Origin: Gammaproteobacteria bacterium HGW-Gammaproteobacteria-3
Lineage (GTDB): Bacteria; Pseudomonadota; Gammaproteobacteria; Methylococcales; Methylomonadaceae
Reading direction: 5' to 3'
DNA: 59,632 nucleotides
NCBI GenBank assembly: GCA_002843155.1
Contig: PGZD01000008.1
Coordinates: forward strand, 1 to 59,632
This document shows positions 1 to 59,632 of the stretch, in pieces (position 1 is the first letter of the stretch; every line of letters begins with the position of its first letter). The notes under the pieces are model-generated. The model saw only the letters and a list, made by a program, of their open reading frames with translations, was not told the DNA's origin and ran no database searches. The position numbers were made by a program, and so were the translations under genes.

Positions 1-161
1 AGGGTTCTTTTTCATGGCACGATCTCCAGTCAGGGTAGGGCTCAGGTTCGACTAACCGAAGGGTCAAAAGTTGCTGAGACTTATGGGTAATCAGGTTATT
101 TTTTGTCGGAAGAAACCGGTCTACTCGACCTCTTTTCTCAACTTAAAAGCCTGGAGAGAAT

Positions 162-198
162 AAAAAAAGGCTTGTGATTGAAGCACAAGCCTTTTTTA
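162..198 (-). terminator. Rho-independent terminator after the gltX-tRNA transcript
   Basis: A perfect 15-bp inverted repeat (arms 162-176 and 184-198, 7-base loop) has an A-run on its left and a T-run on its right, so it can terminate in either direction. It lies just past the 3' end of tRNA-Glu on the minus strand and fits the end of the gltX-tRNA-Ala-tRNA-Glu transcript. I see no gene in bases 1-161. Confidence 0.85.
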
Positions 199-203
199 GT
201 AAA

Positions 204-279
204 TGGCGTCCCCAGGGGGGTTCGAACCCCCGTTACCGCCGTGAAAGGGCGGTGTCCTAGGCCACTAGACGATGGGGAC
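204..279 (-). tRNA. tRNA-Glu (TTC anticodon)
   Basis: The minus strand folds into a 76-nt cloverleaf with a 7-bp acceptor stem (GTCCCCA with TGGGGAC), an anticodon loop carrying TTC, a T-arm with GGTTCGAACC and an encoded CCA (204-206). It lies beside tRNA-Ala and downstream of gltX, so the charging enzyme and its tRNA substrate are probably on one transcript. Confidence 0.95.
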
Positions 280-306
280 TAAAATTGTTTTAGTCAGCCT
301 TAACTT

Positions 307-382
307 TGGTGGAGCCAGGCGGGATCGAACCGCCGACCTCAACACTGCCAGTGTTGCGCTCTCCCAATTGAGCTATGGCCCC
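307..382 (-). tRNA. tRNA-Ala (GGC anticodon)
   Basis: The minus strand gives a 76-nt cloverleaf. The acceptor stem is GGGGCCA with TGGCTCC and one G-T wobble, the anticodon loop is CTGGCAG with anticodon GGC, and the T-arm contains GGTTCGATCC. CCA is encoded (307-309). It is 27 nt from tRNA-Glu and about 38 nt past the gltX stop codon. Confidence 0.95.
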
Positions 383-420
383 TGTAAAGTCCGCTTATTT
401 TACAGTATACAGTTGTCGTG

Positions 421-1830
421 TCAAGTGTCTGTGTTATTTTTTATAAACTTGATAGCTTTAACTATCCGCTTGAGTGTTTTCTCCCGGCCCAATAATGCCA
501 ATGTGACATCAATCGGAGGCGAAACCGGCGTTCCGCAGATCGCAATCCGTAGAGGTTGCGCTACTTTTCCAAGATTGAGAGCCAAGTCTTCGGCCACCTT
601 CAATACCACTTGATGCAAGGGATTTCCTTCCCATTGTTCCAACAAGGAAAATTCATCATGGAGTTTTTTCAGTATGTCGCAGGTCTCCGGCTTGAAGTTC
701 TTTTTGGCGGTTTTTTCATCATAGTGATCAAATTCCGTATAAAAATAGCGACTGGCCACAGCCATTTCCACCAGAGTTTTACAACGTTCCCGCAACGCTT
801 TTACCACTTCAATCAAATCAGGGCCTAAAGCCGGATCCAGTCCTTGTTCCCCCATATGCCAGCTAAGGTGCCGCGCCACATGGGCCGGGTCTTTTGTCAT
901 CATATAATGATGATTGAGCCATAATAATTTTTCGTTATTGAAAGACGAGGCCGACACATTGACATCAGCCAAATCGAAATATTCGATCATTTCGTCGATG
1001 CTGAAAATTTCCTGGTCGCCATGCGACCATCCCAGCCGTACCAGATAGTTGAGTAAAGCTTCGGGCAAAAAGCCTTCGTCCCGGTATTGCATTACACTGA
1101 CCGCGCCATGGCGTTTGGACAATCTCGCGCCATCCGCGCCCAAAATCATCGGTAAATGCGCATAATAGGGCAGGGGGGCGCCCAAGGCTTTAAGAATATT
1201 TATTTGTCGAGGTGTGTTGTTGATATGGTCATCACCCCGGATCACATGGGTTACGCCCATATCCATATCATCGACCACTACGGTCAGATTGTAGGTGGGT
1301 GTACCGTCAGAGCGGGCAATGATCAAATCATCGAGTTCTTTATTGGCAACGACAATGTCGCCTTTGACCAGGTCATTGATGGTTACCGTGCCCTGCTCCG
1401 GATTTTTAAAGCGGATAACCGGTTGCTGGCCTTCGCTGATATTGGCGGTTTGTCTGCATTTGCCGTTATAACGCGGCTTTTCTTTGTTGGCCATTTGTTC
1501 GTTACGCAATTGCTCCAGCTCTTCCTTGCTACAGTAACAATAATAAGCGTCACCTTGTGCCAGCAGTTGTTGGATGACTTCCTTGTAGCGGTCGAAGCGT
1601 TGCGTTTGATAAAAAGGCCCTTCGTCATATTCAAGACCCAGCCAGGTCATGCCTTCCAGAATGGCGTTCACGGATTCCTGGGTGGAACGCTCAAGATCTG
1701 TGTCTTCAATTCTCAAAATAAACCGGCCACCGTGTTTTCGGGCGTGTAGCCAGGAAAAAAGCGCCGTGCGGGCGCCGCCCACATGCAGATAACCGGTTGG
1801 GCTTGGAGCAAAACGTGTTTTGATAGTCAT
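421..1830 (-). CDS. gltX: Glutamyl-tRNA synthetase
   Basis: A 469-residue class I aminoacyl-tRNA synthetase that charges tRNA-Glu with glutamate in the cytoplasm. The HIGH-type motif is at residues 9-19 ([11 protein letters not shown]) and the KMSKS-type motif is LSKRHG at 237-242. Cys98, Cys100 and Cys125 match three of the four zinc ligands of E. coli GluRS; the fourth position (127) is Gln here. Length is normal for the family and the C-terminal anticodon-binding region is present. It starts 8 nt after the stop of the Sel1-repeat gene and is followed by tRNA-Ala and tRNA-Glu on the same strand, which suggests one operon. Confidence 0.97.
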
Positions 1831-1838
1831 GTTTTTCT

Positions 1839-2303
1839 TTATTTCAATAAAAATCTTTTCGCATATTCTTTAGGAATTTGCCGGGCGGCGTTTAAACGCA
1901 TGGCTTGGTAATTGAAAGCGACACTCGCTTTGGTTCCTTGGGTGCGTCCCAAAATCGCCAATGAGGTGCCATGGCCTTGTGCCGCCGCCTTTTCATACCA
2001 CTGTGTCGCTTTATTGACGTTGTGCGCGAAGCCCAAGCCGCTGTCGTACATAGCCGCCACGACGACTTGCGCTTCCACCAGGCCTTGTTCAGCCGCCTTC
2101 AGCATCCAGTTCGCCGCTTCTTTTTCATTGGCTTCATAGCCGTCTCGGCCCAGTAGATAAAGGGAGGCCAATTTTGCCTGCGCCAGGGCGTCCCCCTGTT
2201 GGGCCAATTCCAGTGGATCCGCGTGAGCCGGTTGTTGCGCCCAGACACTTGTATTACCCAAGACCATTCCTGCCAACAGGGTCAATCCAACCAATAGCTT
2301 CAT
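1839..2303 (-). CDS. Secreted Sel1-repeat (TPR-like) protein
   Basis: A 154-residue protein with a signal peptide (hydrophobic residues 3-16, likely cleavage after VWA at about 22). It has two or three Sel1-like repeats, seen as [20 protein letters not shown], the segment starting [12 protein letters not shown], and [12 protein letters not shown]. Such proteins are periplasmic protein-protein adaptors. The specific partner cannot be read from sequence. It is 8 nt upstream of gltX and probably shares its promoter, in the gap before 2463 that it shares with the divergent OmpA-like gene. Confidence 0.8.
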
Positions 2304-2462
2304 TTCGATCGCCTCATTTTATTTTTATTAATCACGAACTATTATTTCACGGACTCTGCAAAAGATGAATTTAGTTATCAAAAAAACAAAAAAATGTTAG
2401 ACTGGAATCTCAGATAAAGCTGATTCTAAGCGTTATCAAAATTTATTATCCAGGGGGATTTA

Positions 2463-3662
2463 ATGAATAAAAAACTGCTACTGACTGCGGCTTTGACTGC
2501 CGCCGCCCTATCAGGCTGCGCGAGCCAGCCTGTCACTACATTCGATACTTTTCACGCTAACAGTTTGAATGACCTGGTTCGTTCAGGCGAACTGGTGCAA
2601 AAAACCAACAGCTTTTTTATAATTAATGACTCATCTTCTTCGATGAGTAAACATTATCATGGCGCCGGCTTTACCGGGCAACCCACTCCCACCAAATTTT
2701 CAGTTGAAAAAGAAATCCTCAACCGAATGAATCAAAGTATTCCCGATATAAACCTGACTTCAGGTATTCGCAGCTTTGGTTTCGGCCCTTGTTTATCCTG
2801 GGGATTTACCCACTTGAATCAACCTGTTGAAACTTATTCAAAATCATCTTTTGGACAAGGTATCGATTCTTTAACCTGCTCCGGCGGCGGTTCATTGATG
2901 TCTAACGCAATTACTGCGGCCAGCACCGATTTGTCACCGGCAACCGGTAATATCGCCCTCATTATCCTCAGCGATGGCAATATCGACGATGGTTCACAGC
3001 CTTTGATCGCAACGCAATCGTTGAAAGAGCAGTTCGGCGACAAATTATGTGTGTATACCGTTTGGGTCGGCAATGAAGACGACAGCCAGGGTCAGATTTT
3101 ATTGCGCAAACTGTCCGACATTTCGGGTTGCGGCTTTAGCACTACGGCTGAAAATGTAGCCAGCAATAATGACATGACCAGCTTTGTTCAGCATGTATTC
3201 CTGCAACCCGGCGCACCACGCGTAGTGGACGGTGACGACGATCAGGACGGCGTGCTTAACAGCAAAGATCGCTGCCCGCGCACACCCAGAACGGCGACCG
3301 TTGACATTCATGGTTGCTGGGCCGTTAAAGGCATCCGCTTTGATATTGATAAAGCCACCATCAAACCTCAATATCTGCCGCTTCTGGATAATGCCATTTC
3401 GGTATTGAAAAACAATCCGAGCTTGCAGGTTGAAGTACAAGGGCACACCGACAATACAGGTTCGGCGGCTTACAACCAAAAACTGTCAGAGCGTCGCGCC
3501 AAGGCTGTCCGCGATTATCTGGTCAGCAAAACCGGAAAAGCCGAGGCGTTGACTTCGCGTGGTTATGGCCTGACCCGGCCCATTGACACTAACAGCACAT
3601 CAGAAGGCCGCTACAATAACCGTCGAGTGCAATTGAAAATTCTGAACGGACGTTACAACTAA
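2463..3662 (+). CDS. OmpA-family lipoprotein with a vWA-like domain
   Basis: A 399-residue lipoprotein: the lipobox LSGC places the lipidated Cys at 19. Residues about 50-230 look like a von Willebrand A fold, with a DxSxS metal-site motif at 56-60 (DSSSS). A short aspartate-rich thrombospondin-type-3-like segment follows (DGDDDQDGVLNSKDRCP, about 258-274). The C-terminal 120 residues are an OmpA peptidoglycan-binding domain (GHTDNTGSAAYNQKLSERRA). It is probably anchored in the outer membrane and holds the cell wall, with the vWA part as a ligand-binding module. An AGGGGG ribosome site precedes the ATG. It is monocistronic, followed by a terminator. Confidence 0.88.
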   Translation: MNKKLLLTAALTAAALSGCASQPVTTFDTFHANSLNDLVRSGELVQKTNSFFIINDSSSSMSKHYHGAGFTGQPTPTKFSVEKEILNRMNQSIPDINLTSGIRSFGFGPCLSWGFTHLNQPVETYSKSSFGQGIDSLTCSGGGSLMSNAITAASTDLSPATGNIALIILSDGNIDDGSQPLIATQSLKEQFGDKLCVYTVWVGNEDDSQGQILLRKLSDISGCGFSTTAENVASNNDMTSFVQHVFLQPGAPRVVDGDDDQDGVLNSKDRCPRTPRTATVDIHGCWAVKGIRFDIDKATIKPQYLPLLDNAISVLKNNPSLQVEVQGHTDNTGSAAYNQKLSERRAKAVRDYLVSKTGKAEALTSRGYGLTRPIDTNSTSEGRYNNRRVQLKILNGRYN

Positions 3663-3684
3663 ACGTCCCCGGAAATTTCAGGAC

Positions 3685-3719
3685 AAAAAAAGGGAGAGCC
3701 CCCGGGCCCTCCCTTTTTT
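3685..3719 (+). terminator. Rho-independent terminator after the OmpA-like gene
   Basis: An A-run and AGGGAG on the left pair with CTCCCT and a T-run on the right, around a GC-rich loop (AGCCCCCGGGCC). It lies 23 nt past the stop of the OmpA-like gene. The mirrored A and T runs mean it could also stop minus-strand transcripts coming from the sulfotransferase side. Confidence 0.85.
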
Positions 3720-3783
3720 ATTGGTTAATTTTATTGGATATTATCGTTTGCTTGATGTTCAGCCTTGGGTTGGGGAGATACTT

Positions 3784-4776
3784 TCAAGACTCTACTTTCA
3801 ACCAATGGCTCAAATCCCGATCCAGCAGACGGCTCAAGAGGGCCACATCGTCTTTCAGTAAATCGTGTATTTCGCGGCGAATCAGGGGCTCCAGAGGTTT
3901 GGTCTCCATAGGAAAGTTATTGAGTTTTTGCAGTTTTCGTCGAGCTTTAAATACCGCTTGACGAAGTTTCTCCTGCCATAATGGAGTTTCTTTTAGTTGT
4001 TTGACGCGCCAACTGAATTTTTCACCTGCCAGCAGTGAACGTAATTTTTGTGGCGGGCGTTTTAGCCAGCGTTGCAAGGTGCCTGAGCGGTAGCCCTGAC
4101 TTTTGCGAACCCGAGCAAAATGTTGTCGGCCGTCATCGCTCAGATTTAAAAATGCCAGCAGTTGCCGGTAGACACCGGCGGTGTCGGTTGCCAGATCGTC
4201 AAAGACCACGACATGACAACGCTCGCGTCCGATACTGTCGAAAAAACCTTGAAGATAATGGCCGAGCCGGCCTATGTCTGCGTAATAAAGCAGGCGTGGG
4301 TCGATACAGGTTTTAGGGATGGCTTCCCCGCGTTTGCGTTTTTCCTGTAGTTGCCAAGCTCGGGTGAAGCTTTCCTCGACTTCATCGCCGGTATAAAGTG
4401 AGCGCTGGTGCAAGGATGGCAGCATTTGCATCGGGTCGCGCACGGCGATAATAAAACGCGCGGTGGGCCAGGTACGAAGCAGTTGTAGCGCGGCTTCCGG
4501 ATGATAAAAATGGGAAACCGATCCTTCGCCCCAAATCCTGACGGAGGCGGGCGGGGACGGTTCGAAAAAGCGCGGGATAAAATCCCGTGCCAGCACTTCC
4601 CGGAGCTGGCTATCATTCAGATCGGAAAAATCGTTAAGTGTGAAATAGTGGGGCTCTTTGACTCGGGAAAAACAAACTTCCGGGTGCTCTGAAAGATAAC
4701 TGGAAATGGCGGAAGTGCCGCAGCGCGGAGCGCCCACAACGGAAAAAAAATTTTGGGGCCAGTTTGTCGAAGTCAT
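3784..4776 (-). CDS. Sulfotransferase family protein
   Basis: A 330-residue PAPS-dependent sulfotransferase of the heparan-sulfate/NDST-like family. The 5'-phosphosulfate loop is GAPRCGTSAISSYL (residues 15-28), and a 3'-phosphate-binding segment RFIIAVRDPMQMLPSLHQR lies further on. There is no signal peptide or membrane segment. The acceptor (polysaccharide, lipid or small molecule) cannot be told from sequence, and no glycan operon surrounds it. It lies 52 nt downstream of the L,D-transpeptidase gene on the same strand and may be co-transcribed with it. Confidence 0.85.
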   Translation of the reverse strand: MTSTNWPQNFFSVVGAPRCGTSAISSYLSEHPEVCFSRVKEPHYFTLNDFSDLNDSQLREVLARDFIPRFFEPSPPASVRIWGEGSVSHFYHPEAALQLLRTWPTARFIIAVRDPMQMLPSLHQRSLYTGDEVEESFTRAWQLQEKRKRGEAIPKTCIDPRLLYYADIGRLGHYLQGFFDSIGRERCHVVVFDDLATDTAGVYRQLLAFLNLSDDGRQHFARVRKSQGYRSGTLQRWLKRPPQKLRSLLAGEKFSWRVKQLKETPLWQEKLRQAVFKARRKLQKLNNFPMETKPLEPLIRREIHDLLKDDVALLSRLLDRDLSHWLKVES

Positions 4777-4828
4777 TACCTTATTTTATTGGGGTTGATT
4801 TTATAAAGCTTTTTATGTGGGCCGGAAG

Positions 4829-5851
4829 TTAAGGCAATGCGGAAGTTAGTTCCTCTGTTTTGTCAGTGCCTGTCGCTTTTGTCAGTCGGGGTCTGGTATA
4901 GATTGCAACAGGCAGGCCGTTGAGTTGTTTGAGCGCACGTTTTAAGACCGCGCCATCGAGGATGGGCAGCTCGTTATTGTTGGCCTGAATGATCAGGTCC
5001 AAGGTCTGCTCCAGGCGCTGTTCATAGTTCATGGCCTCGTTTTCCAGGTTGGGATGGGCTTCGAGGTATAATGTGCCGTCAAGCCAGCCAACTTTGATCG
5101 GTTGGTTGACGATATAGACATCGGTGCCTACCGGTATGCGTGGAAACAGTTTTTCGATATCTTCAGGGTACATGCGGATGCAGCCGTGGGTAACGCTCAT
5201 GCCCACGCCATAAGGCTTGTTGGTGCTGTGTATCAGATAACCCGGAACACCCAGGCGCATGGCAAAAAGCCCCAAAGGGTTGTCAGGGCCTGCCGCCACG
5301 ACATCGGGCAGAATATCGCCTTTTTCAGCGTGCTCTTTTTTGATCGACGCAGGGGGCGTCCAGGTCGGGTTGGTGGTTTTGGCGATGATTCTGGTTTTTC
5401 CCAGCGGTGTCTTCCAGTCTATTCTGCCGATACTGATAGGATTCGTGGTCACGGTTTTCTGATAGCCGGATTCACTTTTTGCCGGATAGTAATACAGACG
5501 GTATTCCGGCAGGTTGATCACGATGCCGCGTCTTGGAGCTTGAGGCAACAGGCGATGGTTGGGTATTCTGACTTCGGTTCCCTGTTTGGGCAGCCAGCGG
5601 TCGACCTTAGGGTTGGCCAGTAATATTTCGGTTTGGCCGACGTTAAAACGCCGGGCAATATCCAGCAGCGTATCTTCTTCGACAGCGAGTGTGTAAAAAG
5701 GCTGCCCGGAGGGTGTCGGGCTGTCTTGTAGGCTGTCGCTGATCAGGCTGTCGCCGGGATTTTTCGGAAGCTGATATTCAGTGGCTTGCACTGCTTGGGC
5801 TGTCAGCAGACAGGCCAGTGTGGCCGCAATGATAGTGTTGTTAGGCAACAT
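4829..5851 (-). CDS. L,D-transpeptidase with LysM domain (ErfK/YbiS/YcfS type)
   Basis: A 340-residue periplasmic protein. It has a signal peptide (residues 1-23, cleavage after VQA), a LysM peptidoglycan-binding domain (about 52-97) and a YkuD catalytic domain (about 108-250). His208 and the THGCIRM motif with catalytic Cys224 are intact. Enzymes of this type make 3-3 cross-links in peptidoglycan or tether lipoprotein to it. The extra C-terminal 90 residues agree with the YbiS/YcfS/ErfK group. Its start overlaps the end of rdgC by 11 nt, so translation is probably coupled. Confidence 0.92.
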   Translation of the reverse strand: MLPNNTIIAATLACLLTAQAVQATEYQLPKNPGDSLISDSLQDSPTPSGQPFYTLAVEEDTLLDIARRFNVGQTEILLANPKVDRWLPKQGTEVRIPNHRLLPQAPRRGIVINLPEYRLYYYPAKSESGYQKTVTTNPISIGRIDWKTPLGKTRIIAKTTNPTWTPPASIKKEHAEKGDILPDVVAAGPDNPLGLFAMRLGVPGYLIHSTNKPYGVGMSVTHGCIRMYPEDIEKLFPRIPVGTDVYIVNQPIKVGWLDGTLYLEAHPNLENEAMNYEQRLEQTLDLIIQANNNELPILDGAVLKRALKQLNGLPVAIYTRPRLTKATGTDKTEELTSALP

Positions 5852-6755
5852 GGCTTTTTTCTCCGCCGAATAATGCCATTAGACGAGGCAGGAAGTTGGC
5901 AAGTTCCAGTGACATGATTGAAAATTCGGCATCAAACTGTTCGGTGTCGTCAAAATCGGTCGTATCGGCGACTTGCTCCTGAATCAAATCCAGAAAACGC
6001 AAGCGTTTGATAGATAGGTTCTCATCGACGACAAAGGCAAGGCGGTCATCCCAACTCAGGGCTAATTTAATGACTTGTTTGCCGGTATCCAGATGATTTT
6101 TGATTTCAGGCAAGGCCAGATCGTGGCGCTTGCAGCGGACAATGCCGCCTTCCTGCTCGGGAGCGCGCAATTCACATTCGTCTTCAATTTTGATGTCGGC
6201 GGGCGCTTCCTCGCCGCTAAGCCATTGCGTCATCACCACAACCGGTTTGTTGGCGGTGACCGGGGGTACGACCGGCAGGGAGCCTAAGCATTTGCGTAAA
6301 TGACTGAGCAAGTCTTCGGCTTTTTTAGCGGACGCTGAATCCACGATCAACCAGCCGTTTTTGGAGTCTATATAGGCATAAGTTTTACGCGAAAAAGTAA
6401 ACGCCTTGGGCAGCAATTCGAAGCAAACTTCTTCTTTTATCGCGGTGCGTTCTTTTTTGGATAATTTGCGCCCTTGCAGGTCTTCAGCATCCAGAATTTT
6501 TTCCTGAACCATTTCGTTGATGACGGCGGCAGGGAGGACTTTTTCTTCGGTTTTTGCACAGAACAGGATAAAGCCGTTGGCGATATGCAGCAGTTGATCG
6601 GAGTTTCTGCCCAGCGGCGCAGTCCAGCCGAAACTGGATTCTTCTTGTTGCCCGCAAGGCCGAAACGGCATTTGCTGAAGCTTTTGCGAAAAAGCGTCAG
6701 GCGTTAGAATAAAGTTTTCGGTGAACCGGTAAAGCGTAAGATTTTTAAACCACAT
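5841..6755 (-). CDS. rdgC: Recombination-associated protein RdgC
   Basis: RdgC is a ring-shaped DNA-binding protein that restrains RecA and acts during replication-fork repair. I chose the ATG at 6755, which gives the family N-terminus MWFKNLTLYRF and a typical length of 304 residues. An in-frame ATG 33 nt upstream would add 11 residues unlike the family. Neither start has a clear ribosome site. It overlaps the following L,D-transpeptidase gene by 11 nt and is divergent from the glycosylase gene at 6843. Confidence 0.92.
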   Translation of the reverse strand: MWFKNLTLYRFTENFILTPDAFSQKLQQMPFRPCGQQEESSFGWTAPLGRNSDQLLHIANGFILFCAKTEEKVLPAAVINEMVQEKILDAEDLQGRKLSKKERTAIKEEVCFELLPKAFTFSRKTYAYIDSKNGWLIVDSASAKKAEDLLSHLRKCLGSLPVVPPVTANKPVVVMTQWLSGEEAPADIKIEDECELRAPEQEGGIVRCKRHDLALPEIKNHLDTGKQVIKLALSWDDRLAFVVDENLSIKRLRFLDLIQEQVADTTDFDDTEQFDAEFSIMSLELANFLPRLMALFGGEKSHVA

Positions 6756-6842
6756 GGGGGTATCGATGCTCGTAGAAAAATGTTGCATTATTGCAAATTT
6801 GCCGGAATATAAAAAGAATCATTGCTCACAAAATCTATTTCA

Positions 6843-7358
6843 ATGACTGTTATCGATGCCTTTGCGCCCATTGTCTCCGATTCGGCGCGCGTTTTAATCC
6901 TGGGGTCGATGCCGAGTTCGGCCTCGTTGGCCAGGCAGCAATATTACGGCCATCCCCGTAACGCTTTCTGGCCGGTGCTGGGTGTGCTGGTCGGTGCCGC
7001 GCCCGAGCTCGATTATCGGCAGCGGCAACAAATTTTAATCGATCACGGCATCGCCGTGTGGGACGTGCTGCAAAGTTGTATTCGGCCCGGTAGCCTGGAT
7101 GCGAATATCGCCATGGATTCTGTCAAAATAAATGACTTCAGGTCATTTTTTAAAAAATACCGTGCTATCGAGCGCGTTTTTTTTAACGGCGCCATGGCTG
7201 AAAAGCTGTTTAGGCAACAGGTATTGCCGGGTTTAAGCGACTGTTTCAACACATTTCAGTATCAGCGTTTGCCATCGACCAGCCCGGCCCATGCCAGCCT
7301 GAGTCTGGAGCAAAAAATAAATGCCTGGAAAGTGATTGTGCAGCCTGTGCTAAAGTAG
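6843..7358 (+). CDS. DNA-deoxyinosine/uracil-DNA glycosylase (UDG superfamily, Mug-like)
   Basis: A 171-residue base-excision repair glycosylase. The UDG-fold start is LILGSMPSSASLARQQYYGH, with GHPRNAFWPVLG following; the latter is typical of the hypoxanthine-DNA glycosylase branch. The C-terminal motif near SPAHAS resembles the second catalytic segment of UDG proteins. I chose ATG 6843; a TTG 21 nt upstream is possible. It would remove deaminated bases from DNA. Substrate preference (uracil, hypoxanthine or mismatched T) is not decided by sequence. Confidence 0.85.
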   Translation: MTVIDAFAPIVSDSARVLILGSMPSSASLARQQYYGHPRNAFWPVLGVLVGAAPELDYRQRQQILIDHGIAVWDVLQSCIRPGSLDANIAMDSVKINDFRSFFKKYRAIERVFFNGAMAEKLFRQQVLPGLSDCFNTFQYQRLPSTSPAHASLSLEQKINAWKVIVQPVLK

Positions 7359-7386
7359 CCAATATTTGATTATAGGTGAGGCTGTT

Positions 7387-7575
7387 ATGGGTACTTTTTC
7401 GGGTTGGGAAAGTCTGCTGCTGGGTGCGCTGTTGATTTTGCTCATTTTCTGGATGCGCCCGGGTATCAAGGCGTCTCTGGAACAAAGTAAAAACGCCACG
7501 GCGGATTGGCCGGGTGTGCTTGTGCCGCTTGTTTTTGTGGTGATGTTTGTGATTTTTTTGGTGGCTATGGTTTGA
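7387..7575 (+). CDS. Small two-helix membrane protein, unknown function
   Basis: A 62-residue protein with two hydrophobic helices (about residues 7-23 and 42-61) joined by a polar loop (SLEQSKNATADW). I chose ATG 7387 because GGTGAG lies 6 nt before it. An upstream TTG at 7366 would precede this ribosome site and is less likely. It ends 1 nt before darP and follows the glycosylase by 28 nt, so the three genes look like one transcript. I do not recognise the family. Confidence 0.7.
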   Translation: MGTFSGWESLLLGALLILLIFWMRPGIKASLEQSKNATADWPGVLVPLVFVVMFVIFLVAMV

Positions 7576-7576
7576 T

Positions 7577-8104
7577 ATGGCGGAAGAATACGAAGATTTC
7601 GATGAAGAAGGTATCGACTATGCGGTGCGCCCGAATAAAACGCAAATCAAGCGTGATATTGCCGAACTTTCTGTTTTGGCCGAAGATATGGCCCGTTTGT
7701 CGTCGGCGCAATTAGGTGAGTTGGCATTACCCGAAGAGCTAGCGCGCGCAATTGGCAGTGCGGCAATTATGCCGCAAAAAGGCGCCCGTAAAAGACAAAT
7801 GAAATTTATTACCGGCTTGCTCAGAAAACTCGATGCGGAACCCATTAAGGAAAAACTGGCCGGGATGAAAAGTCAAAGCGCCCTGGCAGTCCGGGAACAT
7901 CATAACATCGAACGCTGGCGCGATCGTTTGCTTGCCGAAGGCGATACGGCCTTGACCGAGCTTTTTGCCGACTATCCGAGGGCGGATCGGCAGTTGTTAC
8001 GGCAAATAGTCCGTAGCGGGCAAAAAGAAATGGCGACAGGCAAGCCCCCTAAGTCGGCGCGGGAACTCTATCAATCTCTTAAAACCTTGTTTGAAAAGGA
8101 ATAG
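7577..8104 (+). CDS. darP: Ribosome biogenesis factor DarP/YjgA (DUF615)
   Basis: A 175-residue basic and acidic helical protein of the YjgA/DUF615 family, which binds the late 50S precursor and promotes its maturation in E. coli. Family features are the acidic N-terminus, the segment RPNKTQIKRDIAEL, GARKRQMKFITGLLRKLD, and the C-terminal ARELYQSLKTLF. It starts right after the small membrane-protein gene. Confidence 0.92.
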   Translation: MAEEYEDFDEEGIDYAVRPNKTQIKRDIAELSVLAEDMARLSSAQLGELALPEELARAIGSAAIMPQKGARKRQMKFITGLLRKLDAEPIKEKLAGMKSQSALAVREHHNIERWRDRLLAEGDTALTELFADYPRADRQLLRQIVRSGQKEMATGKPPKSARELYQSLKTLFEKE

Positions 8105-8214
8105 GCTTGGAGAAACTGTATATTCCGCGTGGCCACATTTGCTGGCAAGCTAAATAGGAAGCCCGCCGTAGGCTGAATAAGCAACAAGCGCATCCGGCAG
8201 ATAATGAGATAGGC

Positions 8215-8712
8215 ATGAACACTTTGCATAACGATTTTTGTATCGAAATATCCCTGTCCGCGCAACAATTGAGGCTGATTCAAAAAGGTCGTTGCGTAAC
8301 GACATATCCCGTCGCCACGGCTAAAAACGGTGCGGGCGAAATGCGCGGCAGCGAATGCACGCCACGCGGACGCCATAAAATACGCGCCAAAATTGGCGAC
8401 GGGCAGCCGTTGAATGCGGTCTTTAAAGCCCGGCGTCCGACCGGTGAGATTTATACGCCCGACTTGGGCCGGCAATATCCCGGGCGAGATTGGATCTTGA
8501 CCCGGATTTTGTGGCTGGGCGGTCTGGAGCCGGGTAAAAACCGTTATGGTGCGTGTGATACTGCCTGGCGCTATATTTACATTCACGGCTGTCCTGATGA
8601 ATTGATGTGTGACAGACCCGGGTCGCATGGTTGCATCCGCATGTATAACGCCGATGTGCTGGCGCTTTTCAACAGCATCGGCAGCCATACCGAGGTGTTT
8701 ATTTATGAGTGA
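8215..8712 (+). CDS. Short L,D-transpeptidase (YkuD domain only)
   Basis: A 165-residue YkuD-domain protein with the catalytic motif SHGCIRM (Ser137-His138-Gly139-Cys140) and the upstream His124 in YIHGCP. It has no obvious signal peptide or LysM domain, unlike the enzyme at 4829-5851, so export is uncertain. It would catalyse L,D-transpeptidation or carboxypeptidation of peptidoglycan if exported. A start further upstream that adds a signal peptide is not visible in the 110-nt gap after darP. Confidence 0.85.
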   Translation: MNTLHNDFCIEISLSAQQLRLIQKGRCVTTYPVATAKNGAGEMRGSECTPRGRHKIRAKIGDGQPLNAVFKARRPTGEIYTPDLGRQYPGRDWILTRILWLGGLEPGKNRYGACDTAWRYIYIHGCPDELMCDRPGSHGCIRMYNADVLALFNSIGSHTEVFIYE

Positions 8713-8727
8713 AAATTTCACTGACTG

Positions 8728-9531
8728 ATGGCCAGAATCGTTTTAGGCATAGAATACGACGGCAGTGCTTTTTGCGGCTGGCAATGGCAGCCGCAGCGGC
8801 GTTCGGTGCAGGCCGAGCTGGAACAAGCCTTGTCCAAAGTCGCCGACGCACCGGTAACTGTTATTTGCGCGGGACGCACCGATGCCGGTGTGCACGCTTT
8901 CGAGCAAGTCGTCCATTTTGATACCAACGCCGAACGGACGCCGCACGCCTGGCTGATGGGCGGTAATACGCATTTGTCCGATGATGTACGAATTATCTGG
9001 GTAAAACCCGCCGTTGCCGATTTTCATGCGCGCTACAGCGCCATTGCAAGATTTTATCGCTATATCATTTTAAATCGGCCGATGAAATCGGCTCTGCGGC
9101 GCCAACAAGTCACCTGGTGCTATAATCCGCTGGATGCTGAAAAAATGCATCAGGCCGCACAATATCTGATCGGCGATCATGATTTTACGTCTTTCCGCGC
9201 ACAAGGCTGTCAATCGAAAAGTCCATGCCGCATCATGCATTTTATCGATGTTTACCGGCAGCGGGATCAGGTCATCATCGATATTTCGGCCAACGCATTT
9301 TTACATCACATGGTCAGGAATATTGCCGGTGTGTTGATGGCCATCGGTATGGGCAGGCAATCTGTGGAGTGGCCCCGGCAATTGCTGGACATCAGGGCGC
9401 GGGAGCAGGGCGGGGTAACCGCGCCGCCTTTTGGTTTGTATCTGGGCGGCGTTTGTTACCCTGAGCGTTACGGCATCGTCCGGCATCCGGTATTTGACAA
9501 ATTGCCTGCCGATGCGCGGCGTTTTGATTGA
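8728..9531 (+). CDS. truA: tRNA pseudouridine(38-40) synthase TruA
   Basis: A 267-residue enzyme that makes pseudouridine at positions 38-40 of the tRNA anticodon stem-loop. The catalytic aspartate is Asp52 in AGRTDAGVHAF, and FHARYSAIARFYRY is the usual downstream motif. It begins 15 nt after the L,D-transpeptidase stop. In P. aeruginosa truA sits directly before trpF; here a DUF2231 gene and a repeat element lie between them. Confidence 0.97.
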   Translation: MARIVLGIEYDGSAFCGWQWQPQRRSVQAELEQALSKVADAPVTVICAGRTDAGVHAFEQVVHFDTNAERTPHAWLMGGNTHLSDDVRIIWVKPAVADFHARYSAIARFYRYIILNRPMKSALRRQQVTWCYNPLDAEKMHQAAQYLIGDHDFTSFRAQGCQSKSPCRIMHFIDVYRQRDQVIIDISANAFLHHMVRNIAGVLMAIGMGRQSVEWPRQLLDIRAREQGGVTAPPFGLYLGGVCYPERYGIVRHPVFDKLPADARRFD

Positions 9532-9620
9532 ACGAAGCCACCCGACAAGACTTGCGCCGATTTGCAATTGCACCAAAATCGAGTAAATTGTCGTTAACTT
9601 AACCAACCTTTGTAATCAAT

Positions 9621-10304
9621 GTGAATACTCTACTGTCTTTTCAGGTCCATGGCGGCGGTGATCATGGCGAGGGCGCCGCCCATTATGTGACGGAACTGCT
9701 GACATTTATCGATGGGCTTTTGACCCGGGAACCGGGCGATATATTCGCGGCGTTCATGCCGGGAGTGTCGGCGATGGAAAATATCCATCCTTTGCTGGTG
9801 CATTTCCCCATCGCTTTTTTGCTGGGATTTTTTCTGCTGGATGTGCTGGGTACTTTGACCGGAAAACTGAATTGGCGCGCCGCTGCCGGGGTCATGCTTT
9901 ATCTGGGCACGCTGGCTGCGGGATTGACGGTCTGGGCCGGTTTGGCGGCGGCCGACAAGGTCGCTCACGACGATATCGTGCACGCCATCATGGAGCGGCA
10001 CGAGCATTTTGGCATCGCGGTGCTGTCGTTGTCGGTGGTTTTGTCGATATGGCGCTTGCTGGTGGGGACGGCGATGAAAGGCGCGATCAATGGTTTTTAT
10101 TTACTGCTCTCTTTTACGCTGTGCATATTGGTGTCCAAAGGCGCCGATCTGGGCGGCTTGATGGTTTATAATTATGGCGTGGCTGTTACCCGGCCAAGCG
10201 CTACTGTCAATACCAACCCCGATATGCCGCACAATCACGATACTTTGCCGCATAGCCACGGCCAGCCTCAGCCCGGCCACGACCACTCCCAACATAGCCA
10301 CTGA
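9621..10304 (+). CDS. DUF2231 membrane protein with histidine-rich tail
   Basis: A 227-residue integral membrane protein with four predicted helices between about 58 and 180 and the DUF2231 start ENIHPLLVHFPIAFLLGFF. Both ends are metal-ligand rich: the N-terminus has HGGGDHGEGAAHY, and the last 25 residues alternate His with Asp, Asn, Ser and Pro (HSHGQPQPGHDHSQHSH). GTG 9621 is the assumed start; internal ATGs at the family-like start are alternatives. DUF2231 proteins have no settled function. Metal handling or redox is an inference from the histidines. Confidence 0.75.
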   Translation: MNTLLSFQVHGGGDHGEGAAHYVTELLTFIDGLLTREPGDIFAAFMPGVSAMENIHPLLVHFPIAFLLGFFLLDVLGTLTGKLNWRAAAGVMLYLGTLAAGLTVWAGLAAADKVAHDDIVHAIMERHEHFGIAVLSLSVVLSIWRLLVGTAMKGAINGFYLLLSFTLCILVSKGADLGGLMVYNYGVAVTRPSATVNTNPDMPHNHDTLPHSHGQPQPGHDHSQHSH

Positions 10305-10334
10305 AGTGAACTCCCGGTTTGAACGTGTAGCCAG

Positions 10335-10492
10335 CAATTCCCAATTTGAGGGTAAAAAAGGGTGTGGAGTATGCCTGCGAGGAACACCGTAGACCCATCC
10401 GTGGGGGCTTGGTGGCGGCTCCCTGCCGCCGACATCCTCGCCAAGCATGCTCCACACCCTAAACTCCGAGAACATGTCCAAACTGAGAATTG
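10335..10492. repeat. 158-bp nested palindrome, MITE-like element
   Basis: Three nested inverted repeats are visible. The outer arms are 10335-10348 (CAATTCCCAATTTG) and 10479-10492, with 12 of 14 matching. The middle arms are 10360-10383 and 10435-10459, both containing the GGGTGTGGAG core. The inner hairpin is GGCGGC-TCCCT-GCCGCC at 10414-10430. It holds no ORF. It fills the gap between the DUF2231 gene and trpF and looks like a non-autonomous mobile repeat rather than a simple terminator. Confidence 0.75.
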
Positions 10493-10579
10493 CCGATGTG
10501 TAGTTTCATCTTCGCGTAAATGAATTTTTTTATGCTATGCTAACGGGCTGAATTTTTTTAGCCATAACCGTATCAATTT

Positions 10580-11227
10580 ATGCGAACGCGCGTTAAAATT
10601 TGTGGGTTTACCCGTGTGGAAGATGCTGTGTGCGCCGCGCAAGAAGGCGTTGACGCCATCGGTCTGGTCTTTTATCCGCCCAGTCCCCGGCATGTGACCA
10701 TTGCCCAAGCGCGTAAAATTGTCGCGGCGCTTCCGGCTTTTACCTCGGTAGTGGCCTTGTTCGTCGATGAGCTGGACACTAACATACGGGACGTGCTGAA
10801 CCAGGTTTCGGTAGATTGTATTCAATTTCATGGCGATGAACCGCCGGAAGTCTGCCGCCACTACGGTAAACCTTACATCAAAGCGCTCAGAATGCAGGCC
10901 AATGTCGATGTGAGCGAGGTCGCGGCGCGTTATGTCGATGCCGCAGGGTTATTGCTGGATGCTTATCACCCGGGCGCCCAAGGCGGCACCGGCAGTTGTT
11001 TTGATTGGGAGATGATTCCACGGCCCTGTCCGTTACCGATTATATTGGCCGGGGGACTTGAACCTGCCAATGCAAGCGCTGCGGTAAAAGCTGTGCGCCC
11101 CTACGCAGTGGATGTGAGCAGCGGTGTGGAAGCGGACAAAGGTGTTAAGGATGCGGCTAAAATAGCGGCGTTTATACAAAAAGTTAACGAAGGTGATAGA
11201 AGTTATTACTATGACGCAACATTATAA
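10580..11227 (+). CDS. trpF: Phosphoribosylanthranilate isomerase
   Basis: A 215-residue TIM-barrel enzyme that converts phosphoribosylanthranilate to CdRP, the third step of tryptophan synthesis. The family start [12 protein letters not shown] carries the catalytic Cys, the catalytic Asp lies in [15 protein letters not shown], and [11 protein letters not shown] is the phosphate-binding motif. Its stop overlaps the chosen trpB start by 17 nt. It begins a run of closely spaced plus-strand genes through purF. Confidence 0.97.
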
Positions 11228-12413
11228 TTTGCCGGATGAACGCGGCCATTTCGGGCCTTATGGCGGAAAGTTCGTGGCCGAAACATTGATGCAGCCGATT
11301 CAGGAGCTTGAGGAGGCGTATCATCGTTATTTGCAGGATGCAGAGTTTATCGCCGAACTGGATGCCGACTTGCAGCATTATGTCGGCCGACCGTCTCCCC
11401 TTTATCATGCAGAGCGATGGAGCGAAGCTTTGGGCGGCGCGCAGATTTACCTAAAACGCGAAGATTTAAACCATACCGGCGCACATAAAATCAACAATAC
11501 CATCGGCCAGGCTTTGTTGGCCAAGCGCATGGGCAAAACCCGTATTATCGCCGAAACCGGAGCCGGTCAGCACGGTGTCGCCACGGCGACGGTGGCGGCT
11601 CGCTTGGGGCTTGAATGCGTCGTTTATATGGGCGCGGTTGATGTGCAGCGGCAATCCTTGAATGTGTACCGGATGAAGTTGCTCGGCGCCAAAGTGGTCG
11701 CGGTCGAGTCCGGTTCCAAAACGCTCAAGGACGCCTTGAATGAAGCACTCAGGGACTGGGTGACCAATGTCGATAATACTTTTTATATTATCGGCACGGT
11801 CGCAGGTCCTCATCCTTATCCCGCTATGGTGCGCGATTTTCAGACCATTATCGGGCGCGAAGCCAAACAGCAATGTCTGGCGCAAACCGGGCGTTTGCCG
11901 GATGCGCTGGTCGCCTGTGTCGGCGGTGGTTCCAATGCGATCGGCTTGTTTCATCCTTTTATCGATGACGCTTCGGTCAAACTGTACGGCGTTGAAGCGG
12001 CCGGCGACGGCATTGCCACGGGCCGTCATTCGGCTCCTTTGTGCGCGGGTCGTCCGGGCGTGCTGCACGGCAACCGAACCTATCTGCTCGAAGATGAAGA
12101 CGGCGAAATCATTGAAACGCATTCCATCTCGGCCGGTTTGGATTATCCCGGTGTCGGCCCCGAACATGCCTGGCTGAAAGACAGCGGCCGCGCTGAATAT
12201 GTCAATATTACCGATGCCGAAGCTTTGGCGGGTTTTCATGATCTGACCCGAATGGAGGGCATCATCCCGGCGCTGGAGTCCAGCCATGCACTGGCCTATG
12301 TCACCCAACTCGCGCCGTCAATGGCTAAAGACAGTATTATCATTGTCAACCTTTCCGGTCGTGGCGATAAAGACATCATGACCCTGGCGCAACATGAGGG
12401 AATAGAACTGTGA
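11211..12413 (+). CDS. trpB: Tryptophan synthase beta chain
   Basis: A 400-residue PLP enzyme that joins indole and serine to give tryptophan. The PLP lysine is Lys93 in HTGAHKINN, and the phosphate loop [10 protein letters not shown] is intact. ATG 11211 gives the usual N-terminus [19 protein letters not shown] and has AGAAG upstream; a GTG 18 nt earlier is possible. It overlaps trpF by 17 nt and trpA by 4 nt, so translation of the three trp genes is likely coupled. Confidence 0.97.
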
Positions 12414-13213
12414 GCCGTTTAACCGCAAAATTTTCAGCGCTGGCGCAATCAGGCCGTAAAGCCTTGATTCCTTTTATTACCGCAGGTGACCCCAACCCCG
12501 GCTTTACCGTGCCGATGATGCATGCCATGGTGGCGGCAGGCGCCGATATTATTGAATTGGGCGTCCCTTTTTCCGATCCCATGGCGGACGGCCCGGTGAT
12601 TCAAAAAGCCAGCGAACGCGCCTTGGCGCATAAAATGAGTTTGCGCCGGGTTTTGCAATTGGTTGTTGACTTCCGGCGAGATGATTTACAAACGCCGGTG
12701 GTTTTAATGGGCTATTTAAACCCCATCGAAGCGATGGGCTATGAAGACTTTGCCAATGCTGCCCTGCGCGCCGATGTCGATGGTGTATTGACTGTGGATT
12801 TGCCGCCGGAAGAGGCTGTGGACTGTGTGTCATTATTGAAGGCTCGCGGCATCGATCCCATTTTTCTGTTGGCGCCAAACAGCAGCGAACAACGTATTCA
12901 AAAAATGGCACAGGTCGGCAGCGGTTATATTTATTATGTCTCGTTAAAAGGCGTGACCGGCGCGGGGCATCTGGATACCGCCGATGTTCAGGAAAAACTG
13001 AAACTGATTCGCGCCAACACCCGCTTGCCTGTCGGCATCGGCTTTGGCGTAAAAGACGCCGATACCGCTAAAACCATTGCCGCTTTAGGTGATGGCGTAG
13101 TGGTTGGCAGCGCTCTAATCAGCAAAATTGCAGCGTATCCCGATGATCCCGAACGCGCCCGTCTGGAAATCATTGAATTACTCGAATCCATGCGTCATGC
13201 CATGGATAATTAA
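12410..13213 (+). CDS. trpA: Tryptophan synthase alpha chain
   Basis: A 267-residue TIM-barrel subunit that splits indole-3-glycerol phosphate and passes indole to TrpB. The catalytic residues Glu49 and Asp60 occupy the same positions as in E. coli TrpA ([16 protein letters not shown]). It starts with GTG in a GTGA overlap with the trpB stop. Confidence 0.97.
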
Positions 13214-13248
13214 GGCATCAAGCCTTCAGGAATTCGGAGCACACAACC

Positions 13249-14181
13249 ATGAGCTGGTATGAAAAATTAGTCCCATCGACCATCAGGACCGATGGCGCCA
13301 ACAAAAAGAAAGGCGCCGTGCCCGAGGGTCTGTGGACAAAATGCCCCAATTGCAGCGCCATTTTGTATAATACGGAACTGGAAAGAAACTTCAGCGTGTG
13401 TCCGAAATGCGAACATCACATGCGCATTTCGGCCAGAATGCGCCTGGAATTGTTCCTGGATGCGCACGATCAGGAGGAAATAGGTCAGAGCATAAAGCCG
13501 ACCGATCCTTTAAAATTCAAAGACAGTAAGCGCTATAAAGACCGTATCGGCCTGGCGCAAAAACAAACCAAAGAAACCGATGCGCTGGTTGTGATCAAAG
13601 GCAAGCTGAACAACAAAGACATCGTGGCGGCCGCTTTCGAATTTGGATTTATGGGCGGCTCGATGGGTTCGGTCGTTGGTGAGCGTTTTGTGCGCGGCAT
13701 CAATAAAAGCATCGAAATAGGCGCGCCTTTTATCGTTTTTACCGCCAGTGGCGGCGCGCGGATGCAGGAGTCCCTGTTTTCGCTGTTTCAGATGACTAAA
13801 ACCAGCGCTGCCTTGACCCGGTTATCGGAAGCCGGATTGCCGTTCATATCGTTCATGACCGATCCGACCATGGGCGGAGTTTCGGCAAGTCTGGCCATGC
13901 TCGGGGACATTAACATGGCCGAACCAAATGCCTTGATCGGTTTTGCAGGACCTCGGGTCATCGAACAAACAGTTCGGGAAAAACTGCCGGAAGGTTTCCA
14001 GCGCAGCGAATTTTTGCAGGAACATGGTGCGATTGACATGATTGTCGATCGACGGGATATACGCGCCAAAATTTCCGGTATTCTGGCCATGTTGATGGCG
14101 GGTGGGTTTAAGGCCGAAGCCGGAACAGTCACTGAAACGGTTCTTGAAGAGCAGGATGAAGTGCCCGCGAATCTGACTTGA
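13249..14181 (+). CDS. accD: Acetyl-CoA carboxylase carboxyltransferase subunit beta
   Basis: A 310-residue subunit that, with AccA, transfers carboxyl from biotin to acetyl-CoA, making malonyl-CoA for fatty-acid synthesis. The N-terminal zinc ribbon has Cys32, Cys35, Cys51 and Cys54. The crotonase-like core follows, with [12 protein letters not shown] and [12 protein letters not shown]. It lies 35 nt after trpA and overlaps folC by 4 nt. Confidence 0.97.
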
Positions 14182-15473
14182 ACGATTCGGATTTTAATCG
14201 GCTGATGCCGTGTTTTAATTCGTTACAGGAATGGCTGAATTGGCAAGAGAGCCTACACCCGAAAACAATCGATTTGGGTTTGGAGCGGGTCAGGCAGGTT
14301 TTCAGGGCGCTGTATCCCGACTATCAAAAACCGCCGACCATCACCGTAGCCGGCACCAATGGCAAAGGCTCTTGTGTCGCTTTTTTGGAATCGGTTTATC
14401 GGGCCCAGGGTTATCGGGTCGGCACATACACTTCGCCGCATATCCTGAATTATAACGAACGCATTAAAATTGACGGTGAAGCGGTAGCGGACGATCTGAT
14501 TTGTTCGGCTTTTGCACGAATCGAATCGGTGCGTAATGCTGTTTCGCTCAGTTATTTTGAATTTGGTACATTGGCGGCGCTGGACATTTTTTCGCGCTCG
14601 GAAGTCGCGGTGCAATTACTCGAAGTCGGGCTTGGCGGCCGCCTCGATGCGGTCAATATCATCGATCCGGATGCGGCCATCATTACCAGTATCGGTATCG
14701 ATCATGCCGATTGGCTGGGTCACAGCCGCGAACTTATCGGGCGCGAGAAAGCCGGTATTTTTCGGGCCGGTGTGCCTGCCATCATCGGCGATACCCAGCC
14801 GCCCGATACGCTGGCCGACTGCGCCAAAGCTTCCGGCGCCTTGATTTTTTACATAGGCCGGGATTTTGGTTATCAAAAGCAGGTCGAGGGCTGGGATTGG
14901 TTCGGCGCAGACTTGCAAATCAAAGGCTTGCCCGAACCGAACCTGAAAGGCGAACATCAATACCGCAATGCCGCTTCAGCGCTGTTTGCCGTAACGGCTC
15001 TGCAAGAGCGCTTGCCGGTGAGCGTCCCGGCAATAAGGCAGGGGCTCGAAAAGGTCGAATTAACCGGTCGATTTCAATTGATCGACAGTGCCCCACCAGT
15101 GCTGCTCGATGTGGGACATAATCCGCAGGCGGTTGGTACGCTGGTTGAACATTTACGCGCCTATTATGCTGGACACGCGGTTCACGCCGTATTTTCCATG
15201 ATGAAAGATAAAGACATCCGGGGCGTTATCGAGATTATGAAACCTGTCGTCGAAGTCTGGTATTTTGCGCCTTTGCCGAATAATCAGCGTTGCGCTTCCG
15301 AAACACAGATGCGGGAGGCGTTTGCAGAGACTGGAATCGCTGCCATTAACTTCGGTTTTGCCGATTTTAATGAGGCTTTAAACGCCGCCCGGAACAAGGC
15401 TGGCCAGGGCGATTTATTATTGGTGTTCGGTTCTTTTTTTCTGGTGTCTGAATATCTGGCCGGTCTACAGTAG
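14178..15473 (+). CDS. folC: Dihydrofolate synthase / folylpolyglutamate synthase
   Basis: A 431-residue Mur-ligase-fold enzyme that makes dihydrofolate and adds glutamates to folate. The ATP loop is [17 protein letters not shown], with the family motifs [14 protein letters not shown] and [11 protein letters not shown] 14178 overlaps the accD stop (TTGA); ATG 14205 is the alternative start and would shorten the protein by 9 residues. Confidence 0.95.
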
Positions 15474-15482
15474 AGGTTGAAT

Positions 15483-16472
15483 ATGGATCAGGAGTTAAAA
15501 CAACGATTGATTGGCGCTGCGGTGATTACCGCGTTGGCGGTTATTTTTGTGCCCATGCTATTTGATGATCCGGTCGATGAAAGCGGTCAGCGAGTCAACG
15601 AGTTGATATTACCGAACGCGTCTGTCCAATCTTTTGAGGCGACAGCCGGTCGTTTGCCCCCGGATGAAACCGGTTTACCTGGGCCTTCGGGCGAAAAGGT
15701 TACAGCGGATACGACTGCTTCGGTGGAGAATTCTGACATCAACCAACAAGAATTGATTGAAGACCCAGGGTTCCAGCCTGAACCTTTCGTAGAAGAGCCG
15801 ATTTTTGAAGTGGATATCCCGGAGCCTGAAGCCGCAAAGCCATCGCCCAAACCAGAGTTTAAAGCCGCCCCTAAACCCGCTCTAAAATCCTCCTCACCCC
15901 AGGCTGTGACAAAAGGCTCGGTGCCATCAGTCAGCCGCTCCGGCTGGTTGATTCAATTGGCGAGTTTCAGTCAACGGGATAATGCCCTCTCTTTGCGAGA
16001 CAAATTACGTTCTCAGGGATTTCCTGCAACTATCGATGAAGTCGATACCGGCAGCGGCAAGTCATACCGGCTCGTAATTGGCCCATTAACCGATAAAAAC
16101 AAAGCCGAGGCCATGCAGGCCAAATTGAACAAGCAAAACCAGAGTCAAAGTCTTTTGCTGGAAGTAGGTCCAAAACAAACCGACGCGGGCAAAGCGCCAT
16201 CTGCGGCAAAAACAGCACCTGCTTTAAGCAATTCGACTTTGCAGCGTTGGTATATTCAAGTGGGAAGCTTCAGTCAGCCGGAAAATGCCACGGACTTGCG
16301 TGATAAATTGCGGGCGCAAGGCTTTCCTGTAATGATCGATAGCGTCTCGATTGCCAATGGTAAATCTTACCGGCTTCGGGTGGGTCCCGAGCTCGACAAA
16401 AAAAGAGCGCAAGCGATGCAGGAGAAGCTGAATCAGCAAAATCATTTGAATAGTTTGCTGGTTTCGGAGTAG
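15483..16472 (+). CDS. DedD-like cell-division protein with two SPOR domains
   Basis: A 329-residue bitopic inner-membrane protein with one N-terminal helix (about residues 8-27) and a long Pro/Glu-rich periplasmic linker. It then has two tandem SPOR domains (about 154-228 and 255-329). Both keep the pattern aromatic-hydrophobic-I-Q-[LV]-[AG]-SF, then a DKLR/GFP helix and GKSYRL. SPOR domains bind peptidoglycan lacking stem peptides at the septum. The family member at this place in Pseudomonas has one SPOR domain as far as I know, so the duplication is notable. Confidence 0.9.
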   Translation: MDQELKQRLIGAAVITALAVIFVPMLFDDPVDESGQRVNELILPNASVQSFEATAGRLPPDETGLPGPSGEKVTADTTASVENSDINQQELIEDPGFQPEPFVEEPIFEVDIPEPEAAKPSPKPEFKAAPKPALKSSSPQAVTKGSVPSVSRSGWLIQLASFSQRDNALSLRDKLRSQGFPATIDEVDTGSGKSYRLVIGPLTDKNKAEAMQAKLNKQNQSQSLLLEVGPKQTDAGKAPSAAKTAPALSNSTLQRWYIQVGSFSQPENATDLRDKLRAQGFPVMIDSVSIANGKSYRLRVGPELDKKRAQAMQEKLNQQNHLNSLLVSE

Positions 16473-16505
16473 CTTTGATTATTTTATTTTTAAATTGGCA
16501 GTCGT

Positions 16506-16997
16506 ATGATCTGGATTGATTTCGCTATTATCGGCTTGATCGCCATATCGATGGTAATCGGCCTGCTGCGCGGCTTTGTCAAAGAAGCTTTTTCCCTGGC
16601 GGTTTGGATTGTGGCCATTTGGGTGGGTTTGAATTTCAGCCGTGAATTTTCAGGGCTCCTGACTTCTGTGGTCAGCCTGCCTTCGGCCAGAATTGCGGCC
16701 GCTTTCGCGCTGTTGTTTTTTATTACCCTTATCTTCGGTTCCATGATCGGTTTTCTTTTGGGTGAACTGGTCAAAAAAACCGGACTCACAGGATCCGATC
16801 GTTTTGCCGGCATGTTATTCGGTATCGCCAGAGGCATGATTGTGGTTGCGGTAGGTGTCATGCTGGCCGGTTTGACGCCTTTGCCTGAAGACGCCTGGTG
16901 GCAGGAATCGCTGCTGATTCCACCGTTTCAGGCGTTCGCGATGTGGTTGCGTGACCTCATTCCGTCCGGTGTGGCGGGTTATATCAATTATCGTTAA
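16506..16997 (+). CDS. cvpA: CvpA family membrane protein
   Basis: A 163-residue integral membrane protein with four predicted helices. The family start is [20 protein letters not shown], with [13 protein letters not shown] after it. CvpA was named for colicin V production and is linked to envelope stress and purine genes by its position upstream of purF, as here. The exact function is unsettled. It ends 20 nt before purF. Confidence 0.92.
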
Positions 16998-17017
16998 AGT
17001 TTGAAGCAGGTTTAAAA

Positions 17018-18526
17018 ATGTGTGGTATTGCCGGTATCGTCGCTCATCAGCACGTCAATCAGGAGTTGTACGATGCTTTGACCGTATTGCAGCACAGAGG
17101 TCAGGATGCCGCCGGAATTGTGACCTGCGAGCATGACCGTTTGCATTTGCGTAAGGATAACGGGCTGGTCCGGGATGTATTCAATACCCGTCAAATGATG
17201 AATTTACGCGGCAATATGGGTATTGGCCATGTCCGTTATCCGACCGCCGGTTGCACCAGTTCCGCCGAAGCACAACCGTTTTATGTCAATTCGCCTTTTG
17301 GCCTCACGCTGGCGCATAACGGTAATCTGACCAATACCGAAGAACTGAAAAAAGCCTTGTTTGTCGAAGATCAGCGGCATATCAACACCGATTCCGATTC
17401 CGAAGTCCTGCTCAATGTTTTTGCCCATGAATTACAGGAATTGCGTAAGCTCAAATTGAGCGCCGACGATGTTTTTACTGCGGTATCCAGAGTCCACAAG
17501 CGCTGCCGGGGCGCTTATGCGGTAGTGGTGATGATCGCAGGTTTCGGTATTTTAGCTTTCAGGGATCCGCACGGAATTCGTCCCATTGTTTTTGGCGAGC
17601 GCAAAACCCCGCAAGGCCCGGAATTCATGATTGCCTCGGAAAGCGTCGCGCTCGATGTGCTGGGCTTCAATATGATCCGGGATATCGAACCGGGCGAGGC
17701 GGTGTTTATCGAAAAATCCGGTGCCTTGCACACAAAACAGTGCTCGGACATTGTCGATCATTGCCCGTGTATTTTCGAGTATGTTTATTTTGCCCGTCCC
17801 GATTCGATTATCGACGATGTTTCGGTCTATAAGGCCCGCTTGCGAATGGGTGTAAAACTGGCTGAAAAGATTCAGCGGGAATGGCCCGATCATGATATCG
17901 ACGTGGTGATTCCGATTCCCGATACCAGCAGGACGGCGGCTTTGCAATTGGCCAATAAGCTGGGCGTTAAATTTCGGGAAGGATTTATAAAAAACCGCTA
18001 TATCGGCCGCACTTTCATTATGCCCGGTCAGCAAATGCGCAAAAAATCGGTGCGGCAGAAATTGAACGCTATCGACCTGGAATTTGACGGTAAAAATGTC
18101 TTGCTGGTTGATGATTCAGTGGTCAGGGGTACGACTTCGGAGCAGATTATCCAGATGGCGCGGGATGCCGGGGCGAAAAAAGTGTATTTTGCGTCGGCTG
18201 CGCCCCCGGTACGGTATCCCAATGTTTACGGGATTGACATGCCGGCCGCGAACGAATTGATCGCCCATGGCCGTAGCGAAGAGGAAGTCTGTCGGGCTAT
18301 TGGCGCGGATCGCCTGATTTATCAGGGGCTGGATGATTTAATCGAGGCGGTCAAAAAAGGGAACAGGGAAATAGAGCATTTCGATACCTCGTGTTTCAGC
18401 CGCGAATATATCACCGGCGATATCGATGACGCTTATCTGGAACGTATTCAGTTATTGCGTAACGATGGCGCCCAAAAGCAAAGAAATTCGGAAAATTTCA
18501 ACATCGAACTACATAATTCGGATTAG
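17018..18526 (+). CDS. purF: Amidophosphoribosyltransferase
   Basis: A 502-residue enzyme that commits PRPP to purine synthesis by making phosphoribosylamine with glutamine nitrogen. The mature N-terminal nucleophile is Cys2 (MCGIAGIV), the glutamine site is seen in HVRYPTAG, and the PRPP loop is [18 protein letters not shown]. It is the last member of the trpF-to-purF run; metZ follows after 52 nt. Confidence 0.97.
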
Positions 18527-18578
18527 ATTATTTAACCTGTAAATTAAATCACCTATTGGCTTACACCGCGAAAAACTC

Positions 18579-19760
18579 ATGAAAGATACAGATTGGCAGG
18601 ACTATTCATTGGCAACCCAGGCTATCAGGGCAGGGCACAGACGTACCCATGAAGACGAGCATAGTATGCCTATTTTTGCGACCTCCAGTTATGTTTTCGG
18701 TAGTGCGGAAGAGGCGGCATTGAAATTCACCGGAAAAGTTCCGGGTAATATTTATTCCCGCTTCACTAACCCCACCGTCAACGCTTTTCAGGAAAGGTTG
18801 GCCTTGCTGGAACAAGGCGAGCGCTGCCTGGCCTTTGCTTCCGGCATGGCGGCCATTATGGCGGTCGGCATGGGCCTGCTGAAAGCGGGCGACCATGTCG
18901 TGGTGTCACGTAGTGTATTTGGCAATACCGTACTGCTGTTCGAGAATTATTTCGGCAAATTCGGTGTCGAATACGATTTTGTCAGCCTGACCGAGCCTGT
19001 CGAATGGGAACAAGCGATTAAAGCCAATACCCGCTTTTTGTTTCTGGAGACGCCTTCCAACCCTTTGATTGAAATTGCCGATATCGAAGCGCTTGCCGCT
19101 ATTGCGCACCGGCACGGTTGCTTGCTGGTAGTCGATAACGTTTTTTGCACCCCCGCTTTGCAAAAACCCCTGGCATTGGGCGCCGATATTGTCGTGCACT
19201 CGGCAACCAAGTATATAGACGGGCAGGGGCGCTGCGTCGGCGGCGCCGTGGTGGCCAGTGAGGAAGTGATCGAAAAAAGCATTTATCCATACCTCCGTAC
19301 CGGCGGCGCGACCATGAGTCCGTTTAATGCCTGGGTTTTTCTTGCGGGACTGGAAACCTTGGCGCTGCGTATGCAGGCGCATTGCGACAATGCTTTTGCC
19401 CTGGCTCAATGGCTGGAGCAGCAACCCGGCGTCGAAAAAGTACATTATCCGGGATTGAAATCACATCCCCAGCATGAATTGGCCAAGCATCAGCAAAGTC
19501 ACTTTGGCGGCGTGGTCAGCTTTGAACTCAAAGGCGGCAAGGACAAGGCCTGGAAATTGATCGATTCGACGCGGATGTTATCAATCACGGCCAATCTGGG
19601 CGATGTCAAAACCACCATTACCCATCCGGCAACCACGACCCATGGCCGTTTGACGCCGGAAGTCCGTGCGGCTGTCGGCATCAAGGACGGTTTGGTCCGG
19701 GTGTCGGTCGGTCTGGAAAATATCGACGATATCAAGTTGGATTTAGCACGCGGATTGTAA
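18579..19760 (+). CDS. metZ: O-succinylhomoserine sulfhydrylase
   Basis: A 393-residue gamma-family PLP enzyme. The PLP lysine is Lys211 in SATKYIDGQG. It uses O-succinylhomoserine and sulfide to make homocysteine in direct sulfhydrylation. The MetZ rather than MetB assignment rests on the GQGRCVGGAVV segment after the lysine and on the purF-metZ order known from Pseudomonas. No terminator is visible in the 100-nt gap to gshB. Confidence 0.93.
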   Translation: MKDTDWQDYSLATQAIRAGHRRTHEDEHSMPIFATSSYVFGSAEEAALKFTGKVPGNIYSRFTNPTVNAFQERLALLEQGERCLAFASGMAAIMAVGMGLLKAGDHVVVSRSVFGNTVLLFENYFGKFGVEYDFVSLTEPVEWEQAIKANTRFLFLETPSNPLIEIADIEALAAIAHRHGCLLVVDNVFCTPALQKPLALGADIVVHSATKYIDGQGRCVGGAVVASEEVIEKSIYPYLRTGGATMSPFNAWVFLAGLETLALRMQAHCDNAFALAQWLEQQPGVEKVHYPGLKSHPQHELAKHQQSHFGGVVSFELKGGKDKAWKLIDSTRMLSITANLGDVKTTITHPATTTHGRLTPEVRAAVGIKDGLVRVSVGLENIDDIKLDLARGL

Positions 19761-19862
19761 CAGTGTGTAGCAGGATGCGACACCTACAAACATAAACGTA
19801 TAGCGGCATCAGGGTTAAACACTGAATAATTACAAATTACCTTACATTTCCCGAGAACTTTT

Positions 19863-20810
19863 ATGTCCCTGAAATTCGGCATGGTCATGGATCCTATTGA
19901 CCGGATCAATATCAAAAAAGATACCAGCTTCGCCATGTTGCTGGAAGCGCAAAGCCGGCATTGGCAAATACACTACATGGAGCTGGGTGACCTGTATTTG
20001 CGCAACGGTCGGGCCTATGCCCGCACCCGTTTGCTAAGGGTGGAAAAAAACGCGGCGCAATGGCACCATTTTACCGGGGAACAGGATATCGCTCTGGATG
20101 AGCTCGATGTCATCATCATGCGCAAAGACCCGCCTTTCGACCAGGAATACATTTACGCGACCTATCTGCTTGAGCGCGCCGAAAGTTTAGGTACCTATGT
20201 CGTTAATAAACCTCAATCTCTGCGCGATGCCAATGAAAAACTGTTCACGGCCTGGTTTCCGCAGTGTTGTGCGCAAACTCTGGTGGCCCGGGATGGAAAA
20301 AGATTGCGCGCGTTTTTGCAGGAACAGGGTGAAATCATTTTAAAACCGCTCGACGGCATGGGCGGTACGTCCATTTTTCATGTACGTCAGGATGACCCCA
20401 ATCTAAGCGTCATTCTGGAAACCATGACGCACTATGGTAGTCGATATATCATGGCGCAAAAATATCTTCCTGAAATCAAACAGGGCGACAAGCGCATATT
20501 GATCGTCAATGGCGAAGTAGTGCCTTACGCGCTGGCCCGTATTCCGGCGCAAGGTGAAACCCGGGGTAACCTCGCGGCCGGGGGCAGCGCCTCCGGCCGT
20601 AAACTGACCGAGCGGGACTCTTGGATTGCTGAGCAAATAGCGCCGACGCTTCGGGAAAAAGGTCTTATTTTTGTCGGTATTGACGTGATTGGCGATTATC
20701 TGACCGAAATCAACGTCACCAGTCCAACCTGCGTGCAGGAACTGGACAGTCAATTCGGTTTGAATATTGCAGGTCTACTGATGAACCATATTGAACAAAA
20801 ACTGCAATAA
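19863..20810 (+). CDS. gshB: Glutathione synthetase
   Basis: A 315-residue ATP-grasp ligase that adds glycine to gamma-glutamylcysteine. Family motifs are the N-terminal KFGMVMDPIDRINIKKDTS, IIMRKDPPFDQEYIYATYLL and the ATP-grasp segment ILKPLDGMGGTSIF. Its stop shares one base with the start of the TonB gene (TAATG). Confidence 0.97.
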   Translation: MSLKFGMVMDPIDRINIKKDTSFAMLLEAQSRHWQIHYMELGDLYLRNGRAYARTRLLRVEKNAAQWHHFTGEQDIALDELDVIIMRKDPPFDQEYIYATYLLERAESLGTYVVNKPQSLRDANEKLFTAWFPQCCAQTLVARDGKRLRAFLQEQGEIILKPLDGMGGTSIFHVRQDDPNLSVILETMTHYGSRYIMAQKYLPEIKQGDKRILIVNGEVVPYALARIPAQGETRGNLAAGGSASGRKLTERDSWIAEQIAPTLREKGLIFVGIDVIGDYLTEINVTSPTCVQELDSQFGLNIAGLLMNHIEQKLQ

Positions 20811-21682
20811 TGGCCAATAAAACGAGCTTCGGTGAGGTGCAGGGCATTTCAGTCGGCGATAAATTGCTGATAGCACTTTTTATTGCGGTGATCGTTCACG
20901 CGGCTATTATTCTCGGCGTCAATTTCACCGACAACAAGCTCGATGAAGTCAGTCGCGCCATTGAAATAACCCTTGCCAATACGCCGGCCAAAAAAGCGCC
21001 CAAACAAGCCAGTTTTCTGGCGCAGGAAAACCAGATTGGAGCAGGCGCCAAAAAATCAAAACCTGAGCCGCCTCGGCAAAAATTGCCCAGTGATGGGCAA
21101 AATCAAAAAAAACTTCCGCAAAAAAAACCGGCTGCCGAAGCCAAAGCAGCGCCTAAAAAAATCATTAGCGGCATCCAGCCTGACGAGACCAAAACAGCGC
21201 AGGCGGAAACCGCCCGCCAGATGAAACCGACTAAAGCGGTTGCGTTCACAGCCGAAGCCCTGCAACGGCAGATAAGCCAATTAGGTGAGCAAATCAGGGA
21301 GCAGCACCAAAGCGCCGACCTGAGTAAAATAAAACATGTCAGTGCGGTCAGTACGCATAAATACATGGCGTCGCAATATATGCGGGACTGGGAAAAAAAG
21401 GTGGAAGAAGTGGGCAACCTCAACTATCCTGAAGTGGCGCGCAAAAAAAATTTTTATGGTACTTTAATATTGGAAGTAGGTATCAATGCCGATGGCGGTA
21501 TCTATAGCATCCGGGTCAAGCAATCTTCGGGTAATGCTTCGCTGGATGAAGCCGCTAAAAGAATTGTGCAGATAAGCGCGCCGTTTGCGCCTTTGCCGAC
21601 AGAATTGCTCAAGGAACTTGAAGTATTGGTGATAACCCGAGTTTGGAAATTCTCAGATGAATCAGGTATGACAACCCGTTAA
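20810..21682 (+). CDS. TonB-family energy transducer
   Basis: A 290-residue protein with one N-terminal membrane helix (about 20-40, LLIALFIAVIVHAAIILGVNF) preceded by a short cytoplasmic stretch. A Lys/Pro-rich periplasmic spacer (about 55-145) follows, and the last 80 residues are a TonB C-terminal domain (LNYPEVARKKNFYGTLILEV). Such proteins pass proton-motive energy to outer-membrane receptors. ExbB and ExbD are not in this window. The same gene order (gshB-tonB-algH) occurs in P. aeruginosa, where this paralogue is linked to pilus function. Confidence 0.9.
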   Translation: MANKTSFGEVQGISVGDKLLIALFIAVIVHAAIILGVNFTDNKLDEVSRAIEITLANTPAKKAPKQASFLAQENQIGAGAKKSKPEPPRQKLPSDGQNQKKLPQKKPAAEAKAAPKKIISGIQPDETKTAQAETARQMKPTKAVAFTAEALQRQISQLGEQIREQHQSADLSKIKHVSAVSTHKYMASQYMRDWEKKVEEVGNLNYPEVARKKNFYGTLILEVGINADGGIYSIRVKQSSGNASLDEAAKRIVQISAPFAPLPTELLKELEVLVITRVWKFSDESGMTTR

Positions 21683-21732
21683 AAATTAGAGCGATCGATT
21701 TTCTTAAATTTTCATGAGAAGTCCGTAAAGTC

Positions 21733-22311
21733 ATGACATTAAATCCCGCGCACGGCGCCACTTATTTAAACAATCAGTTTCTGATTGCCATGCCCACGCT
21801 GACCGATCCCGGGTTTTTTCATACCGTGACCTATTTATGTCAGCACAATCACGAAGGCGCGTTGGGCATCGTCATCAATCGCCAGATCGACATGAAGCTG
21901 GGCGAGATCCTCAAGCAAATGAACATCAGGATTTTGTCGGTTGATGCCGCCGAAGCCACGGTTTTTTCCGGCGGGCCGGTGCAGCAAGAGCGCGGCTTTG
22001 TCATTCACAGCCCGTGCGGACACTGGGATTCATCAATGATGGTGTCGGACAAAATCGCCCTGACCACGTCCCGCGACATTCTGGAAGCAGTCGCTGTCGG
22101 CGAAGGACCTGAGCAATATCTGGTCGCTTTGGGCTATGCAGGCTGGGGCGAGGGGCAACTGGAGCGGGAAATCATCGACAATGCCTGGCTCAATACGCCG
22201 TGCGGCAATGACATTCTGTTCAATACCCCGGTCAGTCAGCGCTGGTCTGCCGCTGCCAGTCAGATAGGCATCAACATCAATCAACTGACGACACCGGCGG
22301 GTCATGGCTGA
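21733..22311 (+). CDS. YqgE/AlgH family protein
   Basis: A 192-residue UPF0301 protein. Family features are FLIAMPTLTDPGFFHTVTYL, EGALGIVINR and the GGPVQQERGFVIH motif. In Pseudomonas the homologue AlgH affects alginate and virulence genes, but no biochemical activity is established. It overlaps ruvX by 8 nt. Confidence 0.93.
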   Translation: MTLNPAHGATYLNNQFLIAMPTLTDPGFFHTVTYLCQHNHEGALGIVINRQIDMKLGEILKQMNIRILSVDAAEATVFSGGPVQQERGFVIHSPCGHWDSSMMVSDKIALTTSRDILEAVAVGEGPEQYLVALGYAGWGEGQLEREIIDNAWLNTPCGNDILFNTPVSQRWSAAASQIGININQLTTPAGHG

Positions 22312-22756
22312 AGCGCGGATTTTGGCGCCTGCCGGGGCGGATACTTTTCTGTGTTTTGATTTCGGCAATAAAAAAATAGGGGTTGCCGTCGGCCAAACCA
22401 TAACCGGCACCGCCAGTGCCCTGCAAACCCTGCGCTCGATCAAACAGACGCCGGACTGGATTGGCATCAGCCGCCTGTTGCAGGAATGGCAACCCACAGG
22501 CTTGGTGGTGGGCATTTCCAGACAACAGGACGGCGCCGATAATACCATTACCCCGCGTATGCTCAAATTCTGCCGGCAACTGCAAGGCCGTTACAGCTTG
22601 CCGGTTTTTCAAATGGATGAGACGTTATCAACTTTCGAAGCCAAGCAATTGCTGTATGACGAACTCGGCGTCAGTGCCGACAAGTTATGGGCGGTACAGG
22701 ATCAACTCGCGGCACAACTCATTTTACAAAGCTGGCTTAACAAGCACTTATCTTGA
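22304..22756 (+). CDS. ruvX: RuvX/YqgF family pre-16S rRNA nuclease
   Basis: A 150-residue RNase H-fold protein. The first catalytic segment is FLCFDFGNKKIGVAVGQ, and QMDETLSTFEAKQLL and AVQDQLAAQLILQSWL supply the later acidic residues. Family members process the 5' end of 16S rRNA; a Holliday-junction role was proposed earlier. It starts within the algH end and is 3 nt before pyrR. Confidence 0.93.
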   Translation: MAEARILAPAGADTFLCFDFGNKKIGVAVGQTITGTASALQTLRSIKQTPDWIGISRLLQEWQPTGLVVGISRQQDGADNTITPRMLKFCRQLQGRYSLPVFQMDETLSTFEAKQLLYDELGVSADKLWAVQDQLAAQLILQSWLNKHLS

Positions 22757-22759
22757 AAC

Positions 22760-23278
22760 ATGACCCACGCTAATTTAGAAATACCCAAGCTGTTCGATCA
22801 TCTGGAAGCGGCTCTGCGCACCCTTATCAGCACCAGAAAACTGCACCGGCCTTTACTTCTGGGCATCCGTACCGGCGGCGTCTGGGTGGCCGAGCGCTTG
22901 CATGAGCGCCTGGGTCTGGATGAGCCTCTGGGTTTGCTGGATATTTCATTTTATCGGGATGATTTTTCGCAAATCGGCGTCCATCCCAATGTTAAACCCA
23001 GCCAGTTGCCCGTGACCATTGAAGGCCGCGACATTATTCTGGTTGACGATGTTTTTTATACCGGTCGCACCATCCGCGCCGCGCTCAATGAAATTTTCGA
23101 CTACGGACGCCCGAACCAGGTGGTGCTGGCTGTGCTGCTCCAGCGCGACGGCCAGCAGATTCCGCTCAAACCGGATTGTGTCGGTGCCTCTATTCAGCTT
23201 CAGACCAATCAACGGATCAAACTGATCGGGCCTGAACCTTTGGCCATACAGCTTCAAACTTTCGAAGCGGCGGCATAA
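22760..23278 (+). CDS. pyrR: PyrR bifunctional regulator / uracil phosphoribosyltransferase
   Basis: A 172-residue type I phosphoribosyltransferase with the PRPP loop [18 protein letters not shown]. PyrR proteins make UMP from uracil and PRPP; in Gram-positive bacteria they also attenuate pyr mRNA. No clear attenuator hairpin lies in the 5 nt between it and pyrB, so the RNA-binding role is doubtful here. Confidence 0.93.
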
Positions 23279-23283
23279 TTTTT

Positions 23284-24246
23284 ATGGTCGACAACGTCCA
23301 GTTAAACGCCGAAGGCAAATTGAAGCATTTTTTAAGCATCGATGGCCTGAGTAAGACGCTGTTGATCGAAATACTCGATACCGCCGAATCTTTTGCCGGT
23401 ATGTCGGAACACGCTGTCAAAAAAGTCCCGTTGTTGCGCGGCAAAACCATCGTCAATCTGTTTTTCGAAAACAGCACCCGCACCCGCACCACGTTTGAAT
23501 TGGCCGCCAAACGTTTGTCTGCCGATGTCATCAGTATGAATATCGCCACATCGGCGACATCCAAAGGGGAAAGTCTGCTCGACACTATCCGCAATCTGGA
23601 AGCGATGTTTGTCGATATGTTCGTGGTCCGGCACGCTACCAGCGGCGCCGCACATTTTATCGCCCGGCACAGCGCGCCTCATATCAGCGTCATCAACGCA
23701 GGTGATGGCCAGCACAGCCATCCGACCCAAGCCATGCTGGATATGTTTACGATTCGGCAAATCAAGCCTGATTTTGCAGCGCTGAAAATAGCCATTATCG
23801 GCGATATTTTGCATTCCAGGGTCGCCCGTTCGCAGATTCTGGCGCTCAATACTTTAGGGGCGGCGGAAGTCCGCGTCATTGCACCGAAAACTTTACTGCC
23901 CGCCCATGTCGAAACGCTGGGTGTCACGGTTTCACACAATCTGACCGAAGGTCTTGAAGATGTCGATGTCATCATCATGCTGCGGCTGCAAAAAGAGCGC
24001 ATGACTTCGGCGCTGTTGCCCAGCGAAAGCGAATATTTCAAATGTTTCGGTTTGACTCCGGAAAAACTGAAAATAGCCAAACCCGACGCCATTGTGATGC
24101 ACCCGGGCCCCATTAATCGCGGCGTGGAAATCGATACCCGGGTCGCCGACGGGCCGCAATCGGTCATTCTGCGGCAGGTCGGTAACGGCATCGCGGTGCG
24201 CATGGCGGTCATGTCCATGGCCATGCAAGTCAAAGGGGGGAGTTGA
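23284..24246 (+). CDS. pyrB: Aspartate carbamoyltransferase catalytic subunit
   Basis: A 320-residue enzyme that makes carbamoyl-aspartate, the first committed pyrimidine step. The carbamoyl-phosphate site is [18 protein letters not shown], and [13 protein letters not shown] is the later active-site loop. No pyrI follows. Instead the next gene is a dihydroorotase-like protein, as in Pseudomonas, where PyrB assembles with an inactive PyrC'. It overlaps that gene by one base. Confidence 0.97.
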
Positions 24247-25544
24247 TGTCCCGTATTCAAATCAGGCAGGGGCGCCTCATCGATCCGGCCCATCAAATCG
24301 ACCGGATTGGCGACCTTTATATCGCCAATGGCAAGATCGTCGCGCTCTTTGACGCGCCGGACGGTTTTACGCCCGATACCATCATCGAGGCTGAAAACCT
24401 GATTGTCTGTCCGGGCTTTATCGATATCAGCACCCGTTTGCGCGAACCCGGCCAGAGCCACAAAGCTACTTTTAAAACCGAAACCGTCGCCGCCGCCAGT
24501 GCCGGCATCACCACTTTGGTACTGCAACCCGACACCCAACCCGCGATCGATACTCCGGCCATTACCGAATTGGTTAAAGAATTGGCCAAAAAAACCGGTT
24601 ACCGGCAAATTCATCCGATAGGCGCCCTGACACAAAACCTTGCCGGCCAGGAACTCAGTTCGATGTTGGCGTTGAAGCAGGCAGGCTGCATCGCCGTCGG
24701 CAATGCAGGCAAGCCGGTCGCTAATTTGTTGGTACTGCGGCGCGCCATGGAATACGCCGCCAGCCACGATTTATTGTTGATTTACCGGCCCAATGAATAC
24801 AGCCTGAGTAATCAGGGCTGTGCACATGAAGGCGCCATTGCGACCCGCTATGGTTTGCCCGGCATTCCTGAAACAGCCGAGACTATTGCTTTGTCCCAAT
24901 GCCTGGAATTGGCGGAATTGACCGCTTGCCGCGTGCATTTCGGACAAATCAGTTGCAGGCGGTCGGTGATAAAAATACAGCAGGCACAAAAATACGGCCT
25001 GAATGTCAGTGCCGATCTGGCCATGCATCAATTGCATTTAACTGAAAACGACATGAAGCCTTTCGACAGCGCCTATCATGTTTTGCCGCCGCTGCGCAGC
25101 GAACAGGATAAATACTCTCTCAGAAATGCGCTGGCCCAGGGCATCATCAACTGCCTTTGTTCCGATCATCAGCCGCATGATCTTGACGCCAAGCTGGGCG
25201 CTTTTCCCGAAACCGAACCCGGCATCTCGGCGTTGGAAACATTGTTGCCGCTGCTGCTTGAACTGGTCAGGGAAAATCTTGTCACTCTGTCCCAAGGCAT
25301 CGCCGCATTGACTCAAAATCCTGCCCGGATACTGGGTTTGAACCGAGGCCACCTGAGCCTTGGCGCGGCCGCCGACATTTGCCTGTTCGACCCGGATCTC
25401 AAATGGCGAGTTGATCATCAAAACTGGCGCAGCAAAGGCGTCAATACGCCTTTCTGGGGACGGACATTGACAGGTCGGGCGCTGTATACCTTACAATCAG
25501 GAAAAATCATTTACCGTTTGCATACAGGAGAGCGGTATGAATAA
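24246..25544 (+). CDS. Dihydroorotase-like protein PyrC' (probably non-catalytic)
   Basis: A 432-residue amidohydrolase-fold protein in the class I dihydroorotase family. The metal-binding HxH that normally follows the PG-[FL]-I-D motif is missing: the segment reads FIDISTRLREPG, with Ser and Arg where the histidines should be. The later SDHQPHD motif is kept. In Pseudomonas such a PyrC' holds PyrB in a dodecamer, and this protein follows pyrB in the same order, so a structural role is likely. A true dihydroorotase must be elsewhere. ATG 24246 is chosen over the TTG one codon upstream. Confidence 0.9.
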   Translation: MSRIQIRQGRLIDPAHQIDRIGDLYIANGKIVALFDAPDGFTPDTIIEAENLIVCPGFIDISTRLREPGQSHKATFKTETVAAASAGITTLVLQPDTQPAIDTPAITELVKELAKKTGYRQIHPIGALTQNLAGQELSSMLALKQAGCIAVGNAGKPVANLLVLRRAMEYAASHDLLLIYRPNEYSLSNQGCAHEGAIATRYGLPGIPETAETIALSQCLELAELTACRVHFGQISCRRSVIKIQQAQKYGLNVSADLAMHQLHLTENDMKPFDSAYHVLPPLRSEQDKYSLRNALAQGIINCLCSDHQPHDLDAKLGAFPETEPGISALETLLPLLLELVRENLVTLSQGIAALTQNPARILGLNRGHLSLGAAADICLFDPDLKWRVDHQNWRSKGVNTPFWGRTLTGRALYTLQSGKIIYRLHTGERYE

Positions 25545-25595
25545 AAAAACCGGATGGGTGGCTTCATACTTCGCGCGGCCGCATTTGCGTTTTTC

Positions 25596-25683
25596 TAACG
25601 TGCTATTTTGTCCGATAGCGGCGTTGCGAAAACAGTTACATAGTTCACTAGTGCTAAGTTTTCGCGCCTTGCTCTCGAACAAA
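25596..25683. repeat. Palindromic repeat between pyrC' and the cytochrome gene
   Basis: The arms 25607-25633 (TTTGTCCGATAGCGGC and on) and 25658-25683 form an imperfect inverted repeat around a 24-base loop containing TAGTTCACTA. Bases 25596-25622 recur exactly, in inverted orientation, at 29081-29107 next to the transposon remnant. An open frame runs through the element but looks accidental. It resembles a dispersed MITE or REP family. Confidence 0.65.
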
Positions 25684-25710
25684 CTGGCTTATGTTATAAA
25701 AGCCGCAAAC

Positions 25711-26010
25711 ATGACCGCGCGAAGTATAGGCCTTATATTTTTAGTGAGCGGCTGTTCCAGAGATTACACACCCGAAGCGTCGGCAACAGGGGAGGCCATA
25801 TTTCAGGCGGCTTGCATTGAATGCCATCAGGCTGAAGATAAAAACGCACCGGATTTTTTTTTCACGATAAACGCCGCCAACGCCAACGCGACCTATGTTG
25901 CCCATAAAGTTCACAGCGGCTCCCTGATGATGCCGATGTTTCCTAACATAAAAGGCAAACACATGCGTGCGTTGAGCGCCTATGTGTTGGCCCACAGTTT
26001 CAGGAAATAA
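25711..26010 (+). CDS. Small cytochrome c lipoprotein
   Basis: A 99-residue protein with a lipoprotein signal (MTARSIGLIFLVSGC, lipidated Cys at 15) and one haem-binding motif CIECH. The C-terminal segment has Met residues (LMMPMFPNI) that could give the sixth haem ligand. ATG 25711 is chosen: the longer frame from 25537 runs through a palindromic repeat and would bury the lipobox. It is a periplasm-facing electron carrier whose partner is unknown. It converges with the methyltransferase gene at 26014. Confidence 0.8.
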   Translation: MTARSIGLIFLVSGCSRDYTPEASATGEAIFQAACIECHQAEDKNAPDFFFTINAANANATYVAHKVHSGSLMMPMFPNIKGKHMRALSAYVLAHSFRK

Positions 26011-26013
26011 GCG

Positions 26014-26775
26014 CTACGGCGAAATCGGGCCTTGTTTGGGGCCGCGCCTGTCCGCTTTTTTCAAAAACCGGACAAGCATCAACCCCGCGATCAAAAAGGT
26101 CATGAAGTCGAATATAAACGGGGCGGCAAGCCAAAACATTTCGCGGGGGTAAAAGAGATAATGCTCGATCAGCTCGATCAGGCTTATCGCCGTGAAGGTA
26201 TTGAAAATAGTCATGACATCTTTAAAAATGGCCTGCCGGAACGAATATTCCATGGTTGCCGTGGCCTCCCGATAGCGGGAAAAGTCAGGCATCCAGCGCG
26301 GCACATGCGCACAATAATCGGCATATTCCTGGCCGAAATGGGCATGTAAATAAAACTCTTCGGCCGCGATGATGGAAGAATATAAAAAAAAGAAAAAAGC
26401 CGTGCCGAACACGATGACGACGGGATGGCCATGCACCAGAAAAATACCGCTGTAGATGAGCATGTTGCCGACATAAAGCGGATTACGGCAGAGTCCGAAA
26501 AAACCTGTCGTCACCAATCGGTCGGCATAGACTTTTTTGTCCATGCCGCCTCTTTTAATATAGACCCAGCCTATCGTCGCCAAGCGAAAAGCCAGACCGC
26601 TCACCACGATAAACAAGGCCAGCAAATCCTTGGTCTCTTCCAGCCATGCCATTCCCCAATAACGGGTGGGGGTCGGAAAGCTCAAGAATAATAAAACCAG
26701 TAATGACGGCACGATATAATTGCGCCATTTGAAAAAGAAATCACCGATTCTGATGAAACTGCTTTTTGGGTTCAT
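26014..26775 (-). CDS. Isoprenylcysteine/phospholipid methyltransferase family membrane protein
   Basis: A 253-residue multi-helix membrane protein. The family signature RLVTTGFFGLCRNPLYVGNM, with the Arg-Asn-Pro-x-Tyr motif, marks the ICMT/PEMT superfamily, which uses S-adenosylmethionine on lipid-like substrates. A second conserved part is the Glu-Glu in SSIIAAEEFYLHAHFGQEY. The substrate is unknown; bacteria have no prenylated CaaX proteins. It lies 16 nt after the CmoA-like gene, so two methyl-transfer proteins are probably co-transcribed. Confidence 0.82.
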   Translation of the reverse strand: MNPKSSFIRIGDFFFKWRNYIVPSLLVLLFLSFPTPTRYWGMAWLEETKDLLALFIVVSGLAFRLATIGWVYIKRGGMDKKVYADRLVTTGFFGLCRNPLYVGNMLIYSGIFLVHGHPVVIVFGTAFFFFLYSSIIAAEEFYLHAHFGQEYADYCAHVPRWMPDFSRYREATATMEYSFRQAIFKDVMTIFNTFTAISLIELIEHYLFYPREMFWLAAPFIFDFMTFLIAGLMLVRFLKKADRRGPKQGPISP

Positions 26776-26791
26776 GGTTCAACTCTCTGTG

Positions 26792-27571
26792 TTATTTGAC
26801 GGCGATCAATGCCGAGAAATTATACCAGCGAAAATAATCCTCAACATGCCGAAATCCCGCCTCTTTTAACAACTGGACGTTTTCTTCCATGCGATAAGGA
26901 ATCATGATATTTTCCAGCGCTTCGCGCTTACGGTCGATTTCAACTTCGGAATAACCCTGTTTGCGTTTATAGTCGTAATAATGTTCGATAAACAAGCGGT
27001 TAAGTAAGGTATGTGAAGATGTCAGTTTCTCTACGATCAACAAGGCCGCATTTTTGTTCATGCCTTCATGGATTTTTTTAATCAGGCGCTCCCGGTATAA
27101 AGGCCTTACGAATTGCAAAGTCAGAATCAGCAGTACCACCGAAGCGTTTTCAATGATCACGCCTTGCTGAATATCGGCCTCCAGCAATTGCAGAGAGCGC
27201 TCGGTTTCAATGAGTTTAAGTTTTCCCCGGGCTTTTTCCAGCATATCGGCTGAATTGTCATAACCGATAAAACTGACATCGTGGCTGATCAGGGGATGAA
27301 GCTGTTCGAATGTGGTGCCGGTCGAGCAGCCTAAGTCGTAAATATGTGTACTTTTTTGCGCGAAGTCTGCCGCCAGCTCACAGGTCATGCGCTGAATTTC
27401 GCTGTAATAGGGTACGGAACGCCCGACCATGTCGTCAAAAACGAGGGCGACTTTTTCATCGAAACAAAAATCAAGCAGCCGCTCATCGGTTTTCGCAAAA
27501 ACGCTGTCGCTGGTTTGAACCCGATGGTCTTTTTTGGCCGTGCTTTCTTTCATGAAGTTGTTCTCCGGCAA
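26792..27571 (-). CDS. CmoA-like SAM-dependent enzyme
   Basis: A 259-residue Rossmann-fold protein close to CmoA, which makes carboxy-SAM for tRNA wobble-uridine modification. Matching segments are FDEKVALVFDDMVGRSVPYY, the SAM loop IYDLGCSTGTTFE, LILTLQFVRP, YYDYKRKQGYSEVEI and a C-terminal RWYNFSALIAVK. It is not followed by cmoB, as it often is, but by a membrane methyltransferase. It could be the true CmoA or a paralogue with another product. Confidence 0.75.
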   Translation of the reverse strand: MPENNFMKESTAKKDHRVQTSDSVFAKTDERLLDFCFDEKVALVFDDMVGRSVPYYSEIQRMTCELAADFAQKSTHIYDLGCSTGTTFEQLHPLISHDVSFIGYDNSADMLEKARGKLKLIETERSLQLLEADIQQGVIIENASVVLLILTLQFVRPLYRERLIKKIHEGMNKNAALLIVEKLTSSHTLLNRLFIEHYYDYKRKQGYSEVEIDRKREALENIMIPYRMEENVQLLKEAGFRHVEDYFRWYNFSALIAVK

Positions 27572-27708
27572 GGGTTGGGCCTTACGTTGTTTACGGCCAA
27601 TTTACGGCATTATACTCCGCCCCGCCACTTTTTCCGGTAGGCTAAAGGCTATCAAGGCAAAACGCTGAATAGCCTGGGAGAAACAAAGGGAATAGCGACT
27701 TTGTTTTA

Positions 27709-27868
27709 GGGGCTGTTGCCGTTTCACATAGGTAACCATAAAAAAGCGCAAGCCAAGGCTACAGCGCCTTCAAAATTTCGTTTGAGCTTGTCATATCGTG
27801 TAGCAATCGCTCTGAAATATTTCAGTCTTGCAAACACATTTTCAACGAGGTGACGATATTTGTAGAGA
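27709..27868 (-). pseudogene. Tail of an IS5-family transposase
   Basis: The last 47 codons before the stop read like the C-terminus of an IS5-type DDE transposase (YKYRHLVENVFARLKYFRA, then TRYDKLKRNFEGA). Just outside is GGGGCTGTTGCC (27709-27720), which looks like an IS5-type terminal repeat. The coding frame runs on without a break into the IS3 orfB remnant on the other side, making a chimeric frame. It is clearly a fragment. Confidence 0.75.
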
Positions 27869-28706
27869 TACACCACTTCTGGCGTTTCGTAACCCAACGA
27901 TTGATGCTGCCGCTCCTGGTTGTAAAACATGAAGTAGCGAGTCAAGCCCATCAACAATTCCTGCAGGCTACCGTGCTGTTTCAAATACACCTCTTCGTAT
28001 TTCACCGTTCGCCATAGCCGTTCGACAAAAATATTGTCCAGGGCCCGGCCTCGTCCGTCCATGCTGATCGTGACGCCGTGCTCGATCAGTACGCCGGTGA
28101 AAGCGTCACTGGTGAATTGCGATCCCTGATCACTATTGAATATCTCTGGCGTTCCGTAGGCCTTGATGGCTTCTTCCAAACAGTCCACGCAAAACCCGGC
28201 ATCCATGGTATTCGACAATCGCCATGCCAGCACCTTGCGGCTGTACCAGTCCGATGATCGCCACCCGATAGACAAAGCCATGCGGCAGCCGAATATAGGT
28301 GATGTCGGTGCTCCACACCTGATGGGGGCGGATGATGTCGACGCCCCTCAACAGATACGGGTAAATCTTGTGCTGCGGATGCGGCTTGCTGGTATTGGGG
28401 CCGGGCGCCATGCCCGCCAAACCGAGGGTTTGCACTTGTGCCCTGTGGGTATCAAGCGCTGAACCCGCTTGCGATTAACCGCATATCCACAGCCACGCAG
28501 ATACTTCGTCATCCACCGAGAGCCATAAAAAGGGTGCCGCGTATATTCCTCATCAAGCAAGCGCAGCAACAGACATTCATCCTCGTCAACGGGCTTCAGC
28601 AGGCGCTTTTTCTGCTCGTACACCACAGAACGCGTGACCTTGAGCAAGGCGCATTGCCTGGATAACGGCAGCTCATCATCGGGCGTTATCCAGGTTTGAC
28701 GCGTCT
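27869..28706 (-). pseudogene. IS3-family orfB transposase, frameshifted and 3'-truncated
   Basis: The integrase-core protein is spread over two frames. One carries KVTRSVVYEQKKRLLKP and YGSRWMTKYLRGCGY, a second carries WSTDITYIRLPHGFVYRVAII, and the first resumes with DWYSRKVLAWRLSNTMDAGF, NSDQGSQFTS and VERLWRTVKYEEV. The catalytic D, D and E are all present, but frameshifts near 28440 and 28250 break the gene. It ends early at HQSLGYETPEVV, where IS5 sequence begins, and the 3' terminal repeat is absent. Confidence 0.85.
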
Positions 28707-29000
28707 CTACAGGTTGATCCCAGACTTTTTTTTAAGCCAGTCCAGTTCCATATTCAGTTGCCCGATCTTCGCATACAATCGGTCTGGATCATTCTGTGCA
28801 TTGACCGGTTTCGGCCCGCGCTTACCTTCAAACAGGCTGCCCGCATGATCCAGCAATTCTTTTTTCCATTGACTGACCTGGGTGGGATGCACGCCGTGCT
28901 CTTGGGTAATTTCATTGATCGTCTTCGTGCCCCTCACTGCTTCCAAAGCAACCTTGGCTTTTTGGGCCCCTGTAAATATCTTTCGTTTGCGTTCGCTCAT
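28707..29000 (-). CDS. IS3-family orfA (transposase HTH subunit)
   Basis: A 97-residue protein with the IS3-family helix-turn-helix at about 8-50 (FTGAQKAKVALEAVRGTKTI, then GVHPTQVSQWKKELL) and a C-terminal leucine-zipper-like end (YAKIGQLNMELDWLKKK). The gene is intact, but its partner orfB is broken, so it is presumably inactive. Confidence 0.88.
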   Translation of the reverse strand: MSERKRKIFTGAQKAKVALEAVRGTKTINEITQEHGVHPTQVSQWKKELLDHAGSLFEGKRGPKPVNAQNDPDRLYAKIGQLNMELDWLKKKSGINL

Positions 29001-29080
29001 TTCCTGCCTATTATTTTCCCGTCAGGGCATAGCTTAAACTACTGTCCGGATTTCGGGGTCCACTTTACTTTGTAGGCAAG

Positions 29081-29107
29081 GCCGCTATCGGACAAAATAG
29101 CACGTTA
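29081..29107. repeat. 27-bp inverted copy of the 25596-25622 repeat
   Basis: These bases are the exact reverse complement of 25596-25622. The similarity fades after a few bases toward the IS3 end (29063), suggesting the element was cut by the insertion or that it is a half copy. TTAACTTAACAGCA follows, similar to TTAACTTAATAGCAG in the phnD-phnC gap. Confidence 0.7.
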
Positions 29108-29139
29108 ACTTAACAGCAAATGTGGCTGCGTGAAGTATA

Positions 29140-29748
29140 TCAGTCCTCTTTCGGGAAAGTCAGCAGGTGCCGCATTTTTTCCGCTTTGGTTTTCAGGTAG
29201 CCGCGATTTTCATTATGAGAAATTGACTCGATCGGAATACGGTCTACGACTTTGATGCCGAGTTTGGTCAATTCATCGATTTTGGCCGGATTATTGGTGA
29301 TCAGTCTGATGGAGCTGACTTTCAGGTCTTCCAGCATCAAGGCGGCAATCGTGTATTCCCGCTCATCGGCCAAATGCCCGAGGTGAATATTGGCATCGAC
29401 GGTATCCATGCCCTGGTCCTGCAAATTATAGGCCTGCAATTTTTTTAACAAACCTATGCCCCGGCCTTCCTGGCGCAGATAAATCAAAATGCCGCGTCCT
29501 TCGGTAGCGATAATCTGCAAGGCCATATCAAGCTGTTCGCCGCAATCGCAGCGGCGTGAACCGAGCACGTCGCCGGTAAAACATTCGGAATGAATGCGCA
29601 CGGGAATCTGCTCCTGCCCTGTCACATCGCCTTTGACAAAAGCGATATGCTCCTTGCTGTCGATGGTATTACTGTAATAATGCAGGATAAACTCACCATG
29701 GCGAGTCGGAATAGGTGTTTGAACTAAATTGCTTAACTGTGGCTTCAC
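29140..29748 (-). CDS. ribA: GTP cyclohydrolase II
   Basis: A 202-residue zinc enzyme that opens GTP in the first step of riboflavin synthesis. The zinc ligands lie in CFTGDVLGSRRCDCGEQL, and RQEGRGIGLLKKL and NNPAKIDEL are the usual later motifs. It has no DHBP synthase domain, so it is a single-function RibA. No FMN riboswitch is evident before it. Confidence 0.96.
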   Translation of the reverse strand: MKPQLSNLVQTPIPTRHGEFILHYYSNTIDSKEHIAFVKGDVTGQEQIPVRIHSECFTGDVLGSRRCDCGEQLDMALQIIATEGRGILIYLRQEGRGIGLLKKLQAYNLQDQGMDTVDANIHLGHLADEREYTIAALMLEDLKVSSIRLITNNPAKIDELTKLGIKVVDRIPIESISHNENRGYLKTKAEKMRHLLTFPKED

Positions 29749-29844
29749 GTCATTTAACGGGTTATTTAAAACAGGGCTATTTTACTCAATTCACAGGCTT
29801 TATAGCAGCAAATTGCGCATTTATCGCGTTAATGCCAGCCACGG

Positions 29845-31188
29845 TTAGAGAAAGCTCAATAAAAAACCGGTAGCACCGCAGACAACGATTACCGGAATTA
29901 CGCCGATTTTGTAACGTAACAATGCCAGTAGGGCGGACAAGGCGATCAAGGCGGCAACGGCATCAAAACCACCGTGGAAACCTTGCGGCCACAAAACGTG
30001 ATGAGCAAAAAACACCGCCAGGTTCAGGATTACCCCGACCACTGCGGCGGTAATACCGGTCAACGGCGCGGTGAATTTCAAATTGCCGTGTGTCGATTCC
30101 ACCAAAGGGCCGCCCGCCAGGATAAACAAAAAGCTGGGCAAAAAAGTGAAGTAAGTCACTACACAGGCAGCCGAGGCTCCGGCAAGAAAAAGCTGGTCGG
30201 GGCCAAGAAATCCTTTGGCCCAACCGGCTACGAAGCCGACATAGGTAACAATCATGATTAAAGGCCCGGGCGTAGTTTCGCCCAAGGCCAGACCATCGAT
30301 CATCTGATGAGCGGTGAGCCAATGGTAATGCTCGACCGCACCCTGATAAACATAGGGCAAAACCGCGTAAGCGCCTCCGAAAGTCAATAAAGCCGCCTTG
30401 GTAAAAAACCAGCCCATCTGTGTCAGCGCCCCGTCCCAACCATAACGGGTATACAAAATCCCCATTGCGCCGCCCCACAAAATCAAGCCGACGCAGATAA
30501 GTTTGCTTAGGGCGAACCTGCTAAATCGGGCGTGTTGGGGTATCGGCGTGTCGTCGTCGATAATTGCCGAACCGTAATCGTGTTTTCCGGTGCCGTGTCC
30601 GCCACCGGCGGCAAATTGTCGGGGCGCAAATTTACCACCGATAGAGCCTAACAAAGCTGCCGCCGACACAATCAACGGAAATGGTGTGTCGAAAGCAAAA
30701 AGAGCCAGAAACGCCAGCGCGGCGATTGTCCACAGCAGCCTGTTTTTCAATGCCCGCGAGCCGATGCGGTAAGCGGCGAACACTACAATGGCAGTCACTG
30801 CCGGTTTGATGCCATAAAGCACCCCGGCAATGCTTGGTAAATGCCCGAAGGCCAGATAAAGCCAACTCAGAGCAATCAAAACAAGCAGCGAAGGCAAAAC
30901 GAAAAGTCCGCCCGCAATTACTCCGCCCCAGGAGCGGTGCATCAACCAGCCGATATAGGTCGCCAACTGCTGCGCTTCCGGCCCCGGCAATAACATGCAG
31001 TAATTCAGCGCATGTAAAAAACGTTTTTCTGAAATCCAGCGTTTTTTCTCGACTAAATCCTGATGCATGATGGCGATTTGTCCGGCAGGCCCGCCGAAAC
31101 TGATGCAGCCGAGTTTCAGCCAATACCAGAAGGCTTGTCCCAAAGTAACCGGTTGCGGGGGCTTTTGTGATGAAGGCGTTTTATTCAT
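29845..31188 (-). CDS. chrA: Chromate transporter, long-chain ChrA
   Basis: A 447-residue inner-membrane protein with two homologous CHR domains. The first holds GGPAGQIAIMHQDLVEKKRW and LLPGPEAQQLATYIG; the second holds FGGAYAVLPYVYQGAV and GETTPGPLIMIVTYVGFVAG. ChrA proteins export chromate. No chrB or chrR partner is present, so inducibility by chromate is not shown. Confidence 0.93.
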   Translation of the reverse strand: MNKTPSSQKPPQPVTLGQAFWYWLKLGCISFGGPAGQIAIMHQDLVEKKRWISEKRFLHALNYCMLLPGPEAQQLATYIGWLMHRSWGGVIAGGLFVLPSLLVLIALSWLYLAFGHLPSIAGVLYGIKPAVTAIVVFAAYRIGSRALKNRLLWTIAALAFLALFAFDTPFPLIVSAAALLGSIGGKFAPRQFAAGGGHGTGKHDYGSAIIDDDTPIPQHARFSRFALSKLICVGLILWGGAMGILYTRYGWDGALTQMGWFFTKAALLTFGGAYAVLPYVYQGAVEHYHWLTAHQMIDGLALGETTPGPLIMIVTYVGFVAGWAKGFLGPDQLFLAGASAACVVTYFTFLPSFLFILAGGPLVESTHGNLKFTAPLTGITAAVVGVILNLAVFFAHHVLWPQGFHGGFDAVAALIALSALLALLRYKIGVIPVIVVCGATGFLLSFL

Positions 31189-31622
31189 GCGTCGTTTCCT
31201 GAGAAGGCCTGATGAAAGGCGTCAAAAATCTTTTCCGGTTCAGCGAACAGGTCGTCGCCAACATTTAGCGTGGACGTGTCTCCCGTTAATTAGCGTTTTC
31301 AGACTCAATACTTCAAAGATGTGAATTTCCTTCGCATTTTGCTGTAGGCGCGTGGATTGGGCGACATGTTTTTGCAACGCGACATAGGTTATGACGCCGA
31401 AAACGAGAGTATTAAGCATCATTATGGTGCGTTACTGCGGCTTTCGGCACAATCATTGTGCATTAATGGCGCGCCGGGTGCCGTAGCGCAAGAGGCCAGG
31501 GAAGGCTTGCTACAGCATGAAAGTTATTGGCATAAAATGTGCTTAATTGAATATAACAAAAAACAGCCCAGTACTGTATGGGAACGTTATTCTTAACCAA
31601 CCACCTATTCGAAGGTATATTT
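31189..31622. other. 434-bp gap between chrA and the barrel protein
   Basis: Short open frames occur on both strands, including a 60-codon minus-strand frame with a hydrophobic start at 31240-31422, but none has a family look or a good ribosome site. It presumably holds the divergent promoters of chrA and the barrel gene. The gene at 31623 is preceded by GAAGG. Confidence 0.4.
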
Positions 31623-32831
31623 ATGAATTTAAAACTCAAAAAAAACACGCAGCGACAACTCGCGTTGTGTAGTGCCGTGCTTTTCTCATCACTGGTTTCG
31701 GCCGATGATAGAGGCGTGGTGGAAAGCCTGACCGATTTTAATGTTAATGAAACATCCCTGCTTAAAAATCTAGGGTTTACTGTCGGCGGTTGGGTTGAAG
31801 GCGGTATCGCCGGTAATCCGGATGATCCTGACGATGGTTTTAACGGTCCGGTGACTTTTAATGACCGCGCCAATGAATTCAATATGCACCAATTGTACGG
31901 TTTTATCGAACGTGCCGTCGATAGCGAAGCAGGTCAATGGGATTTAGGTTTTCGCGCCGATGTCTTGTACGGCACCGATGCCCGTTTTACGACGCAAGCC
32001 AATTTTGATGACAAGTTGATTGTGGATAGTGAATCCCGTCTTTATAAACTGGCGTTCCCGCAAGTTTATGCCGAGCTTTTTGCGCCTATCGGCAATGGCA
32101 TCACCACCAAAATAGGGCATTTTTATACGATTATCGGCAATGAGGTCGTCACCGCGCCCGATAATTTCTTTTTCTCGCATGCCTATACCATGCAATACGG
32201 CGAGCCGTTCACGCACACCGGTATTCTGGCGTCGTACCCCGTCAACAATAATATTTCGGTGACCGGCGGCGTCGTTACCGGTTGGGATTCGTTTTTTCAA
32301 CAGCCCGCCAACTTTTTAGGTGGTGCCAGCTATACCACCGACGATGAAAAAACGTCGATAGCTTTTTCCATGATTACCGGCGATGTGGGCGACAATCCTA
32401 TACCCGATCATAACAGAACCATGTATTCAATCGTCATTAACCATGATTTTACCGATAAATTGCATTACACCCTGCAACATGACATGGGTATCGAAGAAAG
32501 TTACGCAGGCAATTCTTCGGCAAAATGGTATGGCGTCAATCAATATGTCACGTTTGATGTCAACAACGAAGTGTCCACCGGTGTGCGTTTTGAATGGTTT
32601 CGCGATGAAGACGGCGTGAGAGTGGCGCCCATCGGTACCGGCAATACTTTTCCGGGCGGCGTGCCGAACCATTATTTTGCTGTGACCGCAGGCTTGAATT
32701 ATGCGCCGGTCTCGTGGTTGAAACTGCGTCCTGAAGTCAGATACGACTGGGCGACCGAAGGCAAGCCTTTTGACGATTTATCCGAAGACAATCAGTTTTT
32801 GATTTCGGCGGACGCCATCATTACTTTCTAA
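31623..32831 (+). CDS. Outer-membrane beta-barrel protein (BBP2-like porin)
   Basis: A 402-residue exported protein. The signal peptide is about residues 1-25 (ALCSAVLFSSLVSA, then DDRG), and the rest alternates aromatic and polar residues as in a barrel, ending in ADAIITF with the terminal Phe typical of outer-membrane proteins. Segments such as IGHFYTIIGNEVVTAPDNFF and FTHTGILASYPV fit the putative beta-barrel porin-2 family. ATG 31623 is chosen over an upstream in-frame start because GAAGG precedes it. Cargo is unknown. Confidence 0.85.
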   Translation: MNLKLKKNTQRQLALCSAVLFSSLVSADDRGVVESLTDFNVNETSLLKNLGFTVGGWVEGGIAGNPDDPDDGFNGPVTFNDRANEFNMHQLYGFIERAVDSEAGQWDLGFRADVLYGTDARFTTQANFDDKLIVDSESRLYKLAFPQVYAELFAPIGNGITTKIGHFYTIIGNEVVTAPDNFFFSHAYTMQYGEPFTHTGILASYPVNNNISVTGGVVTGWDSFFQQPANFLGGASYTTDDEKTSIAFSMITGDVGDNPIPDHNRTMYSIVINHDFTDKLHYTLQHDMGIEESYAGNSSAKWYGVNQYVTFDVNNEVSTGVRFEWFRDEDGVRVAPIGTGNTFPGGVPNHYFAVTAGLNYAPVSWLKLRPEVRYDWATEGKPFDDLSEDNQFLISADAIITF

Positions 32832-32842
32832 GCCATTCCAAC

Positions 32843-32868
32843 ACGGCGCAAGGATGCGCCGTTTAACC
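32843..32868 (+). terminator. Possible terminator between convergent genes
   Basis: ACGGCGCA-AGGA-TGCGCCGT is a perfect 8-bp GC-rich hairpin followed by TTAACCTT. The T-tract is weak. It lies 11 nt after the barrel gene stop. Confidence 0.55.
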
Positions 32869-32869
32869 T

Positions 32870-33370
32870 TCAGGTCATCACCCGTCCGGCCTGGCCTCTG
32901 GATTGCAGCAAGGAAAGGGTCACGGCAATCACCAGCACGGCCAGGCACAGTTCCAACGTTAAAAATGCGGCGATTTTAAAATAAGCGAAAGTGGGATGGA
33001 CAAAGCGTACCAGCCAACCGCCGGCCTCATCGGCAATGGCTGAAAGATAGGTCAGCCCACTCAGCCAGATTTTCAGGGTCACCGGAAGTTGGGTCATCAG
33101 CATCAGGTGGGTCAGCGTCAATACCAGCATACCCATCGAAAACAAATGGAAATGCGAGACTTCCAGCAGGCTCTGGTAGCTTCTGGGTTGGGTGAAATCG
33201 GCTTCCGAACCCAAATAGTAGGCGACTACGGAGTCTGCGGACAAGTCCATTTTATGAAAATACATCAACCCATTGCTCAGCCACAACAGCGCGATGTAAG
33301 CCAGAAACATCAGAATAAGCGTATTGAGCAACGGTTTGCTGCGTTGTTCCCCGGTCACAAAAAAACGCAT
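32870..33370 (-). CDS. Four-helix membrane protein with conserved-looking histidines
   Basis: A 166-residue protein with helices at about 14-37, 68-94, 98-117 and 129-156. Histidines lie at 39 (end of helix 1), 73 and 75 (start of helix 2), 88 (inside helix 2) and 125 (before helix 4). Positions 39, 73, 75 and 125 fall on the same membrane side, an arrangement compatible with haem b or quinone binding. ATG 33370 shares one base with the stop of the FMN-binding gene, so they are coupled. I do not recognise a named family. Confidence 0.75.
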   Translation of the reverse strand: MRFFVTGEQRSKPLLNTLILMFLAYIALLWLSNGLMYFHKMDLSADSVVAYYLGSEADFTQPRSYQSLLEVSHFHLFSMGMLVLTLTHLMLMTQLPVTLKIWLSGLTYLSAIADEAGGWLVRFVHPTFAYFKIAAFLTLELCLAVLVIAVTLSLLQSRGQAGRVMT

Positions 33371-33921
33371 CAATCAGCTCCTTTTTTTAACATGATTTGA
33401 TAAATCGCCAGGACTTTGCGCGTGCTGTTGAGCGCCGAGCGGGTGCTCAAAGTCGCGCCACTGATGCCTTGAATATCGGCCTTGAAATCGATTTGTTCAA
33501 GGGGGCGTCCGAACATTTGTTGATACCAGCGCGGTGGCGGCTGGTATTCCGGCGGCTCATGAAAGGCGAGCGTGACAATCTCCCGTAAAGTGCCGCCAGG
33601 CGTCAATATTATCAATAAAGTTTCGGGTTTGGTTCTGACGGTGCGGGTTTCTATGGCTGCGTAACCCAGAATCTTATCTGCTTTTTTACCGACATAAAAA
33701 GTGAACAGTGCCGAATCCATTTTGACGCGAGCCAGCTTTTCGATGGCTTCAATTTGTTCCGGCGTCGGAAACAAGGACAGCATTTCGACGCGGGCATCCT
33801 GACCAAAAGCCAGTTCCATGGCTTCGTTTTTACTGTAATAGATTTTGGCATGGCCGGTGCCGGCAGTTATTAGCAGGGTTAAAGTGAAAAGCCAGTAGGC
33901 TCCTTTGTGAAAGAATGTCAT
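33370..33921 (-). CDS. Periplasmic FMN-binding domain protein
   Basis: A 183-residue exported protein: signal peptide about 1-25 (LFTLTLLITAGTGHA) and an FMN_bind domain. The flavinylation motif is ISGATLSTRS near residue 155, where ApbE attaches FMN to a Thr or Ser in proteins such as RnfG and NqrC. It probably carries electrons in the periplasm. Its stop overlaps the start of the histidine-bearing membrane protein, its likely partner. No apbE is in this window. Confidence 0.88.
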   Translation of the reverse strand: MTFFHKGAYWLFTLTLLITAGTGHAKIYYSKNEAMELAFGQDARVEMLSLFPTPEQIEAIEKLARVKMDSALFTFYVGKKADKILGYAAIETRTVRTKPETLLIILTPGGTLREIVTLAFHEPPEYQPPPRWYQQMFGRPLEQIDFKADIQGISGATLSTRSALNSTRKVLAIYQIMLKKGAD

Positions 33922-33992
33922 GGCATTAATCTGGGTGAAAGACGGTAACAGGCTCTATTCTAACAGTTTGCGGGGTTTTTGCAGGCTAAACA

Positions 33993-34031
33993 TAAATACC
34001 CCGGCGCTTGTTCAAACTGCCGAGGTATTTA
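33993..34031 (-). terminator. Hairpin after the porin gene
   Basis: TAAATACCCCGGC pairs with GCCGAGGTATTTA around a 13-base loop, with one mismatch. It lies just past the porin stop at 34041, on the minus strand. The A-T-rich stem base gives a weak T-run. It separates the porin from the FMN-binding gene. Confidence 0.6.
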
Positions 34032-34040
34032 CGCGCGAAA

Positions 34041-35459
34041 TCAGAAAATAAAGCCAAAACCTAAATTGAAGTCATCCGGCAAGTCGCCGCCTTTCGAATC
34101 CCTGTTGCGGTAATCGGCCTTGATGACGACATTGGGAATCGGTTTGTAATTCAGGCCCACCTGAAAGACGCGCTGATTTTTACTGGCATCATCGGAAAAA
34201 CCACTGGGGGCGTTGGCGATGGTGTCGAGTTTTTCATAACGAAAAAACGGCGCCAGATACTGGCTGGAATCGGACAGGATGAAAGGCATGATGTCATAGC
34301 CCAGTTCGCTGTACCAGCCAAAGTTATCTTCACCAATGGTTTCGCCTTTGGCCGCGCTCAAAATACCGGCATCGTCGATATGACCGTAGGAACCCAGGGT
34401 GCGAAACTCCAGGCCGCGATATTTCCATTGCACATGCGCTTCATAAAGTTGAGTCAGGACATCGGCTTTTCGGCCGGCAAAAGTTTGGTTCTGACCAGCA
34501 TTGCCCGCATAAGCCGAGCCGCCGACCATCAGACCGGGTACGCTACTGGGCGTGTAATCCATACGTCCGACAAAGGCGAAACTTTCGGCCTTGGCCTGGC
34601 TGGCGCCACCCCGGCCTGCTCTGATGCCATCCGAGCTAAACTCTTCAGCGTCCAGGCCGCTGACGACATACGCGGTATAAGTCAAATCCGGTGTTATTTG
34701 GCCGAACAAACCCACGCCCGCTTCACGCCAGGTGGCAGGAATGATAACCCGCTCGACCAAGGGGCGCTGATTGCCGAAGAAAAAGGGCGGTTCGTGTATT
34801 GGGTTGATAAAACCCATCGGCATCAACACCAGACCGGCGCGAATATTGGCCAACGGATCGATAAAAAAATCCAGCGCGGCGAACTCGACACTCACTTCGC
34901 CTTCTTCTTCATTACCTTCGCCGGTAGTCGCATGTTCGAATTCAATTTCGCTGTTGAATAAAATATTGTCGGTAAATTTATAGCCGGCATACAGAACTAT
35001 ACGTTCCAGGTCGGTGTTGTCGGTATTTTTTCGTTGGCCGTCGTCATTCCTGCCGCCGTTGTTGCCAACGACATTCTGATAATTGCCTTCACCGTAGCCG
35101 CCGATAGACAGACCTTTGCCGACCTGATAAACCTTCGAGGCGGCAGGCCCCAGGCCGTACTGGCTTTTATATTCAATGGTCTCGGGAATCACCAGTTCAG
35201 TACGAAGTTTTTCAACTTCTTCAGTCAATACACTGGTTTTACGTTCCAGTGTTTGTACTTGATCGGTAGGCGGCGGCGCGCTGGCCTGTTCCAGTTTTTG
35301 CTTCATCGCGTTGATTTGTTGTTGCTGCGCCTGAATGATTTGCCACATATCTTCCATGGTTTGCGGTTTCTTCAATTCGTTTTCGACCGCTTCCGCCAGA
35401 GGACTCAATGCGAAAAATGTGGAGAACAGTGTGGAACCAAGTAGTTTGTGCGTATTCAT
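34041..35459 (-). CDS. Outer-membrane porin (phosphate-selective porin O/P-like)
   Basis: A 472-residue protein with a signal peptide (about 1-24), an N-terminal coiled coil (about 27-95, MEDMWQIIQAQQQQINAMKQ) and a barrel ending in NLGFGFIF. The coiled-coil plus barrel layout and segments like FIDPLANIRAGLVLMPMGF resemble OprO/OprP-type porins. Specificity cannot be read from sequence. A Fur-box-like site lies 59 nt upstream, which would link it to iron supply rather than phosphate. Confidence 0.85.
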   Translation of the reverse strand: MNTHKLLGSTLFSTFFALSPLAEAVENELKKPQTMEDMWQIIQAQQQQINAMKQKLEQASAPPPTDQVQTLERKTSVLTEEVEKLRTELVIPETIEYKSQYGLGPAASKVYQVGKGLSIGGYGEGNYQNVVGNNGGRNDDGQRKNTDNTDLERIVLYAGYKFTDNILFNSEIEFEHATTGEGNEEEGEVSVEFAALDFFIDPLANIRAGLVLMPMGFINPIHEPPFFFGNQRPLVERVIIPATWREAGVGLFGQITPDLTYTAYVVSGLDAEEFSSDGIRAGRGGASQAKAESFAFVGRMDYTPSSVPGLMVGGSAYAGNAGQNQTFAGRKADVLTQLYEAHVQWKYRGLEFRTLGSYGHIDDAGILSAAKGETIGEDNFGWYSELGYDIMPFILSDSSQYLAPFFRYEKLDTIANAPSGFSDDASKNQRVFQVGLNYKPIPNVVIKADYRNRDSKGGDLPDDFNLGFGFIF

Positions 35460-35517
35460 TTTGTAAGTTTCCGGGGATGTTAAAAGGTAAGCTCATTTTA
35501 ATACGACAACTATTAGT

Positions 35518-35536
35518 AATGCAAACGATTCGTATT
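35518..35536. promoter_or_regulatory. Fur-box-like site before the porin gene
   Basis: AATGCAAACGATTCGTATT keeps the AATG..AA...ATT...ATT frame of the 19-bp Fur consensus, with about 12 of 18 informative bases matching. It lies 59 nt before the porin ATG. The rest of the 302-bp gap up to ppa (35460-35761) contains no gene; it must also hold the ppa promoter. Confidence 0.5.
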
Positions 35537-35761
35537 CATAAGTGATGCGAAAGTACAATTAGTCTCTTTGACGGGAACAAGAAAGCTTTTGTCTAAAAGC
35601 TACAAACTTCGGCAGAGCGGTCTATATTAAGTAATGCTGATGGGTATAAATAATTGCAGGTAGTCAATGGCACTGCTTATAATTGCAAGATTAATTTTTT
35701 TGCTTCACTGTCGTCTTTATAAAGATGATGTTATTTTTTGTTCTCTTTCCTTAATTCTCTA

Positions 35762-36373
35762 ATGAAAAAACTTTATTCAGCGCATCCTTGGCATGGCATC
35801 GATGTGGGCGAGAATGCGCCTGACATTGTGACGGCATTTATTGAAATAGTTCCGTCCGATACCGTCAAGTATGAAATAGACAAGTCTTCGGGTTATCTAA
35901 AAATTGACCGGCCACAAAAATTTTCCAATACCGTACCGACGCTTTATGGTTTTATTCCACAAACTTACTGTGCGGAACGAGTCGCCGAGTATGCTCAGGA
36001 AAAATCCGGGCAGATTGTTGCCAAAGGTGACGGCGACCCGCTTGATATTTGTGTTTTGAGTGAGCGCATGGTGACGCACGGTAATATTATCGTTCCGGCT
36101 ATTCCTGTCGGCGGCTTTCGTTTGCTCGATAAAGGCGAGGCCGATGATAAGATTATCGCGGTGATGAAAGGCGATGAATTTTATCGGCAATGGAGTGATA
36201 TTTCAGACTGTCCGGCATCGTACATCAATCGTCTGCGGCATTATTTTCTGACTTACAAAGCTTTGCCGGGAGAGAAAAACTCCTGTGAAATAACCAATGT
36301 TTATGGACGCGAGGAAGCGCACGAGGTCATTCGGCGCTCCATGCAGGATTACCATCAGCACTATAATTGTTGA
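35762..36373 (+). CDS. ppa: Inorganic pyrophosphatase
   Basis: A 203-residue family I pyrophosphatase that hydrolyses PPi to phosphate. The signature DGDPLDICVLSE with the metal-binding aspartates is present. ATG 35762 gives a sensible N-terminus (MKKLYSAHPWHGI); an upstream TTG would add 8 residues. The ribosome site is weak. Confidence 0.94.
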   Translation: MKKLYSAHPWHGIDVGENAPDIVTAFIEIVPSDTVKYEIDKSSGYLKIDRPQKFSNTVPTLYGFIPQTYCAERVAEYAQEKSGQIVAKGDGDPLDICVLSERMVTHGNIIVPAIPVGGFRLLDKGEADDKIIAVMKGDEFYRQWSDISDCPASYINRLRHYFLTYKALPGEKNSCEITNVYGREEAHEVIRRSMQDYHQHYNC

Positions 36374-36430
36374 ATGTTTTGCCGCGAGATTGCGTCAAGT
36401 CCGGAAGCTAAAGAGAGGAGTGAAACAGAC

Positions 36431-36871
36431 ATGCGTTTTTTACATACGATGGTGCGGGTGCATAATCTGGATGATGCGCTTGATTTTTACTGCAACAAGC
36501 TGGGTTTGCGCGAATTGCGGCGAGTGGAGAGCGAATCGGGGCGTTTTACCCTGGTTTATCTGTACGCGTCGGCAGATGAAGCGCAGGCCATGAGTGTTGA
36601 TGCGCCCTTGGTGGAGCTGACATATAACTGGGATTCGGAAACTTATTCCGGCGGGCGTAATTTTGGCCATTTGGCTTTTGAAGTCGATAACATTTATGCT
36701 GTTTGCGAAAAGTTGATGGCAAAAGGCGTGACCATTAACCGTCCGCCTCGCGACGGCCATATGGCGTTTATCCGGTCGCCGGACAATATCTCGATTGAAT
36801 TGTTGCAAAAAAGTGAGGCGCTGACGCTTGCCGAGCCTTGGCTTTCAATGGAAAACAGCGGCACCTGGTGA
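36431..36871 (+). CDS. gloA: Lactoylglutathione lyase (glyoxalase I)
   Basis: A 146-residue VOC-fold metalloenzyme that converts the methylglyoxal-glutathione adduct to lactoylglutathione. Metal-ligand regions are [37 protein letters not shown] and [13 protein letters not shown] 36431 has GAGGAG upstream. The protein is a little longer than the E. coli enzyme. It links functionally to gshB at 19.9 kb. Confidence 0.93.
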
Positions 36872-36900
36872 TAAGGTTTTTCAATCAAAAAGGTATCAAA

Positions 36901-37233
36901 ATGCACGATTTTCCGGAAAAAACCTGTTCAATCGAGCGTCTGATCCGTCATCCAAAGCTTATCGCAGCAGCCAAATCGGGCGTAAAAACCCAGCAGCGAC
37001 GCGATGGCGTTTATGCCTGGCCGGGCGAGGAATTTGAGCTGGATGGGGTGACTTTCACCGTGACCGATTTAAGGCGTGAACGTTTAGGCGATATGAGCGA
37101 TGAACAAGCCAGAGCCGAAGGGTACCCCGATTTAGCAAGCTATCAGGCGCTTATTTTACAAATGCATCCGGGTATGATGTGGGAGACCGAAAGTCTGGCT
37201 TGGGTGCATTGTTTTGCTATTAAAACCGGCTAG
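36901..37233 (+). CDS. ASCH-domain protein
   Basis: A 110-residue protein with an ASCH-type beta-barrel pattern: the C-terminal half (GVTFTVTDLRRERLGDMSDE, GYPDLASYQALILQMHPGM, WVHCFAI) matches that RNA-binding-like fold. ATG 36901 follows AAAGG, and an in-frame upstream start would overlap gloA. Exact substrate unknown. Confidence 0.8.
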   Translation: MHDFPEKTCSIERLIRHPKLIAAAKSGVKTQQRRDGVYAWPGEEFELDGVTFTVTDLRRERLGDMSDEQARAEGYPDLASYQALILQMHPGMMWETESLAWVHCFAIKTG

Positions 37234-37242
37234 ATACTCAGC

Positions 37243-37515
37243 ATGAGCTGGTTTGTCTATATGATACTCTGCTCTGATGAATCGCTTTATACCGGGATCA
37301 GTAATGACGTACAAAAACGCTACCGACAGCATTTTGCAAGACAAGGCGCTAAATATTTTCGTGGCCGCTCTCCGCAACGTTTAATTTATGTAGAAAGTGG
37401 TCATGACCATAGTTCCGCCGCCAGACGCGAAGCCGTCATAAAAAAACTGAGTCGTCAAAATAAATTACAGTTGATTGAATCGAGGCTTAACGAGGCGCTG
37501 CGGTTTTCGTGTTGA
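37243..37515 (+). CDS. GIY-YIG nuclease-domain protein (YhbQ-like)
   Basis: A 90-residue single-domain GIY-YIG protein. The motif appears as VYMILCSDESLYTGISND with Arg in the next helix (VQKRYRQH). Such small stand-alone members act in DNA repair in some bacteria. It starts 9 nt after the ASCH gene stop. Confidence 0.88.
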   Translation: MSWFVYMILCSDESLYTGISNDVQKRYRQHFARQGAKYFRGRSPQRLIYVESGHDHSSAARREAVIKKLSRQNKLQLIESRLNEALRFSC

Positions 37516-37579
37516 GTGGAAGACAGAGCCTGTCGTTGGCGGCGGGAAGTTATTTTTTTATACGGATGAAAGGTTTAAA

Positions 37580-38422
37580 ATGAAGCAGTTTTTGCCATTA
37601 CTACTGATGTTGAGTTTTTCTTTACCCGGTTTCGCCGCCTCTTCTGCAAAACTGTGGACACAGGTGACAGAGCCAGCCGATTCTGGCGGCATGGCGCAAA
37701 GTATCGGTGGTTATAGCGCCGGCTGTCTGAGCGGTGCGGTCAAGTTGCCTGTCGATGGCGAAGGTTATCAAGCCATGCGATTATCACGGCAACGTTTGTA
37801 CGGCCATCCCGATTTGATTCGGTTTATTGAAAAAATGGGAGCCGAGGCTGCGGCAAGAGGATGGGGCGAGTTGCTCATCGGCGATTTGGGGCAACCGCGC
37901 GGCGGCCCTACTTTATCCGGCCATCGCAGTCATCAAACCGGTCTGGATGTCGATATCTGGTATTTATTATCGCCACAAGCCGCCCAACGGACATTGACCT
38001 TTGAAGAGCGCGAACAGTGGGGCGCGCCTTCGGTGCTGGCCGCTAAATCCGATAACATTAATTTTTCCCAATGGCTGCCTGCGCATGAGCAATTACTGGA
38101 AATAGCCGCGCGGAGCCCTGAAGTCGAACGCATCTTTGTTAACCCCGGTATCAAGCGCCAACTGTGCAGGCGCGAAACCGGGCGTGATTGGTTGAATAAA
38201 ATTCGCCCCTGGTGGCAGCATGACGATCATTTTCATGTGCGCTTGAAATGCCCCGAAAATAGCCCTTATTGCGAGAACCAGGAAGCGATTCCGCCGGGTG
38301 ATGGCTGCGATGCCAGTCTTGCCTGGTGGTTTTCGTCCGAAGCGCGCACGCCCGCGCCGCGAAAAACACCCGCCCTTGAACCCAAACTGCCAATTCAATG
38401 TGAGCGCGTTTTAAACCAATAG
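37580..38422 (+). CDS. mepA: Penicillin-insensitive murein endopeptidase
   Basis: A 280-residue periplasmic zinc metallopeptidase that cuts D-Ala-meso-DAP cross-links in peptidoglycan. It has a signal peptide (about 1-19, SLPGFAA) and the LAS-family zinc motifs SGHRSHQTGLDVDIW and DDHFHVRL. ATG 37580 is chosen because AAGG precedes it and the signal peptide begins there. Confidence 0.95.
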   Translation: MKQFLPLLLMLSFSLPGFAASSAKLWTQVTEPADSGGMAQSIGGYSAGCLSGAVKLPVDGEGYQAMRLSRQRLYGHPDLIRFIEKMGAEAAARGWGELLIGDLGQPRGGPTLSGHRSHQTGLDVDIWYLLSPQAAQRTLTFEEREQWGAPSVLAAKSDNINFSQWLPAHEQLLEIAARSPEVERIFVNPGIKRQLCRRETGRDWLNKIRPWWQHDDHFHVRLKCPENSPYCENQEAIPPGDGCDASLAWWFSSEARTPAPRKTPALEPKLPIQCERVLNQ

Positions 38423-38543
38423 ACAGGCAGCGCGCTGCCCGGCGTTAAATTCAACCTACGGTTAGTAAGCCCAAACAGCAAAATCGCCCTGTTTTCCGGT
38501 AGCGTATCTTAATGCTTACGGCCCAATCTTAAAAGGCAAGATA

Positions 38544-38993
38544 ATGAACAAACTTATTTTTTGGGTGCTTCTTGCTGTTGCCGGATACGCCGGATTTAAT
38601 CACTACAGGGCATCGCCTTATTTTGCAAGCACTGCGATTTTATCGACACCAGCCGAGGCCAGCGATGCCCTATTCGCCAAGGCTTATCAAAATCATGCCG
38701 GCGCTCTTCAGATTAAAGGCCGGGGCACAGTGATCAAACTTTTAGCGGATGATAATCAGGGCGACAGGCATCAACGTTTTCTGGTGCGGTTAAACAACGG
38801 ACAAACACTTTTGTTTGCGCATAATATAAATTTGGCGCCCAGGATCGACGCACTGGATGAAGGGGATGTCGTCAAATTTTACGGTCAATATGAATGGAAT
38901 GAAAAAGGTGGCGTTATCCATTGGACTCACCATGACCCCCAAGGCTCGCATGTGGCGGGCTGGATAGAACACAACGGGCAAACATACCAGTAA
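38544..38993 (+). CDS. DUF3465 protein
   Basis: A 149-residue protein with a short N-terminal hydrophobic anchor (about 4-18). The rest matches the DUF3465 pattern (GRGTVIKLLADDNQGDRHQR, FYGQYEWNEKGGVIHWTHHD), an OB-like fold of unknown function. It stands alone between mepA and pgi. The 121-nt gap before it holds the palindrome GGCAGCGCGCTGCC. Confidence 0.85.
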   Translation: MNKLIFWVLLAVAGYAGFNHYRASPYFASTAILSTPAEASDALFAKAYQNHAGALQIKGRGTVIKLLADDNQGDRHQRFLVRLNNGQTLLFAHNINLAPRIDALDEGDVVKFYGQYEWNEKGGVIHWTHHDPQGSHVAGWIEHNGQTYQ

Positions 38994-39055
38994 AGCTTTA
39001 AGCGACGCTTTAAACCCATTGCCCATAAGCTTATAAAAAACATCACGGAAACCTT

Positions 39056-40696
39056 ATGACAGCAAGCTCCGAATCTCTTACCTCAAAATTGGAATGGCAG
39101 GCCCTTCAAGCGCATTACCCTAAAATTAAAGGCGTGCATCTGCGCGATTTGTTTCAGCAAGATCCACTGCGCGGCGAGCAACTGACGGCCAGTGCCTGCG
39201 GGGTGTATCTGGATTATTCCAAGAACCGCATGACTCACGAAACACTCGGATTACTGCTGAAATTGGCAAAAAGCTGTAGTTTGGACGCGCGCATCGAAGC
39301 GATGTTTCGCGGCGAAAAAATCAATGTAACGGAAAACAGGGCGGCTTTGCATGTGGCTTTGCGTGCGCCCAAAGGCACGGCGTTGTGGGTTGATGGGCAA
39401 AACGTGGTGCCCCAAGTCCATGCCGTACTGGATAAAATGACCGAATTTTGTCGGCGCGTACAGAGCGGCGCCTGGTTGGGTTACAGTGGCAAACCGATAC
39501 GCAACATCGTTAACATAGGTATCGGCGGTTCCGATTTAGGGCCGGTGATGGCCTATCAGGCGCTCAAGTTTTACAGCGACCGCAACCTGACTTTTCGTTT
39601 TGTATCCAACATCGACGCCACCGATTTTGTGGAAGCGGTGTATGATCTCGATCCGACCGAAACTTTGTTCGTGGTGTCATCAAAAACCTTCACCACGCTG
39701 GAAACCATGACCAATGCGCACTCTGCCCGCGCTTGGCTGATCGCCGCTTTCGACGATGATGCCAGAGCGGTGGCCAGGCATTTTGTCGCTGTTTCCACGA
39801 ATACCGAGGCGGTCTGTGCGTTCGGCATCGATAGGGCGCATATGTTCGGCTTTTGGGACTGGGTGGGTGGACGTTATTCCATGAGTTCAGCCATTGGCCT
39901 GTCAACCATGCTGGCTATCGGGCCGGAAAACTTTCAAGCTTTGCTACATGGTTTTCGGCAAATGGATGAGCATTTCCGCACGGCTCCCTTCGGGCATAAT
40001 CTGCCGGTGTTGATGGGGCTTCTGACGGTTTGGTACAACAATTTTTTCGGCGCGCAAACCTTGGCAGTGTTGCCTTATGAGCAATATCTAAAACGCTTTC
40101 CTGCTTACTTGCAGCAATTGACCATGGAAAGTAACGGCAAAGCGGTCACGCTGGACGGCACCCCGGTCGGTTACGATACCGGGCCTATCTACTGGGGTGA
40201 ACCGGGCAGCAACGGCCAGCATTCCTTTTTTCAATTACTGCATCAGGGAACCCGGCTCATTCCTTGCGATTTTATCGCTTTCGATCAGGCGCTCAACCCG
40301 CTCGGACGCCACCATGACTTGCTGTTGGCCAACGTTTTCGCCCAGACTGAAGCCTTGGCGTTCGGTAAAACAGCGCAACAAGTCAAAGACGAAGGTGTGC
40401 CGGACGCGTTAGTCCGGCATCGGGTGTTTGCCGGTAATCATCCCTCGAACACGATCCTGGCGGAACGTTTGACGCCGGAAATGCTCGGCAAGCTCGTTGC
40501 CCTTTACGAACACAGCGTGTTCACCCAGAGTGTTATCTGGCATATCAACGCGTTCGACCAGTGGGGTGTCGAATTGGGCAAGGCCTTGGCGCAGCGCATC
40601 ATTCCCGAGCTTGAAAGCCTTGAAGAACCGGTGCTCAAGCATGACGATTCAACCAATACCCTGATCCACAATTACCGGCGGCACCGGTTAAAATAA
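39056..40696 (+). CDS. pgi: Glucose-6-phosphate isomerase
   Basis: A 546-residue enzyme interconverting glucose-6-phosphate and fructose-6-phosphate. SIS-type motifs are [18 protein letters not shown] and [16 protein letters not shown], and the C-terminal signature is [13 protein letters not shown]. Length is normal. It is convergent with sufT, 28 nt away. Confidence 0.97.
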
Positions 40697-40724
40697 AACT
40701 CAAGGAATTTAAAGACGTCCGAAT

Positions 40725-41273
40725 TCAGAACAAACCTAATTGCACCTGGGCGACTTCCGACATCATTTCCCGCGACCAAGGCGGATCGAGCACGACTTCG
40801 ACATTGACGCTGTCAACCCCGGGCAGGGCGCGGATCGATTTTTCTATGTCACCTTGAAGCACGGGACCCATGCCGCAACCGGGAGCGGTGAGCGTCATTT
40901 CGATGTAAACCCGGTTTTTACCCTCACTGATTGGCGTGACGATACAATTATAAACCAGGCCAAGATCGACGATGTTGACCGGTATTTCAGGATCGTAAAC
41001 GGTTTTCAGCACTTCCCAGCAATTTTTTTCAACTGCTTGCGCCGAAGTTTCGGTTACCAGGGTATGCAGTTCGTGCGGTTCTTTACCCAAAGCGTCGGCA
41101 TCGACGCTGGCAATGCGCACCATGACTCCGCGCCCGGTCACTACGGTATAATTACTGCCGAGGGCTTGATGAATGGTAACGCTTGTCCCTTTGCTCAAGG
41201 TATCGGCAGTGCCGTCGGGTATCATCACGACATTCACATCGCGGGTTAAAACCAGATTTTCTCTCTCTGTCAT
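40725..41273 (-). CDS. sufT: Fe-S assembly protein SufT (DUF59/MIP18 family)
   Basis: A 182-residue protein whose C-terminal half is a MIP18 domain (WEVLKTVYDPEIPVNIVDLG, TLTAPGCGMGPVLQGDIE with its conserved Cys). The N-terminal extension is typical of SufT. It helps load Fe-S clusters. No suf genes are adjacent; it starts one base after the SDR stop. Confidence 0.92.
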   Translation of the reverse strand: MTERENLVLTRDVNVVMIPDGTADTLSKGTSVTIHQALGSNYTVVTGRGVMVRIASVDADALGKEPHELHTLVTETSAQAVEKNCWEVLKTVYDPEIPVNIVDLGLVYNCIVTPISEGKNRVYIEMTLTAPGCGMGPVLQGDIEKSIRALPGVDSVNVEVVLDPPWSREMMSEVAQVQLGLF

Positions 41274-41274
41274 G

Positions 41275-42030
41275 TCAATTCAATGGTTGCTTGAAATTTT
41301 GCGCGTCGAAACATTGACCGGTCAAGCCAATGCTTTGGGCGCCGAACAAAAAAGTGTAAAGCGCGTCGAGCGATTGCATCGCGGGCAATCGGCTTTTGTC
41401 TTCGGCCGGATACGTTTTTTTTCGCAAAGGCGAATCAATCGGGCCGGGAATAAGGGTATTGACTCGTATTTTTTGTGATGATTCCAGTTCTTCAGCCAGG
41501 ATTCCGGCAAAACCTTCCAATGCGATTTTTGATACACCATAGGCGCCGGAATAGGCCGCGCCTTGCCGCGCCCTGGAATCGGAAGTAAACACAATCGAGG
41601 CATGTGGGCTTTTTTGCAGCACCGGCAGCAAAACCCGGCACAGCAAAAATGCGGCATTCAGATTGACATTTAAAGTATGTCCCCAGTTTTGGGTGCTTTG
41701 CAGGGCGATCGGTTCAAACGCGCTGAATTCGACGGCCGAATGCAACAGACCTTGCAATGAGCCGTATTTTTCGGCCAGCGTGTCCGCTAATGTTTGATAG
41801 TCGTTTTCGCTGGCGCCCGCCAGATCGAAAGGATACATCGCAGGTTCCGGCAGAGCCGCATCGACTATGCGATCGTAAACCGCTTCGAGTTTGGCGATAT
41901 TTTTATCCAGCAAAACAATATGCGCACCTTGCCGGGCCAGTGCCAAAGCGGCGGTGCCGCCAAGGCCGCCGCCGGCGCCGGTGATTAAAATGACGTGACC
42001 GGTTAAAGGCATAGTGAGGTTTTTATCCAT
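41275..42030 (-). CDS. Short-chain dehydrogenase (YciK-like)
   Basis: A 251-residue Rossmann-fold protein with the cofactor loop TGAGGGLGGTAALALA and active-site YGVSK. It resembles E. coli YciK and holds the same neighbourhood as P. aeruginosa PA3173 (ubiG-mupP-SDR). Substrate unknown. The start overlaps the mupP-like gene by 28 nt (or 10 if ATG 42012 is used). Confidence 0.87.
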   Translation of the reverse strand: MDKNLTMPLTGHVILITGAGGGLGGTAALALARQGAHIVLLDKNIAKLEAVYDRIVDAALPEPAMYPFDLAGASENDYQTLADTLAEKYGSLQGLLHSAVEFSAFEPIALQSTQNWGHTLNVNLNAAFLLCRVLLPVLQKSPHASIVFTSDSRARQGAAYSGAYGVSKIALEGFAGILAEELESSQKIRVNTLIPGPIDSPLRKKTYPAEDKSRLPAMQSLDALYTFLFGAQSIGLTGQCFDAQNFKQPLN

Positions 42031-42680
42031 GAATTGATTTGCCCAGGATGATCGATATAGCCGTCAGCCCCCCAGGATTGAGGCCTGTCGTCAGGTTTCA
42101 GGTAACCGTACAGGGCGGCCAGCGTTTTCATGCCGACACTTTTACCGGCGGTGATGTCGTGACCGGCATCACCGATATAAACGCAGTCTTGCGGCTTGAC
42201 TCCGGCCTGCCGACAACCCTCCAGCATCGGTTCCGGATGTGGTTTGCTGTTGGCGGTGGTATCGCCACTGATGATACAGGCAGCCCGGTGGTTGAGCTTG
42301 AGCGCCGTCATCAAAGGCTGAGTAAAACGTTTCTGTTTGTTGGTTACAACGCCCCATTTAAGACCTAGTGCCTCAATGGTACTCAGGGTTTCGGGCATGC
42401 CGGGAAAAAATACTGAATGCTGGGCGATATTGCACTGATAATGATTGAGCATGGTGGCCAGAATATTCTGTTTCAAGGCAGTGCTTGCCGGTTGTTTGAG
42501 GCTGGCTTCAATCATCGCGGCGGCGCCAAAGGAAATAAGCGGTCTGACTGCATCGTAGGCAGTCGTCGGCAAGTCGTGCCGGGTCAGGGCATGATTCAAA
42601 CAGACGATTAAATCGGGCGCGGTATCGACCAAAGTGCCGTCAAGGTCGAACAATACGCAAGTCAACGTAAAACCGTTCAT
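42003..42680 (-). CDS. HAD phosphatase, MupP or Gph type
   Basis: A 225-residue HAD phosphatase with motif I LFDLDGTLVDTAPDL and motif III/IV GDAGHDITAGKSVGMKTLA. By sequence alone it could be phosphoglycolate phosphatase. Its place between ubiG and an SDR matches P. aeruginosa mupP, which dephosphorylates N-acetylmuramic acid 6-phosphate in peptidoglycan recycling, so that role is preferred. ATG 42680 avoids overlap with ubiG. Confidence 0.85.
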   Translation of the reverse strand: MNGFTLTCVLFDLDGTLVDTAPDLIVCLNHALTRHDLPTTAYDAVRPLISFGAAAMIEASLKQPASTALKQNILATMLNHYQCNIAQHSVFFPGMPETLSTIEALGLKWGVVTNKQKRFTQPLMTALKLNHRAACIISGDTTANSKPHPEPMLEGCRQAGVKPQDCVYIGDAGHDITAGKSVGMKTLAALYGYLKPDDRPQSWGADGYIDHPGQINSWIKTSLCL

Positions 42681-42687
42681 GGGCCGT

Positions 42688-43395
42688 TTACTCAGGCCGT
42701 TTAAAGGCGGCGATATAGTTGACATCGAGGTCTTTGCCGAGATGAAAACGTCTGCTGAAAGGATTGTATTCGATGCCGATTATATCCTGTAGCTCAAGAC
42801 CCGCTGCCCGCGCCCATTGGCAAAGTTCTGACGGCTTGATAAAAGTCTGGTAATCATGCGTGTCTTTGGGCAGCATTTTTAACAGGTGTTCGGCGGCGAC
42901 GATGGCTAACAGGTAAGCTTTGGGTTTACGGTTGAGCGTCGAGAAAAACACATAACCCCCCGGTTTGACCAATTGCGCGCAGGCCTGGACAATCGCCGCC
43001 GGGTCAGGGACATGTTCGAGCATTTCCATGCAGGTTACCTGATCGAAATGGGCCGCTTGTTCCTCAGCCAGCGCTTCGGCGCTGATTTTCCGGTAGTGGG
43101 CTTGAATGCCGGACTCCAGCCCATGGAGCTCTGCGATATCGATCAGTTCCTCGCTTAAATCGATACCGGTCGCGTCGGCGCCGTTTTTGGCCAGTGCTTC
43201 GGTCAGAATGCCGCCGCCGCAACCGACATCGACGATGCGCTGATTCGCTATCGATACATGGTCGCGGATAAATTGCAGGCGCAGTGGATTGATTTCATGC
43301 AGGGTTTTGAATTCACCCTGATGATCCCACCAGCGTTCGGCCATCGAGCCGAATTTATTGATTTCGTGGGGATGTACGTTGTCTGTAGCTGTCAT
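42688..43395 (-). CDS. ubiG: Ubiquinone O-methyltransferase UbiG
   Basis: A 235-residue SAM methyltransferase that performs both O-methylations in ubiquinone synthesis. The SAM loop is IVDVGCGGGILTEALA, with MLEHVPDPAAIV and the family segment GIEYNPFSRRFHLGKDLDVN. It heads the ubiG-mupP-SDR-sufT run with a good promoter at 43423-43451. Confidence 0.96.
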   Translation of the reverse strand: MTATDNVHPHEINKFGSMAERWWDHQGEFKTLHEINPLRLQFIRDHVSIANQRIVDVGCGGGILTEALAKNGADATGIDLSEELIDIAELHGLESGIQAHYRKISAEALAEEQAAHFDQVTCMEMLEHVPDPAAIVQACAQLVKPGGYVFFSTLNRKPKAYLLAIVAAEHLLKMLPKDTHDYQTFIKPSELCQWARAAGLELQDIIGIEYNPFSRRFHLGKDLDVNYIAAFKRPE

Positions 43396-43422
43396 GATGC
43401 TGAACCGTGGTTGTTGGGTAAT

Positions 43423-43451
43423 TGTATACTATATTACTAGGTTATTGCCAA
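43423..43451 (-). promoter_or_regulatory. Sigma-70-type promoter for ubiG
   Basis: On the minus strand TTGGCA (43446-43451) and TATACA (43423-43428) are separated by 17 bases. Both hexamers are close to consensus, and the predicted start would lie about 20 nt before the ubiG ATG at 43395. Confidence 0.6.
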
Positions 43452-43492
43452 TGCGGAGCTTGAAGTCGGCCTAAAATAGCCAACCAGAGCCT

Positions 43493-44803
43493 TTATTGCG
43501 TTAACCGGCGTTGCCAGTCTTTGATTTTGTCGATTAATTCGGCGCTATCGAGCGTCGTCAGGCGGCGTTGATTCAGCAGCCGTTTGCCCGCCACCCAGAC
43601 ATCGGTGACTTGCTGGCGGCTTGCCGCGTAAACAATTTGTGACACGGGGCAGTATAAAGGCTGGGTTTCCAAGGGGCTTAAGTCGATAGCGATGACATCG
43701 GCCGCTTTGCCGAGGCTGAGCGAGCCGGTTTCATGACTGATGCCTAAAGCCTTGGCGCCATTGATGGTGGCCATTTGCAAAGCTTTCATAGCCGGAATGG
43801 CGCTGGCATTGTCAGCCACGGCCTTGCCCAGCAAAGCTGCGGTGCGCATTTCGCCCAGCATGTCCAGATCGTTATTGCTGGCCGCGCCATCGGTACCCAG
43901 CGCCACATTGATACCGGCATCGAGACAGCGGGCGACCGGGCAAAAGCCGCTGGCCAGTTTTAAATTGGACTCGGGGCAATGGATGATATGGGCGCCGGTT
44001 TCAGCAAGCAGGCTGATTTCGGCGCCGGTCAACTGGGTCATATGCACGGCCATGAAAGAGGGGTCGAGCAGAGCCAATTCATGCAGTCTTTGCAGCGGCC
44101 GTTTGCCGGATTGCGTCACAGCTTGTTCAACTTCGTGCCGGGTTTCGTGCACATGCATATGAATGGGGAGTTCGAGTTTATCGGCAAAGGTGCGAATTTT
44201 TTTTAACGGTGCGTCTCCCACCGTGTACGGCGCATGAGGCGCGAAAACCGTCGAGATCAAGGCTTCATGCCGGAGCTGATCGTGCAGGCTCAGGCCTTTT
44301 TCGAGGTAGTGGTCGCTGTTGTCCGCCCAAGCCGAAGGAAAATCGATCAGAATCAGGCCGATACCGGCGCGGATACCGTGATGTATGGCCTGCTGCGCAG
44401 CAATCTCGGGAAAAAAATACATATCGTTGAAGCAGGTGGTGCCGCCTCGAATCATTTCGGCAATGGCCAGATCGACACCGTCCCGGACAAAAGCTTCACC
44501 GACCCATTTCTGCTCCAGCGGCCAGATATGATGGGTAAGCCAGTCCATCAAATGCAAATCGTCGGCGATACCGCGCAGCAAGGTCATGGCCGCATGGCTG
44601 TGGCTGTTGATCAGCCCCGGCAACAGGGTATGATGTTCCAGATTTTCTATGGATTCAACCTGATATTTTTGCAGTGCCTCAACGGTCGGCAGTAAATCGA
44701 TGATCCTGCCGTTATCGATGGCCAGCGAATGATGCTCGTAGGTTACGGATTCGGGTTCAACAGGTATAATCCAGCGGGCGTTAAGAAGAGTATCGATGTG
44801 CAT
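43493..44803 (-). CDS. mtaD: 5-methylthioadenosine/S-adenosylhomocysteine deaminase
   Basis: A 436-residue amidohydrolase of the TRZ/ATZ family. The metal motif is LINSHSHAAMTLLRG and later ligands are seen in MHVHETRHEV and GTDGAASNNDLDML. It would turn methylthioadenosine into methylthioinosine. ATG 44803 is preferred over an upstream in-frame start that lacks family similarity. The divergent mtnA 59 nt away acts in the same salvage route. P. aeruginosa has the same pair beside ubiG. Confidence 0.92.
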   Translation of the reverse strand: MHIDTLLNARWIIPVEPESVTYEHHSLAIDNGRIIDLLPTVEALQKYQVESIENLEHHTLLPGLINSHSHAAMTLLRGIADDLHLMDWLTHHIWPLEQKWVGEAFVRDGVDLAIAEMIRGGTTCFNDMYFFPEIAAQQAIHHGIRAGIGLILIDFPSAWADNSDHYLEKGLSLHDQLRHEALISTVFAPHAPYTVGDAPLKKIRTFADKLELPIHMHVHETRHEVEQAVTQSGKRPLQRLHELALLDPSFMAVHMTQLTGAEISLLAETGAHIIHCPESNLKLASGFCPVARCLDAGINVALGTDGAASNNDLDMLGEMRTAALLGKAVADNASAIPAMKALQMATINGAKALGISHETGSLSLGKAADVIAIDLSPLETQPLYCPVSQIVYAASRQQVTDVWVAGKRLLNQRRLTTLDSAELIDKIKDWQRRLTQ

Positions 44804-44861
44804 AATCAATTCCGGGAAAAGTGCCGGGATTATAACTTTTTTGAGAGTTTTTTGATAAACA

Positions 44862-45899
44862 ATGAATGAATCGAAACATTTGCCGGTACAAGCCTTGCAG
44901 TGGACCGGCACCAGTCTGAAAGTTCTGGATCAGCGGCAATTGCCGCAAGCTGTCATTTATGATGAATATCATGACACCGCCGGTGTCGTCGAAGCCATTA
45001 AAACCATGCGTGTGCGCGGCGCGCCCGCTATCGGTATTGCCGCCGCTTTCGGCGTAGTGCTGTCGGTGCGACGGCATAGTGTCAAGGATCCGCAGCAATG
45101 GCGGCAAAGTGTGGCCGCCGATATTGAAGTGCTTTCGCAATCTCGACCGACTGCGGTTAACCTGTTTTGGGCCCTGGAGCAGATGAAGCATTTACTGGCA
45201 AAGGCGTCGGATCAGCCGGTGCCCGAGTTTCTGGCCCTGGCGCAAAAAATTCACCAAGATGACCTGGCCGCCAATCATACCATGGGCGAGATGGGCGCTG
45301 ATGTACTGGGCGACGCCCAAGGCTTGTTGACGCATTGCAACACCGGCGCGCTGGCGACCGGAGGCTACGGCACGGCTTTGGGAGTGATTCGCAGCGCCTG
45401 TCAAAGAGCGCCCCGGACAATCTATGCCGGTGAAACCCGTCCGTGGCTGCAAGGCGCCCGGTTGACGGTGTGGGAATTGACGCAAGACGGTATTCCCGTG
45501 ACGTTAATCGCCGATTCCGCCGCCGCCTGGTTGATGCAATCGGGCGCCATAGACTGGGTTGTGGTCGGTGCCGACCGGATTGCGGCCAATGGCGATTGCG
45601 CCAATAAAATAGGTACTTATGCGTTGGCCGTACTGGCCAGGCAGCACGGCGTCAAGTTCATGGTTGTAGCGCCGACCTCGACTATCGACTGGACACTGCC
45701 CAATGGTAACGGCATTGCGATAGAGCAGCGTAATTCTGCGGAATTATTGCCCGCCAGCTATGTCTATCCCGATTCATTGGTGACGGCCTGGAATCCGGTT
45801 TTCGATGTGACGCCAGCGGCATTGATCTCGGCTATCGTCACCGAACGGGGTGTCGTCATCGATCCATCCGAACAAGGGTTGGAGGGCTTGCAACAATGA
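44862..45899 (+). CDS. mtnA: Methylthioribose-1-phosphate isomerase
   Basis: A 345-residue enzyme that isomerises methylthioribose-1-phosphate to methylthioribulose-1-phosphate in methionine salvage. Family motifs are IKTMRVRGAPAIGIAAAFG, THCNTGALATGGYGTALG and VVGADRIAANGDCANKIGTY. It overlaps cysZ by 4 nt (ATGA). A phosphorylase joining MtaD to MtnA is not here. Confidence 0.96.
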   Translation: MNESKHLPVQALQWTGTSLKVLDQRQLPQAVIYDEYHDTAGVVEAIKTMRVRGAPAIGIAAAFGVVLSVRRHSVKDPQQWRQSVAADIEVLSQSRPTAVNLFWALEQMKHLLAKASDQPVPEFLALAQKIHQDDLAANHTMGEMGADVLGDAQGLLTHCNTGALATGGYGTALGVIRSACQRAPRTIYAGETRPWLQGARLTVWELTQDGIPVTLIADSAAAWLMQSGAIDWVVVGADRIAANGDCANKIGTYALAVLARQHGVKFMVVAPTSTIDWTLPNGNGIAIEQRNSAELLPASYVYPDSLVTAWNPVFDVTPAALISAIVTERGVVIDPSEQGLEGLQQ

Positions 45900-46615
45900 G
45901 ATTTGCAAAAAAAGGCAATAATCCGGCTTTGACGATGCGCTATTTTTTTCAGGGTTTAAAGATGTTAGGGCGCCGGGACTTGCGTAAATTTATCCTGATA
46001 CCCGTATTGATCAATATCGTGTTGTACAGCAGCGTGCTGGTGCTGGCTTATTACACGGTTACCGACCTGATCGAACGCTTTATTCCGGATGGGTTGTCCT
46101 GGCTCAGTTGGCTGTTATGGCCGCTGTTTTTCATCAGCTTTTTTATCGCCGGTTTTTTTACTTTCACGCTATTGGCGAATCTGATCGCGGCGCCTTTTTA
46201 CGGCAAATTGTCGGCCAAAACCTTGGCCATAATCACCGGGCAACCGCTTGCGGTGGCTGAGCAGCCGTTAGTTAAAGTGCTGTGGGCGGAGCTGCGACGG
46301 GGCGGGTATTTTCTGATCCGAGTGCTGGCGTTGCTGGTACTGTCCTTCATTCCCGGGCTGAACATCATCGCGCCTTTTTTATGGGCATTGTTCGGCGCCT
46401 GGGGCTGCGCTTTGGAATATCTGGCCTATCCTCTGGAAAATGAAGGCCTGCTGTTCGCCGAACAAAAACAACAAATTGGAAGTATGCGCTGGGGAGCGCT
46501 CGGTTTCGGCGGTGTTGTCATGTTGGGACTGACTTTGCCGGTATTCAATATCCTGGTAGCGCCGACCGCCGTGATAGGCGCAACCCTTTATTTCAATAAA
46601 ATCCGGGAAACATAG
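45896..46615 (+). CDS. CysZ-like membrane protein (EI24 domain)
   Basis: A 239-residue integral membrane protein with four long helices. Matching features are an N-terminal YFFQGLKMLGRRDLRKFILI and the FTFTLLANLIAAPFYGKLS segment. E. coli CysZ carries sulfate into the cell. Co-translation with mtnA suggests a sulfur-related role, but CysZ-like proteins with other functions exist. Confidence 0.82.
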   Translation: MRFAKKGNNPALTMRYFFQGLKMLGRRDLRKFILIPVLINIVLYSSVLVLAYYTVTDLIERFIPDGLSWLSWLLWPLFFISFFIAGFFTFTLLANLIAAPFYGKLSAKTLAIITGQPLAVAEQPLVKVLWAELRRGGYFLIRVLALLVLSFIPGLNIIAPFLWALFGAWGCALEYLAYPLENEGLLFAEQKQQIGSMRWGALGFGGVVMLGLTLPVFNILVAPTAVIGATLYFNKIRET

Positions 46616-48044
46616 CCGGTTTCTCCACTGCTTAGCTGTAGTTTCTTGATTTCATAATCGGCATTTCTTGACCTTATCCGCTAATTTTTTCTCGAATTAA
46701 TTGACTGTATAAAATCACTTTTTCTCACATTAACTGTACCTGAGCTTTTTAGCTTCCCACATTAAGGGCACCTCTGAAAATAGCCTCACAGCTCCGCGAA
46801 GATTCTCGACGTGATTTTTTTAAAAATTTTAACGATTTTTAGCACTAAAACTCCTCGGTTATTATCAATTGTTGGACGAAGCTGCTAACGCGGAGAAAGC
46901 GGCTTCGTCGAAGCCAAAAAAGGATAGCCATAATAATGGCTGTAACAGCATAAACAATTGACTCGATTCAAACATTAATTTGCATCTTGTTTAAACCAAG
47001 GCTTCGATGTACACTTCATTACATGGAAATCACACACAAATGCCAAATATACAACAGGTTGATTTTCTTACAAACTCATCTCAAAAAAGATATTTTCTGA
47101 ATATCTCAAATATCATAGGCTGTCAAGCTTTACTTTTAGTCTATACATTCCAGTTTTTTGCCACCGCTCAGCAGGATCGGGCTTGTCCAACAAACGGTTC
47201 AGATTGTGGTTCGCTTCCGACTCGCGAACGCGAGAAGCGCACCATGCTGGAACCACTGCACAGAATTGCAAAAGCCTTGCCGCTCAAGCTGGGCGTTTCA
47301 CAGCAGAACTTGCTCTACTATGCGAGTTTGGCCAATTTTTATACCGTCCACGACTTGCGAAACCTCAAGCCGGAGCAGACCTATCTCTACTTGTTGTGTT
47401 ATGCTTGGCAACGCTACCGGCAATTTACCGATAATCTGGTCGATGCGATGGCTTTCTCTAAATGCCGCGTGCGCGGGTCTTGTAAATTGCTAAAGTGTTC
47501 TAAGATCGATAGGTTTTCGGCTTCCATGTTTCTGTGGGCTTGCCCAAAATTCCTCTTCTGAACATATTTCAGATCGCTATGTCAAGATAAACTTGATGCG
47601 ATTGCCCTGGGAATGGTTCTGGCACAACGTAAAATTGCATTTGAATTGGGGCACAATCGAACGAAAAACCGAGTTAGCGCCTAAAATAAGGCGCTAATAA
47701 TTTTATATGACTCGTCTGGCCGGTAACACCCGACCCTAAACATTCACCTTGCCGTTATAGTAGTGTGAGTCTGTTGTATTTTACAAAGCGGACATTTAAA
47801 TACCCAGTCGTTTCAGACTGGCGCCCCTCCAAAAAGCCTAGAAAGTATGGCAACCTCGCTACAGTTAACGCTGGTCTGTGATCATCGCTGGAGTCGAGTG
47901 AGGTTAAGTCATTCCCGAACGCAAAAATAGTGATAATAATTACATTAGTTGGATGGTCAAATTGGTGACCACACATGGTGTTTGAGTTGGCAGTTGATTC
48001 GGCGACGTTACGGGAAATACAAGTTCTGAACTATTACAAAACCA
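46616..48044. other. Gene-poor scar with transposon remnants
   Basis: This 1.4-kb stretch is A+T-rich at its left and contains no intact gene that I can support. It has a Tn3 transposase fragment (47214-47456) and a terminal-repeat-like GGGCACCTCTGAAAA at about 46768. An unrecognised tail of a protein follows (about 47560-47697, ending APKIRR then stop). A hairpin TTAGCGCCT-AAAATA-AGGCGCTAA follows at 47674-47697, and CCAGTCGTTTCAGACTGG lies near 47804. It borders the phn operon. Confidence 0.6.
47214..47456 (+). pseudogene. Fragment of a Tn3-family transposase
   Basis: About 80 codons match the N-terminal third of Tn3-type TnpA: LPTREREKRTMLEPLHRIAK, then LPLKLGVSQQNLLYYASLAN and QTYLYLLCYAWQRYRQFTDN. 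A full TnpA is near 1000 residues, so this is a small relic. Both flanks in the same frame look unrelated. Confidence 0.85.
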
Positions 48045-48881
48045 CTAAAATAGCACCGTTTGTTGTGCATCAAATGCCTGATTGACCATGCTGATTTTTA
48101 CCACACCATTAAGAGTCTCTAATTCAACCCGGTCTTTATCCCGGACGACGGCGACGTCTAACGGCAAACTGGTGCGATGCTCGTTGAGCCACACATCCAG
48201 CTCGTGGCCGATATGAGTCAAAATCGTCTGTTTAGGCATAATATCGGCATGAATGCCAAGGGCTAATTTGAGATCGTTGTGGTTTTTCGGCTGTGTATCC
48301 AGCGGTGGAAACGAGCAGTCGAGCACCATTAAATCGGGCCGCCAAGACTGCAAAAACGTCTGCGTCTTTCTGGGCAAACCCACGGTGTCGGTCAAATAAG
48401 CCAACTTGATACCCTCTTGCTCAAAGCAGTAGCCCAGGGTTTTCCTGGAATGCACCAGGGGCACGGGCGTCACGTTGATTCCGGCCAACTCGAACCCTTG
48501 AAAAGGCTGAAGACTCCTGAAATCCAATATGCCATGATTTTTGAATAAATCGCCGCAACCTTCTCGATCTTCGGGTCCGTAAACCGGAAGGGTTTGGCCT
48601 ACGCCCCAACGCAATGGAAACAAACCCTGGACATGATCGGGATGGTAATGCGTCAACAGAATGCTATGTAAGCTGCCATCGGGAAAGCGCTGCTTCAAAT
48701 CAGGCAAGCCGGCATCCAGCAAAATCTGCTGTCCGTCCACTGTCAGTAAAGCCGAACAGGGCTCACGCCGCAATTCGCTGTTGAAGGTCGCCAGGCGGCA
48801 AATTTCGCAAGCACAGCCATGCACCGGTACTCCAGGTGCATTACCCGTGCCCAAAAAGCGTAAAGTCCATTTCGAAGGCAT
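48045..48881 (-). CDS. phnP: Phosphoribosyl 1,2-cyclic phosphate phosphodiesterase
   Basis: A 278-residue metallo-beta-lactamase-fold enzyme that opens the cyclic phosphate released by C-P lyase. The metal motif is LLTHYHPDHVQGLF. A conserved cysteine-rich start follows GTGNAPGVPVHGCACEIC. ATG 48881 has AGAAG seven bases before it and is preferred to a GTG at 48908. It is the last gene of the phn run, 1 nt after phnN. Confidence 0.94.
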   Translation of the reverse strand: MPSKWTLRFLGTGNAPGVPVHGCACEICRLATFNSELRREPCSALLTVDGQQILLDAGLPDLKQRFPDGSLHSILLTHYHPDHVQGLFPLRWGVGQTLPVYGPEDREGCGDLFKNHGILDFRSLQPFQGFELAGINVTPVPLVHSRKTLGYCFEQEGIKLAYLTDTVGLPRKTQTFLQSWRPDLMVLDCSFPPLDTQPKNHNDLKLALGIHADIMPKQTILTHIGHELDVWLNEHRTSLPLDVAVVRDKDRVELETLNGVVKISMVNQAFDAQQTVLF

Positions 48882-48882
48882 G

Positions 48883-49452
48883 TCAATTCTTCTGATGGGT
48901 TCGCTCACGTCCGGTCAGTAAGGCGCAGAAGGCTTCACCTGCCTCTTCCAATGCACCGTCATTACTCAATATCGTTACATTGGGGTGCACAATCCCATTA
49001 AACAAGGTCGCTCTTTCCAGGCGACGCTCGATTTCAGCTGCGGATTCGCGCTGGCGCTTTTTTAAGCGTTCGCGTAAAACCGGTGTTGCGGTTTTAATTA
49101 GTGCAACTCTGATGCCCGGCTCTTTGGCCAGCGCAGTATCCAAGTATTCGCGCGAGCCGTTAATCACCACATCAAAGCCCTGCGCCAGCCAAAGGTTGAT
49201 TTCTTTACCAATGCCGTAATGCCAGCCATGGCTGTCCCACTGCATGGCAAAAAAACCTTGTGCTACCTTGGCACTGAATTCTGCCTCAGACAAATAAATA
49301 TGATTTTCACCTACTAATTCCGGCGGTCGGGTGATATAGCGGTGAGCGAAAACAATGCGTGTATTAGCCACCAGTTTTTCGCGGGCATAGTTCATCAAAC
49401 TATCCTTGCCCGAACCGGAAGGGCCAATCACATAAAATAATTGCCCCTGCAT
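48883..49452 (-). CDS. phnN: Ribose 1,5-bisphosphate phosphokinase
   Basis: A 189-residue P-loop kinase (IGPSGSGKDSLMNY) that turns ribose 1,5-bisphosphate into PRPP and so returns the C-P lyase product to nucleotide metabolism. It shares one base with the phnM stop. Confidence 0.95.
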   Translation of the reverse strand: MQGQLFYVIGPSGSGKDSLMNYAREKLVANTRIVFAHRYITRPPELVGENHIYLSEAEFSAKVAQGFFAMQWDSHGWHYGIGKEINLWLAQGFDVVINGSREYLDTALAKEPGIRVALIKTATPVLRERLKKRQRESAAEIERRLERATLFNGIVHPNVTILSNDGALEEAGEAFCALLTGRERTHQKN

Positions 49453-50606
49453 CAGCTGTTACCTGCATACGATACGGTATAAACCAGTCGGCCATTGACC
49501 CAGGCTTGACCGACTTGCGGGTAATCACCCACAAAATCGACACAGACCAGATCCGCGCGTTTACCCACGGCGATTTCACCGCGATCGGCCAGACTCAATG
49601 CCTTGGCGGGATTGAGACTAACCAATTTAACGGCTTCCGGTAAATTCAACACGCCGCGTTGCACCAGCACGAATAAGGCAGTCAACAGGCTGGCCGGGGC
49701 ATAATCCGAACACAAACAACTGGCTACACCGTGCTCAATGGCATCCTGCGCCTTCATGGAACCGCTTTGGCTTTTGCCTCGCAAAATATTCGGCGCGCCC
49801 ATAATCGTGCGCATACCCTGATCGATGGCATGGCGGGCCGTTTCCAGATTGATCGGAAATTCGCTGATATGCACGCCCAGCGCCTTGATTTCCGCCACCT
49901 TATCCGGGCAGTCGTCGTCGTGGCTGGCGACATGGACGTTTTTGGCGTGTGCGTGGGCTATCAATTGTTTGACGCGGATTTGCGCGGCTTCGGCCTGGGC
50001 CAGTTTGTCGTCAATGATGGCTTGTGTTTCAGCGGCGGTTTTTTGATAACTTTTTTGTAAGTAATCTTGATAAGCGCGCATGTCCTTGAACTGGCCCTGT
50101 CCGGGGGTGTGATCCATGATTGACAGTAAATGCACACTGTCTTCATCCAACAATTCCAGCAACACCGGTAAGGCGGTGGGGTCGGTGATTTCGTAACGGG
50201 TGTGTACGCGGTTATCGACCAGACCTTTGCCGTTAAAGGCATGAATAGCGCGGACGATGTCGGCCGCCATGGCATTGTTGCGCAGCCCCAATTCGGCGTT
50301 GGCGAACGACAGAGAATGAAATACCGTGGTAATGCCCGCAGCGGCGTTGCGCTTGTCGGCCTGAGCGATGGCATAGTCCAGCGGAAAATGTACATTAGGG
50401 CGAGGTTCGATGTCCTTTTCCAAGGCATCGGCATGCAGATCGATCAGGCCGGGGAGCAAGTAACGATTGCCCAGATCGATGGTTTGCGCGGCTGACACAT
50501 CGCTTGGGTTGATGGCGGCGATGCGGCCGTCTTCGATGAGCAGGCTCGCCTGTTCCAGTACCTGGTCGGCTAAAACCAGGCGCGCGTTGGTAATGTGATA
50601 ATGCAT
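49452..50606 (-). CDS. phnM: Alpha-D-ribose 1-methylphosphonate 5-triphosphate diphosphatase
   Basis: A 384-residue amidohydrolase-fold enzyme that removes diphosphate from the ribose-triphosphate phosphonate before C-P cleavage. Metal-site segments are LLPGLIDLHADALEKDIEPR and the later HVASHDDDCPDKVAEIKALG. It is separated from phnL by a 207-nt gap with two inverted repeats. Confidence 0.95.
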   Translation of the reverse strand: MHYHITNARLVLADQVLEQASLLIEDGRIAAINPSDVSAAQTIDLGNRYLLPGLIDLHADALEKDIEPRPNVHFPLDYAIAQADKRNAAAGITTVFHSLSFANAELGLRNNAMAADIVRAIHAFNGKGLVDNRVHTRYEITDPTALPVLLELLDEDSVHLLSIMDHTPGQGQFKDMRAYQDYLQKSYQKTAAETQAIIDDKLAQAEAAQIRVKQLIAHAHAKNVHVASHDDDCPDKVAEIKALGVHISEFPINLETARHAIDQGMRTIMGAPNILRGKSQSGSMKAQDAIEHGVASCLCSDYAPASLLTALFVLVQRGVLNLPEAVKLVSLNPAKALSLADRGEIAVGKRADLVCVDFVGDYPQVGQAWVNGRLVYTVSYAGNS

Positions 50607-50643
50607 GATGACTCCAAAGATTCATGATTCCATGAGGAATTGA

Positions 50644-50729
50644 GTAGGGTACGCATCGCGTACCTTTTCAAGGCTTTCGGGTACTCGATTCCTCGGTACT
50701 TTCATAAAGGTACGCGATGCGTACCCTAC
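50644..50729. repeat. Perfect 24-bp inverted repeat between phnL and phnM
   Basis: Arms 50644-50667 and 50706-50729 are exact reverse complements, containing the self-complementary-looking core GGGTACGCATCGCGTACC. An alternative pairing GAGGAATTGAGTA (50634-50646) with TACTCGATTCCTC (50682-50694) overlaps it by three bases. It resembles a dispersed REP-like element. Confidence 0.7.
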
Positions 50730-50756
50730 GAAGACTCCAAATTTATAAAATAGGTA

Positions 50757-50811
50757 GGAGCGACGACCTCGTCGCGAAGTGAATTGTTAATCGCGACGTA
50801 GGCGTCGCTCC
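50757..50811. repeat. REP-like inverted repeat next to phnL
   Basis: GGAGCGACGACCTCGTCGCGA (50757-50777 without the last base repeated) pairs imperfectly with 50791-50811 around a 13-base loop. It ends 3 nt from the phnL stop. Sequences with the GGAGCGAC core also appear at 57686. Confidence 0.6.
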
Positions 50812-50813
50812 CA

Positions 50814-51515
50814 CTAAGCACTAGTCGGTACGCTTAATTCCACCACTTCATCCGCCATGCGCTTGACCAAATCGGCATGGTGAAAAATCGCCAGCATGCC
50901 AACGCCTTGGGCTTTTTTGCGCTGAATCAAGTCCACCACGCGGTCAGTGGTTTTGGCATCCAGACTGGCGGTGGGTTCGTCCAGTAGCAACAAACGCGGC
51001 GAGGCAATCAGCCCACGCGCCAGATTGACCCGTTGTTTCTCGCCGCCGGAAAAGGTGGCGGGCGGCACTTCCCATAAACGTTCCGGGATATTCAGTTCCG
51101 CCAATAATTCCGCCGCGCGGGCTCGGCCTTCCTGTTTATTCACGCCTTGTCGATATAACGGCATCGCCACCACATCCAGGGTTTTTTGCCGAGGCAAGGT
51201 ATGTAAAAACTGGGTGACGAAGCCGATTTCTTCACGTCGCAGTTCCAGAATGCGATGCTCCAGCGCCAGCGCCAAATCCAGGGTGCCGCCCGCTGCCGTT
51301 TCGTACAACAACCGTCCGCTACTCGGTAAATACGTGCGGTAAATACTTTTGAGTACGGATGATTTACCGGCGCCGGTCGGGCCTATTAAGGCGGTCAATT
51401 TGCCCGAATACACCGTGAGATTGACCTGCGATGATGACGGAATGACTTTATTTTGCTCATGCAAATAAAAGGTTTTGGACAGATTTTCGACGCTCAATAA
51501 GGGTTTTCTAGTCAT
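50814..51515 (-). CDS. phnL: PhnL, ABC-type ATPase subunit of C-P lyase
   Basis: A 233-residue ABC ATPase-like protein, needed with PhnG-J for the first phosphonate activation step. It has Walker A LIGPTGAGKSSVLKSIYR, signature FSGGEKQRVNLARGL, and Walker B LLLLDEPTASLDA. The nucleotide-binding features are intact. It is not a transporter. Confidence 0.93.
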   Translation of the reverse strand: MTRKPLLSVENLSKTFYLHEQNKVIPSSSQVNLTVYSGKLTALIGPTGAGKSSVLKSIYRTYLPSSGRLLYETAAGGTLDLALALEHRILELRREEIGFVTQFLHTLPRQKTLDVVAMPLYRQGVNKQEGRARAAELLAELNIPERLWEVPPATFSGGEKQRVNLARGLIASPRLLLLDEPTASLDAKTTDRVVDLIQRKKAQGVGMLAIFHHADLVKRMADEVVELSVPTSA

Positions 51516-51526
51516 CGTTTTGTTCC

Positions 51527-52357
51527 TTATAACGCCGAAGCGACCAATTGTTGGGTGTAGGCGTGTTGCGGGTCTTCCAGAATCTGGTCGGTCAGCCCGC
51601 TTTCAATCACCCGTCCGTATTTCATCACCAGGGTGCGCCCGGCCAATAGGCGGATCACGCCCAAATCATGCGTGACCACAATCATCGCGGTGTTGAGTTC
51701 GGATTGAATTTCCAGAATCAAATCCAGAATTTTCGCCTGTACCGATAAATCCAGTCCGGTCGTCACCTCATCCAGAAACAACAAAGGTGGCCGGGTCGCC
51801 AAGGCCTTGGCAATTTGCACCCGCTGCTGCATGCCGCCGGAAAAGTTTTTAGGCAGTTCGTCCATGCGTTCGGTCAACACTTCGGTACGCGCCAGCAATT
51901 CACGGGCCCGTTCGCGAATCTCGCTGTAGTTCATCACCTGGCTCATCAATAAGCGCTCGGCGATATTGCCACCGGCGGAAATATCGAAATTCAGCCCCAG
52001 ATTGGGGTTTTGATACACCATGCCAAAACGATGATTGCGCAGACTGCGGCGTTGGGCCGGATTCAGCTTAAATAATGGCATTTGCCCACTATCGTCGAAA
52101 AAGATGGCGTTGCCGCTGTAAGGCATTTGATCGAAATACAGGCACTTGACCGCCGTCGACTTACCGCTGCCCGATTCGCCCATGATTCCGAGAATTTCGC
52201 CTTTATAAAGATCAAAACTCAAGTCATGCAAGGCGACGATGCTGCCGCAATGCGGGCAGATATTGGTTTCCAGATCAGGACCGGTGCTGGCAAAACATAA
52301 ATCGCAGCCTGGCCCGTACACTTGCGACAGGCCTTTGACTTCCAGAATCTTATCCAT
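51527..52357 (-). CDS. phnK: PhnK, ABC-type ATPase subunit of C-P lyase, with a Cys4 insertion
   Basis: A 276-residue ABC protein that binds the PhnGHIJ core. Walker A is GESGSGKST (60-68), the signature is FSGGMQQRVQIAKALA, and Walker B holds LLFLDEVTTGLD. Between the first strand and Walker A it has a 25-residue segment with Cys18, Cys21, Cys34 and Cys37 in two CxxC pairs, as in a zinc ribbon. From memory E. coli PhnK lacks this segment. ATG 52357 overlaps phnJ by 8 nt. Confidence 0.92.
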   Translation of the reverse strand: MDKILEVKGLSQVYGPGCDLCFASTGPDLETNICPHCGSIVALHDLSFDLYKGEILGIMGESGSGKSTAVKCLYFDQMPYSGNAIFFDDSGQMPLFKLNPAQRRSLRNHRFGMVYQNPNLGLNFDISAGGNIAERLLMSQVMNYSEIRERARELLARTEVLTERMDELPKNFSGGMQQRVQIAKALATRPPLLFLDEVTTGLDLSVQAKILDLILEIQSELNTAMIVVTHDLGVIRLLAGRTLVMKYGRVIESGLTDQILEDPQHAYTQQLVASAL

Positions 52358-53207
52358 GCGCACACTCCTGCTGTTGTTCGCAATAATCGCTGTCGGAACA
52401 TTGGTAAACCCGCACGCCTTGTTCATCGATAAACTCATCTAAAAAGCTTGTCTTAGAACCGCATAGCTTGCAGGCGCGGCGCTCACCGTGGCTATCGCTA
52501 AAATCCTCGATGCGAAACGGTACATCATCGAACGCCAAAGGCTCGGCCAAACAATGCGGCGGTACCGCGTAGATTTTTTTCTCCCGTCCGGCACCGAACA
52601 GAATCAACGCCTTGGAGTTGTGCAACTTGGGGACGTCGTAACGCGGTATTGGCGACGGGTCGATGATGTAATGGCCGTTGATGCGGGTCGGGTAGCGGTG
52701 GGAAATGGTGATTTCATCGAATTTGACGATGTCTTCGTACAACTTCACTAACAACCGCGAATAATCCGCCTCGCCGTGCATGATCTTGCGTTTGTCCTCA
52801 CTGGGCTCGACGATCACCAGCGCATCCGGATACGGTACCTGTAACACCAGAATCTGGTCGGCGCGTAGCGCTTGCTCGGGAATCCGGTGACGGGATTGGA
52901 TCAGCGTCGCTTCCTGCAAGCGGGTGGTGGTCGCTATGCCGGGGCAGGTCATTTCGATGAATTTGCGCAAATTGACGGCATTTACCGAATCATCCGAGCC
53001 TTGGTCGATGACTTTTAAGGTGTCATCGGCGCCGATCAAAGCCAGCGTCAATTGCAGGCCACCGGTGCCGAAGCCGCGTCCCATCGGCATTTCCCGCGAA
53101 GAATACGGTACCTGGTAGCCAGGAATGCAGATGGCTTTGATGAGGCTACGCCGTATCTCACGCTTGGCGTATTCGTCCAGAAAGGCGAAATTGATGCCGT
53201 TACTCAT
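52350..53207 (-). CDS. phnJ: PhnJ, radical SAM C-P lyase subunit
   Basis: A 285-residue enzyme that breaks the carbon-phosphorus bond with a [4Fe-4S] cluster and S-adenosylmethionine. Cluster and active-site cysteines are Cys246, Cys249, Cys270 and Cys276 in a C-x2-C-x20-C-x5-C layout close to the E. coli spacing. ATG 53207 follows AGGAGG. It overlaps phnI and phnK. Confidence 0.97.
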   Translation of the reverse strand: MSNGINFAFLDEYAKREIRRSLIKAICIPGYQVPYSSREMPMGRGFGTGGLQLTLALIGADDTLKVIDQGSDDSVNAVNLRKFIEMTCPGIATTTRLQEATLIQSRHRIPEQALRADQILVLQVPYPDALVIVEPSEDKRKIMHGEADYSRLLVKLYEDIVKFDEITISHRYPTRINGHYIIDPSPIPRYDVPKLHNSKALILFGAGREKKIYAVPPHCLAEPLAFDDVPFRIEDFSDSHGERRACKLCGSKTSFLDEFIDEQGVRVYQCSDSDYCEQQQECAHG

Positions 53208-54306
53208 GACCGGCCTCCTGTTTTTGTTGGGTGGTTCGCAGGCGGTCCATGTCCGACTGGAAGGTGACGTAATGCGGCATTTTGTAGTGCGAGGCAAAGC
53301 CCATAGAATCGATGCCGTCGACATGCAGCAACACAAACTCCGGGTCTTCCGATGGGTTTTCCGGGCCGTCCTGCATGCCTTTTTGCAAGGCTCTGTCCAG
53401 AATCGCCATAGAAATCGCTTTGACCTCGTTATGGCCGAAGCAAGCGCCGTAACCCAAAGTAAAGGTTGGTACGGATTGAGTGTCGTCGCCCTGATACATG
53501 GCGACCACTTCGCATTCGGTCATCAATACTTCGCCCACTTCGGTTAATTCACCGGTAATTGGATGCGGCAGCATGACCGGCAAATAACCCACCCGCAGCT
53601 CCGCCACGGTCGGATGCACATCGCCGTAACCGCGCATGTTGGAATAAGCAATGGCCAATAACGAACCGGTTTCGCCACGCGCCATGGTCGCTAGCGCCGC
53701 CGAACGCGGCACCGGGAAAATCAGCGGTTCGCGGGTAATGTCGAACGGCTGTTCGCGCGCGGCTTGATTGACCTGGGGCAGCAAACCTTCGGCGCGCAGA
53801 CTGTCCAGCACTTTCGGAAATGAATCAGGTACCACACGTTCCGGCAACCCGGCAAATAACCTTTTGGCGATGGCTTGAAACTGCTCTGGGCTTTCGTTCA
53901 GCAATTCCATGCGCAGTAGGCGTAGCGCGTAATCGGTGGTCGGCCCCAACATTTGCCCGCCGGGAATATCCTTGAACGAGGCGGATATACGCCGAATCAG
54001 CCTCATGTTGCGGGTGTCATGCACCGGCGTTTCCAGCAAGCGCGGTTTGGTGGAACGATAGGCGCGCAAGGCAAAACTGGCTTCCAGGGTATCACCCAAA
54101 CTTTGCTTGATCGCCAGTGAGGCGAGTTGCGGATGGTACAAACCGCCTTCCGACAAAATACGGCTGTGCAAAAAATACAGCTGTTTTTCGATGGTGTCGG
54201 TATCTAACGGACTCGCGGATTCAGCTTGGCGAGTGCGCAATAATTCCAGCGCATCGGCCGCGCCTTCGATGGCGCGGCCACCGCCTTTAATGGCAACGTA
54301 ACCCAT
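53200..54306 (-). CDS. phnI: PhnI, C-P lyase core subunit
   Basis: A 368-residue protein of the PhnI family, which alone acts as a purine nucleosidase and in the complex attaches phosphonate to ribose-triphosphate. Family segments are GYVAIKGGGRAIEGA, YNPEF-like regions in the middle, and FASHYKMPHYVTFQSDMD at the C-terminus. It shares one base with phnH and overlaps phnJ by 8 nt. Confidence 0.95.
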   Translation of the reverse strand: MGYVAIKGGGRAIEGAADALELLRTRQAESASPLDTDTIEKQLYFLHSRILSEGGLYHPQLASLAIKQSLGDTLEASFALRAYRSTKPRLLETPVHDTRNMRLIRRISASFKDIPGGQMLGPTTDYALRLLRMELLNESPEQFQAIAKRLFAGLPERVVPDSFPKVLDSLRAEGLLPQVNQAAREQPFDITREPLIFPVPRSAALATMARGETGSLLAIAYSNMRGYGDVHPTVAELRVGYLPVMLPHPITGELTEVGEVLMTECEVVAMYQGDDTQSVPTFTLGYGACFGHNEVKAISMAILDRALQKGMQDGPENPSEDPEFVLLHVDGIDSMGFASHYKMPHYVTFQSDMDRLRTTQQKQEAGHE

Positions 54307-54851
54307 TAGTCGATCTCCTTGATAAGTGTGGTCCTGGGCAAAGCTAAAATGCCTGCCTCGCTGGTCAACAGCATATCCACCCCTAACGGGAAGGCGCAGT
54401 TCCAGTTTGCACGTTGCTTAAACCAGGATTTATCCAGGCCTTGCGGCGCTATCTGTACAGTGGTTTCAATGCCGGGGCCGGTCAGTTGATAGCTGCGGTC
54501 GCCGCCGTTCAGTGCATCCAGCACCAACACCAGCGTCGCGCCCTGTTCAGGGCTGGCCAGTGTGCCTAAGAGAGGTTCAAAATCCACCATCCGCGTACCT
54601 TGGCAGAGGATGAATGCCGCCCGTTCCGGTGCAACGGGCTTGATTTGCAAACGCAGGCAATCGCCGTTATCGAGCAGTTGATGCGGATCGGCCAGACTGC
54701 TTTCGCCATCGATCAAGGTCGCCAGCACGCCGATGGCGCTGTGGCTGTCAGATGCAGGCAAGACATTGATTTGTCCCGGCCGGGAATAAGCTTCTACCAA
54801 ACAACGGAAAGCGGCTTGTTGAAATTCAGGTTGCCAAATCACATCAATCAT
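54306..54851 (-). CDS. phnH: PhnH, C-P lyase core subunit
   Basis: A 181-residue PhnH-family protein, part of the PhnGHIJ core. The start ATG 54851 has GGAG seven bases upstream and gives IDVIWQPEFQQAAFRCLVEA, the usual N-terminus; a longer start overlaps phnG more. The conserved FPLGVDMLLTS is near the C-terminus. Confidence 0.93.
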   Translation of the reverse strand: MIDVIWQPEFQQAAFRCLVEAYSRPGQINVLPASDSHSAIGVLATLIDGESSLADPHQLLDNGDCLRLQIKPVAPERAAFILCQGTRMVDFEPLLGTLASPEQGATLVLVLDALNGGDRSYQLTGPGIETTVQIAPQGLDKSWFKQRANWNCAFPLGVDMLLTSEAGILALPRTTLIKEID

Positions 54852-55305
54852 CGTCATTCTCCGCCGCGTTGAGTAAGGCAAAATCCACCCGGGTTTTTTC
54901 CAGCATGGCACTACGCAGGTTTTGTTCTGTTGTCAGTTTGGTCATACCGATTTCCACTAGTTGATACAGTGCCAACCACCCTGGTAATTGATGCGCCAAT
55001 ATCGCGTCAGCCACGGCCAAGGCCTCAATCTTGTCTTGATCGTCGTCCATCAGTTGCGCGGCGCCTTGGTATTCCTGCTGGTCTTCGGTACGGATGCTGA
55101 CCCAGGCACTCGCCAGCGGAATTTCACCCAAAAAGTACGGATCGTTAAAGGCACTGTCACGCAATTGCAGCATCCCTAAGCCGGTTTGTGGCAATTGCAC
55201 CGGGGTAATGGTCCAGTGGGCAGTCATCTCATCGAGTACTGCCGTGAGCTGTTTTGTCGACTGGGTAGCCAGCGCTCTGGGCCAGTCGCTTCGTTTAATA
55301 GTCAT
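54844..55305 (-). CDS. phnG: PhnG, C-P lyase core subunit
   Basis: A 153-residue PhnG-family protein; with PhnH and PhnI it helps bind the phosphonate-ribose intermediate. Its start shares a base with the phnE2 stop and its end overlaps phnH by 8 nt. Confidence 0.93.
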   Translation of the reverse strand: MTIKRSDWPRALATQSTKQLTAVLDEMTAHWTITPVQLPQTGLGMLQLRDSAFNDPYFLGEIPLASAWVSIRTEDQQEYQGAAQLMDDDQDKIEALAVADAILAHQLPGWLALYQLVEIGMTKLTTEQNLRSAMLEKTRVDFALLNAAENDDD

Positions 55306-56084
55306 TAGTTCAAGACCTTTCTTAGCCAGGAAGACAAGTTATCGATCACGATAATCGTGAGCAAAATGATGATGATCAGAGCGGAAGCTTGGTTATATTT
55401 GAATAGGCGCAGGGCATCGTGCAGTTCCAAACCGATACCGCCCGCACCGACCAGTCCCAACACCGCCGCCATGCGCACGTTGCGATCGAAAATATACAAC
55501 ACGTTGCCCACCGATTCTCTGAGCATGGAAGGCCAAGCGGCGAAGACGATTTTTTGGGTGAAACCGGCGCCGACTGCCGACAGGGCTTCGTATTTTCCCG
55601 CCGGCACCCGCTCCATGTTTTCAGCAAAAAATTTGCCGAGAAAACCAGCCGTATGTATGGACAGCGCCAGCACACCCGGCAAGGGTCCCAAGCCCAGCGA
55701 ACTGACGAATATCAACGCCAGCAGCAAATCGGGCATGGCGCGCATGAAATTGAGCAATTCTCTGGCAAATCGATAGGCAAAGGCGTTGGGCGCCAGCGGA
55801 CGCGCAGCATAGGGCGACACAACGGCTGCAATAATGAATGCGAACGTCGTCCCCCAAAACGCGGTCACCAAGGTTTGTGCCATTAAGTAGAGATAACTAG
55901 ATATGTTGGAGAAATTAGGCGTGCCATAACGGCTAAAATACTCCGCCATGTCTTCGATACCGTACAGCAGATCCTTAAAGTCAACACCCAAATCCCAGAT
56001 GATTAACCACAGCAGAGCCAGCGCCACAGATAGCCAAACTGGAAATAAATTAAGCGGCTTGGGCGGCAAGATATTAGTGGACAT
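55305..56084 (-). CDS. phnE: Phosphonate ABC transporter permease (PhnE, second copy)
   Basis: A 259-residue inner-membrane permease with about six helices. The EAA loop is YEALSAVGAGFTQKIVFAAWP, followed by GLVGAGGIGLEL. It is a close relative of the upstream permease, so the transporter is probably a heterodimer. It overlaps the first copy by 11 nt. Confidence 0.94.
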   Translation of the reverse strand: MSTNILPPKPLNLFPVWLSVALALLWLIIWDLGVDFKDLLYGIEDMAEYFSRYGTPNFSNISSYLYLMAQTLVTAFWGTTFAFIIAAVVSPYAARPLAPNAFAYRFARELLNFMRAMPDLLLALIFVSSLGLGPLPGVLALSIHTAGFLGKFFAENMERVPAGKYEALSAVGAGFTQKIVFAAWPSMLRESVGNVLYIFDRNVRMAAVLGLVGAGGIGLELHDALRLFKYNQASALIIIILLTIIVIDNLSSWLRKVLN

Positions 56085-56889
56085 TGAGGTTGCCTCCGAT
56101 GGCTTTCTGCCGAAACACGTCGGACAGCCTGTCCAGTAGCGTCACCAGCGCATAAATGGATAAAGCGATCATGCCGATACGCTCGTAATTGAACAAACGC
56201 ATGGACATCACCATGTCGTAGCCGATACCGCCAGCGCCGACTAGACCCAGGATGGACGCAGCGCGCAGATTGTGATCGAGAATGTACAACAAAGAGCCGA
56301 TAAAGTCCGGTACCGCTTGCGGCAGCATCGCATACAAAATACTTTGGAATTTAGTGCAGCCGGTCGAATCCAGCCCTTCAATCGCTTTGAAATCGACCAC
56401 TTCTATGCTTTCAGCGATAAATTTGCCCATAAAGCCGACCGTGACCAGCGCCAACGCCATAATGCCCGGCAACGGCCCCAGTCCCAATGCCGAGACAAAG
56501 ACCAGCGCCCACACCAGTTCCGGCAGTGAGCGGATAAGACTTAGCAGATCGCGGGTCATGCGAAAAATCCAGGGATGGGGGCTGGCGTTTTTCGCCGCCA
56601 GAATGCCCAACGGCATGGATAACACCACCGCAAGCGCGGTCGCCAATAAGGTCATTTCCACGGTTTCCAGCATTTTTTCGCCCAATTGCGGTAAATACGC
56701 CCAATCGGGCATGACCCATAAATTCCGGGTAAAATCCAGCATACGCGGTAAGGCAGAAAATATTTTGTTAGTCGATATATCCACAGTCGACGCGGTCAAC
56801 GCCAGCACCGCAATCGGCAGTACAACACTCAATACCGCCGTAAGCGGCGGTTTGCCATTAGGCGTGGGCCAATACCAGCTCGGGTTCAT
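56074..56889 (-). CDS. phnE: Phosphonate ABC transporter permease (PhnE, first copy)
   Basis: A 271-residue inner-membrane permease. The EAA loop is AIEGLDSTGCTKFQSILYAM and GLVGAGGIGYDMVM follows. It begins inside the end of phnC by 32 nt, a larger overlap than elsewhere in the operon, so the true start could be a few codons further in. Confidence 0.94.
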   Translation of the reverse strand: MNPSWYWPTPNGKPPLTAVLSVVLPIAVLALTASTVDISTNKIFSALPRMLDFTRNLWVMPDWAYLPQLGEKMLETVEMTLLATALAVVLSMPLGILAAKNASPHPWIFRMTRDLLSLIRSLPELVWALVFVSALGLGPLPGIMALALVTVGFMGKFIAESIEVVDFKAIEGLDSTGCTKFQSILYAMLPQAVPDFIGSLLYILDHNLRAASILGLVGAGGIGYDMVMSMRLFNYERIGMIALSIYALVTLLDRLSDVFRQKAIGGNLNVH

Positions 56890-57637
56890 GGTAGATCTCC
56901 TCGGCGACGGTGCCGTAAATTTCAGCCTGCCTGGCTTGGGTTAATTGTTCAGGACTGCCGTCAAATACCAGTGTGCCTGCATTCAAGGCAATGATGCGGT
57001 CAGCGTATTGTTTGGCATATTCAACCTGATGCAGATTGATAATGACGGTAATGCCTTTTTCGCTGCAAATTTTCCGCAGCAGCTTCAGAACTTCTTCGCT
57101 GGCTTTGGGATCAAGACTGGCAATCGGCTCATCGGCCAGAATCAGTTTGGGTTGTTGCGCCAAGGCACGGGCAATGCCTACCCGTTGCTGCTGTCCGCCG
57201 GACAGCTTGTCGGCACGGCTCCAGGCCTTGTCCAGCAAATCGACTTCGCGTAACGCCGCTTCGGCGATTTGGTAATCCGTTTTGGGGAACAGGTAAAATA
57301 AACTGCTCAGCCAGCTGTGTTCAGCCAGACGCCCGACCAGCACATTGGTCATCACGTTCAAGCGATTCACCAGATTAAACTGTTGAAATACCATGCCGAC
57401 ATGGGCGCGTATTTTGCGGTAGTTTTTTTTGTTCAGGGCAACGCCATCAATGCTAATCTCGCCTTGCGTGGCTGGATCAAGGGCATTCATTGCTCGGAGT
57501 AAGGTCGATTTGCCGGCACCACTAGGCCCCAGCACGGCAATGAATTGCCCGGCTTCGATGTCCAGATTGAAGTTTTTCAGTGCACAATAACCATTGGGGT
57601 AGGTTTTATGCACTGCTCTTAGAGAAATGTAAGCCAT
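56858..57637 (-). CDS. phnC: Phosphonate ABC transporter ATP-binding protein
   Basis: A 259-residue ATPase with Walker A VLGPSGAGKSTLLRAMN, signature LSGGQQQRVGIARALA and Walker B LILADEPIASLDP. With PhnD and PhnE it powers phosphonate uptake. ATG 57637 has AAGGAA ten bases upstream. A 188-nt gap with palindromes separates it from phnD. Confidence 0.96.
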   Translation of the reverse strand: MAYISLRAVHKTYPNGYCALKNFNLDIEAGQFIAVLGPSGAGKSTLLRAMNALDPATQGEISIDGVALNKKNYRKIRAHVGMVFQQFNLVNRLNVMTNVLVGRLAEHSWLSSLFYLFPKTDYQIAEAALREVDLLDKAWSRADKLSGGQQQRVGIARALAQQPKLILADEPIASLDPKASEEVLKLLRKICSEKGITVIINLHQVEYAKQYADRIIALNAGTLVFDGSPEQLTQARQAEIYGTVAEEIYHEPELVLAHA

Positions 57638-57664
57638 AACGGGTTTCCTTGGAGTGGTAGGGTC

Positions 57665-57752
57665 ACTGCCATTAAGTTGGATTGTGGGAGCGACTGAAGT
57701 CGCCCCCACATCAGCAGTTATTTTGTCTAAATCCGCTTAACTTAATAGCAGT
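57665..57752. repeat. MITE-like nested palindrome between phnD and phnC
   Basis: Outer arms ACTGCCATTAAGTT and AACTTAATAGCAGT (57665 and 57752 ends) enclose a 28-base palindrome at 57683-57710 (TGTGGGAGCGACT, GA, AGTCGCCCCCACA, one mismatch). The outer arms echo a sequence beside the IS3 remnant at 29103. Confidence 0.65.
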
Positions 57753-57759
57753 GGGGTAG

Positions 57760-57782
57760 GGTGGGCAGTTTTTTTGCCCACC
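57760..57782 (-). terminator. Stem-loop after phnD
   Basis: GGTGGGCA and TGCCCACC form a perfect 8-bp stem around a T-rich loop. On the minus strand it lies 44 nt past the phnD stop. There is no good T-run after it, so it is more likely a partial terminator or a 3'-end stabiliser of phnD mRNA. Confidence 0.5.
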
Positions 57783-57825
57783 GCGCATAAATTTCTTGAC
57801 ATCCTTCATAATCGTAGAAGCATCT

Positions 57826-58695
57826 TTACTTCAGCATCTCTTCGCGGAGTAATCCCAATTCGCTGACCAAGTCGCGAATTTTTTGGTAATCGGCTGGCGT
57901 AACGGGATCGTATTTGGCTAAATCACCGTAACCGGTCACCTTGATGTCGTTATGCGCATGCAAAATGGCCTCGCGAATCTGGGCTTTGGTCGCTTCCGGT
58001 AAGTCTTTGCGATAAACCATCGGCGAGCCTGACAACGGATCGGAATACAGCAAGACTCGGTTGGATTGTTTCGTAATCAGGCCTTTTGCCAGCATTTTTT
58101 CGTAGGTAATGTCATTGTCGGCAGCGGCATCGACGGATTTGTTTTTAACCGCCATTTCCGCTGCATCATGCGAGCCGGCATAGGTAAACTGGCCGAAAAA
58201 TTGTTTAGGCATCTGCCCTGTGGCCTGCTTGACCATATAAGTCGGAACCAGGCCGCCGGAGGCTGACGCAGGATCGACAAAGGCCACGCTCTTGCCTTTC
58301 AGGTCGGCGATGCTTTTAACCTCGGAACCTTCCGGCACCACGAATAGCGAGCGGTAGGTAGACAGGCCGGTGTCGGCGCGTACACCCACGGCAAAGGCTT
58401 CGGCGTTGGCTTCTTTCTCGGCCAGTACATAAGACAATGGACCAAACCAGGCAATGTCGACCCGGCCTTTTTTCATGCCCTCGATGATGCCGGAATAATC
58501 GGTCGCGGTAAAGACCTTGACCGGTGTTCCGGTTTTGGCTTCCAGATATTGGCGCATCGGCTCGAATTTCTGGATCATTTCTTCGTTGTTTTCAGCAGGT
58601 ATCAAACCCATCACCAAACCTTTGGCTTCGGCTATTGTCTGTAGTCCCAGCATCACCAACGCGGTGAGCGTTAATTTCAAGCTGTTGAGTTTCAT
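57826..58695 (-). CDS. phnD: Phosphonate-binding periplasmic protein
   Basis: A 289-residue solute-binding protein with a signal peptide (about 1-23, LGLQTIAEA). Ligand-site region includes VMGLIPAENNEEMIQKF and FTATDYSGIIEGMKKG. ATG 58695 begins at the signal peptide; upstream in-frame codons lack it. It captures phosphonates for PhnCE. Confidence 0.95.
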   Translation of the reverse strand: MKLNSLKLTLTALVMLGLQTIAEAKGLVMGLIPAENNEEMIQKFEPMRQYLEAKTGTPVKVFTATDYSGIIEGMKKGRVDIAWFGPLSYVLAEKEANAEAFAVGVRADTGLSTYRSLFVVPEGSEVKSIADLKGKSVAFVDPASASGGLVPTYMVKQATGQMPKQFFGQFTYAGSHDAAEMAVKNKSVDAAADNDITYEKMLAKGLITKQSNRVLLYSDPLSGSPMVYRKDLPEATKAQIREAILHAHNDIKVTGYGDLAKYDPVTPADYQKIRDLVSELGLLREEMLK

Positions 58696-58726
58696 GAGTG
58701 TTTCCTGAAAATAAAAATTAAAAACG

Positions 58727-59449
58727 TTATTCGAGATTGATGGAAATTTGCGCCCGATCAGCCCGAAAGCGTGCCAATGAGTACTCGATCGGTAGTCGGC
58801 TTTTGGCATCGATGTTGACGGTTTTTATCCGCAGCACCGGCAGGTGTCGGGGCATGGACAACAGTAAACCGTCTTCATCCAGAGGCAGACTGGCGCTGAC
58901 CGTACTACCCAGCCGAACCGGAGCAAGTCCCATTTGTTTAAAGAACGTGTGTAGTGAGCCGTCCAGATAATCCTTGATGCCATCACCTAATCGAGCCAGC
59001 GGCAGGTAATGTGAAATAAGACAAAACGGCTTGCCATCGACCTTGCGCAAGGTTTCCAGCCACAACACCGCATCGCCCTCGGCAATTTGCAACAGCTTGG
59101 CCACGTTGCCCTTGGCCTTGATTTCCAGCTTTCTCAGCAGACGCGAATCGCTGGTTTTACCCAGCGCTTCCAGGTTTTCGGTAAAGCGACTGTGTTTGCC
59201 GATGGCGTAATCCACCGGCGCATCCAGTACAAACACACCTTTTCCGTGTACCCGTTCCACCAAGCCCAACGTCACCAACTCATCGATGCCTCGCCGCAGG
59301 GTATGCCGATTGACCGAAAATCGGTCCGCCAGCTCCTGCTCCGAAGGCAGGCAATCGCCTGATTGGTAATGCTGCTGAATATCCTGTTGCAAGGTTTCAG
59401 CGATTTGCCGGAAGATAGGTTTTCCTTGTTTTCTGTCTAACATGCTCAT
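58727..59449 (-). CDS. phnF: GntR-family regulator PhnF
   Basis: A 240-residue regulator. The N-terminal winged helix (CLPSEQELADRFSVNRHTLR) and the C-terminal UTRA domain place it in the HutC/PhnF subfamily. It lies first in the phn run and likely represses it. ATG 59449 and ATG 59443 are both possible starts. Confidence 0.94.
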   Translation of the reverse strand: MSMLDRKQGKPIFRQIAETLQQDIQQHYQSGDCLPSEQELADRFSVNRHTLRRGIDELVTLGLVERVHGKGVFVLDAPVDYAIGKHSRFTENLEALGKTSDSRLLRKLEIKAKGNVAKLLQIAEGDAVLWLETLRKVDGKPFCLISHYLPLARLGDGIKDYLDGSLHTFFKQMGLAPVRLGSTVSASLPLDEDGLLLSMPRHLPVLRIKTVNIDAKSRLPIEYSLARFRADRAQISINLE

Positions 59450-59457
59450 CTACACAT

Positions 59458-59464
59458 ATCTATA
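59458..59464 (-). promoter_or_regulatory. Probable -10 element of the phn promoter
   Basis: On the minus strand TATAGAT lies 8 nt after the Pho box, near the spacing seen in Pho promoters. The predicted transcript start is close to the phnF start, giving a very short leader. Confidence 0.4.
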
Positions 59465-59472
59465 TAAGTTTG

Positions 59473-59490
59473 ATGACAGCATCGTAACAG
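59473..59490 (-). promoter_or_regulatory. Pho box upstream of phnF
   Basis: On the minus strand CTGTTACGATGCTGTCAT matches the 7-4-7 PhoB site: two CTGTnAY-type heptamers separated by 4 bases. It ends 23 nt before the phnF start, where a Pho box normally replaces the -35 element. It implies activation on phosphate starvation. Confidence 0.75.
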
Positions 59491-59500
59491 CTGAATGTTG

Positions 59501-59517
59501 CAATTGTGTGACAATTG
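59501..59517. promoter_or_regulatory. Perfect 17-bp palindrome, candidate PhnF operator
   Basis: CAATTGT-GTG-ACAATTG is a perfect 7-3-7 inverted repeat just upstream of the Pho box. It has the size of a GntR-family dimer site, but it does not match a PhnF site that I can recall, so the binding protein is unproved. Confidence 0.45.
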
Positions 59518-59539
59518 TTGATCCTTCTAATAAGTGTAA

Positions 59540-59632
59540 TGGTCAACAAAAACCGGACACCTGTTTAGGCAGCGTTTCTATGAAATTCCCGCTCGAATTC
59601 GAGCGGGGACAAATAGCCCAATGTTGAGTGTG
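59540..59632 (-). mobile_element. End of an IS3-family element, cut by the window edge
   Basis: The minus strand reads into HSTLGYLSPLEFEREFHRNA then stop at 59565-59567, the typical end of an IS3-family orfB. The terminal repeat TGTCCGGTTTTTGTTGACCA ends at 59540. Only the last 22 codons are in the window. The sequence differs from the IS3 copy at 27.8-29.1 kb. Confidence 0.85.

Follow-up and report, generated by a model that had tools for sequence, protein, structure and literature searches.

Flavinylated extracytosolic systems are described in the relevant sections of PMC8238504 as NapH-, MsrQ-, PepSY-, DsbD- and NQR/RNF-like, and the PepSY/MsrQ/P19 systems are there tied to iron assimilation. 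DUF4405 and FezC, in the corresponding part of PMC11334425, are small membrane cytochromes linked to flavinylation in which the conserved residues are histidines; for FezC, which is linked to iron, heme sites formed by homodimerisation have been proposed. The excerpt on target sites in a review by ApbE workers gives the ApbE site as D-x-x-[S/T]-G-A-[S/T], and cites a study in which a D-to-A change was of minor effect in one ApbE substrate (PMC12052999). For Methylobacter, the passages of a 2026 paper that deal with the cluster describe a monoheme cytochrome with four TM helices in the inner membrane alongside MtrA and MtrB (Methylobacter_1_02045-02048), a set proposed for current production (PMC13322032).

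The window, which is the whole stretch of 59,632 nucleotides analysed here, holds a locus in which an earlier note had recognised an FMN-binding protein and a small membrane protein, read as a minimal membrane electron-transfer pair. Both ORFs and their TGATG junction lie where the note had placed them, on the minus strand. The two-protein system had to be enlarged, since in 26 of 30 loci a porin gene lies upstream on the same strand and is preceded by a predicted Fur-type operator. Gene order and strand make the pair the 3′ end of an operon that runs porin - FMN - 4TM and is real, conserved and more structured than the pair first noted. The features of the window locus are the following.

32870..33370, minus strand: gene of a four-TM membrane protein (4TM), 166 aa counted from the ATG, with no named family.
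33368..33372, minus strand: TGATG, in which the end of the FMN gene overlaps the beginning of the 4TM gene, read on the minus strand at 33372-33368.
33370..33921, minus strand: gene of an FMN_bind-domain protein (FMN protein), 183 aa, from the ORF call, PF04205 and the RnfG match of its AlphaFold2 model in Foldseek.
33990..34034, minus strand: hairpin of 20 pairs between the porin and FMN genes, with no T-run.
34041..35459, minus strand: outer-membrane porin gene, 472 aa, first gene of the operon, with a weak Porin_O_P match.
35518..35536, no strand assigned: putative operator of the Fur type (7-1-7), 58 bp ahead of the porin start; it reads AATGCAAACGATTCGTATT on the plus strand.

The stop codon TGA of the FMN gene and the start codon ATG of the 4TM gene have one base in common, the A, and this overlap would couple the translation of the two genes. 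The hairpin between the porin and FMN genes (MFE -32.1 kcal/mol over a 126-nt stretch, z -2.3) is absent from the list of predicted terminators, and a role in attenuation or mRNA processing is possible. A promoter scan gave a single promoter-like site, located within the porin gene, and its listing holds no sigma-70 match at the operator. The porin itself matches PF07396 (Porin_O_P) at E 5.5e-6 and ends in FIF at the C-terminus; a phmmer search against the PDB returned nothing at E up to 1.

A BBP2 porin gene (31578-32831, plus strand) lies tail to tail with the operon and has a Fur-like site of 12/14 upstream (31517-31533); this porin family adjoins the module in three of the 30 loci. On the other side of that gene, 3.1 kb past the 4TM gene, a minus-strand gene at 29140-29748 is ribA-like, presumably a GTP cyclohydrolase II, and is not common to the other loci. 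Together with a chromate transporter found near the module, ribA was set aside as a module part because neither belongs to the gene clusters common to at least three loci.

With the 4TM query, strong matches were obtained at 30 places, spread over 29 of 41 relatives; counting weak matches, 33 of the 41 have one. The orthologue set consists of these 30 loci, that is, the window and 29 outside it; a further 30 weaker matches (E 9e-8 or worse) were classed as distant relatives and not counted as orthologues. An FMN gene is present in the same locus in 29 of the 30. An apparent overlap of 1 or 4 bases joins the two genes in 22 of these 29 and a gap of 2-5 bases separates them in six, so that an overlap or short gap is retained in 28 of 29; the junction of L048 is not measurable owing to an extended ORF. 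Porins of one family occur in 27 of the 30 loci, upstream and co-directional in 26 and divergent from the module in L030; none was found in L026, L046 (a short contig) and L049. No CxxCH motif occurs in any of the 27 porins or in the FMN and 4TM sequences of the window.

In an order-wide survey of 181 genomes of Methylococcales, each at least 90% complete, the 4TM profile matched 116 genomes and the FMN profile also 116, with both in 114. The two genes lie less than 100 bases apart in all 114 genomes that have both. The genomes with one match only are G463 and G471, which have 4TM fragments, and G008 and G550, which have weak FMN matches. Because the genes share 29 of 30 loci, meet at close junctions and stand side by side in 114 of 114 genomes, their pairing is beyond chance. 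In one genome (G438:C1:591747-592718) the FMN gene is in two pieces with a stop and the adjoining 4TM match also has a stop, which marks this module, by its sequence, as an apparent decaying copy. In a survey of the class, 6 of 369 genomes matched: three belong to a second lineage (family f129), and the others are the window genome, a further genome of the order and one weak match. The porin, FMN and 4TM genes are together in all three f129 loci.

The FMN protein of the window matches PF04205 at E 0.0011 and 20 bits, just below the cut-off of 22, and the same family was matched by all 29 FMN orthologues at E up to 0.1. Its AlphaFold2 model has a mean pLDDT of 90 and, in Foldseek, is closest to RnfG (9eri_G, E 7.4e-5), followed by NqrC (8ad0, E 7.7e-4); a profile of the 29 orthologues searched against the PDB also gave RnfG 9eri_G (E 1e-4). 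On the model, the periplasmic FMN protein is assigned the RnfG/NqrC fold, and its N-terminus, judged by eye, resembles a signal peptide. The ApbE motif claimed by the earlier note is there in its core, SGAT, within QGISGATLST, and departs from the strict form at Q151, where D is expected. The flavinylation site is predicted at Thr157 within Q-G-I-S-G-A-T. Residues G155, A156, T157, L158 and S159 are invariant in 29 of 29 orthologues, and the core [ST]GA[ST] is present in the window and in 25 of 29 orthologues. The strict D-x-x-[ST]-G-A-[ST] is found in 12 of the 29 orthologues, the window protein not among them; in the f129 proteins the site reads SGAS.

The search for apbE proposed in that note gave two matches in the window genome. 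As apbE is present in 179 of the 181 genomes of the order (each at least 90% complete), its presence does not discriminate. Genome G495 has a complete FMN-4TM pair and no ApbE match, which may reflect an assembly gap. The second apbE of the window genome (L140:4037-7630, G000:C97) stands next to a thioredoxin-like ORF and the gene of a secreted protein of 884 aa, in an arrangement that we take to resemble DUF3570 systems. The FMN protein is a probable ApbE substrate, with FMN predicted to be attached at Thr157, and its membrane partner bears histidines, in agreement with the electron-transfer pair first suggested.

The AlphaFold2 model of the 4TM protein (mean pLDDT 78) has four long helices, as had been described, and His39, 73, 75, 88 and 125 are at the positions given before. 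Of these five, His73, His75 and His88 are the only histidines invariant among the 30 orthologues; 27 of the orthologues retain His39 and 24 retain His125. In two f129 proteins His39 is replaced by Leu and His125 by Ala, with the three TM2 histidines retained. Because His39 and His125 vary among the 30 orthologues and are both replaced in the second lineage, they appear dispensable. His73 and His75 stand at the start of TM2, and His88 is also in TM2, 13 residues past His75. The heme-binding histidines of b-type cytochromes have a characteristic spacing. The invariant TM2 histidines probably hold heme b, and in that case a homodimer with facing TM2 helices would be the simplest geometry, since TM2 alone supplies invariant histidines.

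The pair had been described as unmatched to a named system, and the searches agree for the 4TM protein, which matches no family of Pfam or NCBIfam. Searched against Pfam at E up to 0.1, the 30 orthologues gave two stray matches in all, one to CcmD and one to GtrA, and none to the NapH, MsrQ, PepSY, DsbD, NQR/RNF-like or DUF4405 families. No PDB entry matched the model in Foldseek at E up to 0.001, and the best hit of the sequence profile against the PDB had an E of only 0.82. A fold assignment by VIA-align was discarded: Z reached 10.5 with generic helical bundles, and the tool regards values below about 13 as uninformative.

The 4TM profile also finds proteins of 240-340 aa (with a frame of up to 518 aa) that have the same core and a CxxCH between TM1 and TM2. 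In the alignment, the core common to the FMN-linked and CxxCH proteins comprises the motifs TH/FH, YY.G, S-H-x-H and P.FA; equivalents of His73 and His75 are shared by the CxxCH relatives, that of His88 is not, and the insert is absent from the FMN-linked rows. An unrooted tree of 47 rows separated the FMN-linked and FTR1-linked rows from the CxxCH and CbiM-linked rows with support of 100/99.

Within 30 loci the profile found 29 such relatives (E up to 0.01), L172 being without an HMM hit. In three of the 29 contexts (L152, L166 and L167) the relative is preceded by the genes of a decaheme protein and a large barrel protein; the neighbours in L152 belong by HMM to the DmsE decaheme and MtrB/PioB families, and those in L166 and L167 were assigned by CxxCH count and gene order. 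In two contexts (L150, L153) it lies behind a six-CxxCH protein and a protein of about 500 aa, and in four (L145, L170, L173, L174) behind a single-CxxCH protein of about 450 aa; the remaining 20 of 29 have no such neighbour. We take the single-CxxCH barrel-like proteins to be Cyc2-like; two of them were compared with Pfam and NCBIfam and matched no family. In the class, the CxxCH 4TM family was found in 39 of 274 genomes. Most of the 20 contexts of family f212 of the phylum place the CxxCH 4TM protein by small c-type cytochromes. In the small genomes of f212 (L294-L313), nearly all those matching have one to three CxxCH-type 4TM genes, many of which adjoin small monoheme and triheme cytochromes.

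The relatives carry CxxCH and some of them adjoin MtrAB or cytochrome genes, and a MtrA/MtrB/4-TM set has been published for Methylobacter; on these grounds the FMN-linked 4TM proteins are placed, from their sequence, in a family that serves electron transfer in the envelope, as its branch without the heme insert. The same neighbourhoods bring in the main rival to an iron-uptake role, in which the same parts would send electrons across the outer membrane: porin, flavoprotein and 4TM protein would form a conduit free of heme c that serves to reduce or oxidise substrates outside the cell, a flavin counterpart of the MtrAB-4TM arrangement. The porin is the first gene of the operon, distant 4TM relatives stand beside MtrA/MtrB-type, hexaheme or single-CxxCH genes in 9 of 29 contexts, and the Methylobacter set has itself been proposed to serve current production (same passages of PMC13322032), all of which a conduit would explain. 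We nevertheless consider it unlikely. The porin is weakly Porin_O_P and matches no MtrB model: against NCBIfam it gave no MtrB/PioB match at E up to 0.001, while the barrel of L152 scored 435.9 bits with TIGR03509. The 27 porins are free of CxxCH, the operon includes no surface electron acceptor protein, and its operator points towards iron supply. Beyond the order, the 40 class contexts of the heme-bearing relatives include only 3 in which a single-CxxCH barrel-like protein is a neighbour, and 5 in which a neighbour has at least four CxxCH.

A distant 4TM homologue with a His/Met-rich loop is located beside an ABC ATPase gene and a CbiM cobalt-uptake gene (L144:7305-10466, G334:C55). Homologues of this kind bear on whether the 4TM protein is a cytochrome at all. 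It could anchor or assemble the flavoprotein, or bind metal ions via its histidines in metal transport, as would suit the confinement of the invariant histidines to TM2, the homologue beside CbiM and the ABC ATPase, and another beside FTR1. The closest large family has the c-heme motif and co-occurs with cytochromes, and we regard a non-cytochrome role as improbable.

For the region upstream of the porin, a scan with the 19-bp E. coli Fur consensus preceded, and since it was not decisive alone was followed by, an unbiased motif search of the 27 porin upstreams. This search returned AATGCAAATGATTCTnATT at 18.5 bits, compared with 9.5-10.4 bits in five shuffled sets. A site scoring above 10 occurs in 24 of the 27 upstreams, mostly at a similar distance, and three porins are without it. 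Fur sites follow a 7-1-7 inverted-repeat model, and we take the motif to have this form. A canonical Fur-type score of at least 12/14 was reached in 18 of 27 porin upstreams and in 5 of 178 upstreams of other genes of the same loci, and a score of at least 11/14 in 24 of 27 and 16 of 178; these counts come from related loci, so that Fisher p-values are not fair probabilities, and the geometry differs slightly, as control upstreams end at ORF starts and porin windows 60 bp before the coiled-coil motif. In f129, all three loci have a Fur-type site of 12/14, and by eye a TTGAC hexamer lies alongside these operators, with a second similar site downstream. The window operator scores 11/14 against the canonical consensus, which is weaker than most orthologues, and would not stand alone, the 59.6-kb window having nine sites with this score. 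From these patterns, the operon is predicted to be under Fur control. A different regulator is possible, because the operator, also that of the window, has a CAAAT-type form that is rare outside the operon porin: in four genomes it occurs at five places, of which the operon porin accounts for three, and the reversed control gave two.

The canonical Fur-type pattern has 16 sites in four genomes, of which 15 were examined. Five of the 15 are near ferritin-like genes (three), the operon porin (one) or CCP_MauG (one); the other ten have no evident iron link, several being within genes. The pattern lies 260-271 bp upstream of ferritin-like genes in three of the four genomes; in G506 it precedes the operon porin by 51 bp, and in G023 it precedes a CCP_MauG gene by 52 bp. 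Two neighbours linked to iron were each seen in one locus only. The first is a gene of an FTR1-Rieske fusion iron permease (L049:7690-9250, G024:C2), which is followed after 16 bp by an FMN-less 4TM homologue of 46% identity and has no Fur-type site upstream (best 9/14). The second, next to the module in L030, is a TonB-dependent receptor. Among the neighbours of the module, no feo gene was seen.

In 6 of 30 loci a CCP_MauG gene is located within 9 kb of the module, and in L029 and L033 it stands between the porin and FMN genes. This suggests an iron-sparing relay, in which under iron starvation the flavoprotein would replace a c-type cytochrome as donor to a periplasmic enzyme such as a MauG/MbnH-like di-heme protein. 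Canonical Fur-type sites 34-52 bp upstream of CCP_MauG genes (G023, L037, L041) are in line with such a relay, as is the nature of the FMN-linked 4TM protein, the version without the c-heme insert. Against these stand the 24 of 30 loci with no CCP_MauG nearby (some of them short), the four of six CCP_MauG genes without a good site within 200 bp, including both inside the operon, and the iron that a di-heme enzyme itself needs. We judge the iron-sparing relay quite unlikely.

Among the 80 matches listed, 76 are from methanotroph taxa; of the remaining four, one is named Methyloversatilis and the rest have unspecific names. Cultured hosts among the matches include Methylobacter tundripaludum, Methylomonas koyamae and Methylovulum miyakonense. 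The pmoA family matched 155 of the 181 genomes of the order, and the 4TM profile 116. The 4TM gene is present in 14 of 20 listed pmoA-negative genomes of the order, beyond which there are six further, unlisted negatives. No pmoA was found in the three f129 genomes that have the operon, in a search that had no control match there, the same family having matched in the order-wide search. Methane oxidation as a requirement for the operon was rejected on account of the 4TM gene in pmoA-negative genomes and of f129 without pmoA. The occurrence mostly in methanotrophs, along with di-heme neighbours of which some are MbnH/MauG-like (below cut-off), would fit a role in copper handling, with Cu(II) reduced for uptake. 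The same three genomes without pmoA, the 14 pmoA-negative genomes and a Fur-like operator leave this role very improbable.

Our preferred reading, which we hold tentatively and rate a little short of an even chance, is that the operon forms an iron-responsive envelope electron relay, most plausibly a periplasmic ferric reductase. It would build on the observed gene order and its conservation, the flavoprotein fold and motif, the ApbE genes of the genome and the operator pattern. The operon would be made under iron limitation. The 4TM protein would take electrons in the inner membrane, perhaps from quinol, and pass them, probably through heme b at the TM2 histidines and in the simplest geometry within a homodimer, to the periplasmic protein with FMN attached by ApbE at Thr157. 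The flavoprotein would then reduce an acceptor in the periplasm, for which Fe(III) or a small ferric chelate is the likeliest candidate. Ferric iron would enter through the co-encoded porin, and the Fe(II) would be imported.

Aerobic methanotrophs have a high demand for iron, and the operon would give them a reductive uptake route if the iron reading is true; should the conduit reading be true, it would bear on the electron exchange of methanotrophs with minerals. Both can be tested with three genes, one predicted operator and the cultured hosts named above. We think it rather unlikely that 4TM protein, flavoprotein and porin make up an iron-controlled flavin-for-heme swap of a whole trans-envelope conduit, by which methanotrophs short of iron would bring electrons to their surface with no c-type cytochromes involved. 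With this analysis, the partners known for flavinylated proteins gain a further, unnamed membrane-protein family, and a flavin version and a c-heme version of one four-helix relay in the inner membrane are connected.

In the literature, as covered by open-licence PMC papers, no description was found of an operon made up of porin, FMN protein and 4TM protein. The FMN protein is like RnfG/NqrC in its FMN_bind fold and site, and differs in being short, in its signal-peptide-like start and in that no Rnf/Nqr partner genes were seen in the operon. The MCA0424 operon of M. capsulatus, in the relevant part of PMC4831470, is likewise a methanotroph cytochrome/beta-barrel operon with a putative Fur box, but it is based on a c-type cytochrome and responds to copper; the words FMN and flavin are absent from the text of that paper.

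The closest counterpart in architecture is the Methylobacter MtrAB cluster, which, in the passages available on it, also combines a four-helix inner-membrane protein, an outer-membrane barrel and a periplasmic redox protein. Its gene order is the same as in L152, L166 and L167, and by analogy of this order the 4TM proteins of these three loci would correspond to the published Methylobacter 4-TM protein. The Methylobacter cluster has a decaheme cytochrome, an MtrB-type barrel and a c-heme in its 4TM protein, whereas the window operon has a flavoprotein, a Porin_O_P-like porin, no CxxCH and a Fur-type operator. No multiheme c-type cytochrome is found in the operon, judging by the CxxCH scan of the 27 porins and of the window FMN and 4TM proteins, and the terms FMN and Cyc2 are absent from PMC13322032.

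Among small flavinylation-linked membrane proteins with conserved histidines, the 4TM protein resembles DUF4405 and FezC as presented in PMC11334425. DUF4405 has, in the same part of that paper, six TM helices and four central histidines; the 4TM protein has four helices and no DUF4405 match. The text of PMC8238504 has no word beginning with porin, methanotroph or Methylococc, and the 4TM partner matches none of the families that define its systems. What these systems, in the sections that describe them, share with the window operon is an extracytosolic FMN_bind protein, ApbE and a membrane partner, together with a recurring link to iron assimilation and the substitution between flavin and cytochrome.
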